A DNA stretch of 35,229 nucleotides, taken from positions 1 through 35,229 of the forward strand of contig BJGL01000017.1 of NCBI GenBank assembly GCA_014190475.1, in the 5' to 3' direction. Under the pieces are notes generated by a model. It worked only from the letters and a program-made list of their open reading frames with translations, had not been told where the DNA came from and ran no database searches. How positions within the stretch are numbered: the stretch's first letter is position 1; every line of letters begins with the position of its first letter. The translations under genes and the position numbers were made by a program. The stretch is from Bacteroidota bacterium. Lineage in GTDB: Bacteria > Bacteroidota > Bacteroidia > Chitinophagales > Chitinophagaceae. This document shows positions 1 to 35,229 of the stretch, in pieces.

Positions 1-1
1 G

Positions 2-490
<489 letters not shown>

Positions 491-533
491 TCCTTAACCA
501 TCATTTGATAACTACTTAATCGATCTATTGATC

Positions 534-3500
534 ATGGCTATAAAAAAAGAAAACCGTCCGAAATCCGCCTTCTCCAAGATCACTATTGGTCTTGCTTCAC
601 CAGATAATATTCTGGAGAGAAGCTTTGGGGAAATTCTAAAGCCGGAAACTATTAACTACCGTACGTACAAACCTGAACGTGATGGTCTTTTCTGTGAGCG
701 CATCTTTGGTCCTGTAAAGGATTATGAGTGTGCCTGCGGAAAATATAAGCGTATCCGTTACAAGGGTATCGTTTGTGACCGTTGCGGGGTAGAGGTTACA
801 GAGAAAAAAGTACGTCGTGAAAGAATGGGACATATCAAATTGGTAGTTCCTGTTGTTCATATTTGGTACTTCAAATCGCTCCCCAACAAAATCGGATATC
901 TATTAGGAACGAGCTCTAAGAAATTAGAGTCAATCGTTTACTATGAGCGTTACGTAGTTATTCAGCCAGGTATCCGTGAGGAAAAAGGCCAGCGTGTTGC
1001 TGATCTTCTTACGGAGGAGGAATACTTGGACATTCTGGAAACACTTCCTAAGGAGAACCAGTACCTTCCTGATGATGATCCTCAAAAGTTCATTGCTAAG
1101 ATGGGTGCAGAGGCAGTACACGATTTATTAGCGCGTATTGATTTAGATCAACTCTCATTTGATTTACGCAATGCAGCTGCGAATGAAACTTCTCAGCAAC
1201 GAAAAGCTGATGCATTGAAGCGACTAAGCGTTGTGGAGGCTTTCCGTGACGCTAATCAACGAATCACGAACCGTCCGGAATGGATGGTGATGCAATATGT
1301 TCCTGTCATTCCACCGGAACTTCGTCCGCTTGTTCCCCTGGATGGAGGCCGATTTGCTTCCTCTGATTTAAATGATTTGTATCGTCGTGTAATTATCCGC
1401 AATAATCGTCTAAAGCGTTTGTTGGAAATTAAAGCTCCTGAAGTGATCCTTCGTAATGAAAAAAGGATGTTGCAGGAAGCGGTTGACTCCTTATTTGACA
1501 ACAGCCGTAAGTCGAATGCCGTTAAAGCTGAAGGTGGACGTGCGTTGAAATCACTCAGTGATGTACTAAAAGGAAAGCAAGGTCGTTTCCGTCAGAATCT
1601 TTTGGGTAAGCGTGTGGATTATTCAGGTCGTTCTGTAATTGTAGTTGGACCTGAATTGAAATTGCATGAGTGTGGTCTTCCAAAAGATATGGCGGCTGAA
1701 TTATTTAAGCCATTTATCATTCGTAAATTAATTGAAAGAGGAATTGTAAAAACAGTTAAGTCTGCCAGAAAGCTGGTTGACAAAAAAGAAGCTGTTATTT
1801 GGGATATCCTTGAGAATATTTTGAAAGGGCATCCTGTTATGTTGAATCGTGCCCCTACACTTCACCGTCTTTCCATTCAAGCATTTCAACCTAAATTAAT
1901 TGAAGGAAAGGCTATTCAATTGCATCCGCTGGTTACCTCGGCTTTTAACGCTGACTTTGATGGTGACCAAATGGCGGTACACGTTCCGTTGAGTCATGCA
2001 GCTATTTTGGAAGCACAGTTGTTGATGCTGGCTTCTCATAATATCCTTAACCCACAGAATGGTACGCCAATCACGCTTCCTTCTCAGGACATGGTGTTGG
2101 GTCTGTACTACATTACGAAAGGAAAACGTACCACCGATAAAGAGAAAATGAAAGGGGAGGGTAAGTCTTTCTACTCCAGCGAAGAGGTAATTATTGCCTA
2201 CAACGAAGGAAAGATTGACTTGCATGCATGGATCAAGGTTAAGGCCATTGTTCGAAGCGAAAGTGGTCAATTAGAAAAGAAGCTGATCGAAACAACGGTA
2301 GGACGAGTGTTGTTTAATCAACATGTTCCTGCTGAAGTAGGCTTTGTGAATGCATTACTTACTAAGAAGAACCTCCGTGAAATTATTGGAGACATCATTA
2401 ATATTACCAATGTGCCCAAAACGGCCAAGTTCCTTGACGATATCAAACAACTTGGATTCCGCACGGCCTTTAAAGGAGGTTTATCATTCAACATTAATGA
2501 TTTGATTATCCCTGATGTCAAAGAGGAATTGTTGGAGAATGCCAAGAATGAGGTGGAGGAAGTTTGGGAGAGCTACAACATGGGACTTATCACCAATAAC
2601 GAACGTTATAACCAGATTGTAGACATTTGGAGCCGAGTTGATACGCGTATTACTGAAACGTTGATTAAAGAGTTGAGCAGCGATAAGCAAGGCTTCAACT
2701 CGGTATACATGATGTTGGATTCCGGAGCCCGTGGTTCTAAGCAGCAGATTAAACAGCTGGCTGGTATCCGCGGATTGATGGCCAAGCCACGTAAATCCGG
2801 ATCGACAGGTAGTGAGATCATTGAGAATCCAATTCTTTCCAACTTTAAAGGAGGATTGAATGTATTGGATTACTTTATTTCAACACACGGAGCTCGTAAA
2901 GGTCTTGCCGATACGGCCCTTAAAACAGCGGATGCCGGTTATCTGACTCGTCGTTTGGTGGACGTAGCTCAAGATGTGGTGATTACCGAGGAGGACTGTG
3001 GCACACTTCGTGGTATTGCTACAACCGCCTTGAAAGATAATGAGGATATCATTGAGCCGCTAAGTGATCGTATCGAAGGACGTACTTCTTTACATAATGT
3101 GTATAATCCAGTTTCTGAAAAATTAATCGTAGCAGCTGGTGAGCAAATTACTGAGCAGTTAGCGAAGCAAATTGAAGATGCCGGCGTAGAGACTGTAGAA
3201 ATTCGCTCTGTGCTGACTTGTGAAAGCAAGCGTGGTGTTTGTGTGAAGTGTTATGGAAGAAACCTGGCGTCTGGAATTACTGCACAGAGGGGTGATGCAG
3301 TGGGTATCATTGCTGCGCAATCTATCGGTGAGCCTGGTACACAGTTGACCTTACGTACCTTCCACGTGGGTGGTGTGGCTGGTTCTGCTTCAGTAGAATC
3401 AACCTTAGCTGCCAAGTTTGACGGAACAATTCAGTTTGACGGACTTCGCACCGTTGCCATTGCAAACAACGAGGGAGTCAAATCTCAAGTTGTAATTGGA

Positions 3501-4826
3501 CGTACCGGTGAAGTTCGTATTGTTGATGCTAAAGCAGATCGTCTGTTAATTACCAATAACATTCCTTATGGTGCTACCCTCAATGTGAAGGATGGCCAGA
3601 AGGTAGCTAAAGGTGATGTGATTTGCACATGGGATCCATTCAATAACGTAATTCTTTCTGAGATCGACGGTAAGATCAAGTTTGAAAACGTAATCGATGG
3701 AGTAACCTATCGTGAAGAAGCGGATGAGCAAACAGGTCACCGTGAGAAAGTGGTAATCGAAACTCGAGATAAGACAAAGATCCCTTCCATTTTAGTGGAG
3801 GGTAAAGACAAGAAGTCTTACAACCTGCCTACCGGAAGTCATATTATCATTGACGAAGGGGATGATGTAAAAGCTGGACAAGTTATTGTGAAGATTCCTC
3901 GTATCCTTGGTAAACTTCGTGATATCACCGGAGGTCTGCCACGTGTTACCGAGTTGTTCGAAGCGCGTAATCCAGGTAACCCAGCTGTAGTTGCTGAAAT
4001 CGATGGGGTTGTAATCATGGGTGCTGTAAAGCGTGGTAACCGTGAGATTACCATTGAAGCAAAGGATGGCGTACAAAAGAAATACCTCGTGCCGTTAACG
4101 CGTCAGATCCTGGCTCAGGATGGGGACTTTGTGAAAGCGGGTACAGCTCTTTCTGATGGTCAGATTGCGCCGTTCGACATCTTATCTATTAAAGGTCCAT
4201 TTGCAGTACAGGAATATGTGGTAAACGAAATCCAGGAAGTTTATCGACTTCAAGGTGTTAGGATCAATGATAAGCACATCGAGGTGATCGTTCGCCAGAT
4301 GATGCGTAAGGTGAATATTGTAGATCCAGGTGATACACGATTCCTGGAGGATGACTTAGTAGATAAGTTTGAATTTGTAGAGGAGAATGATTACATCTTC
4401 GATAAAAAGGTGGTTACTGAACCAGGGGACAGCACTAAACTTCGCGCTGGACAGATTGTAAACTTGAGAGAGCTACGTGAGGAGAATTCTATTCTTCGTC
4501 GCTCCGACAAGAAAGTGGTAGAGTATCGCGATGCGAAGCCTGCTACCTCTTCGCCCACATTGTTGGGTATTACAAAAGCCTCTCTGGGCGTACAGAGCTG
4601 GATTTCAGCCGCCTCATTCCAGGAGACAACCAAAGTGCTTTCTTCTGCCGCAATCAACGGTAAAACAGACGAAATGCTCGGTCTCAAGGAAAACGTTATC
4701 ACGGGTCATCCGATACCAGCCGGTACGGGCTTGCGCGAGTTTGAGCGCATGATTGTTGGAAGCAAAGAGGAATACGAATTGCTCCAGACAACCCGAGAGG
4801 CTATGGCCTTTGATGAGGAAGAGTAA
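534..4826 (+). CDS. rpoC: RNA polymerase beta' subunit
   Basis: Catalytic beta' subunit of RNA polymerase, 1430 residues and complete. The N-terminal zinc-binding domain is visible as [13 protein letters not shown] followed by CDRCGVEV. The lid/rudder and switch region includes [16 protein letters not shown]. The absolutely conserved [12 protein letters not shown] motif, which holds the catalytic Mg2+ through three Asp residues, is at about residues 472-483. The second zinc site ([14 protein letters not shown]) and the trigger-loop/bridge-helix region ([20 protein letters not shown]) follow, and the C-terminus ends in acidic residues. I chose the ATG at 534 (MAIKKENRP) over an upstream TTG at 528, because family members start at this Met. 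Transcription ends at the strong hairpin at 4841. No truncation or unusual insertion was noticed. Confidence 0.98.
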
Positions 4827-4840
4827 AAAGTAAAACACTA

Positions 4841-4871
4841 AGGCCGTTTCTTCTGAAGCGGCCTTTTTTTT
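4841..4871 (+). terminator. Intrinsic terminator of the rpoBC operon
   Basis: A 10-bp stem (4841-4850 with 4855-4864, one G-U pair), loop TTCT, followed directly by a run of eight T residues. It lies 15 bp after the rpoC stop and separates rpoBC from the ompH-like operon. Confidence 0.93.
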
Positions 4872-4948
4872 AACAGCAAACGCTTTGTAAAAAAATAGTT
4901 TCTCCAGAAAAATTTAAAGGGAGATACTTAACTTCAAAAAAAAATTCA

Positions 4949-5533
4949 ATGAACAAAGGATTTATAGTTTGGAATGTAGTGCTCACAGCTGGTTTGCTTT
5001 TTTTAGGAATCGGTTATTTTAATGGAGGTGGAAATGTGCGGTCTGCCCAGGCAAGCAGGCCCGGAGCTTTTAGCATGGCCTATTTTGAGATGGATTCAAT
5101 TGAGGCCAATTTTGACCTTGTGAAGGAATTGAAAGAGGAACTAGCTAAGAAAGAGCAATCCATGGAACAGGAAATGCAGAAAATGGCTGGTAATGCGCAG
5201 CAGCGTTATAACTACTATCAGCAGCAAGCTAGCACAGGATTGATGAATGAAACGCAGAGTGAAGCGGCGGGAAGAGAGTTGAGAAATTTAGAGGAGCAAA
5301 TGAAGAACAGAAAACAGGCGCTGGATGCCGAATATGGTGATTTTGTGATGCGTCGTCAAAACGAAATAAAATCAAAGATTGAGGAGTATTTGCAGGATTA
5401 TAACAAAAGGCATAGCTATACTTATATTGTTTCTTATGAGCAGGGGCTATTCTATTATAAGGATTCTGTCAATAATATCACGGCCGATCTAATTAAAGGT
5501 TTGAATGAGCGCTACAAGCCTTCTTCCAAGTAA
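4949..5533 (+). CDS. OmpH/Skp-family periplasmic chaperone-like protein
   Basis: A 194-residue envelope protein of the OmpH (Skp-like) family. It begins with an N-terminal hydrophobic segment (about residues 5-25), which looks like an uncleaved signal anchor or signal peptide. A small beta strand follows (FSMAYFEMDSIEANF, the usual OmpH start 'aYvdsd.ll'), then a long charged coiled-coil region (about 60-150), then a return strand (YTYIVSYEQGLFYYKD), which closes the body as in Skp. Skp-type proteins hold unfolded outer-membrane proteins in the periplasm. Here the tip of the tentacles is rich in Gln, Tyr and Met. It is first in a run with DUF4254 (7-bp gap), a GT9 enzyme and ispD. The start has only A-rich sequence upstream, normal for Bacteroidota. 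Family assignment is firm; client proteins are unknown. Confidence 0.85.
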   Translation: MNKGFIVWNVVLTAGLLFLGIGYFNGGGNVRSAQASRPGAFSMAYFEMDSIEANFDLVKELKEELAKKEQSMEQEMQKMAGNAQQRYNYYQQQASTGLMNETQSEAAGRELRNLEEQMKNRKQALDAEYGDFVMRRQNEIKSKIEEYLQDYNKRHSYTYIVSYEQGLFYYKDSVNNITADLIKGLNERYKPSSK

Positions 5534-5540
5534 GTAGGGT

Positions 5541-6146
5541 ATGAATGCAGAAGTCTGTAATACAATTTTTAGGAAAGTAATCGATGATTACCATTTGATT
5601 GACCAGGTTGATGCCCCTTTAGTTAATCCCTTTCCTGCTGAATCGATTGAGTCTTTACTGTATCATAAATGTTGGGTGGATACTGTTCAGTGGCATCTGG
5701 AGGATTTAGTAAGAGATCCAGCAATTGATCCGGTGATTGGGTTGACGCTAAAACGCAAGATCGATACCTCCAATCAACTTAGAACAGATTTGGTAGAGCA
5801 AATCGATGATTACCTCTTCAATCTATTTAGCGCTAATCAAACGGCCGGAACTGTTCGAATCAATACCGAAAGTCCTGCATGGGCTATAGATCGCCTCTCT
5901 ATACTCGCGCTTAAGATTTACCATATGGAGCGTGAGGTGAACAGAAAAGACGCCTCGCAGGCACACCAACAGCGATGTGAAGCAAAATTATCCGTCTTGT
6001 TAGAGCAGCGGATAGATTTATCTTTATCCATTGATCAGCTTTTAGAAGCTATCCGTTCAGGCCTTGTGCGTATGAAAGTGTATAGACAAATGAAGATGTA
6101 CAACGATGCTTCATTAAATCCAGTTTTGTATCAGCAAAAGTCATGA
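5541..6146 (+). CDS. DUF4254 domain protein
   Basis: A 201-residue, mostly alpha-helical soluble protein that I recognise as the DUF4254 family of Bacteroidota, whose biochemical function is not established. Visible conserved features are the early LLYHKCWVDTVQWHLEDLVRD helix, the NQLRTDLVEQIDDYL segment and the late LSILALKIYHMERE helix. There is no signal peptide or transmembrane segment, so it should be cytoplasmic. It sits 7 bp after the ompH-like gene. Its stop codon overlaps the start of the following GT9 glycosyltransferase (ATGA at 6143-6146), so the two are probably translationally coupled. This pairing of DUF4254 with a GT9 enzyme is recurrent in the phylum as I remember it, and it suggests a helper role in surface-polysaccharide assembly. 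That role is inference only. Confidence 0.82.
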   Translation: MNAEVCNTIFRKVIDDYHLIDQVDAPLVNPFPAESIESLLYHKCWVDTVQWHLEDLVRDPAIDPVIGLTLKRKIDTSNQLRTDLVEQIDDYLFNLFSANQTAGTVRINTESPAWAIDRLSILALKIYHMEREVNRKDASQAHQQRCEAKLSVLLEQRIDLSLSIDQLLEAIRSGLVRMKVYRQMKMYNDASLNPVLYQQKS

Positions 6147-7159
6147 GCTTTTCAGCCACAAACACGATGCTGGTGATTCGTTTTTCATCTATGGGGGATG
6201 TGGCCATGACCGTTCCTGTATTACGAAGTTTATTGTCACAGCATACTTCATTAAGGGTACTGATGGTTACCCAGCAAAACTTTGCTCCACTTTTTGCTGG
6301 CATTGACAGGTTACAGTTTATTGGGGCGGATCTACAAGGATCTCATCGAGGTATACTGGGGTTATGGAAGCTGTTCAAGTTGGTTTATAAAATATCGGGT
6401 GCTGTTCCTGTTGCTGATCTGCATAATGTCTTGCGCTCTAAGTTGTTCGCCTTCTTTTTTAAAATGCAGGGATCAAGCGTTGTTTCCCTTGATAAAGGAA
6501 GAAAAGAAAAACGTGCGTTGACCCGACAAAATCAAAAGGTACTTAAGCCGCTGACTTCTACGTTTGAACGCTATGCGCAGGTATTTCGATCCCTTGGCTA
6601 CCCGCTTCAACTCGACTCTAATTTCCTTCTCAAAAAACGTGACCAACAAGCACCTATAAAAATTGGGTTTGCTCCTTTTGCAAAGCATGTGGGAAAATCT
6701 CTTCCAATCCCGCTGGCAGAACAATTGATCGCAAACCTTCTTGAGTCAATTCCTTGCCAATTATTTCTCTTTGGAGCACCTGGAAAGGAAGCAGCACAGT
6801 TGTCAATTTGGGAGCAAACGTTTCCTTCCGCCAAAAATGTTGCTGGGCAACTTGAACTAGGCGAGGAACTCCAGCTTATCTCAAGTCTTGATCTAATGAT
6901 TACAATGGACTCAGCCAATATGCACCTTGCTTCATTAGTCAATACCCCTGTCGTGTCTATCTGGGGGGCAACACACCCATATGCCGGTTTCCTGGGGTGG
7001 GGGCAATCACAGAATCAGGTGGTTCAAACTGATTTAGCATGTCGACCTTGCTCTGTATTTGGCAATAAACCATGTTTTAGAGGTGATTATGCCTGTATGC
7101 AGCAGATCCAACCGCAACAAATTGTCCAGCAAGTTCGCTCCTATCTTTGCATATCATGA
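6143..7159 (+). CDS. Glycosyltransferase family 9 (heptosyltransferase-like)
   Basis: A 338-residue GT-B fold enzyme of family GT9, whose known members transfer ADP-heptose or related sugars onto lipopolysaccharide or other surface glycans. The N-terminal Rossmann half starts with MLVIRFSSMGDVAMTVPVLR, the typical acceptor-side motif containing the catalytic Asp. The C-terminal half has GFAPFAKHVGKSLP and the donor-site stretch LDLMITMDSANMHLASLVNTPVVSIWGATHP. A Cys-containing tail (CRPCSVFGNKPCFRGD) is typical of Bacteroidota GT9 proteins. It overlaps DUF4254 upstream and ispD downstream by 4 bp each. It is probably cytoplasmic or inner-membrane associated. The sugar donor and acceptor cannot be deduced from this window, as no LPS cluster surrounds it. 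Confidence 0.9.
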   Translation: MSFSATNTMLVIRFSSMGDVAMTVPVLRSLLSQHTSLRVLMVTQQNFAPLFAGIDRLQFIGADLQGSHRGILGLWKLFKLVYKISGAVPVADLHNVLRSKLFAFFFKMQGSSVVSLDKGRKEKRALTRQNQKVLKPLTSTFERYAQVFRSLGYPLQLDSNFLLKKRDQQAPIKIGFAPFAKHVGKSLPIPLAEQLIANLLESIPCQLFLFGAPGKEAAQLSIWEQTFPSAKNVAGQLELGEELQLISSLDLMITMDSANMHLASLVNTPVVSIWGATHPYAGFLGWGQSQNQVVQTDLACRPCSVFGNKPCFRGDYACMQQIQPQQIVQQVRSYLCIS

Positions 7160-7851
7160 AAAAGCATGCTGTTATTGTTGCCGGAGGTACAGGAGTGCGA
7201 ATGGGAACCTCGCAACCAAAGCAATTTTTAGAAATTGCAGGTGAGCCAGTGATCGTACATACCTTACGCACCTTTATCAATGCATTTCCTGATATTAAAC
7301 TAACGGTTGTTTTACCGGAAAACCATATTCAAGAAGGGACCGCAATAATCACCAGTAAATTTGATCATCCAATCGAAATCGTAGGGGGTGGAGAGACCCG
7401 CTTCCATTCTGTTCAAAATGGACTTGCTACTGTAAAGGAAGAGGCCGTAGTTTTTGTTCATGATGCCGTTCGCTGTTTGGTGAGTACTGATTTGATTCAA
7501 TCTTGCTACAATGAAACCTTGGTGGCGGGCAGTGCTGTCCCTGTACTTTCTTCGCGGGATAGTATTCGTTTTGTTGAACAAGGACAGCATCGTGTTTTAA
7601 ATCGTGTACAGGTAATGCTAGTGCAAACCCCACAGGTTTTTCTTTCCCAGTGGATCCTTCCTGCTTTTCAAGTTCCCTATGATACCGCTTTCACAGACGA
7701 AGCTACCGTGGTAGAGAGGGCAGGACATACTATCAAGTTAATTGAGGGAGAGGAGTCCAATATTAAAATTACCCGTCCGGTTGATTTACATATCGCAGCA
7801 GCGTGGCTGCAAGAAAAAAACAGGGTTAAAGGCCAACCAGCTGCTGATTGA
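7156..7851 (+). CDS. ispD: 2-C-methyl-D-erythritol 4-phosphate cytidylyltransferase
   Basis: Third enzyme of the MEP isoprenoid pathway: it couples CTP with methylerythritol 4-phosphate to give CDP-ME. The 231-residue protein has the nucleotide-binding start VIVAGGTGVRMGTSQPKQFL (Arg and Lys contacting CTP), the HDAVR motif (here followed by Cys-Leu rather than the commoner Pro-Phe), TDEATVVERAG and the C-terminal EGEESNIKITRPVDL signature. I used the ATG at 7156, which overlaps the GT9 stop as ATGA, rather than the TTG at 7147. The length is normal for IspD without an IspF fusion. Its 3' end runs 26 bp into the convergent oxidoreductase gene, and no terminator is visible between them. Confidence 0.95.
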   Translation: MKKHAVIVAGGTGVRMGTSQPKQFLEIAGEPVIVHTLRTFINAFPDIKLTVVLPENHIQEGTAIITSKFDHPIEIVGGGETRFHSVQNGLATVKEEAVVFVHDAVRCLVSTDLIQSCYNETLVAGSAVPVLSSRDSIRFVEQGQHRVLNRVQVMLVQTPQVFLSQWILPAFQVPYDTAFTDEATVVERAGHTIKLIEGEESNIKITRPVDLHIAAAWLQEKNRVKGQPAAD

Positions 7852-8812
7852 TTTTATCTATGATTTGATGGGCAACATCCATCGCTAGCATACCATCGGT
7901 TTCAGAAACCATGGTTCGTGAATTTTGCAATACGGCATCTCTAAATGAAATCAGTTCCGATTGAATAGCATTGACAGCAGGGATCTCGGGGCTGGAAATT
8001 GAAATGGTCTTTACCCCTGCATGGGTATCTATATCAAACGTAAAAGTATTTTCTTCCTCTTGTTCTCCTTTCAGTTTGATTACCTCAGTTTTCTTATCCA
8101 AAAAGTCAATTCCGATGTAAGCATCTTTTTGGAACAGTCTGATTTTGCGCATTTTTTTCATCGAAATTCTACTGCTGGTTAAGTTAGCTACGCAACCGTT
8201 ATGAAATTCTATACGAGCGTTAGCAATGTCTGGCGTGTCTGTTAGTACGGCAACTCCGCTAGCGGAAATTTGCTTGATGTCACTTTTGACCAGGCTTAGA
8301 ATAATATCAATGTCGTGGATCATTAAATCTAGAATCACACTCACTTCTGTTCCTCTAGGGTTGAATTGTGCCAAGCGATGCACTTCAATAAATAAAGGTT
8401 GTAAGGAAAGATCTTTTACGGCCAGATAAGCGGGATTAAATCGTTCTACATGCCCCACTTGTAATTTGACACCTGATTCACGGGTCAGTGCTACAATTTT
8501 TCTGGCTTCTTCCAAAGAGGCAGCAAGGGGCTTCTCTACGAATACATGTTTCCCTTTGCGAATCGCTTTTTCGCACCACTCTAAATGATGATTGGTGGGA
8601 GCTGTAATATCTACGGCTTCACAGGCTTCAATCAGTGCTTCTCCTGTTTCAAATGAAGGAATGGAAAGCTCACGGGCCACCGCTGCTGCTGTTTCGGCAT
8701 TAGGGTCATAGAAGCCCACTAATTCAACTTGCTCAATTTCTTTCCAATTAGCCAGGTGAATTTTGCCTAAATAGCCTGCCCCAATAAGTCCAACTTTCAG
8801 GATTGTGCCCAT
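7826..8812 (-). CDS. Gfo/Idh/MocA family NAD(P)-dependent oxidoreductase
   Basis: A 328-residue dehydrogenase of the Gfo/Idh/MocA family, acting on sugars, inositols or related compounds. The N-terminal Rossmann fold shows GLIGAGYLGKIHLANW (GxGxxG type), an acidic residue after the second strand (FYDPN) and the family hallmark VEKPLA, with the catalytic Lys at residue 94. The C-terminal alpha/beta domain includes the HDIDIILSL helix, which supplies the usual active-site HD pair. The substrate is not identifiable. The start codon lies only about 10 bp after the terminator of the upstream tRNA-Asp gene, leaving almost no room for its own promoter. The 3' end overlaps ispD by 26 bp on the opposite strand. 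Confidence 0.88.
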   Translation of the reverse strand: MGTILKVGLIGAGYLGKIHLANWKEIEQVELVGFYDPNAETAAAVARELSIPSFETGEALIEACEAVDITAPTNHHLEWCEKAIRKGKHVFVEKPLAASLEEARKIVALTRESGVKLQVGHVERFNPAYLAVKDLSLQPLFIEVHRLAQFNPRGTEVSVILDLMIHDIDIILSLVKSDIKQISASGVAVLTDTPDIANARIEFHNGCVANLTSSRISMKKMRKIRLFQKDAYIGIDFLDKKTEVIKLKGEQEEENTFTFDIDTHAGVKTISISSPEIPAVNAIQSELISFRDAVLQNSRTMVSETDGMLAMDVAHQIIDKINQQLVGL

Positions 8813-8820
8813 GGTTTAAA

Positions 8821-8851
8821 ATAAAAACCCCGGTATTTTGCTACCGGGGTT
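8821..8851 (-). terminator. Terminator of tRNA-Asp / leader hairpin of the oxidoreductase gene
   Basis: A perfect 10-bp inverted repeat (8826-8835 with 8842-8851, AACCCCGGTA arms, 6-base loop). On the minus strand it is followed by TTTTTAT. It lies 12 bp past the tRNA 3' end and just before the ATG at 8812, so it could either end the tRNA transcript or attenuate read-through. Confidence 0.88.
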
Positions 8852-8863
8852 GTCCAGTTTTTG

Positions 8864-8937
8864 CGGACCGGACGGGACTCGAACCCGCGACCTCCGCCGT
8901 GACAGGGCGGCATTCTAACCAACTGAACTACCGATCC
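8864..8937 (-). tRNA. tRNA-Asp (GTC)
   Basis: A 74-nt cloverleaf read on the minus strand. The acceptor stem GGATCGG pairs with CCGGTCC (one G-U). The D arm contains AGTTCAGTTGGTTAGAAT. The anticodon stem CCGCC/GGCGG encloses loop CTGTCAC with anticodon GTC. The T arm is CGGGTTCGAGTCCCG and the discriminator base is G. The 3' CCA is not encoded (the genomic bases are CAA), so maturation needs 3' processing, for example by RNase Z, and CCA addition. Confidence 0.97.
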
Positions 8938-8940
8938 GTT

Positions 8941-8954
8941 TCCCAAATTTGGGA
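8941..8954. repeat. 14-bp perfect palindrome at the tRNA-Asp transcription start
   Basis: TCCCAAATTTGGGA is fully self-complementary. It sits between the -7 element (8958-8965) and the first base of the tRNA (8937), overlapping the predicted start of transcription. It could be an operator or a short leader hairpin; no function is shown by the sequence alone. Confidence 0.6.
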
Positions 8955-8957
8955 GGG

Positions 8958-8989
8958 CAAAGATAGCGTTGGTCTTTTTCTGTTCCAAA
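8958..8989 (-). promoter_or_regulatory. Bacteroidota-type promoter of tRNA-Asp
   Basis: On the minus strand TTTG (8986-8989), a 20-bp spacer and TATCTTTG (8958-8965) match the Bacteroidota primary sigma consensus TTTG-N19-TAnnTTTG. The -7 element is perfect. Transcription should start about 10-15 bases before the tRNA. Confidence 0.8.
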
Positions 8990-9081
8990 TCATTTTTACC
9001 CCTAAATAGCCTGTCTGCGTCCAGTCCAGAAGGAGGTCAATTCCCGCTTTATCTGTAATTTCGGCCCTCACGTTTAAGGCT

Positions 9082-10050
9082 ATGCCAACAAATAAAAACA
9101 GACAGTTTATTGACTTCGAACAGCCCCTCAAGGAACTGATTGAAGAAATTACCGACCTGGAGCAAAAATCCGCAAAGGGGAAAGTTGACTACACGGCTGT
9201 GATTGAAAAATTAAATCAGCAGGTGCTTGAGAAAAGAAGTGAATTAACAAAGAACTTGAGCAGTTGGCAACGTGTACAATTGAGTCGTCACCCAGACAGA
9301 CCTTATACGCTTAAGTACATTGAAAAGATGACCACCAATTTTATTGAGTTGTATGGTGATCGCAATGTAAAAGATGATAAAGCGATGGTCGGGGGATTTG
9401 CCTCATTGGATGGCGAAACGGTGATGTTCATCGGACAACAGAAGGGAATCAACACCAAAACCAGACAGCTCCGCAATTTTGGGATGGCTAATCCGGAGGG
9501 CTATCGAAAAGCGCTTCGCTTAATGAGATTAGCGGAGAAGTTCAATAAACCAATTGTTACATTAATCGATACACCGGGTGCTTTCCCCGGGTTGGAGGCA
9601 GAGGAAAGAGGACAAGGAGAGGCCATTGCCCGCAATATCTATGAAATGATTCGGCTTAAGGTCCCTGTGATTTGTGTGATTATAGGAGAGGGCGCTAGTG
9701 GAGGTGCCTTGGGTATTGGTGTTGGCGATCGTGTATACATGATGGAAAATACTTGGTACACCGTAATCAGTCCGGAAAGTTGTTCATCGATTTTATGGAG
9801 AAGTTGGGATAAAAAGGAAATCGCTGCCGAGCAGCTTCGGTTAACTGCGGATAGGATGCTAGATTTTGGTTTGATTGACGGCATTATACCAGAACCTGCC
9901 GGAGGCGCTCATTGGGATTATGACCAGGCAGCCCAACAACTTAAAAATTTTCTTATTCCTGTATTGCGAACCTTACGCGAAATTCCCGCAGAGAAAAGAG
10001 TCCAAGAGCGGATAGAGAAATTCGGAAGAATGGGATTCTGGGAAGAATAA
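9082..10050 (+). CDS. accA: Acetyl-CoA carboxylase carboxyltransferase subunit alpha
   Basis: Alpha subunit of the carboxyltransferase half of acetyl-CoA carboxylase, which moves CO2 from carboxybiotin to acetyl-CoA to form malonyl-CoA, the first committed step of fatty-acid synthesis. The 322-residue length is standard. Visible features are the N-terminal helical region ([16 protein letters not shown]), [44 protein letters not shown], the oxyanion-hole segments [20 protein letters not shown] and [15 protein letters not shown], and the [11 protein letters not shown] motif. Its partners AccB and AccC are encoded at 20908-22754; AccD is not in the window. dapA follows after 26 bp on the same strand with no terminator between, so the two are probably co-transcribed. 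Confidence 0.97.
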
Positions 10051-10076
10051 CTAACCCTGTTTTACCAACACCGATT

Positions 10077-10973
10077 ATGAATCTTCAAAAAACTTTTAGT
10101 GGGACAGGTATCGCTATAGTAACTCCTTTTACCCAGGAGGGGGCCATTGATTGGAAGGATTTTCAGCAATGTCTTGATTTTTGGATGCAGGGGGGAGTAG
10201 AGTATCTGGTTGTACTGGGTACTACCGGCGAAAGTGCAACAATTCATGGAGAAGAGAAACAAGCGATTTTTTCATTTGTGCAGGAATACACGTCCGGTCG
10301 AATTCCGCTGGTAGCCGGTATTGGAGGTAATGACACGCAGGAAGTAGTACATGCTTTAACTCATTTTGACCTCACAGGATACGCTGCGATACTCTCGGTG
10401 AGTCCTTATTATAATAAGCCCAATCAAGAAGGAATTTTTCAGCATTACAAACTCATCGACCAACATACACCGCTTCCGGTTATCATGTATAATGTTCCCG
10501 GAAGAACCGGCCAGTCAATAACAGCGGCAACACAATTACGTATAGCAAGAGAATGTAAATCCGTATTTGCAACCAAGGAGGCGAGTGGAAATATGGAGTT
10601 GATTTTACAACTCTTAAGAGACAAGCCTGCTGATTTTATGGTGATCAGTGGAGATGATCCCGTTACATTGCCTTTGATCGCTACCGGGGCCAGCGGCGTG
10701 ATTTCAGTGGTTGCGAATGCTTTCCCGAAAGAATTCTCTGATATGGTTCGTTATTGTTTGGCAGGTGATTTTGAAAAAGCACGCCCGCTTCACAATAAAT
10801 ATCTGGAAATGATTGCTGCACTATTTGCTGAAGGTAGTCCCGCTGGAATAAAAGCAGTGATGGCAGAGTTAGGACTCTGTAAAAATACCTTCCGCCTGCC
10901 CGTTTGGCCAGTAAGCTCCTCCCACCAAGAAAGAATAAAATTCTTGCTAAACCAGGTACGTAACACCCTGTAA
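10077..10973 (+). CDS. dapA: 4-hydroxy-tetrahydrodipicolinate synthase
   Basis: Condenses pyruvate with aspartate semialdehyde, the first dedicated step toward diaminopimelate and lysine. The 298-residue TIM barrel keeps all expected catalytic residues: Thr49-Thr50 in LGTTGES, Tyr112 in SPYYNKP, Tyr138 and Arg143 in MYNVPGRTG, and the Schiff-base Lys167 in FATKEASGN. ISGDDPVTLPLIATGASGVISV near residues 205-225 is also typical. Length and start (MNLQKTFSGTGIAIVTPF) fit the family. It is downstream of accA in the same direction. Its last 27 bp overlap the end of the convergent rnz gene. Confidence 0.96.
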   Translation: MNLQKTFSGTGIAIVTPFTQEGAIDWKDFQQCLDFWMQGGVEYLVVLGTTGESATIHGEEKQAIFSFVQEYTSGRIPLVAGIGGNDTQEVVHALTHFDLTGYAAILSVSPYYNKPNQEGIFQHYKLIDQHTPLPVIMYNVPGRTGQSITAATQLRIARECKSVFATKEASGNMELILQLLRDKPADFMVISGDDPVTLPLIATGASGVISVVANAFPKEFSDMVRYCLAGDFEKARPLHNKYLEMIAALFAEGSPAGIKAVMAELGLCKNTFRLPVWPVSSSHQERIKFLLNQVRNTL

Positions 10974-11738
10974 GGCGTTTTCGCTTGCGCTAAAAATGGT
11001 TCTGGCTTCTTCCTCAAATGCTTGTATGCTTTCGTATTGGCTGCTAAAATGTCCCAGTAATAATCGTTTTACGTTTGCCTTTTTTGCAAATGTGGCGGCC
11101 TGTTTGGCAGTAGCATGAAAACGAAGCTCTGCTTTTTCAAATTGATCGTGCAAGTAAGTGGACTCATGATATAGTAAATCAGCTCCTTCCACGTAGGGCA
11201 GTATTCGCTCGTCGTAGCGAGTATCAGCGCAATACGCATAGGAGCGGGGCTTACTTCGTTGCGAGCTTAATTTACGAGGTAGTTCTTTTTCCTGAAATAA
11301 AAAACCAAAGCATTCAATACGGTGGTCAGTTGGAAAGCAAGCGATTTTTATTTCATCTGTCTCTACCAGCGTGCCCGGGGAATCAATTGTATGAATCTGT
11401 AATACAAAAGGAAGTCGTGTAGAGGCAACATGGAGTTGCATTTCAATAATTTCCCTCAGTGGTGAGGGGCCGTAAATATGCAAATCCTGTTGTCTGTTCA
11501 GTAATCCAAAACTGTTAATAAGTCCAATAAGACCAAAGTAGTGATCGCCGTGTAAGTGGGAAATAAATATATGGGAGATACGGCTATACCTAATTTTATA
11601 TCGCATCAGCTGCATCTGCGTTCCCTCCCCGCAGTCTATTAGAAATTTATTACCATTCCATGAAACCAGTTGGCTGGTGGGGAAACGCTCATAGGCGGGA
11701 ACTGCAGAATTATTGCCTAGTATGGTTACGGAAAACAT
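10947..11738 (-). CDS. rnz: Ribonuclease Z, short-arm form
   Basis: Metallo-beta-lactamase fold endonuclease that trims the 3' trailer of tRNA precursors lacking an encoded CCA. All metal ligands are present: HLHGDH at residues 61-66 (His61, His63, Asp65, His66), His139 in DHRIECFGF, Asp172 in CADTRY and His230 in GHFSS. At 263 residues it is about 40 shorter than usual. From memory the Bacillus subtilis enzyme has His140, Asp211 and His269. The Asp-His spacing (58) is identical here, but the His-Asp spacing is 33 instead of 71, so about 38 residues are missing exactly where the protruding tRNA-binding arm should be. It follows the STAS gene by 19 bp (likely operon) and overlaps the 3' end of dapA. 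Confidence 0.92.
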   Translation of the reverse strand: MFSVTILGNNSAVPAYERFPTSQLVSWNGNKFLIDCGEGTQMQLMRYKIRYSRISHIFISHLHGDHYFGLIGLINSFGLLNRQQDLHIYGPSPLREIIEMQLHVASTRLPFVLQIHTIDSPGTLVETDEIKIACFPTDHRIECFGFLFQEKELPRKLSSQRSKPRSYAYCADTRYDERILPYVEGADLLYHESTYLHDQFEKAELRFHATAKQAATFAKKANVKRLLLGHFSSQYESIQAFEEEARTIFSASENALQGVTYLV

Positions 11739-11757
11739 AAGTTCAAACTAATTGTAG

Positions 11758-12156
11758 TTAAGCATCGGAATCGTTCAACAATTCTCGTTCAATCTCTTCC
11801 ATTTGCAAGATATCCCATGCCTCGCTTTCAGTAGGGGTGATATTCATCATGTCGTATACACCTGCTTGTTTGATTGCGGCCTCTACAGCGGGCTGTAAAC
11901 CACAGTATACAAAGGAATGTTGATGCGCGTAATATTCTTGTTGAATAGCAGCTAAGGATTGAGTTGTTTCACTTTCAATTTCTTGTACCTCAGACATGAC
12001 TACAACCAGGTGAGTAAATGCTTCAGGCGTTGAACTGTCAGCTTCATGCCCTTTTTGGAGAATTTCCATGAACTCGGCTGCCAACCTAGCAGTCAAAAGG
12101 GGCTCAAGAATGGTTATTACTTTAAAACGTTCTTTGGTATCAATTTTGATTCTCAT
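11758..12156 (-). CDS. STAS-domain protein (anti-sigma-factor antagonist-like)
   Basis: A 132-residue cytoplasmic protein with the STAS pattern: a strand-rich start (MRIKIDTKERFKVITILEP), a helix (LLTARLAAEFMEIL), the core strand HLVVVMSEVQEI, a helix beginning ESETTQSLAAIQQEYY, the strand SFVYCGL, then AIKQAGVYDMMNITPTESEAWDIL, which matches the usual end 'tGl...f.iypt..eA'. The SpoIIAA-type DSSG phosphorylation motif is not conserved: ESETTQS occupies that place, so regulation by a Ser kinase is doubtful. The C-terminus is acidic. It is upstream of rnz in a probable two-gene operon, and divergent from clpC with 103 bp between the starts. No anti-sigma kinase or phosphatase partner is in the window. 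The fold assignment is moderately confident; the role is unknown. Confidence 0.68.
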   Translation of the reverse strand: MRIKIDTKERFKVITILEPLLTARLAAEFMEILQKGHEADSSTPEAFTHLVVVMSEVQEIESETTQSLAAIQQEYYAHQHSFVYCGLQPAVEAAIKQAGVYDMMNITPTESEAWDILQMEEIERELLNDSDA

Positions 12157-12259
12157 AGACTTGTATCCGGGAGTGGTTTATTAACAGGGGTTTATAACTG
12201 CCTAAATACCCTTCCCGAAATTATTCGTTAATATTGTAACAACAGTAATATTCTGTAAA

Positions 12260-14794
12260 ATGGATAATAATTTTTCAGCTCAGGTCAAAGAAATCATCTC
12301 CTTCAGTAGGGAGGAAGCGCTGCGTTTGGGTAATGATTTCATTGGTACTGAGCACTTACTCTTAGGAATGATTCGAGAGGGTGAAAACACTGCAGTGCGA
12401 ATTCTTAAGAGCTTTAATGTGGATCTCTATGAGCTTAGAAAGGAGATTGAGTTAGCCGTAAAAGATAAGACTGGCAAGAATGTAGCTAATATCAATTCAT
12501 TGCCACTCACCAAGCAGGCAGAAAAAGTAATTCGTGTGACGGTGCTTGAGGCAAAAGCATTAAAAAGTAACACGGTTGAAACAGAACACTTGATGCTTTC
12601 CATTTTGAAAAACAAGGAAAATATTGCCACGCAAATACTCAACCAGTTTGATGTGGATTACGATTTATTCCGTCAAGAACTGGGTATTGTAAAATCAAAT
12701 GAGCCTCGTGCAGAATTTCCAGAGGAAAATGAGGAAGAGTTTGAAGACGAGAAAAAAGCGGGGTCCTTAAAATCTACACCCAAGTCTACCAGTACGGCCA
12801 AAAGTAAAACGCCGGTGCTCGATAATTTTGGGAGAGACATTACACGAATGGCCGAAATGGGTACACTGGATCCTATTGTGGGAAGAGAAAAAGAAATTGA
12901 GAGAGTGTCACAAATACTTTCTCGTCGTAAGAAAAACAATCCCATTCTCATAGGTGAACCGGGTGTTGGTAAAACCGCTATCGTAGAAGGCCTTGCGCTT
13001 CGTATCGTGCAACGTAAAGTATCTCGTGTATTGTTTGACAAGCGTGTTATTTCGCTTGACTTGGCTGCCTTAGTGGCTGGAACTAAATACCGTGGACAAT
13101 TCGAGGAGCGGATGAAAGCCATCATGAACGAACTGGAAAAGAACCGCGATGTGATTCTTTTCATTGATGAATTGCATACAATAGTTGGAGCGGGTGGTGC
13201 CAGCGGATCGCTGGACGCCAGCAATATCTTTAAGCCTGCTCTAGCCAGAGGGGAGCTGCAATGCATTGGTGCCTCTACCTTAGATGAGTATCGTATGCAT
13301 ATTGAAAAGGACGGCGCCCTTGATCGTCGTTTTCAGAAAGTGATTATTGATCCGCCAAGTGTAGATGATACCATTCAGATATTGAACAATATCAAAAGTA
13401 AATACGAGGACTATCACAATGTGAACTACGATCAGCAAGCCATTGACGCATGTGTAAAGCTTAGTGACCGCTATATTACGGATCGTTTATTACCTGATAA
13501 AGCCATCGATGTGATGGACGAAGTAGGTGCAAGGGTACATTTGAAAAATATCAATGTACCTCCATCCATTACTGAGTTGGAACAGAAAATTGAGGAAGTA
13601 AAAGTTGAAAAAAATAAAGTAGTCAAGAGTCAAAAGTTTGAGGAGGCCGCTTCACTTCGTGATACAGAAAAAAAGCTTCAGGAGGAATTAGAGCGTGCAA
13701 AGGGTGAATGGGAGGAGGAAAGTAAACACCGGAGATTTCCTATTGGGGAGGAGGATATTGCTGAGGTCATTAGTATGATGACAGGTATACCAGTCAAGCG
13801 AATGGTACAGGCAGAAACTGAGAAGTTGCGTCGTATGGCGGATGACATGCGTGGCATGGTCATTGGCCAGGATGAGGCCATTCAAAAAGTGGTGAAAGCG
13901 ATTCAACGTAACCGGGTTGGTCTTAAGGATCCCAAGAAACCCATTGGAACCTTTATTTTCCTGGGTCCTACCGGAGTTGGTAAAACGGAATTGGCCCGCG
14001 CTTTAGCCCGCCATTTATTTGATTCAGAGGATTCGCTGATTCGAATAGATATGAGTGAATACATGGAAAAATTCACTGTCAGTCGTTTAATTGGTGCTCC
14101 TCCAGGATATGTGGGGTACGAAGAAGGGGGTCAGCTGACGGAAAGAGTTCGTCGTAAACCGTATAGCGTAATCCTATTGGATGAGATCGAAAAAGCACAT
14201 CCAGATATTTACAATATTTTATTACAAGTATTGGATGATGGTCTATTGACGGATGGATTAGGAAGAAAGGTTGATTTCAAGAATACTTTGATCATTATGA
14301 CTTCTAATATTGGAGTCAGACAGTTGAAAGATTTTGGAACAGGTGTTGGGTTTACCACCACGGCTAAAATGGAATCAGAAGATGAAGCCAACAAGGCCGT
14401 TATTGAGAAAGCACTCAAGAAAACATTTTCTCCTGAATTTTTAAACCGTATTGACGACGTAATTATTTTCAACAGTCTAACACGTGAAAATATCTTCAAC
14501 ATCATTGATATTCTGATGAAGGGAGTGATGAAGCGATTGACTAATCTTGGATTTAGTTTGGAGCTGACGGAGAAGGCTAAGAGCTTTTTAGCCGACAAGG
14601 GGTATGATGTTCAGTTTGGTGCTAGGCCTTTGCACCGGGCCATTCAGAAGTATTTGGAAGATCCACTGGCGGAGGAGATCCTTAATCTAAATGTCAAAGA
14701 GGGCGACGTGTTGATTGCAGATACTGATGAGGAACAAACTAAATTATTCTTCACCTTCAAGGAAAGAGCATCCGCGCCTACGCAGGCCTCCTGA
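12260..14794 (+). CDS. clpC: ATP-dependent Clp protease ATP-binding subunit ClpC
   Basis: An 844-residue double-AAA+ unfoldase that feeds substrates to ClpP. In order: two Clp_N repeats (residues 1-145), a charged linker rich in Glu, Lys, Ser and Thr (150-185), AAA-1 with Walker A GEPGVGKT at 232-239 and Walker B ILFIDELH, a short middle domain containing a UVR-like motif (KFEEAASLRDTEKKLQEELE, about 455-478) that marks ClpC rather than ClpB, and AAA-2 with Walker A GPTGVGKT at 569-576 and VILLDEIEKAHPD. The VGF tripeptide at 696-698 is the expected ClpP-docking loop. A C-terminal D2-small domain follows (GARPLHRAIQKYLEDPLAEEIL). No CtsR-type operator was noticed upstream. cmk follows after 6 bp. 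Confidence 0.96.
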   Translation: MDNNFSAQVKEIISFSREEALRLGNDFIGTEHLLLGMIREGENTAVRILKSFNVDLYELRKEIELAVKDKTGKNVANINSLPLTKQAEKVIRVTVLEAKALKSNTVETEHLMLSILKNKENIATQILNQFDVDYDLFRQELGIVKSNEPRAEFPEENEEEFEDEKKAGSLKSTPKSTSTAKSKTPVLDNFGRDITRMAEMGTLDPIVGREKEIERVSQILSRRKKNNPILIGEPGVGKTAIVEGLALRIVQRKVSRVLFDKRVISLDLAALVAGTKYRGQFEERMKAIMNELEKNRDVILFIDELHTIVGAGGASGSLDASNIFKPALARGELQCIGASTLDEYRMHIEKDGALDRRFQKVIIDPPSVDDTIQILNNIKSKYEDYHNVNYDQQAIDACVKLSDRYITDRLLPDKAIDVMDEVGARVHLKNINVPPSITELEQKIEEVKVEKNKVVKSQKFEEAASLRDTEKKLQEELERAKGEWEEESKHRRFPIGEEDIAEVISMMTGIPVKRMVQAETEKLRRMADDMRGMVIGQDEAIQKVVKAIQRNRVGLKDPKKPIGTFIFLGPTGVGKTELARALARHLFDSEDSLIRIDMSEYMEKFTVSRLIGAPPGYVGYEEGGQLTERVRRKPYSVILLDEIEKAHPDIYNILLQVLDDGLLTDGLGRKVDFKNTLIIMTSNIGVRQLKDFGTGVGFTTTAKMESEDEANKAVIEKALKKTFSPEFLNRIDDVIIFNSLTRENIFNIIDILMKGVMKRLTNLGFSLELTEKAKSFLADKGYDVQFGARPLHRAIQKYLEDPLAEEILNLNVKEGDVLIADTDEEQTKLFFTFKERASAPTQAS

Positions 14795-14800
14795 TTGCCC

Positions 14801-15496
14801 ATGTCAGCTCAAAAGATCATCATTACCCTCGATGGGTGGTCTAGTTGTGGTAAAAGCACATTGGCAAAAGCATTAGCTCGTGCCCTGGGGTATGTTTTTG
14901 TCGACAGCGGCGCTATGTATCGTGCCATTACTCTTTTCTTTATTCGTAATCAAGTAAATATTGCTGACCCCGTGGCTGTTGAAAAAGCGTTGGAGGCTAT
15001 TCAACTCCAATTTATTTTTAATCCTGCAAGGGGAGCCAGTGATATTTTATTGAATGGAGAAAATGTAGAAGCTTTGATTCGAGAAATGACTGTTGCTTCG
15101 CGAGTAAGCGAAGTGGCGGCCTTGGCAAGGGTACGTCAATTTGCGGTACAGCAACAACAACGCTTGGGTAAGGAAAAAGGAATTGTTATGGATGGACGAG
15201 ATATTGGAACCGTTGTTTTCCCACATGCAGAATTGAAAATATTCATGACGGCAGATAAAGACATTCGAGTGCAACGCCGTCTTAAGGAGTTGCAAGCCGC
15301 AAATCCTTCAATTACTGCTGACCTTGTTCGGGAAAACTTGGAGCAACGCGATCACCTCGATGCAACCCGATCGGAGAGTCCCCTTCGACAAGCGGAAGAT
15401 GCCCGCGTATTAGATAATTCTAATTTGAGCCCCGCACAACAATTTGAAATAGCTATGGCCTGGGCGCAGGAAGCGATTGATCAAGCCAACGGATGA
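14801..15496 (+). CDS. cmk: Cytidylate kinase
   Basis: Phosphorylates CMP and dCMP to the diphosphates in pyrimidine salvage. The 231-residue protein starts with a P-loop variant, ITLDGWSSCGKSTLAKALA, where many bacteria have GPAGSGKGT; as I recall this variant is normal for Bacteroidota. Other marks are the CMP-binding segment YVFVDSGAMYRAITLF, VMDGRDIGTVVFPHAELKIFMTAD, the QRRLKELQ lid region with Arg residues, and RDHLDATRSESPLRQAEDARVLDNS. I chose the ATG at 14801, 6 bp after the clpC stop, over the TTG at 14795 that directly abuts it. Likely co-transcribed with clpC. The stop is only 2 bp from the stop of the convergent FKBP gene. Confidence 0.94.
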   Translation: MSAQKIIITLDGWSSCGKSTLAKALARALGYVFVDSGAMYRAITLFFIRNQVNIADPVAVEKALEAIQLQFIFNPARGASDILLNGENVEALIREMTVASRVSEVAALARVRQFAVQQQQRLGKEKGIVMDGRDIGTVVFPHAELKIFMTADKDIRVQRRLKELQAANPSITADLVRENLEQRDHLDATRSESPLRQAEDARVLDNSNLSPAQQFEIAMAWAQEAIDQANG

Positions 15497-15498
15497 GG

Positions 15499-16245
15499 CT
15501 AGCTTTTTCTTTTTACTTCTATCAATTCCACCTCAAATAATAGAGCAGATCCGCCTGGTATGGACATGTAATCATATTCTCCATATCCAAGTTGGTAGGG
15601 GATGTAGAATTTATATTTAGCACCTACTTTCATGAGTTGTAAACCCTCTGTCCAGCCTTTAATAACACCATTGAGGGGAAAACTGATGGGCTGGCCACGG
15701 TCATAGGAATTATCGAATCCTCTTCCATCGATAAAAGTGCCTCTGTAATGACAAGTAACGGTATCCGTTGCAGAAGGACTTTCGCCAGTACCTGCGCTAA
15801 TAATTTCATATTGAAGTCCGCTCTCCGTAGTAATTACACCTGCTCTCTTTTTGTTTTCCGCTAAATATTTTTCTCCAGCTTCTTTGTTTTGCTTTGATTT
15901 TTCACTTTGTAAACGGGTCATATATGTATTTAAAAGGGTGTTTGAAATGTTATTATCAAGGAGGGGAGTTCTACCATTTAAGAGGTCATTCACGGCTGCT
16001 CCCAAAAGGGATCCGTTCAATGTTGATACACCTTGTGATTGGTAATAGGCTGCAAGACTTATACCCAACGCATAACTCACTGAATCAACTTCATTTTTCA
16101 AAATTGGTCCTGCAGGCTTTGAAGTAGCAGGTTTTGCTACTGTGGGGGGATTTTTTTTAACAGGAGCTGGAGTGGAAGGTTTTTTGGTTTGCCCAAAGGA
16201 TACCGCACCACTAAAAAACAGTATCGCAAAAAGTAACTTTTTCAT
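15499..16245 (-). CDS. Exported FKBP-type peptidyl-prolyl cis-trans isomerase
   Basis: A 248-residue periplasmic proline isomerase and probable chaperone with Mip/FkpA-like architecture. A signal peptide (MKKLLFAILFFSGAVSFGQ) is followed by a Pro/Lys/Ala-rich linker (20-50). An FKBP N-terminal dimerisation domain (about 52-135) starts DSVSYALGISLA and contains NTLLNTYM. The C-terminal FKBP domain (140-245) shows VTCHYRGTFIDGRGFDNSYD, FPLNGVIKGWTEGLQLMKVG and PYQLGYGE, with aromatic pocket residues in place. I start at 16245 because the 74-codon extension to 16467 is antisense to the thioesterase gene and would remove the signal peptide from the N-terminus. A perfect -7 element lies 17 bp upstream of the start. 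Confidence 0.93.
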   Translation of the reverse strand: MKKLLFAILFFSGAVSFGQTKKPSTPAPVKKNPPTVAKPATSKPAGPILKNEVDSVSYALGISLAAYYQSQGVSTLNGSLLGAAVNDLLNGRTPLLDNNISNTLLNTYMTRLQSEKSKQNKEAGEKYLAENKKRAGVITTESGLQYEIISAGTGESPSATDTVTCHYRGTFIDGRGFDNSYDRGQPISFPLNGVIKGWTEGLQLMKVGAKYKFYIPYQLGYGEYDYMSIPGGSALLFEVELIEVKRKS

Positions 16246-16262
16246 ATTTAAAAATGTGTAGG

Positions 16263-16270
16263 CAAAGGTA
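16263..16270 (-). promoter_or_regulatory. -7 promoter element of the FKBP gene
   Basis: On the minus strand this reads TACCTTTG, a perfect TAnnTTTG match placed 17 bp before the ATG at 16245. No good -33 TTG was found at the usual distance. It forms one arm of the inverted repeat described at 16263-16316. Confidence 0.6.
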
Positions 16271-16308
16271 ATGGCTGGTTGTTGAATTAGCGCCATGAAT
16301 AAAGCAAT

Positions 16309-16316
16309 TACCTTTG
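16309..16316 (+). promoter_or_regulatory. -7 promoter element of the thioesterase gene (leaderless start)
   Basis: TACCTTTG is a perfect TAnnTTTG match ending only 4 bases before the ATG at 16321. Transcription would then begin at or beside the start codon, giving a leaderless or nearly leaderless mRNA. No TTG block is present at 19-20 bp upstream. Confidence 0.55.
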
Positions 16317-16320
16317 TAAC

Positions 16321-16755
16321 ATGGATTTTAAATTTCCACTTCAGCTGCGTTGGGCTGATATTGACGCTAACTTTCATGTGCGCCACTCTGTTTACTACGA
16401 TTGGGCTGCGCTGTGCCGCATTGCTTTTATGCATGAAAAGGGGCTCACAGAGTCCGTTTATCATCAATTCAATATGGGGCCTATTCTTTTTAGGGAGGAG
16501 TGTCGTTTCAGGAGAGAGATCAGGATGGGGGATTCGATTTCAATTGATTTGCAATTAGTGACGGCACGTCGAGATTTTTCCCGTTGGACTATTCAGCACT
16601 CCATTTGGAAATCGCCAGAAATTGAAGCAGCTCGATTAACAGTTGAAGGAGCGTTTATTGACCTTCATCTAAGAAAATTAGCCATACCCCCTGCGTTGGC
16701 ACAAGCTGTTTTTGAGCAAATGCCCCGAATATCAACTTTTCAATGGAATGACTAG
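16321..16755 (+). CDS. Acyl-CoA thioesterase, 4HBT hotdog fold
   Basis: A 144-residue hotdog-fold protein of the 4-hydroxybenzoyl-CoA thioesterase/YbgC type, which hydrolyses acyl-CoA thioesters. The signature is near the N-terminus: LQLRWADIDANFHVRHSVYYDWA, with the catalytic Asp followed by N-x-x-H, then the central hotdog helix (ALCRIAFMHEKGL). Later strands include FRREIRMGDSISIDLQLV and FSRWTIQHSIW. No signal peptide, so cytoplasmic. The natural substrate cannot be told from the sequence. It is divergent from the FKBP gene, with a -7 element abutting its ATG. The last 24 bp overlap the convergent exonuclease gene. Confidence 0.88.
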   Translation: MDFKFPLQLRWADIDANFHVRHSVYYDWAALCRIAFMHEKGLTESVYHQFNMGPILFREECRFRREIRMGDSISIDLQLVTARRDFSRWTIQHSIWKSPEIEAARLTVEGAFIDLHLRKLAIPPALAQAVFEQMPRISTFQWND

Positions 16756-18126
16756 TGCTTGTTCCAGCGGTTTAATTTTTTCGGGAAAACTTTCCTTAAA
16801 CATTCGAATTGTTTTTTGAATGGTACTGTTGTTACGATAGGGTGTCAGATAATTTTTCAATACAGCAGTGTTGTCCATGCCTGCTGTATTGGGGATATAG
16901 CCCATCCCATAAAAGCTGCCCTTTTCAATCAGGATACAAGACTGTTCCTTATTGTTTCGGCCTTTGTCTATTATTAGAAAGTTTTCATGTGCTGTCACAT
17001 CCTGCAGTGCTTCCTCCACACGTTGATTATATACGGCTCTTTTCTCTTTTTTTGTACAGGCTCCTTTACAAGTGGTTGCATATTCACCGGCACAAGCTCC
17101 GGATGCCTGTTGCATAAAACATAGTCGCAGGCATAAATGATGTGCTTTTGCCATTTTACGGATCATCGCCTGTCCCTCTGCCAAGTTGTAAAAATGTAGC
17201 AGCGAAGGAACATTTTTCTTTATTTTATCCAGCGCAATTCTTTTATAACCGTCTTGGTCTTCAAAAACAAACAACCCGAATACGTCCTCCTTTTTTTTCT
17301 GCGCTGCATTGAAGCGTGGCCATCGGTGCTTGATCTCCGCCGATTCTAATAAGGTGGCCATCAGTGGAGTGGCACATTCCTGATGGGTGATGCGGTAGAC
17401 GTGTCTTATGAATTTTTGTTTTTGTGCGGTGGGAGCATCATTGCTAAAATGGCTGTTAACACGATAGCGGATATTGATGGCCTTTCCCACATAAACCACT
17501 TTGTCTTTTTTATCATGAAAATAATAGACTCCTGGTTTTGTAGGGAGTCGATCAAAATCTGATCGAGGAACATGAGGGGGAAGTATCCACTCTTTTGAGT
17601 TTCTTTTTAAACTTTTAGCAATATGGTTTGATCTGTCCTCATGCAATAGTTTTTTAAAAAGAGCAACCGTAGCGGCCGTATCCCCACCTGCACGGTGTCT
17701 GTTCTCCAATGAAATGCCGAGCGATCGACATAATTTACCCAAGCTGTAGGAAGGATAGCCTGGTAGGATTTGCCGACTCAGGCGAACGGTGCAGAGTTTT
17801 GAGCAGTTTAGTTCAAACCCTGCAGCTTTGAGTTGTGTTTTTACAAAGGAATAATCAAATTGTACATTATGGGCAACAAATATTTGTCCTTGAAGAATAT
17901 TGTATACGCGCTCCGCAATAGTAGTAAAAGGAGGCGCTGTTGCTACCATTTGGTTGGTAATCCCTGTCATTTGTTGAATGAAGGGTGGAATGGGTTGTAA
18001 AGGGTTCACCAATGTTTCAAACACCTCCACTACCTCAATGCCGTCAAATACATGTATGGCAATTTCTGTGATCCCATTTGCTGCAGCATAGGAGCCTGTG
18101 GTTTCAATATCTACAATTGCGTACAT
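16732..18126 (-). CDS. DEDDh 3'-5' exonuclease fused to a UvrC-like GIY-YIG nuclease
   Basis: A 464-residue two-nuclease protein. Residues 1-165 form a DnaQ/Pol III epsilon-like exonuclease with the full DEDDh set: Asp6 and Glu8 (VDIETTG), Asp91 (AHNVQFDYSFV), His144 and Asp149 (HRAGGDT). Residues 190-275 form a GIY-YIG domain (GVYYFHDKKDKVVYVGKA, with Arg220 and a later Glu in LLESAEIKHRWP) like the 3'-incising half of UvrC or Cho. A Cys cluster follows at 332, 336, 345, 353 and 357. The UvrC C-terminal RNase H-like and helix-hairpin-helix parts are absent. Such exonuclease/GIY-YIG fusions are known in several phyla. A role in DNA repair is the likely reading. The start is only 28 bp from the divergent methyltransferase start. 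Confidence 0.9.
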   Translation of the reverse strand: MYAIVDIETTGSYAAANGITEIAIHVFDGIEVVEVFETLVNPLQPIPPFIQQMTGITNQMVATAPPFTTIAERVYNILQGQIFVAHNVQFDYSFVKTQLKAAGFELNCSKLCTVRLSRQILPGYPSYSLGKLCRSLGISLENRHRAGGDTAATVALFKKLLHEDRSNHIAKSLKRNSKEWILPPHVPRSDFDRLPTKPGVYYFHDKKDKVVYVGKAINIRYRVNSHFSNDAPTAQKQKFIRHVYRITHQECATPLMATLLESAEIKHRWPRFNAAQKKKEDVFGLFVFEDQDGYKRIALDKIKKNVPSLLHFYNLAEGQAMIRKMAKAHHLCLRLCFMQQASGACAGEYATTCKGACTKKEKRAVYNQRVEEALQDVTAHENFLIIDKGRNNKEQSCILIEKGSFYGMGYIPNTAGMDNTAVLKNYLTPYRNNSTIQKTIRMFKESFPEKIKPLEQALVIPLKS

Positions 18127-18154
18127 ACAATACGCTAAATTCGTTAAAAATTAA

Positions 18155-19108
18155 GTGGTGTTTGAGGCAAAATTGGAGATGTTTCGCAACCGGCTGGAAA
18201 AGGTCAATCGGCACTTAGGTAAATTGGCTCGGCGAAAGGGGGTAGCGGCATATCGAATTTATGATCATGATCTTCCAGAGTTTCCATTCTGTATAGAAAG
18301 ATATGGCAGTCATGTATGTTTGGCCGAATATAAAAGAAGGCACGGGATGGAAGAACAGTACCACGCTTCTTGGCTAGCAGCTTCTCTGCAGATGATAAGC
18401 CAAGTCTTGCAAGTTCCTTTAGAAAATATTCATCGAAGAATCCGACAACGTAAACTGGGCCGACAGGGACAGTATCAAAAGTTAGAGGGAGAGGAGGGCG
18501 CCGGATTTTTTACGGTAGAGGAAAATGGGTTGTTGTTTTGGGTAAACTTGGACGATTATCTGGATACTGGCTTATTCCTTGATCATAGAGATACAAGATT
18601 ATTAGTACGAGAAGAAAGTAAGCAAAAACGTGTGCTGAATCTGTTTGCGTATACTGGATCTTTTTCGGTGTACGCTGCAGCCGGCGGTGCTAGTTTGGTG
18701 ACCACCGTCGATTTATCAAACACATACCTCGACTGGGCCAAACGAAATATGTTAAGTAACGGATTTGAAGGGCCGTCTTATCAATTTGAAAGAGCAGATG
18801 TAAAGCAGTGGTTAAGTACAATACCTTCCCATAGCTACGATTTAATTGTGATGGATCCTCCTACCTTCAGTAATAGTAAAAAAATGAATGAAGTCTTGGA
18901 TATACAAGTTGATCATGTTAATCTTATCCGCTCTTGTATGCGATTGTTGTCTGAAAATGGAGTTTTATTTTTCAGCACTAATTACACTGGTTTCAAATTG
19001 GACACGGAGGCTTTGAGCAGTTATGTGATCAAGGATATTACACGGGCTACTACGCCCTTTGATTTTGAAGGTCGATTAAAAAGGGTCTGTTTTAGGATAC
19101 AGCCATAA
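18155..19108 (+). CDS. RlmK-like class I SAM methyltransferase (23S rRNA guanine-N7)
   Basis: A 317-residue methyltransferase resembling RlmK, the C-terminal half of the E. coli RlmKL fusion, which makes m7G2069 in 23S rRNA. A small PUA/EEHEE-like RNA-binding start (FRNRLEKVNRHLGKLARRKGV, then YRIYDHDLPEFPF) precedes VNLDDYLDTGLFLDHRDTRLL, SAM motif I VLNLFAYTGSFSVYAAAGG, an acidic motif TVDLSN, and the motif IV catalytic loop VMDPPTFSNSKKM. The N-terminal methyltransferase half (RlmL) is not fused here. I used the GTG at 18155 because homologs keep FEAKLEMFRNRL; GTG 18158 or ATG 18179 are alternatives. It ends at a bidirectional terminator shared with mdh. Confidence 0.86.
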   Translation: MVFEAKLEMFRNRLEKVNRHLGKLARRKGVAAYRIYDHDLPEFPFCIERYGSHVCLAEYKRRHGMEEQYHASWLAASLQMISQVLQVPLENIHRRIRQRKLGRQGQYQKLEGEEGAGFFTVEENGLLFWVNLDDYLDTGLFLDHRDTRLLVREESKQKRVLNLFAYTGSFSVYAAAGGASLVTTVDLSNTYLDWAKRNMLSNGFEGPSYQFERADVKQWLSTIPSHSYDLIVMDPPTFSNSKKMNEVLDIQVDHVNLIRSCMRLLSENGVLFFSTNYTGFKLDTEALSSYVIKDITRATTPFDFEGRLKRVCFRIQP

Positions 19109-19130
19109 AAAAAGCCCCAGTGGGGCTTTT
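19107..19130. terminator. Bidirectional terminator between rlmK-like gene and mdh
   Basis: A 9-bp perfect stem (AAAAGCCCC, 19110-19118, with GGGGCTTTT, 19122-19130) and a 3-base loop. On the minus strand it is followed by a run of T residues, making it a strong end for mdh; on the plus strand it ends in TTTTGT. It begins at the methyltransferase stop codon. Confidence 0.9.
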
Positions 19131-19150
19131 GTATTAAGAAGAAATTTTAC

Positions 19151-20080
19151 TTAAAGAGTTTTCAGTACGTCGTTCATACTGCGAACTGCTGCTGCACTCT
19201 TGTCAAAAGCGGCTTGTTCTGTTTCGTTGAGTTGGAAGTCAATGATCTTTTCCCAGCCATCCCTTCCGATAATAACAGGAACTCCAAGGCAAATATCATT
19301 TTGTTTGTATTCCCCATTCAAAGAAACACAGCAGGTAAAGAGTTTCTTTTCGTCTCTGACAATTGACTCCACTAGTGCTGCAGCGGCAGCCCCCGGTGCA
19401 TACCAAGCGGAGGTTCCGATCAACGCTGTTAGGGTAGCGCCGCCCACCATCGTGTCTTTTACAATTTTATCCTGTTGCTCCTGATTTAAAAATTGAGTAA
19501 CAGGTACGCTGTTCCAAGTGGCCATTCTTATCAACGGAATCATAGTGGTGTCACCATGTCCACCTACCACCACCGCGTTGAGGTCAGATGGACTGCAGTT
19601 CAAATGTTGGCTGAGTTGGTATTTAAAACGGCTACTGTCCAATGTTCCACCCATACCAATAATTCGATTTTTGGGTAGCCCTGTAGCTTGTAACGCCAAA
19701 TACGTCATCGTGTCCATAGGATTACTTACTATAATGATAATGGCATTGGGAGAGTATTGCAGTACGTTTTTACAAACACCTTTTACAATACCAGCATTTA
19801 CACCAATCAGTTCTTCTCTAGTCATACCGGGCTTACGAGGCAATCCGGAGGTAATTACCACCACATCACTACCTGCAGTTTTTGCGTAGTCATTTGTACT
19901 ACCCACGATACGGGTGTCAAAGCCTAGCAAGGTTGCTGTTTGCATCATATCTTGTGCCTTACCCTCAGCAATTCCTTCTTTGATGTCCAGCAAAACCAGT
20001 TCCTGGCAGAGTTCTTTTCTGGCGATATTATCGGCGCAGGTAGCACCCACAGCTCCTGCTCCTACAACGGTGATTTTCAT
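19151..20080 (-). CDS. mdh: Malate dehydrogenase
   Basis: NAD-dependent oxidation of malate to oxaloacetate in the TCA cycle. The 309-residue protein is of the LDH-like (tetrameric) MDH type. It has the Rossmann start VVGAGAVGATCADNIA, the NAD-ribose Asp32 (LLDIKEG), the mobile-loop GLPRKPGMTR with Arg82 (the residue that selects malate; lactate dehydrogenases have Gln) and Arg88, the SNPMDTMTY strand, Asp148-Arg151 and the catalytic His175 in VVGGHGDTTMIPL. Length and start are typical. A -7 promoter element lies 16 bp before the ATG, interleaved with the divergent efp promoter. It ends at the terminator at 19107-19130. Confidence 0.96.
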   Translation of the reverse strand: MKITVVGAGAVGATCADNIARKELCQELVLLDIKEGIAEGKAQDMMQTATLLGFDTRIVGSTNDYAKTAGSDVVVITSGLPRKPGMTREELIGVNAGIVKGVCKNVLQYSPNAIIIIVSNPMDTMTYLALQATGLPKNRIIGMGGTLDSSRFKYQLSQHLNCSPSDLNAVVVGGHGDTTMIPLIRMATWNSVPVTQFLNQEQQDKIVKDTMVGGATLTALIGTSAWYAPGAAAAALVESIVRDEKKLFTCCVSLNGEYKQNDICLGVPVIIGRDGWEKIIDFQLNETEQAAFDKSAAAVRSMNDVLKTL

Positions 20081-20096
20081 AGTGAAAAAATTTCCG

Positions 20097-20104
20097 CAAA
20101 GGTA
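20097..20104 (-). promoter_or_regulatory. -7 promoter element of mdh
   Basis: TACCTTTG on the minus strand, a perfect TAnnTTTG element, 16 bp before the mdh ATG. The predicted leader is about 10 bases. No clear -33 block is seen at the expected place. Confidence 0.62.
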
Positions 20105-20108
20105 GCAG

Positions 20109-20140
20109 TTTTGTGGTCAGGGAGTCACGTTGTATCTTCG
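20109..20140 (+). promoter_or_regulatory. Promoter of efp
   Basis: TTTTG (20109-20113), a 19-bp spacer and TATCTTCG (20133-20140, one mismatch to TAnnTTTG) fit the Bacteroidota consensus. The -33 block lies 5 bp from the divergent mdh -7 element, so the two promoters share DNA and may compete. Confidence 0.62.
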
Positions 20141-20159
20141 CGGCCTCAAAAATTTTGTA

Positions 20160-20729
20160 ATGGCAAATACAGCAGACATCAGCCGCGGGCTTATCATCAA
20201 GTTAGACGGCAGTCTTTATTCAGTAGTGGAGTTTGGAGAGAACAAAACTGCTCGCGCAGCGGCCAAGGTATGGGCAAAGCTCAAAGGAATCGATAATAAC
20301 CGCACTATCGAAAAGACCTGGAACTCCGGAGATACAATTTTCCCTGTACGTGTAGAACGGAAAGCCTATCAATATTTATATAAGGACGATACAGGTTATA
20401 ATTTCATGGATAATGAAACATTTGAGCAGGTAGCAGTTCAGGAGGCATTAGTGGATGCCCCTCAGTTTTTAAAAGAAGGGCAGGAGGTTAGTGTTCTTTT
20501 TAACACTGAAACAGAGGCCCCGATGTCTGTAGAACTGCCTGATAAAATTGTGTTGCTGGTAACTTACACAGAGCCTGGCTTAAAAGGAGATACGGCTACC
20601 CGTACCTTGAAGCCAGCCACCGTAGAAACAGGCGCCAAGGTCAATGTTCCACTTTTTGTAAATGAGGGTGAACTGATCCGTGTCAATACTAAGACTGGAG
20701 ACTATGTAGAACGTGTAAAAGAGGCTTAA
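20160..20729 (+). CDS. efp: Elongation factor P with arginine tip (R32)
   Basis: A 189-residue three-domain OB-fold factor that relieves ribosome stalling at polyproline. Domain I begins ADISRGLIIKLDGSLYSVVEF. The tip loop that normally reads PGKG around the modified Lys34 is here NKTARAAAK, with Arg at residue 32. This resembles the Pseudomonas-type loop NKSGRNAA, whose Arg32 is rhamnosylated by EarP. Domains II and III are normal (QYLYKDDTGYNFMDNETFEQ, then TRTLKPATVETGAKVNVPLFVNEGELIRVNTKTGDYVERV). I chose the ATG at 20160 because the 10-codon extension to 20130 overlaps the promoter and has no family support. No earP or epmA-like gene is beside it. It precedes accBC, a common order, but a terminator lies between. 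Confidence 0.95.
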   Translation: MANTADISRGLIIKLDGSLYSVVEFGENKTARAAAKVWAKLKGIDNNRTIEKTWNSGDTIFPVRVERKAYQYLYKDDTGYNFMDNETFEQVAVQEALVDAPQFLKEGQEVSVLFNTETEAPMSVELPDKIVLLVTYTEPGLKGDTATRTLKPATVETGAKVNVPLFVNEGELIRVNTKTGDYVERVKEA

Positions 20730-20748
20730 TCCTCTTACTTAAAGTATT

Positions 20749-20780
20749 GCCCGGTTTCTCAGGAAATCGGGCTTTTTTTT
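20749..20780 (+). terminator. Terminator of efp
   Basis: A 10-bp stem with one G-U pair (GCCCGGTTTC at 20749-20758 with GAAATCGGGC at 20763-20772), loop TCAG, then eight T residues. It lies 20 bp after the efp stop and insulates efp from accBC. Confidence 0.93.
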
Positions 20781-20796
20781 GCCTTTTTAGGCCTTT

Positions 20797-20828
20797 TTTG
20801 ACCAAAAAATGATAAAAAATAGGTCAAA
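20797..20828. repeat. Inverted repeat upstream of accBC (candidate operator)
   Basis: TTTGACC (20797-20803) and GGTCAAA (20822-20828) are perfect 7-bp inverted copies separated by an 18-bp, almost pure A/T spacer. They lie 80-111 bp before the accB ATG, just after the efp terminator. This could be an operator; no known regulator is identified. Confidence 0.45.
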
Positions 20829-20907
20829 TTACCACATTTCTGGTTGCCCAGTCCTTACCTTAGCACCCCAATCCGGGTTCATCAAAACCAATTTAAACTT
20901 GAAAAAC

Positions 20908-21393
20908 ATGGATTTTAAACAGATTCAGGAGTTGATCAAGATGGTCAACAAATCCAATATTGGAGAAGTTACCATTGAGCAAAAAGACTTTAAGGTTACG
21001 GTCAAGCAGAAAGAGGATAAGATAACCCAGGTTGTAAGTGCAGTAGCACCCATGCAATCAGCACCCATGTCAGCTCCTCCTGCCCCTGTTGCAGCTGCAG
21101 CAAGCCCTGCACCTCCTGCGGAAAAGCCAAAGCCTTCAGCAGCTGCGGATAATTTAATTACCATCAAAAGTCCCATGATTGGTACTTTCTATCGTAAGTC
21201 CTCCCCAGACAAACCCAATTTAGTAGACATTGGAACAGAAATTACGCCGGGTAGTGTGGTGTGTATCATTGAAGCCATGAAACTCTTCAATGAAATCGAA
21301 AGCGAAATAAAAGGTCGTGTGGTGAAAGTATTGGTTGATGATGCTTCTCCTGTTGAGTACGATCAGCCGCTATTCCTGGTTGAGCCTGCCTGA
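20908..21393 (+). CDS. accB: Biotin carboxyl carrier protein of acetyl-CoA carboxylase
   Basis: Swinging-arm carrier of acetyl-CoA carboxylase, 161 residues. An N-terminal region (MDFKQIQELIKMVNKSNIGEV) is followed by a mobile Ala/Pro-rich linker (about 45-79) and the C-terminal biotinyl domain (81-161). The target EAMKL has the biotin-accepting Lys at 125, and SPMIGTFYRKSSPD forms the acyl-carrier 'thumb' region typical of AccB. I chose the ATG at 20908 over an in-frame extension to 20809, which would run through the intergenic inverted repeat and lacks family similarity. accC follows after 23 bp on the same strand, so the two form an operon. The carboxyltransferase alpha subunit is at 9082-10050. 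Confidence 0.95.
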   Translation: MDFKQIQELIKMVNKSNIGEVTIEQKDFKVTVKQKEDKITQVVSAVAPMQSAPMSAPPAPVAAAASPAPPAEKPKPSAAADNLITIKSPMIGTFYRKSSPDKPNLVDIGTEITPGSVVCIIEAMKLFNEIESEIKGRVVKVLVDDASPVEYDQPLFLVEPA

Positions 21394-21416
21394 TTTATTA
21401 AAACGAATTAAATAGT

Positions 21417-22754
21417 ATGTTTAAAAAAATCCTCATTGCTAATAGAGGCGAGATTGCCTTGCGTGTGATACGGACGGCACGAGAGATGGGTATCAAAACG
21501 GTTGCCGTTTATTCCACTGCTGATCGCGATAGTTTACATGTAAAATTTGCTGATGAAGCTGTCTGTATTGGTAAACCGCAGAGTAGTGACTCCTATTTGA
21601 ATATCGCCAATATCATGTCTGCTGTGGAAATCACCAATGCAGATGCTGTTCATCCAGGATATGGTTTTTTAGCAGAGAATTCCCGCTTTGCTAGAATTTG
21701 TAATGAGCATGGTATTAAATTTATTGGCCCCACCCCTGAAATGATCAATGCCATGGGGGATAAGATCACCGCTAAAGAAACCATGATCAAAGCTGGGGTA
21801 CCCGTTGTACCTGGCGGAGAAGGATTATTACAAAGCGTGGATGAGGCAAAAGGTTTAGCGCGTGAGATGGGTTATCCGATTATTTTGAAAGCCACTGCGG
21901 GTGGTGGGGGAAAAGGAATGCGTATTGTATGGGAAGAATCAGAGTTGGAAAAAGCGTACGATACAGCAAAAGCGGAGGCCTTGGCTTCTTTCAAGAACGA
22001 CGGGATTTACATGGAGAAATTTGTGGAGGAACCTCGTCATATTGAAATTCAGGTTGCGGGGGATCAGTATGGTAATGTGTGTCATTTAAGTGAAAGAGAT
22101 TGTTCTATACAAAGACGTCATCAAAAGTTAGTGGAAGAATCTCCTTCTCCCTTTATGACGGATGAATTACGCTATAAGATGGGGGAGGCTGCTAAAAAAG
22201 CAGCGGCTGCTATCAACTACGAAAGTGTAGGCACTATAGAATTCTTGGTGGACAAGCACCGTAATTTTTACTTCATGGAGATGAACACCCGTATTCAGGT
22301 GGAGCATTGCGTTACTGAAGAAGTGATCAATTACGATTTGATAAAAGAGCAAATTTTAATTGCTGCCGGACATCGTATTTCCGGTAAAGACTATTTTCCT
22401 CAAATGCATTCTATCGAGTGCAGAATTAACGCCGAAGATCCCTATAATGATTTTAGACCCTCTCCTGGTAAAATTACCGTTTGCCATCAACCGGGTGGGC
22501 ATGGGGTTCGCGTAGATAGTCATGTGTATGCAGGTTATGTTATCCCACCTTATTACGATTCCATGATTGGTAAATTAATTACGGTGGCACAAACTCGACA
22601 AGAAGCTATTCAAACGATGTATCGTGCATTGAGCGAATATGTAATTGAAGGGGTAAAAACAACTATCCCATTCCATTTACAATTGATGCAGGACGAACGA
22701 TTCAGAAGTGGAGATTTTAATACTAAGTTTCTGGAGTCGTTTAAGCTGAAATAA
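21417..22754 (+). CDS. accC: Biotin carboxylase subunit of acetyl-CoA carboxylase
   Basis: ATP-grasp enzyme that carboxylates biotin on AccB using bicarbonate and ATP. The 445-residue length is normal for a stand-alone AccC. Seen in order: N-terminal [35 protein letters not shown], the Gly-rich ATP lid [14 protein letters not shown], the [14 protein letters not shown] strand, [19 protein letters not shown] (catalytic Glu/Arg/Lys region), [18 protein letters not shown] (Mg and bicarbonate site) and the C-terminal DSMIGKLI. It is second in the accBC operon. The stop is 2 bp from the stop of the convergent ggt gene, with no terminator hairpin between. Confidence 0.97.
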
Positions 22755-22756
22755 GG

Positions 22757-24472
22757 TTAAAATCCTGCTACGCTATCGTCGCCTCTCTTGTCGGCTATTA
22801 CCTCTAATTTTCCGTCCGGTAAAACACGAATCAGTTCGGTGCGCCCAATTCCGCTTCTTTCTTTTCCTAGCGGATACCCCATCGCTTTCATTTTTGTTTT
22901 CACCTCTTCAGGAAAGCCTTTCTCTGTTACTAATTCGTCCGGCAGCCATTGGTGATGAAATTTTGGTTTATACACCGCGTCCTCAGCAGAAAGATCAAAT
23001 TCCAGCAAATTGATCAGCGTTTGAAATACTTGATTAGGAATGGTGGTACCACCCGGTGTTCCAACCACGATATAGGGTTTTCCATTTTTTGTAACCAAGG
23101 TTGGGGTCATTGAGCTCAACATTCGTTTACCAGGTTGTATTGAATTTGCTTCTCCTCCAAGTGCTCCATACATATTAGGTACGCCGGGACGAACACTAAA
23201 ATCGTCCATTTCGTCATTGATGAAAAAGCCAGCTCCCCCAATTACAGTTCTGCTACCATAGGAGTTGTTTAAGGTGGTCGTTACCGCCACTGCGTTACCT
23301 TCCTGATCAAGCACACTTAGGTGGGTAGTTTCTTCACTTTCTTTGGGAAGTGGTTTACCTGGATTTATTTGCTTACTGTCTGTTGCTTTTTGTGGATCAT
23401 AATCCTTCATTCGCATTTTAATGTACCCTGGAGTTACCAGCTCTCTTGCTGGTACAGGATAAAAGTCGGCATCTCCCATATACTCGGCACGATCTGCGTA
23501 TGCCCTTCGCATCACCTCTGTCATGAGTTGAACGGAGGCCAGCGAATGGAAACCCATTGATTTTAGATTTTTATCCTCTACCATCTTCATCATTTGGTTA
23601 AGCAATAGACCTCCACTGCTGGGCATGGGCATACTCACGATTACAACATCTTTATAGGTAAACCGATGAGGTGTACGGGATACTGCTTCATATTTTTTTA
23701 AATCTTCCAAGGTGATGATCCCTTTTCCTCGATTCATTTCCTCTACAATAAATTGGGCTGTTTCTCCCTCATAAAATCCCGCTTTCCCTTTTGCTTTAAT
23801 TCTTTTTAAAGTAGCGGCTAGTTGTGGCTGTCGCAACGTATCCCCCTCTTTCCATCCCTGTTCTTTTACAAAAACAGGAGTTTGGGTATTATACTTTTTT
23901 AAGTCCGCCTGAATGGCGTTCAGTCCACGGGCCTCTGCCGCTGTAATGCTAAATCCAAATTCTGCCAACTCAATGGCTGGATTGATTAGTCTTTCAAAGG
24001 GGAGTTTGGCGTAGGGGTAACTGGCGAATAGTCCTGCCACAGTACCGGGTACTCCTGCAGCAAGATGTCCCAATTGACTTTTTTCTGTATTAGCTTCTCC
24101 ATTACTTTCAATATAAAGGTCTCTGTGCGCTGCAGCAGGCGCTTTTTCTCTGTAATCTATGGCTACCTGTTTTCCATTACTTAACTGACCTACCAAAAAC
24201 CCGCCGCCTCCCAGATTCCCTGCGTTTGGATATACCACGGCCAATGCCAGCTGCGTGGCGATGGCTGCATCAAATGCATTTCCACCTTGTTTTAAGATAG
24301 CAGCCCCGACCATGCTCGCCAATGGGTGTGCCGATGCAACAGCACCTTTAGCGGCAATTAATTTCTTTTCAATTTTATAGGCAAAGGGGTTAATACCAGT
24401 CTGCTGTAGCGTTTGACCTATACTGGCAACCCAACTCAGAATTGCAATGTAGAAAAGGGATTGTTTTTTCAT
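22757..24472 (-). CDS. ggt: Gamma-glutamyltransferase (exported)
   Basis: N-terminal-nucleophile hydrolase that splits gamma-glutamyl bonds, for example of glutathione, or transfers the glutamyl group to peptides or water. The 571-residue precursor has a signal peptide (first 20 residues, ending near SIGQ). It keeps the substrate Arg108 in IDYREKAP, oxyanion and Gly-rich segments GGNAFDAAIATQLALAVVYPN and NLGGGGFL, and the self-cleavage site before Thr382 in EETTHLSVLD, which becomes the nucleophile of the small subunit. MDDFSVRPGVPN, the lower-motif SSMTPT and TPGGTTIPNQ complete the active site. The KFHHQWLPDELVTEKGF segment is strongly family-like. It is divergent from the peptidase/deacetylase/transporter operon, with 69 bp between the starts. 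Confidence 0.95.
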   Translation of the reverse strand: MKKQSLFYIAILSWVASIGQTLQQTGINPFAYKIEKKLIAAKGAVASAHPLASMVGAAILKQGGNAFDAAIATQLALAVVYPNAGNLGGGGFLVGQLSNGKQVAIDYREKAPAAAHRDLYIESNGEANTEKSQLGHLAAGVPGTVAGLFASYPYAKLPFERLINPAIELAEFGFSITAAEARGLNAIQADLKKYNTQTPVFVKEQGWKEGDTLRQPQLAATLKRIKAKGKAGFYEGETAQFIVEEMNRGKGIITLEDLKKYEAVSRTPHRFTYKDVVIVSMPMPSSGGLLLNQMMKMVEDKNLKSMGFHSLASVQLMTEVMRRAYADRAEYMGDADFYPVPARELVTPGYIKMRMKDYDPQKATDSKQINPGKPLPKESEETTHLSVLDQEGNAVAVTTTLNNSYGSRTVIGGAGFFINDEMDDFSVRPGVPNMYGALGGEANSIQPGKRMLSSMTPTLVTKNGKPYIVVGTPGGTTIPNQVFQTLINLLEFDLSAEDAVYKPKFHHQWLPDELVTEKGFPEEVKTKMKAMGYPLGKERSGIGRTELIRVLPDGKLEVIADKRGDDSVAGF

Positions 24473-24541
24473 ATGAAACCGTTAAAAAGCTAAACTACGG
24501 AAAGCGAAACAAACCTTAACTTGCTTGTCTAATTTTTCTCT

Positions 24542-27049
24542 ATGAAAAGGTATTTTCTTTTTTTGGTCTTGCTGCAGCTCCTTTTTGTTGGGGTTCATGC
24601 GCAATTAAAATCACCCTCTGATTTTTTAGGCTACCCATTGGGGAGCAGACATACGCCGCATCATTTAGTACAACGTTATATGGAATATGTTGCTACTAAA
24701 AAGTCTGATCAGGTGGAGTTGAGAGAATATGGCCGTACACAGGAAGGCAGGCCCTTGCTTTTTTTGGCAATTTCATCAGCCAATAATCTGAACCGATTGG
24801 AAGATATTAGAAAAGCAAATCTGGCAATTGCCAATGGATTTTTGACAGGAGGGGCAGCGCAGTTTAAAGCATTACCTGCCATTGTATGGTTAAGTTATAA
24901 CGTACATGGAAATGAAGCTTCTTCTACTGAAGCGGCTATGCTTACTATCTATGAGTTATTGCGTGAGGGATCCGATTGTGCTGCGTGGCTTAACAATACA
25001 GTTGTTTTGATTGATCCATGTTTGAATCCAGATGGGAGAGATCGTTATGTAAACTGGTATCAATCTGTTGTTGGGAAAAAGTTTAATCCTAACCCATTGT
25101 CGCGCGAACATCAGGAGCCCTGGCCCGGAGGACGTTCAAACCACTATTATTTTGATTTGAACAGAGACTGGGCTTGGTTGACACAACTAGAAAGTCAACA
25201 GCGAATCAAGCTCTATCGAAGCTGGATGCCACATGTACATGTGGACTTGCATGAGCAAGGTTATAATGAACCTTATTATTTTGCTCCTGCTGCAGAACCA
25301 TATCACGAGATTATCACACCCTGGCAGCGAAAGTTTCAGCAGGATATAGGGGCCAATCATGCTCGTTATTTCGACCAAAATGGTTGGCTGTATTTTACAC
25401 GCGAACGGTTTGATTTACTCTATCCTTCCTATGGGGATACCTATCCTGTTTACAATGGTTCAATAGGAATGACCTATGAGCAAGGTGGAATCAGGGCAGG
25501 TTTAGGTATTGTAAATGAGGATGGCGACACGCTGACTCTATACGCAAGACTAATACACCATGTTACCACTTCGCTGAGTACAATTGAAGTAAGTGCTCGT
25601 CAGCAACAAAAGCTTATTCAAGAGTTTGCGGCTTTCTTTGAAAATGCGCGTAATAAAGGGATGGGCAGCTTTAAATCATTTGTTATTAAAGCCGATACTC
25701 GTCGGGAAGCCTATTTGCAAAAATTACTAACACTATTGGATGCGCACGGTATTGAGTATAAAACCGGAACTAATACTTCAGCCAAAGGGTATAATTATGC
25801 TACAACAAAGGAGGAAGTATTTTCAATTTCCTCTTCTGATATTGTAATTAATGCTGCACAGACTAATGGGGCATTAGTACAAGTATTATTTGAACCCCGA
25901 ACACAGTTAGTAGATTCCGCTACATATGATATCACAGCCTGGTCCTTGCCATATGCGTATGGGTTACAAGCCTATGCTACCAAGGAGAAAGTTGCGCAGG
26001 GAGCCAGCTGGAAGCCTACCACTGCGACTATTTCAAGTACTACATATGGCTATGCATTGCCATGGAACAGTCCTGCTGCTGCTACATTTGCAGCTCGATT
26101 ACTTCAGGCTGGCGTCAAACTTCGATATGCAGAAGATAGCTTCTTCACCGAAGGAAAAAAATTTGATCCAGGTACTATATTAATCTTAAAAACCTCCAAT
26201 GAAAGCTGGGGTAACCAGCTCTTTGATAAAGTGGTAACCTGGGCCAATGAACAAGCCGTGAACTTAGTTCCGCTTTCCTCCGGACTTGTTCAACAAGGTG
26301 CTGATTTTGGCAGCGATAAAGTACACCCGCTTAGCGCACCGCGCGTTGCACTTTTAAGTGGCGAAGGAACTTACAGTCTTAGCGTGGGCGAAGTTTGGCA
26401 TTTTTTTGAGCAACAATTAAATTATCCGATTACGTTATTGAACGTAAATTCTTTTTCAAGTGCTGATCTTGCTGCATTTGATGTACTAGTATTAGCCGAG
26501 GGGCGTTATCGGTTTTTGGAGAATAAGGATTCTTTTGAGGGAGTTCAAAAATGGATCCAGGGTGGTGGACGTTTGATTTTACTTGGAGAAACTACGAGGC
26601 AGCTCACAAAATTGGATTTAGGGTTGGTGCTTCGCAAAGAAGAGGATGCCGCAGAGAAAAATGGTTCACCAGTTTTATTTAAGAATAGGGAGCGGGACCA
26701 ACTTAGTGCAATCACAACGGGTTCCATTTGGCGTGTATCGCTTGACGCTTCTCATCCGCTAGCATTTGGTTATCCAGGTTTCTATTATTCATTAAAAACA
26801 GATGCTACTATTTTCGAATCCTTGAAAGAAGATAAGGGTTGGAATGTAGGGCAAACCCAACAGGAAGGGCCCTTAGCAGGTTTTGTGGGTAGCCGTCTTC
26901 AACCAAAATTAAATGGGGGGCTGGTAATAGGTCAGCTGCCTGTAGGCCGAGGAAATATTAGCTTTTTTGCAGACAATATTCTGTTTCGCAATTTCTGGGA
27001 AAATGGAAAGCTACTTTTTTGTAACGCTTTATTTTTTAATGCACGATGA
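24542..27049 (+). CDS. Exported M14-family zinc carboxypeptidase with C-terminal GATase-like domain
   Basis: An 835-residue secreted metallopeptidase. A signal peptide (residues 1-20, ending GVHA) precedes an M14 catalytic domain. The zinc ligands are His122 and Glu125 in YNVHGNEASSTEA and a later His around 237 in HVDLHEQG. The substrate-binding motifs NPDGRDRY (162-169) and DLNRDW (205-210) are also present. After about residue 360 come mixed regions and, at about 600-720, a Rossmann-like segment (PRVALLSGEGTYS, then FDVLVLAEG and IQGGGRLILLGE) resembling a glutamine-amidotransferase/ThuA-type domain without visible catalytic residues. The C-terminus ends in a small beta domain. M14 enzymes of this type can cut peptides or peptidoglycan stems; the substrate here is unknown. 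Its stop overlaps the next ATG by ATGA. Confidence 0.88.
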   Translation: MKRYFLFLVLLQLLFVGVHAQLKSPSDFLGYPLGSRHTPHHLVQRYMEYVATKKSDQVELREYGRTQEGRPLLFLAISSANNLNRLEDIRKANLAIANGFLTGGAAQFKALPAIVWLSYNVHGNEASSTEAAMLTIYELLREGSDCAAWLNNTVVLIDPCLNPDGRDRYVNWYQSVVGKKFNPNPLSREHQEPWPGGRSNHYYFDLNRDWAWLTQLESQQRIKLYRSWMPHVHVDLHEQGYNEPYYFAPAAEPYHEIITPWQRKFQQDIGANHARYFDQNGWLYFTRERFDLLYPSYGDTYPVYNGSIGMTYEQGGIRAGLGIVNEDGDTLTLYARLIHHVTTSLSTIEVSARQQQKLIQEFAAFFENARNKGMGSFKSFVIKADTRREAYLQKLLTLLDAHGIEYKTGTNTSAKGYNYATTKEEVFSISSSDIVINAAQTNGALVQVLFEPRTQLVDSATYDITAWSLPYAYGLQAYATKEKVAQGASWKPTTATISSTTYGYALPWNSPAAATFAARLLQAGVKLRYAEDSFFTEGKKFDPGTILILKTSNESWGNQLFDKVVTWANEQAVNLVPLSSGLVQQGADFGSDKVHPLSAPRVALLSGEGTYSLSVGEVWHFFEQQLNYPITLLNVNSFSSADLAAFDVLVLAEGRYRFLENKDSFEGVQKWIQGGGRLILLGETTRQLTKLDLGLVLRKEEDAAEKNGSPVLFKNRERDQLSAITTGSIWRVSLDASHPLAFGYPGFYYSLKTDATIFESLKEDKGWNVGQTQQEGPLAGFVGSRLQPKLNGGLVIGQLPVGRGNISFFADNILFRNFWENGKLLFCNALFFNAR

Positions 27050-29514
27050 GATTAAATAAGCTTTTGTTTTTTTTATTAATTGGGCTGCAACAGTCCTTTG
27101 CTCAACCTACTGTTTCTTCCATCTATCATGGAATAAAAAAGTTGGGTGTAACAGGAACTGTGCTTTATATCGCTGCACATCCTGACGATGAAAATACCCG
27201 ATTGATTACATATCTCGCTAATGACAGACTGCTTCGAACAGGCTATCTGTCCTTGACAAGAGGTGATGGTGGCCAGAACTTAATTGGTCAGGAGCAGGGA
27301 ATTGAGTTAGGGCTGATTCGGACGCAAGAATTACTAGCGGCTCGCCGAGTTGATGGCGGTGAGCAATTCTTTACCAGGGCTTATGATTTTGGATATTCCA
27401 AAACACCTACTGAAACATTCAAGATTTGGGATCGCGAAAAGATTTTGCATGATGTGGTATGGGTAATTCGAACATTTAAGCCCGATGTAGTGATAACGCG
27501 ATTTCCAACTACCGGTGAGGGGGGGCATGGACATCATACGGCCTCTGCTATTCTTGCTGGTGAGGCTGTTAAGGCTGCTGCTGATCCCACTCGTTTTCCG
27601 GAGCAATTAGCCCTCACAGGGGGAGCTTGGCGTGTGAAGCGTTTATTTTGGAACACCTTCAATTTTGGAGGTAATTCAACTATTCGAGAGGATCAACTTA
27701 AGATTGATGTGGGGGGTTATAATAGCTTGTTAGGAAAAAGCTATGGCGAAATTGCTGCACAGAGTCGTAGCCAACACAAAAGCCAAGGTTTTGGTGTTCC
27801 TGTTTCAAGAGGGGAGGCTTTTGAGTATTTTAAACTAATTGATGGGGCCTCCGCTTCTAAAGACATTATGGAAGGTATTTCACTTGACTGGGGCGCTAGG
27901 CTGGGTTCTTCTATCATCCAGCAGCAAATTGATAGCCTTTTACTTCATTTTAATTGGCTCGATCCTAAAGCGTCTTTACCTGGTTTACTAAACTTGTATC
28001 AATCACTTGAGAAGCTTGAGCCAACTTCAATCGTTACACATAAAAAGAAAGAACTGAAAGAACTCATTTTGGCGGTTAGTGGAATTTACCTGGAAGCCAC
28101 TTCCTCACAGCTACGTGCTGTGCAGGGTGATTCTGTACAGGTTGCCTTATTGGCTATTGATCGCCTTGGAACTTCTGTCACCTTGGAAAGAGCACAAGTG
28201 GGCGAATTCAATGTAGTAAATACCGCTACAGCGCTAAAACTAAATAAGCCCTTCACGGTCAACACAAAATTCCTGGTTCGTCCTAGTTTCCCAATTTCCC
28301 AGCCCTATTGGTTACAGCTTCCTATGCAACAAGGGTATTTTGTAGTCAATGACCTCTACTTGATTGGTAAGCCCGAGAATGAAGCTCCACTCTCCTGTAC
28401 TATTGATTTAAAATGGGGGACTCAAGTAATTTCTTACCAAGTGCCGGTACGTTATAAGTTTACGGATCCTGTAAAAGGCGAACTGCAATGGCCCTTGGAG
28501 GTTGTTCCGCCAGTTTCTATTCAACCCGATGAGTTGGTGCATCTAATTACTGCCGCTAATAATCCAATTAAGGGGCATGCGCAAGTAGCCGGAATGTCAG
28601 CCCAAACAAATTTGAAACCGGAGTTGATTTCGAACAAAAAAACAAAGAGCAGGGTAGATCCGCTACTCATCAGTTCACTACAAAAAGATCAGCTTGAAAG
28701 TTTTGATTATTTCCTGACTCCCAAAGAAAATGCGGATACTGTTACGCTGGGTGTTTCTCTTTCTAATGGAAATCGTGTTAATACAACTACTACTGTAATT
28801 CGGTATGATCATATTCCACCTATCACTTATTTTAAAACAGCGTCAGTATACACGCGTAATTTTCAAGTAAAGATTGCAGGGAAAAATATTGGCTATATAC
28901 CAGGTGCTGGAGACAAGATCCCCGACGGATTAAAGCGGCTTGGTTATAACATCACCGTGCTTGATGAAAATCTTTTGTCAACCATATCGCTTCAACAGTT
29001 CGATGCTATAATTACTGGCGTGAGAGCACATAATACACAAGAATGGCTCAATAAATATCATGAAAAATTGATGGCTTATGTCGAGCAAGGAGGAAATTAT
29101 CTGGTGCAGTATAACACCAGTAATCAAATAGGTCCTGTCAAAGCTAAAATTGGACCTTATCCCTTTGCAATTACACGAAATCGAATCACGGACCAGGATG
29201 CGGCTGTTGTATTTTTAGATCCTACACATCCTGTCTTCAATTTTCCAAATCGTATCCTTCCTCAGGATTTTGAGGGATGGATACAAGAGCGAAGTATCTA
29301 TCATGGCTTAGACACGGCGGGAAAGCTTCAGCCCTTACTTAGCATGGCGGATCCGGATGAAAAACCAGATACCGGCTCTTTATTGGTGGCTCGTTATGGA
29401 AAAGGATGGTTTACGTACACAGGACTTTCGTTATTTAGACAAATACCAGCAGGTGTTCCGGGAGCTTATCGCTTATTGGCAAATCTGTTGGCACTAGGAA
29501 ATGTTGAAAGGTAG
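27046..29514 (+). CDS. Exported PIG-L (LmbE-like) deacetylase with C-terminal GATase-like domain
   Basis: An 822-residue secreted protein. A signal peptide (1-19, ending SFA) precedes a PIG-L/LmbE zinc deacetylase domain with AHPDDEN (His45, Asp47-Asp48) and GHGHHTAS (His161-His164), the usual metal-binding pair. Family members remove acetyl groups from N-acetylglucosamine derivatives (MshB, BshB, GPI synthesis) or from chito-oligosaccharides. The remaining 600 residues contain beta-rich modules and, at about 610-820, a Rossmann-like segment (IGYIPGAGDKIPDGL, FDAIITGVRAHN, YVEQGGNYLVQYN) that resembles the end of the neighbouring M14 peptidase. It is coupled to the peptidase by a 4-bp ATGA overlap and is 3 bp from the next small gene. 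The substrate is not deducible. Confidence 0.9.
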   Translation: MRLNKLLFFLLIGLQQSFAQPTVSSIYHGIKKLGVTGTVLYIAAHPDDENTRLITYLANDRLLRTGYLSLTRGDGGQNLIGQEQGIELGLIRTQELLAARRVDGGEQFFTRAYDFGYSKTPTETFKIWDREKILHDVVWVIRTFKPDVVITRFPTTGEGGHGHHTASAILAGEAVKAAADPTRFPEQLALTGGAWRVKRLFWNTFNFGGNSTIREDQLKIDVGGYNSLLGKSYGEIAAQSRSQHKSQGFGVPVSRGEAFEYFKLIDGASASKDIMEGISLDWGARLGSSIIQQQIDSLLLHFNWLDPKASLPGLLNLYQSLEKLEPTSIVTHKKKELKELILAVSGIYLEATSSQLRAVQGDSVQVALLAIDRLGTSVTLERAQVGEFNVVNTATALKLNKPFTVNTKFLVRPSFPISQPYWLQLPMQQGYFVVNDLYLIGKPENEAPLSCTIDLKWGTQVISYQVPVRYKFTDPVKGELQWPLEVVPPVSIQPDELVHLITAANNPIKGHAQVAGMSAQTNLKPELISNKKTKSRVDPLLISSLQKDQLESFDYFLTPKENADTVTLGVSLSNGNRVNTTTTVIRYDHIPPITYFKTASVYTRNFQVKIAGKNIGYIPGAGDKIPDGLKRLGYNITVLDENLLSTISLQQFDAIITGVRAHNTQEWLNKYHEKLMAYVEQGGNYLVQYNTSNQIGPVKAKIGPYPFAITRNRITDQDAAVVFLDPTHPVFNFPNRILPQDFEGWIQERSIYHGLDTAGKLQPLLSMADPDEKPDTGSLLVARYGKGWFTYTGLSLFRQIPAGVPGAYRLLANLLALGNVER

Positions 29515-29517
29515 ACC

Positions 29518-29694
29518 ATGAGTAATTATCAAAAGCAAAGAGCTGATTGGACTTTTGGTTTAGCCATTATAATGGGTTTGGCACTAGGAATCTTCATAAA
29601 GCGAGTAAAAGTAGGACTGATTATTGGCATTGTGATGGGAGGATTAATCCTATTAGCGGGGTGGTTACGTCAAAAAAGAAATCGAAATGCCTGA
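29518..29694 (+). CDS. Small two-helix membrane protein (58 aa), unknown function
   Basis: A 58-codon reading frame placed 3 bp after the PIG-L stop and running 8 bp into the next small gene. It begins MSNYQKQRADW and has two hydrophobic stretches (WTFGLAIIMGLALGIFI and VGLIIGIVMGGLILLAGWL) split by the basic turn KRVK, and it ends in the basic tail RQKRNRNA. This pattern fits a hairpin inner-membrane protein with the loop and C-terminus toward the cytoplasm, although topology is inferred. Several GxxxG-like Gly spacings suggest helix packing. I do not recognise the family. Its position in a chain of overlapping genes between a deacetylase and a symporter argues that it is real and works with them, perhaps as an accessory transporter subunit. 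Confidence 0.72.
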   Translation: MSNYQKQRADWTFGLAIIMGLALGIFIKRVKVGLIIGIVMGGLILLAGWLRQKRNRNA

Positions 29695-29812
29695 TACACC
29701 AGACAATAAACCACCTTTCTTCAGCAGTTGGGATGCCTGGTATGGGGTCCTGATTATTTACTTACTTGTACTTATTTTTTTGTTTTACAAGTTGACAAAG
29801 CATTTTCAATGA
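29687..29812 (+). CDS. Micro membrane protein (41 aa), candidate symporter accessory subunit
   Basis: A 41-codon gene with start 29687 and stop 29810-29812. It overlaps the previous gene by 8 bp, and the symporter start overlaps it by 4 bp (ATGA). The sequence has a polar, Pro-rich head (MPDTPDNKPPFFSSWDAWYG), a single transmembrane helix (VLIIYLLVLIFLFY) and the tail KLTKHFQ. The aromatic SSWDAWY entry into the membrane and the FY-x2-T exit look like deliberate interface features. Small partner subunits are known for several sodium:solute symporters (for example YhdT with PanF). Whether this belongs to any named family I cannot say. Translational coupling to the symporter is the main evidence. 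Confidence 0.74.
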   Translation: MPDTPDNKPPFFSSWDAWYGVLIIYLLVLIFLFYKLTKHFQ

Positions 29813-31554
29813 GCAGACTAGATTGGGGCGTGCTTATTACAACCTTAGTGGGTATTATTCTGTATGGGTTATACAAGAGTCGAACCACTCGCGATCTAGA
29901 CGGTTATTTTCGTTCCAATCGTAATCTGGGTTGGGGACTTGTACTGCTAAGCATCATGGGAACACAGGCTAGCGCCATTACTTTTTTATCCGCGCCTGGG
30001 CAGGCCTATACAGATGGAATGCGGTTTGTTCAGTATTATTTTGGTTTGCCCATTGCCATGATTGTAATTGCTATATTTTTTATCCCTGTTTTTCAGCGAT
30101 TGCAAGTTTATACGGCGTACGAGTATCTAGAAAGTAGATTTGATGGTAAAACTCGGTCCTTAACATCTTTTCTATTTTTATTGCAACGTGGTCTTTCCAC
30201 GGGTATAAGTGTATTTGCTCCTTCGCTTATTCTTTCCTCATTATTAGGCTGGAGTTTAACATCCACTAGTGTAATTATGGGTGGATTATTGATTATTTAC
30301 ACCTTATTTGGGGGAGCTAGAGCCGTTGCTTACACACAACAATTACAATTGGGAATCATCTTTGCCGGTTTATTCTTAGCGGGGTGGATGGTAGTTCGCT
30401 TATTGCCTCCTGAAGTTGGATTGGCTGATGCCTTGCGGATTGGGGGAAAGCTGGGTAAGTTTTCAATCATAACCACGGGCTTTAAGGAAGGTCGTTTTGA
30501 TTGGAGTGATCAATATAATATTTGGAGTGGATTGGTGGGTGGTTTCTTTCTTGCCTTATCCTATTTCGGTACGGACCAAAGCCAGGTAGGTCGTTATTTA
30601 ACTGCACGATCAGCCAGAGAGAGTAAGTTGGGCTTGCTTATGAATGGCTTTGTGAAAGTTCCCATGCAGTTTTTGATTTTATTGTTAGGCGTCCTTGTTT
30701 TTTCATTTTACCAATTTACAAAGGCGCCAATTTTCTTTAATGAGGTGCAATTAGCGAAGATCAGACAGCATCCTGTTTATGCGGACTCGCTGGAACAGGC
30801 ACAAGCTCATTTTGATCAATTGTCTGTTGACAAAAAGCGATTATTGACTGCTTATACGGCCTTGAAAGGGGATAGTGAAGCAAACCGGTTAGCGCAAGAT
30901 TCAATGCTGGAGAAATATCGGTCGGTGCATGCTGAATCAGAGATAATTCGTAATCGATTGAAGTTTTGGCTCAATAAAAAAATTGTAGGAGGGGATGGGA
31001 ATGATACCAATTATATATTTCTTCGGTTTGTGGTGGATCATCTGCCCGCTGGTCTAGTGGGCCTTTTGATTGCTATTATTTTTTTAGCATCATGGGGAAG
31101 TATTGCCGCCGCCATTAATTCGCTTGCTGCCGCCACGATGATCGACTTTCATCGTCGCTATAGTAAAAAATCAATTACTGATGAGTCGGAATTCCGATGG
31201 TCTCGTTGGTATACACTTGCTTGGGGTATCTTTTGTATTGTAGTTGCACTCTTTACGTACAATATTGGAAATAGCTTAATTGAGGCTGTGAATGTGTTGG
31301 GCTCACTTTTCTATGGTGTAGTACTAGGCATTTTTTGTGTTGCTTTATTTCTACCCAAGATTAAGAGCGGTAACTTAGTTTTTTGGGCTGCTCTAGTAGC
31401 CGAAGTTTTAGTCATTCTTGTTTTCTATTTGAGTAAGACGGGATACATAAAACTTGGTTTTCTTTGGCTCAATCCTTTGGGCGTTTTTGCAGTCATACTA
31501 TTTTCGCTAATTGGTCAATACGGTGTATCACTCAAGCGGAGTTTTCTGCAATAA
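29809..31554 (+). CDS. Sodium:solute symporter family transporter
   Basis: A 581-residue inner-membrane secondary transporter of the SSS family (LeuT fold). The N-terminal marks are residues 27-62 (RDLDGYFRSNRNLGWG, then GTQASAITFLSAPG, the unwound first core helix) and LLIIYTLFGGARAVAYTQQLQ (161-180), the SSS signature. WGSIAAAINSLAAATMIDF (429-447) carries the Ser/Ala-rich Na+-binding helix. Between residues about 303 and 405 there is a hydrophilic, partly coiled insertion of about 100 residues that splits two membrane segments. I start at 29809 (MSRLDWGV), which overlaps the preceding gene as ATGA; the in-frame extension back to 29728 is antisense to nothing but covers the micro-gene in another frame. 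The substrate is unknown: sugars, amino sugars, amino acids or acids are all possible. Confidence 0.9.
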   Translation: MSRLDWGVLITTLVGIILYGLYKSRTTRDLDGYFRSNRNLGWGLVLLSIMGTQASAITFLSAPGQAYTDGMRFVQYYFGLPIAMIVIAIFFIPVFQRLQVYTAYEYLESRFDGKTRSLTSFLFLLQRGLSTGISVFAPSLILSSLLGWSLTSTSVIMGGLLIIYTLFGGARAVAYTQQLQLGIIFAGLFLAGWMVVRLLPPEVGLADALRIGGKLGKFSIITTGFKEGRFDWSDQYNIWSGLVGGFFLALSYFGTDQSQVGRYLTARSARESKLGLLMNGFVKVPMQFLILLLGVLVFSFYQFTKAPIFFNEVQLAKIRQHPVYADSLEQAQAHFDQLSVDKKRLLTAYTALKGDSEANRLAQDSMLEKYRSVHAESEIIRNRLKFWLNKKIVGGDGNDTNYIFLRFVVDHLPAGLVGLLIAIIFLASWGSIAAAINSLAAATMIDFHRRYSKKSITDESEFRWSRWYTLAWGIFCIVVALFTYNIGNSLIEAVNVLGSLFYGVVLGIFCVALFLPKIKSGNLVFWAALVAEVLVILVFYLSKTGYIKLGFLWLNPLGVFAVILFSLIGQYGVSLKRSFLQ

Positions 31555-31582
31555 AAAAACCGCGTTGGTAACAACGCGGTTT
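31553..31582 (-). terminator. Terminator of the DUF2911 gene, shared with the symporter operon
   Basis: An 11-bp perfect stem (31557-31567 with 31572-31582, AAACCGCGTTG arms, loop GTAA). On the minus strand it is followed by a run of T residues, giving a strong end for the DUF2911 gene 18 bp after its stop. On the plus strand it has only a short T stretch, so it may also slow transcription from the symporter side. Confidence 0.9.
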
Positions 31583-31599
31583 AAAGGAAGTGTGGTTTC

Positions 31600-32430
31600 T
31601 TATTTTAGTTCAGCCAATAGCTTGTCGTTCAACTTCACATAATCCATATTCTTGGCAGCCAACGCTAGTTCCTTGGATTTTTGTGCCGATGCTTTTGCCT
31701 CTGCTTTCTTTCCAAGCTTTGCCTGGCAATTTGCTAATTGGTGAAGTACCCAGTAAGCAGTAGGAGTTGCCGTAGCGGCTTTCTCAAACCAGCTAAGTGC
31801 TTGATTTAAATCTTTTCCGTTATCCATGAAATACATGGCAGCGTTAAAATAGGGTGGTTTTTCTCCCTGCATAGCCGTATTGATCTGTTGCATGATGCGG
31901 GTATCAATGTCAGTATCAACAGTAAGGGCTACTTTAACCTGATCCCAGCTGAGTTCAATCTGGCATTGTGTTGGTTTGATATTATCCACTTGAATCATAA
32001 AATTCTCTGTACGATCGTTGGTTTTTGAAACCGGAACATTCACGCGAACTACATCCATTTCTTGTTTGTAAGCGGAGGGACTGGTTACATCTGTTTGCTT
32101 GGAGATGATCAATGTCCAACTGTCTTTATTCGGGATGCTCAATAGACCGTATTTGCCTGGAGCAAGTTTAACCCCACCTATTGTTACTTCGTCGCTGAAT
32201 TGCAGGGTAGTGGCGCTGTTGGCTCCGGTTCTCCATACATTACCATAGGGGACCAAATCGCCAAAAATTTTACGTCCTTTCATGGCAGGTCTGGAGTAGG
32301 CGATTTCAATACTACCCAAACCAAAATCTTGTTTAATAGTTTGTAAAGGACTTGGAGCCGGTGTACGCAGCTGTGCTTGGCTGGTCATGATACTTCCAAC
32401 CAAAAGGGCTGCCAACATAAATTTTTTCAT
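31600..32430 (-). CDS. Exported DUF2911-domain protein with TPR-like C-terminus
   Basis: A 276-residue exported protein. A signal peptide (MKKFMLAALLVGSIMTSQA) is followed by a DUF2911 domain (about 22-175), recognised by IEIAYSRPAMKGRKIFGDLVPYG, VWRTGANSATTLQFSDEV, GGVKLAPGKYGLLSIP and W-x-L-I-I. The family is frequent in Bacteroidota and of unknown function. The C-terminal 80 residues form two to three helices like tetratricopeptide repeats (ALSWFEKAATATPTAYWVLH, then LANCQAKLGKKAEAKASAQK), suggesting protein contacts. A perfect -7 element lies 21 bp upstream of the start, and the gene is single, with its own terminator. Assignment is confident; function is not. Confidence 0.85.
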   Translation of the reverse strand: MKKFMLAALLVGSIMTSQAQLRTPAPSPLQTIKQDFGLGSIEIAYSRPAMKGRKIFGDLVPYGNVWRTGANSATTLQFSDEVTIGGVKLAPGKYGLLSIPNKDSWTLIISKQTDVTSPSAYKQEMDVVRVNVPVSKTNDRTENFMIQVDNIKPTQCQIELSWDQVKVALTVDTDIDTRIMQQINTAMQGEKPPYFNAAMYFMDNGKDLNQALSWFEKAATATPTAYWVLHQLANCQAKLGKKAEAKASAQKSKELALAAKNMDYVKLNDKLLAELK

Positions 32431-32451
32431 AGTGCTTGCTTATTTGAAGTA

Positions 32452-32459
32452 CAAAAATA
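32452..32459 (-). promoter_or_regulatory. -7 promoter element of the DUF2911 gene
   Basis: TATTTTTG on the minus strand, a perfect TAnnTTTG match ending 21 bp before the ATG at 32430. No clear -33 TTG block at the standard spacing. Confidence 0.55.
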
Positions 32460-32479
32460 GCGTAATCGCGGGAATGCTA

Positions 32480-33391
32480 TTAAAGCCGGCTTTGTTTAAA
32501 GCCTGGATGAAACTCCACCAGTGTTTTTCTTAAAAAATCACGATCTAAGTGCGTGTAAATTTCTGTGGTAGTAATGCTGGAGTGCCCCAACATTTCTTGA
32601 ACAGCCCTCAAATCAGCCCCTCCCTCAATCAGGTGTGTAGCAAAGGAATGTCGAAACGTATGCGGGGATACCGTTTTTTGAATGCCCGCTGCAACCGCCA
32701 AATCGCGTATAATGTAAAATACCATTACACGCGAAAGCGGACTACCTCTTTTATTAAGGAACAGGAAATCTTCCTTGCCTTTTTGTGGAGTGATTTCTTG
32801 TCGGGTAGTTTGTCTATAGAGTTGAATATACCGGGATGCACTGTCTCCAATGGGTACCAGTCTTTCTTTATCTCCCTTTCCTCGCACACGAATAAAGCCC
32901 AGATCCAGGTAGAGTTTAGAAAGTTGCAAATTGACTAGCTCACTGACACGAAGCCCGCAGCTATATAAGGTTTCCAGCATCGCTTTATTACGCGTGCTTT
33001 CTGGTTTGCTGAGATCTAACTGTGCAATCAACTGTTCAATTTCTTCAAAGCTTAGTGTATCGGGAAGCACTCTTTTTTTCTTTGGCGCTTCCAGTAAGGA
33101 GGTGGGATCCTCTTTACAGATTTGTTCCAGCAAACAGTACCGATAAAAAGATTTTATCCCCGATAATATTCTTGCTTGTGAGCCTGCCGAGAATCCATTT
33201 TCATGAATCCATTTTAAAAATTTTCGAAGATGCTCTGTTTGCACCTTAGCCGGGGAATCGGCTAATTGAGTGGTGGCTAAAAAACGACAGAATAAAGTAA
33301 GATCTCTTAGGTAAGCTTCTATCGAATTTTCTGCAAGTGATTTTTCGAGTTGCAGCCAGGCTTTGAATCCCTTTTGGTATACCTGCCACAT
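32480..33391 (-). CDS. xerD: Site-specific tyrosine recombinase XerD
   Basis: Resolves chromosome dimers at dif together with XerC. The 303-residue protein has the N-terminal SAM-like core-binding domain (about 1-100, FKAWLQLEKSLAENSIEAYLRDL) and the C-terminal catalytic domain. The six active-site residues fall at Arg148 (YSCGLRVSEL), Lys172 (RGKGDKERLVP), His244 and Arg247 (SPHTFRHSFATHL), His270 (LGHSSITTT) and the nucleophile Tyr279 (IYTHLD). As I recall, these are exactly the residue numbers of E. coli XerD, which supports XerD over a phage integrase. No integron, att repeat or phage genes are nearby, so I read it as the housekeeping enzyme. It is 6 bp from the upstream lipoprotein gene and probably in its operon. 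Confidence 0.9.
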   Translation of the reverse strand: MWQVYQKGFKAWLQLEKSLAENSIEAYLRDLTLFCRFLATTQLADSPAKVQTEHLRKFLKWIHENGFSAGSQARILSGIKSFYRYCLLEQICKEDPTSLLEAPKKKRVLPDTLSFEEIEQLIAQLDLSKPESTRNKAMLETLYSCGLRVSELVNLQLSKLYLDLGFIRVRGKGDKERLVPIGDSASRYIQLYRQTTRQEITPQKGKEDFLFLNKRGSPLSRVMVFYIIRDLAVAAGIQKTVSPHTFRHSFATHLIEGGADLRAVQEMLGHSSITTTEIYTHLDRDFLRKTLVEFHPGFKQSRL

Positions 33392-33397
33392 AAGCGT

Positions 33398-34054
33398 TTA
33401 TTCCAGTACTATTTTCTTTTCCTTGATCACCCATACATTGCCAATCCGAATTTTTGCCCAAATTTTACTGCGGGTTACCGACGCACTGTCAATATGATCG
33501 TGTATGGCATCATAATCGATATCTAATTTTTCTCCAAAAGTCATCATGGCTTTTTTTCCGTCAATCGCATCCTCCACAAAAAGATTACCTCGGTCTGTAT
33601 TGGTGATTAGTCCCTCTTCGATCGAGAACTTTGGATCCATAGGGTTAAGGCCGCTGCTTTTTAGACTAAAGGGAGTCTCTTTATCATAGGGTAGCTTTAT
33701 CTGGAAGCCTCGTCCTGTAATGCAATCATTGAACAAGATCCAAGCATATTGGTTTTCTTTGAATTGAACCTTCATGAAGTCTTTATTGATCTTTACGCTT
33801 CTTCCAATTAGGTAAGCAAATCCTATTTTTCTTTTTGTGCCTAACCCACTATAACTCCAACTCAACGTATCTGGCAAACAGTTGGCAACGCTTATTTCTA
33901 CATAGGGAGTGTCTTCATGCGTGCCGCTAAATCGGATATTCTCCGTGGTGCAGGCTGTATCACAAAAAGTGGGGGGAGCAGAAGAAAACAAACTGCAGGA
34001 TTGAATGCTGCCTGCGGTTAGTGTCAAAGCAACAAAGAATAGTGGGATACGCAT
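33398..34054 (-). CDS. Predicted lipoprotein of unknown function
   Basis: A 218-residue protein with a lipoprotein signal peptide: basic start MRIPLF, hydrophobic core and a lipobox ending GSIQSC, with the lipidated Cys at residue 20. The mature part is mostly beta-strand, with further Cys residues at about 31 and 35 (FCDTACTT), 59 (ANCLPD) and 110 (FNDCITG), which could form disulfides in the periplasm. I do not recognise a named domain. The pattern PYVEISVANCLPDTLSWSYSG resembles small beta-sandwich envelope proteins, but this is only an impression. It is upstream of xerD with a 6-bp gap, and a perfect -7 promoter element (34069-34076) lies 14 bp before the start. Confidence 0.7.
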   Translation of the reverse strand: MRIPLFFVALTLTAGSIQSCSLFSSAPPTFCDTACTTENIRFSGTHEDTPYVEISVANCLPDTLSWSYSGLGTKRKIGFAYLIGRSVKINKDFMKVQFKENQYAWILFNDCITGRGFQIKLPYDKETPFSLKSSGLNPMDPKFSIEEGLITNTDRGNLFVEDAIDGKKAMMTFGEKLDIDYDAIHDHIDSASVTRSKIWAKIRIGNVWVIKEKKIVLE

Positions 34055-34068
34055 GGATTGTGTTTTGA

Positions 34069-34076
34069 CAAATTTA
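34069..34076 (-). promoter_or_regulatory. -7 promoter element of the lipoprotein-xerD operon
   Basis: TAAATTTG on the minus strand fits TAnnTTTG exactly and lies 14 bp before the ATG at 34054. The predicted leader is very short. The divergent YkgJ-type gene starts at 34106. Confidence 0.55.
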
Positions 34077-34105
34077 ATCCCTTTGAATAACTATCTTAGC
34101 GCACC

Positions 34106-34618
34106 ATGAAAAATGTAAAGGAATTTTCTCTGCGCGGATTCCTGTCCCGCGCCAAACGTGATCGACGTGCATATCGACTTTATTTAACTCGTCTTGAAAA
34201 AAATAAACCTCGTGGAGTTGAAAGTCGTTTAGCAGCATGGGATAAAGCAGTGTGGAAGGAAATAGATTGCCTATCCTGCGCTAATTGCTGTAAAACCATG
34301 ACCCCAACGTATACTCCCCGCGACTTAAAACGTATTTCCAAGCATTTGGGAATGACAGTTTCCGCTTTTCAGAAAAAGTGGCTAAAAAAAGAACGGGGAG
34401 GGGATAGGGATTGGATTAATAAAAGCACCCCTTGCCAGTTTTTGAATAAAAAGGATAATACCTGTAGTATTTATGCGGTTCGGCCTGCTGATTGTGCGGG
34501 ATTTCCACACCTGCGGAAAAAGTTTGTTGATTTCGCACACATTCATCATCAGAATATTGAAAGTTGTCCTGCTACGCATGCATTAGTAACTAAAATGATG
34601 TCGGAGATTAAACCCTAG
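34106..34618 (+). CDS. YkgJ-family cysteine-cluster protein
   Basis: A 170-residue protein with the YkgJ/CxxCxxCC pattern: Cys55, Cys58, Cys61 and Cys62 (CLSCANCC), then Cys110 (TPCQFLN), Cys120 (NTCSIYAVRP) and Cys130 (DCAGFP). Seven conserved Cys residues suggest a bound zinc or iron-sulfur cluster, but the biochemical role of this family is not settled. The N-terminus is basic (RGFLSRAKRDRRAYRLYLTRLEKNKP). No signal peptide is visible, so it is probably cytoplasmic. Its stop overlaps that of the convergent yraN gene by 4 bp. The family call is firm, the function open. Confidence 0.85.
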   Translation: MKNVKEFSLRGFLSRAKRDRRAYRLYLTRLEKNKPRGVESRLAAWDKAVWKEIDCLSCANCCKTMTPTYTPRDLKRISKHLGMTVSAFQKKWLKKERGGDRDWINKSTPCQFLNKKDNTCSIYAVRPADCAGFPHLRKKFVDFAHIHHQNIESCPATHALVTKMMSEIKP

Positions 34619-34965
34619 ATATCCATAAAGAGTTCTATCAAGGGGGGTTGTTTATTTTTTAATGTGATGGCTACTATGTCAAACTGTATCCAACTATGAC
34701 CAGGGTGTACATGCAGGTAGTGAACAGCTGCACGTTTCAGGCGTAACATTTTTTTCCAGTTTACACTTAGTTCTGGGCCTCCATAAAGTTGGCTTGTTCT
34801 TGTTTTTACTTCAATAAAATGAAGTGTGGCTCCACGCCTGGCTATGATATCGATTTCAAAATGCCGGTGTCGCCAATTTCGATGCGTGATCTTATACCCT
34901 TTTTTTTGAAGCCATTCGGCTGCCAGGTCTTCTCCCTTGATTCCAATTTCAATATGTTTTGTCAT
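34615..34965 (-). CDS. YraN family protein (UPF0102, nuclease-like fold)
   Basis: A 116-residue protein of the YraN/UPF0102 family, with a restriction-endonuclease-like fold. The signature is clear: GIKGEDLAAEWLQKKGYKITHRNWRHRHFEIDIIARRG, then LHFIEVKTRTSQLYGGPE. The Glu-x-Asp-Ile and Glu-Val-Lys residues match a PD-(D/E)xK active site. Members are often placed near DNA-uptake or repair genes, but a definite activity has not been established. The length is typical. It converges with the YkgJ-type gene (4-bp overlap) and diverges from manA, with 36 bp between the starts. Confidence 0.9.
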   Translation of the reverse strand: MTKHIEIGIKGEDLAAEWLQKKGYKITHRNWRHRHFEIDIIARRGATLHFIEVKTRTSQLYGGPELSVNWKKMLRLKRAAVHYLHVHPGHSWIQFDIVAITLKNKQPPLIELFMDI

Positions 34966-35001
34966 GCTTTATCTTTACAGTAAGTATATTATCCACACCG
35001 C

Positions 35002-35229
35002 ATGGCCGCTATTTATTTGTTAGAAGGAGTTGTGAAAAATTATGATTGGGGAGGAGCTTCTTTTATTCCTCAATTACTGGGGGAAAACAATGCATCTAAA
35101 AAACCATTTGCAGAATATTGGATGGGCACGCATACGCAGGGAATGGCCCACCTTATCGATCAGCATGGAAAGCGTCGTAGGCTGAGTGAAGTTGGAGTGG
35201 CCCTGCCTTACCTGTTAAAAGTGTTGGAT
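35002..35229 (+). CDS. manA: Mannose-6-phosphate isomerase, class I (partial, start only)
   Basis: The first 76 codons of a class I phosphomannose isomerase, cut off by the window end. The protein interconverts fructose 6-phosphate and mannose 6-phosphate, feeding GDP-sugar synthesis. The typical start is visible: YLLEGVVKNYDWGGASFIPQLLG, then KPFAEYWMGTHTQGMAHL (the A-E-x-W-M-G-x-H block) and LPYLLKVLD, which leads into the zinc-binding region outside the window. The ATG at 35002 fits the family start. It is divergent from yraN. Certainty is limited only by the missing remainder. Confidence 0.9.
   Translation, partial: MAAIYLLEGVVKNYDWGGASFIPQLLGENNASKKPFAEYWMGTHTQGMAHLIDQHGKRRRLSEVGVALPYLLKVLD

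Follow-up and report, generated by a model that had tools for sequence, protein, structure and literature searches.

Between the stop codon of a PIG-L deacetylase gene (29514) and the ATG of an SSS symporter gene (29809), the contig studied here leaves a space of 294 nt that holds two small open reading frames, designated S1 and S2. The contig belongs to a 1.9-Mb genome of a Bacteroidota bacterium of the family Chitinophagaceae and was analysed over 35,229 nucleotides (hereafter, the window). The locus raises the question of whether frames of this size are genes and, if so, whether their products belong to the transporter encoded downstream. A preliminary description made from the DNA alone had placed the two frames between the deacetylase and the symporter, overlapping or abutting their neighbours, and its coordinates and description proved correct. 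We conclude that S2 is probably an accessory subunit of the SiaT-like SSS symporter encoded at 29809 (probability roughly 0.7). The features on which the argument depends are as follows.

24542..27049, + strand: M14 zinc carboxypeptidase, the leading gene of the likely operon.
27046..29514, + strand: PIG-L deacetylase of 822 aa, with an N-terminus that resembles a signal peptide as judged by eye.
29518..29694, + strand: S1, a 58-aa glycine-rich membrane protein with two helices as judged by eye, found almost exclusively in the family of the window genome.
29687..29812, + strand: S2, a 41-aa single-pass membrane protein, the proposed symporter subunit.
29809..31554, + strand: SSS symporter of 581 aa, matching TIGR00813 and SSF.
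29750..29755, + strand: S2 codons 22–23, covarying with symporter residue 85.
29792..29794, + strand: S2 codon 36, covarying with symporter residues 218 and 220.
30061..30063, + strand: symporter codon 85, within the helix of residues 79–98 in the AF2 model.
30460..30468, + strand: symporter codons 218–220, in the loop after the helix of residues 205–214 in the AF2 model, a loop predicted to be periplasmic.

The M14 and PIG-L genes share 4 nt, S1 starts 3 nt past the PIG-L stop, and S2 shares 8 nt with S1 and 4 nt (ATGA) with the symporter gene. Because all junctions from the M14 gene to the symporter gene overlap or comprise a few bases, the arrangement is operon-like. On the − strand, a gene whose product we take, from its translation, to be gamma-glutamyltranspeptidase-like (22757–24472) is directed away from the operon, and a DUF2911 gene (31600–32430), whose cluster was found at 12 of 21 compared loci, is convergent with the symporter gene. 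The closest named symporter records carry labels such as Chitinophagaceae, Sphingobacteriales and Bacteroidetes. Two loci in records titled Sphingomonadales (L146 and L152) match the gene set at 70–71% symporter identity, and their titles look wrong.

The preliminary description had treated both frames as genes, of a length that gene callers commonly miss, and comparison with related genomes confirmed that they are genes. The S1 frame was retained at every one of the 34 readable congener loci, and the S2 frame in 42 of the 44 symporter orthologues read first (40 found by regular expression and two, L034 and L036, by eye). The two orthologues without S2 were those of genome G017, which retains S1, and genome G041; three further loci (L046–L048) encode distant paralogues and have no S2. 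Both S1 and S2 are under purifying selection, whereas their shifted frames are not. Among five close genomes, dN/dS was 0.002–0.11 for S1, 0.06–0.25 for S2 and 0.03–0.06 for the symporter, the ranges covering those genome pairs, 8 out of 10, in which dS was unsaturated. The shifted-frame readings, made only for genome pairs of equal length, gave pN/pS values of 0.57–8.8 (undefined in two comparisons in which pS was zero) and contained 2–11 stops each. One might still suppose that S1 and S2 are open by chance, given that they are short, that the window S2 has no match in Pfam or NCBIfam and that the matches of S1 are all below threshold. This is hardly conceivable, however, in view of the dN/dS values, of the conservation both within the class and in further classes, and of six named genomes that each have exactly one S2, always at the symporter locus; the selection analysis already refutes the idea. 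The sequence evidence indicates that S1 and S2 are both genes.

The distribution of S2 was examined across the class and the phylum. At E ≤ 0.001, the S2 profile matched 112 of 295 class genomes (114 matches), and 104 of the 114 matches lay directly upstream of a symporter orthologue on the same strand; at E ≤ 0.01, the corresponding number was 109 of 128. A draw from the phylum yielded S2 matches in 43 of 158 genomes, 21 of them outside the class (counted by hand), and at the three loci outside the class that were read (L301, L302 and L304), a symporter gene and a PIG-L gene adjoin S2. The S2 gene is tied to one symporter subfamily throughout the class and is present in other classes of the phylum. 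For comparison at the level of single pairs, 289 loci with a readable symporter start were reduced to 265 with S2, to 215 with a symporter of more than 500 residues and to 200 distinct pairs, of which 157 have the 4-nt (ATGA) overlap between S2 and the symporter gene. The window S2 matched no model in Pfam or NCBIfam. Weak Pfam and NCBIfam matches of other S2 members were scattered and mutually inconsistent; the DUF3149 model (PF11346) matched 2 of 29 S2 members, with a best E of 2.4e-5, and did not match the window S2. Judging from these searches, the S2 proteins form a Bacteroidota family that is widespread and for which neither Pfam nor NCBIfam has a model.

The linkage has exceptions. Forty-one symporter matches in the class had no adjoining S2 profile match, and among the 31 of these loci that were fetched, a divergent S2 frame was found in 14 (E 6e-6 to 0.004) and none in 17. 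One of the 17 (L092) lies at the end of its contig, and another three (L093, L094 and L104) are from genomes in which S2 lies next to PIG-L elsewhere. The other 13 seem to be S2-less, among them two second copies (L118 and L119) and one locus with only 471 nt upstream (L120). Symporter orthologues without S2 occur in several lineages (e.g., in G017, G041, G067 and G112), and a search of nine genomes with such orthologues found no S2 elsewhere (best E 0.06). Given these orthologues and the result for the nine genomes, S2 is dispensable. Two loci are unusual in other ways: L089 (genome G181) is a single contig with two S2-like frames, one of them a partial match, and at about 1895–2332 of L091, a 145-aa frame, presumably of a REP-type transposase from its resemblance, occupies the place expected for S2 between PIG-L and the symporter gene.

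The S2 consensus is K-P/A-P-x-F-K-x-W-x-x-W-Y, followed by a helix and a C-terminal F-T-K-x-F. In the 200 pairs, conservation was highest at W15 (95%), Y19 (99%), L26 (88%), I30 (84%) and T37 (83%), and P10 was 90% conserved among the 72% of pairs having that column. Conservation along residues 19–40 was periodic with a peak at 100 degrees, as in an alpha helix (permutation p = 1e-4), and residues 20–36 alone gave p = 0.012. Such one-sided conservation is what is expected of a helix packed against a protein. The flanks of the helix differ in charge, with a mean of 2.00 Lys and Arg residues on the N-terminal side versus 0.75 on the C-terminal side; the number was higher on the N-terminal side in 151 of the 200 sequences, equal in 45 and lower in 4. 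From this bias, a topology with the N-terminus inside and the C-terminus outside is predicted for S2, and the same charge rule predicts that the N-terminus of the symporter is outside.

The symporter scored 203.7 bits against TIGR00813 (cut-off 184) and 107.9 bits against Pfam SSF (cut-off 22.8), and its closest solved relative by sequence is SiaT (5nv9, E 6.5e-40). A single-chain AF2 model (pTM 0.78) had SiaT, SMCT1, NIS and SGLT2 as its best Foldseek matches and thus an SSS-type fold; SiaT is the closest solved structure by fold as well, with a target-normalised TM-score of 0.86. Counted by hand from the AF2 helix list, the model has 13 membrane helices. A helical insert of about 95 residues (about 304–400; 30718–31008), which varies in length among relatives, breaks up the SSF domain match. 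Odd symporter matches in genome G002 trace back to a run of N. When a read-through chain carrying S2 (L155) was modelled with AF2, S2 was left unplaced with a pLDDT of 32–53; with two alignment rows that carry S2, this result is neither for nor against docking.

Covariation provided a further view of the relation between the two proteins. In a first model of 172 genomes, the strongest couplings between S2 and the symporter included 36–218, 22–85, 23–85 and 36–220 (S2 residue first). We also built a joint model of 172 genomes in which the C-terminal 430 residues of PIG-L (391 columns) served as an internal control. At lambda 0.2 in the joint model, the four couplings scored 15.7, 13.8, 12.3 and 9.4, respectively, against control maxima of 9.0 among 219,742 symporter–PIG-L pairs and 9.0 among 13,685 S2–PIG-L pairs; the strongest couplings within the symporter were 17.9 and 11.8. 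At lambda 0.05, the control maximum was 11.3, and of the S2–symporter couplings, only the two highest (14.4 and 12.7) exceeded it. None of 72 PIG-L windows of 35 columns reached the S2 maximum at either lambda. At the level of residues, symporter M218 occurs beside S2 F36 in 3 of 104 pairs and beside S2 I36 or L36 in 52 of 92. When the pairs were divided by divergence into three strata (96, 42 and 62 pairs), the 36–218 association was seen in each (Fisher p of 2e-7, 5e-8 and 3e-3, uncorrected for phylogeny).

Tests that take account of the tree were less uniform. In independent tree pairs, the changes at 36–218 ran in the same direction in a mean of 10.3 cases and in the opposite direction in 0.0 (median p 0.002), and 22–85 (p 0.22) and 22–35 (p 0.63) fell short of significance; the tested S2–symporter pairs were chosen from about 20,000, and these p values are uncorrected. 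This test discriminates weakly because 3 of 8 S2–PIG-L control pairs also had a median p below 0.05 (0.012, 0.031 and 0.039). A contrast scan over fixed tree pairs gave S2–symporter correlations without a clear excess over S2–PIG-L, and in a subset of 82 loci, the S2–symporter signal (9.0) was lower than the control maximum (11.3). Under the predicted topology, S2 residue 36 and symporter residues 218–220 would be on the outer side and S2 residues 22/23 and symporter residue 85 deeper, so that the pairs fit one docked helix, and the N-in/C-out topology of S2 fits the depth of both contact pairs. Taken together, we regard the covariation as good evidence, though short of conclusive, that S2 and the symporter are in contact.

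S2 also lies between the symporter gene and the PIG-L gene, and it might instead serve the deacetylase, say by anchoring it in the membrane or helping its secretion, with the symporter as a mere neighbour. PIG-L is indeed present in all 112 genomes with S2 at E ≤ 0.001, whereas the symporter is over threshold in 110; the remaining two, G280 and G340, show a symporter cut off at a contig end. S2 with PIG-L and without the symporter was found in eight cases, five of them contig ends, and the three genuine cases, in which the symporter is encoded elsewhere, are those of G165 and G256, which are of one genus, and G262 (S2 behind PIG-L at loci L081, L082 and L084). Conversely, in 26 cases, S2 accompanies the symporter with no PIG-L listed within 1.5 kb, and for 19 of these, as read from the individual rows, a PIG-L gene is listed on a different contig or at a long distance; the 19 omit G236, where the contig ends near by, and contig ends were checked for only part of them. 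Since 19 splits keep S2 with the symporter and 3 keep it with PIG-L, S2 tracks the symporter more than the deacetylase. In addition, S2–PIG-L couplings are no higher than those of symporter–PIG-L pairs, and the 4-nt overlap is with the symporter gene, whereas the distance between S2 and PIG-L ranges from −2 to 1396 nt. We therefore consider a role in the service of PIG-L improbable. Less probable still is that S2 acts as a coupling leader, in which the ATGA overlap sets symporter expression and the peptide itself does little. The frequency of that overlap among the distinct pairs would suit such a leader, but the low dN/dS, the one-sided helix, the near-invariant Trp and Tyr residues and the covariation all concern the peptide, and three genomes keep S2 apart from the symporter.

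The case of S1 is different. Its sequence is rich in glycines, which are near-invariant, and has a basic turn between two hydrophobic stretches. The S1 and S2 profiles are unlike each other (hhalign probability 12%), and the Tmemb_14 model (PF03647) gave 18.1 bits against S1, below its gathering cut-off of 24.8, and matched 1 of 16 S1 members. S1 could be a second subunit of the symporter complex that was gained in the family of the window genome; the shared likely operon, the purifying selection and the conserved glycines are in keeping with this, as is its occurrence at E ≤ 1e-3 in 83 of the 200 distinct pairs, of which 80 belong to the 96 nearest. In the class, however, S1 was found in only 8 of 295 genomes, with 5 strong matches, all within the family of the window genome; its top coupling to the symporter in the 82-locus subset, which has little power, was 9.3 against a control maximum of 11.3; and G017 retains S1 though S2 is gone. 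Membership of S1 in the complex thus appears unlikely, if less so than the two alternatives for S2, and the sequence data describe S1 as a separate, lineage-specific membrane protein with a putative role. Accordingly, the proposal in the preliminary description that one or both frames encode accessory subunits of the symporter holds in part: for S2, it is supported by class-wide linkage, the 4-nt overlap, the conserved helix face and covariation, and for S1, which is all but confined to the family of the window genome and whose covariation, at low power, is not above control, it is not supported.

The deacetylase is relevant to the function of the transporter. Among the 295 class genomes, 150 have the symporter and 159 have PIG-L; both are present in 149 of the 160 with either, and the two genes are often non-adjacent. 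Such near-perfect co-inheritance suggests one function, and the PIG-L deacetylase probably generates what the symporter imports. A bacillithiol link was considered as an explanation of the pair and rejected: BshC (TIGR03998) does not explain it, since it is present in 274 of 295 genomes and, among the matches listed, none lies within 30 kb of the symporter gene as judged by eye.

Returning to S2 as a subunit of the symporter, we envisage that it would be made just before the transporter by coupled translation and would insert into the inner membrane so that the N-terminus faces the cytoplasm and the C-terminus the periplasm. The conserved side of the S2 helix (Y19, V22, L26, I30, F33, T37 and F40) would then pack against the symporter, at a docking site that may lie near the helix containing symporter residue 85 and the outer loop containing residues 218–220. 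Once docked, S2 may stabilise the transporter or tune its activity, in the manner of MAP17 with human SGLT2. A broader proposal seems to us evenly balanced, namely that S2 represents a new family of single-helix subunits of about 40 residues and that this Bacteroidota SSS subfamily works as a two-protein complex, with a site other than that of MAP17 on SGLT2, importing a PIG-L product. If S2 is a subunit, a bacterial counterpart of MAP17 in 112 of 295 class genomes would offer a simple model for such partners, and expressing or studying the symporter without S2 would be ill-advised. The analysis also flags a transporter–deacetylase pair that is inherited almost as a unit.

YhdT with PanF and the DUF4212 and DUF485 proteins are tiny two-helix membrane proteins encoded beside SSS transporters, and the preliminary description had named them as analogues. 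In contrast to the two helices of these partners, S2 has one, and searches of 29 S2 and 16 S1 members found no match to the YhdT, DUF4212 or DUF485 (YjcH of ActP) models in Pfam or NCBIfam at E ≤ 0.1. Nor did the symporter score as PanF (42.6 bits versus the panF cut-off of 328.05). KdpF is a tiny single-helix member of a large membrane complex. CydX (37 aa) and AcrZ are likewise tiny proteins of one helix that associate with large membrane complexes; S2 is like them in size, whereas their partners, an oxidase and an RND pump, differ. The symporter itself is about 22% identical to SiaT (5nv9/5nva) in structural alignment and, unlike SiaT, carries the helical insert near residues 304–400. Among titles and abstracts in the open-licence literature, we found no earlier work on this topic. 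To our knowledge, MAP17 with human SGLT1/2 is the main known case of a small single-helix partner of SSS transporters. The orientation of MAP17 is opposite to the N-in orientation predicted for S2. MAP17 (PDZK1IP1) has been described as an auxiliary subunit essential to human SGLT2, with a lone helix that touches TM13 of the transporter (PMC10803289). Like MAP17, S2 is small and single-pass, and its proposed partner is of the SSS/SLC5 type. Compared with SGLT2, the window symporter seems to be without an equivalent of TM13, going by the hand count of helices, and the covariation of S2 falls instead at symporter residues 85 and 218–220. With respect to what marks a MAP17-type partner, a single helix that touches an SSS transporter, S2 has one helix, one conserved face and covariation with its symporter, and AF2 left its position unplaced.
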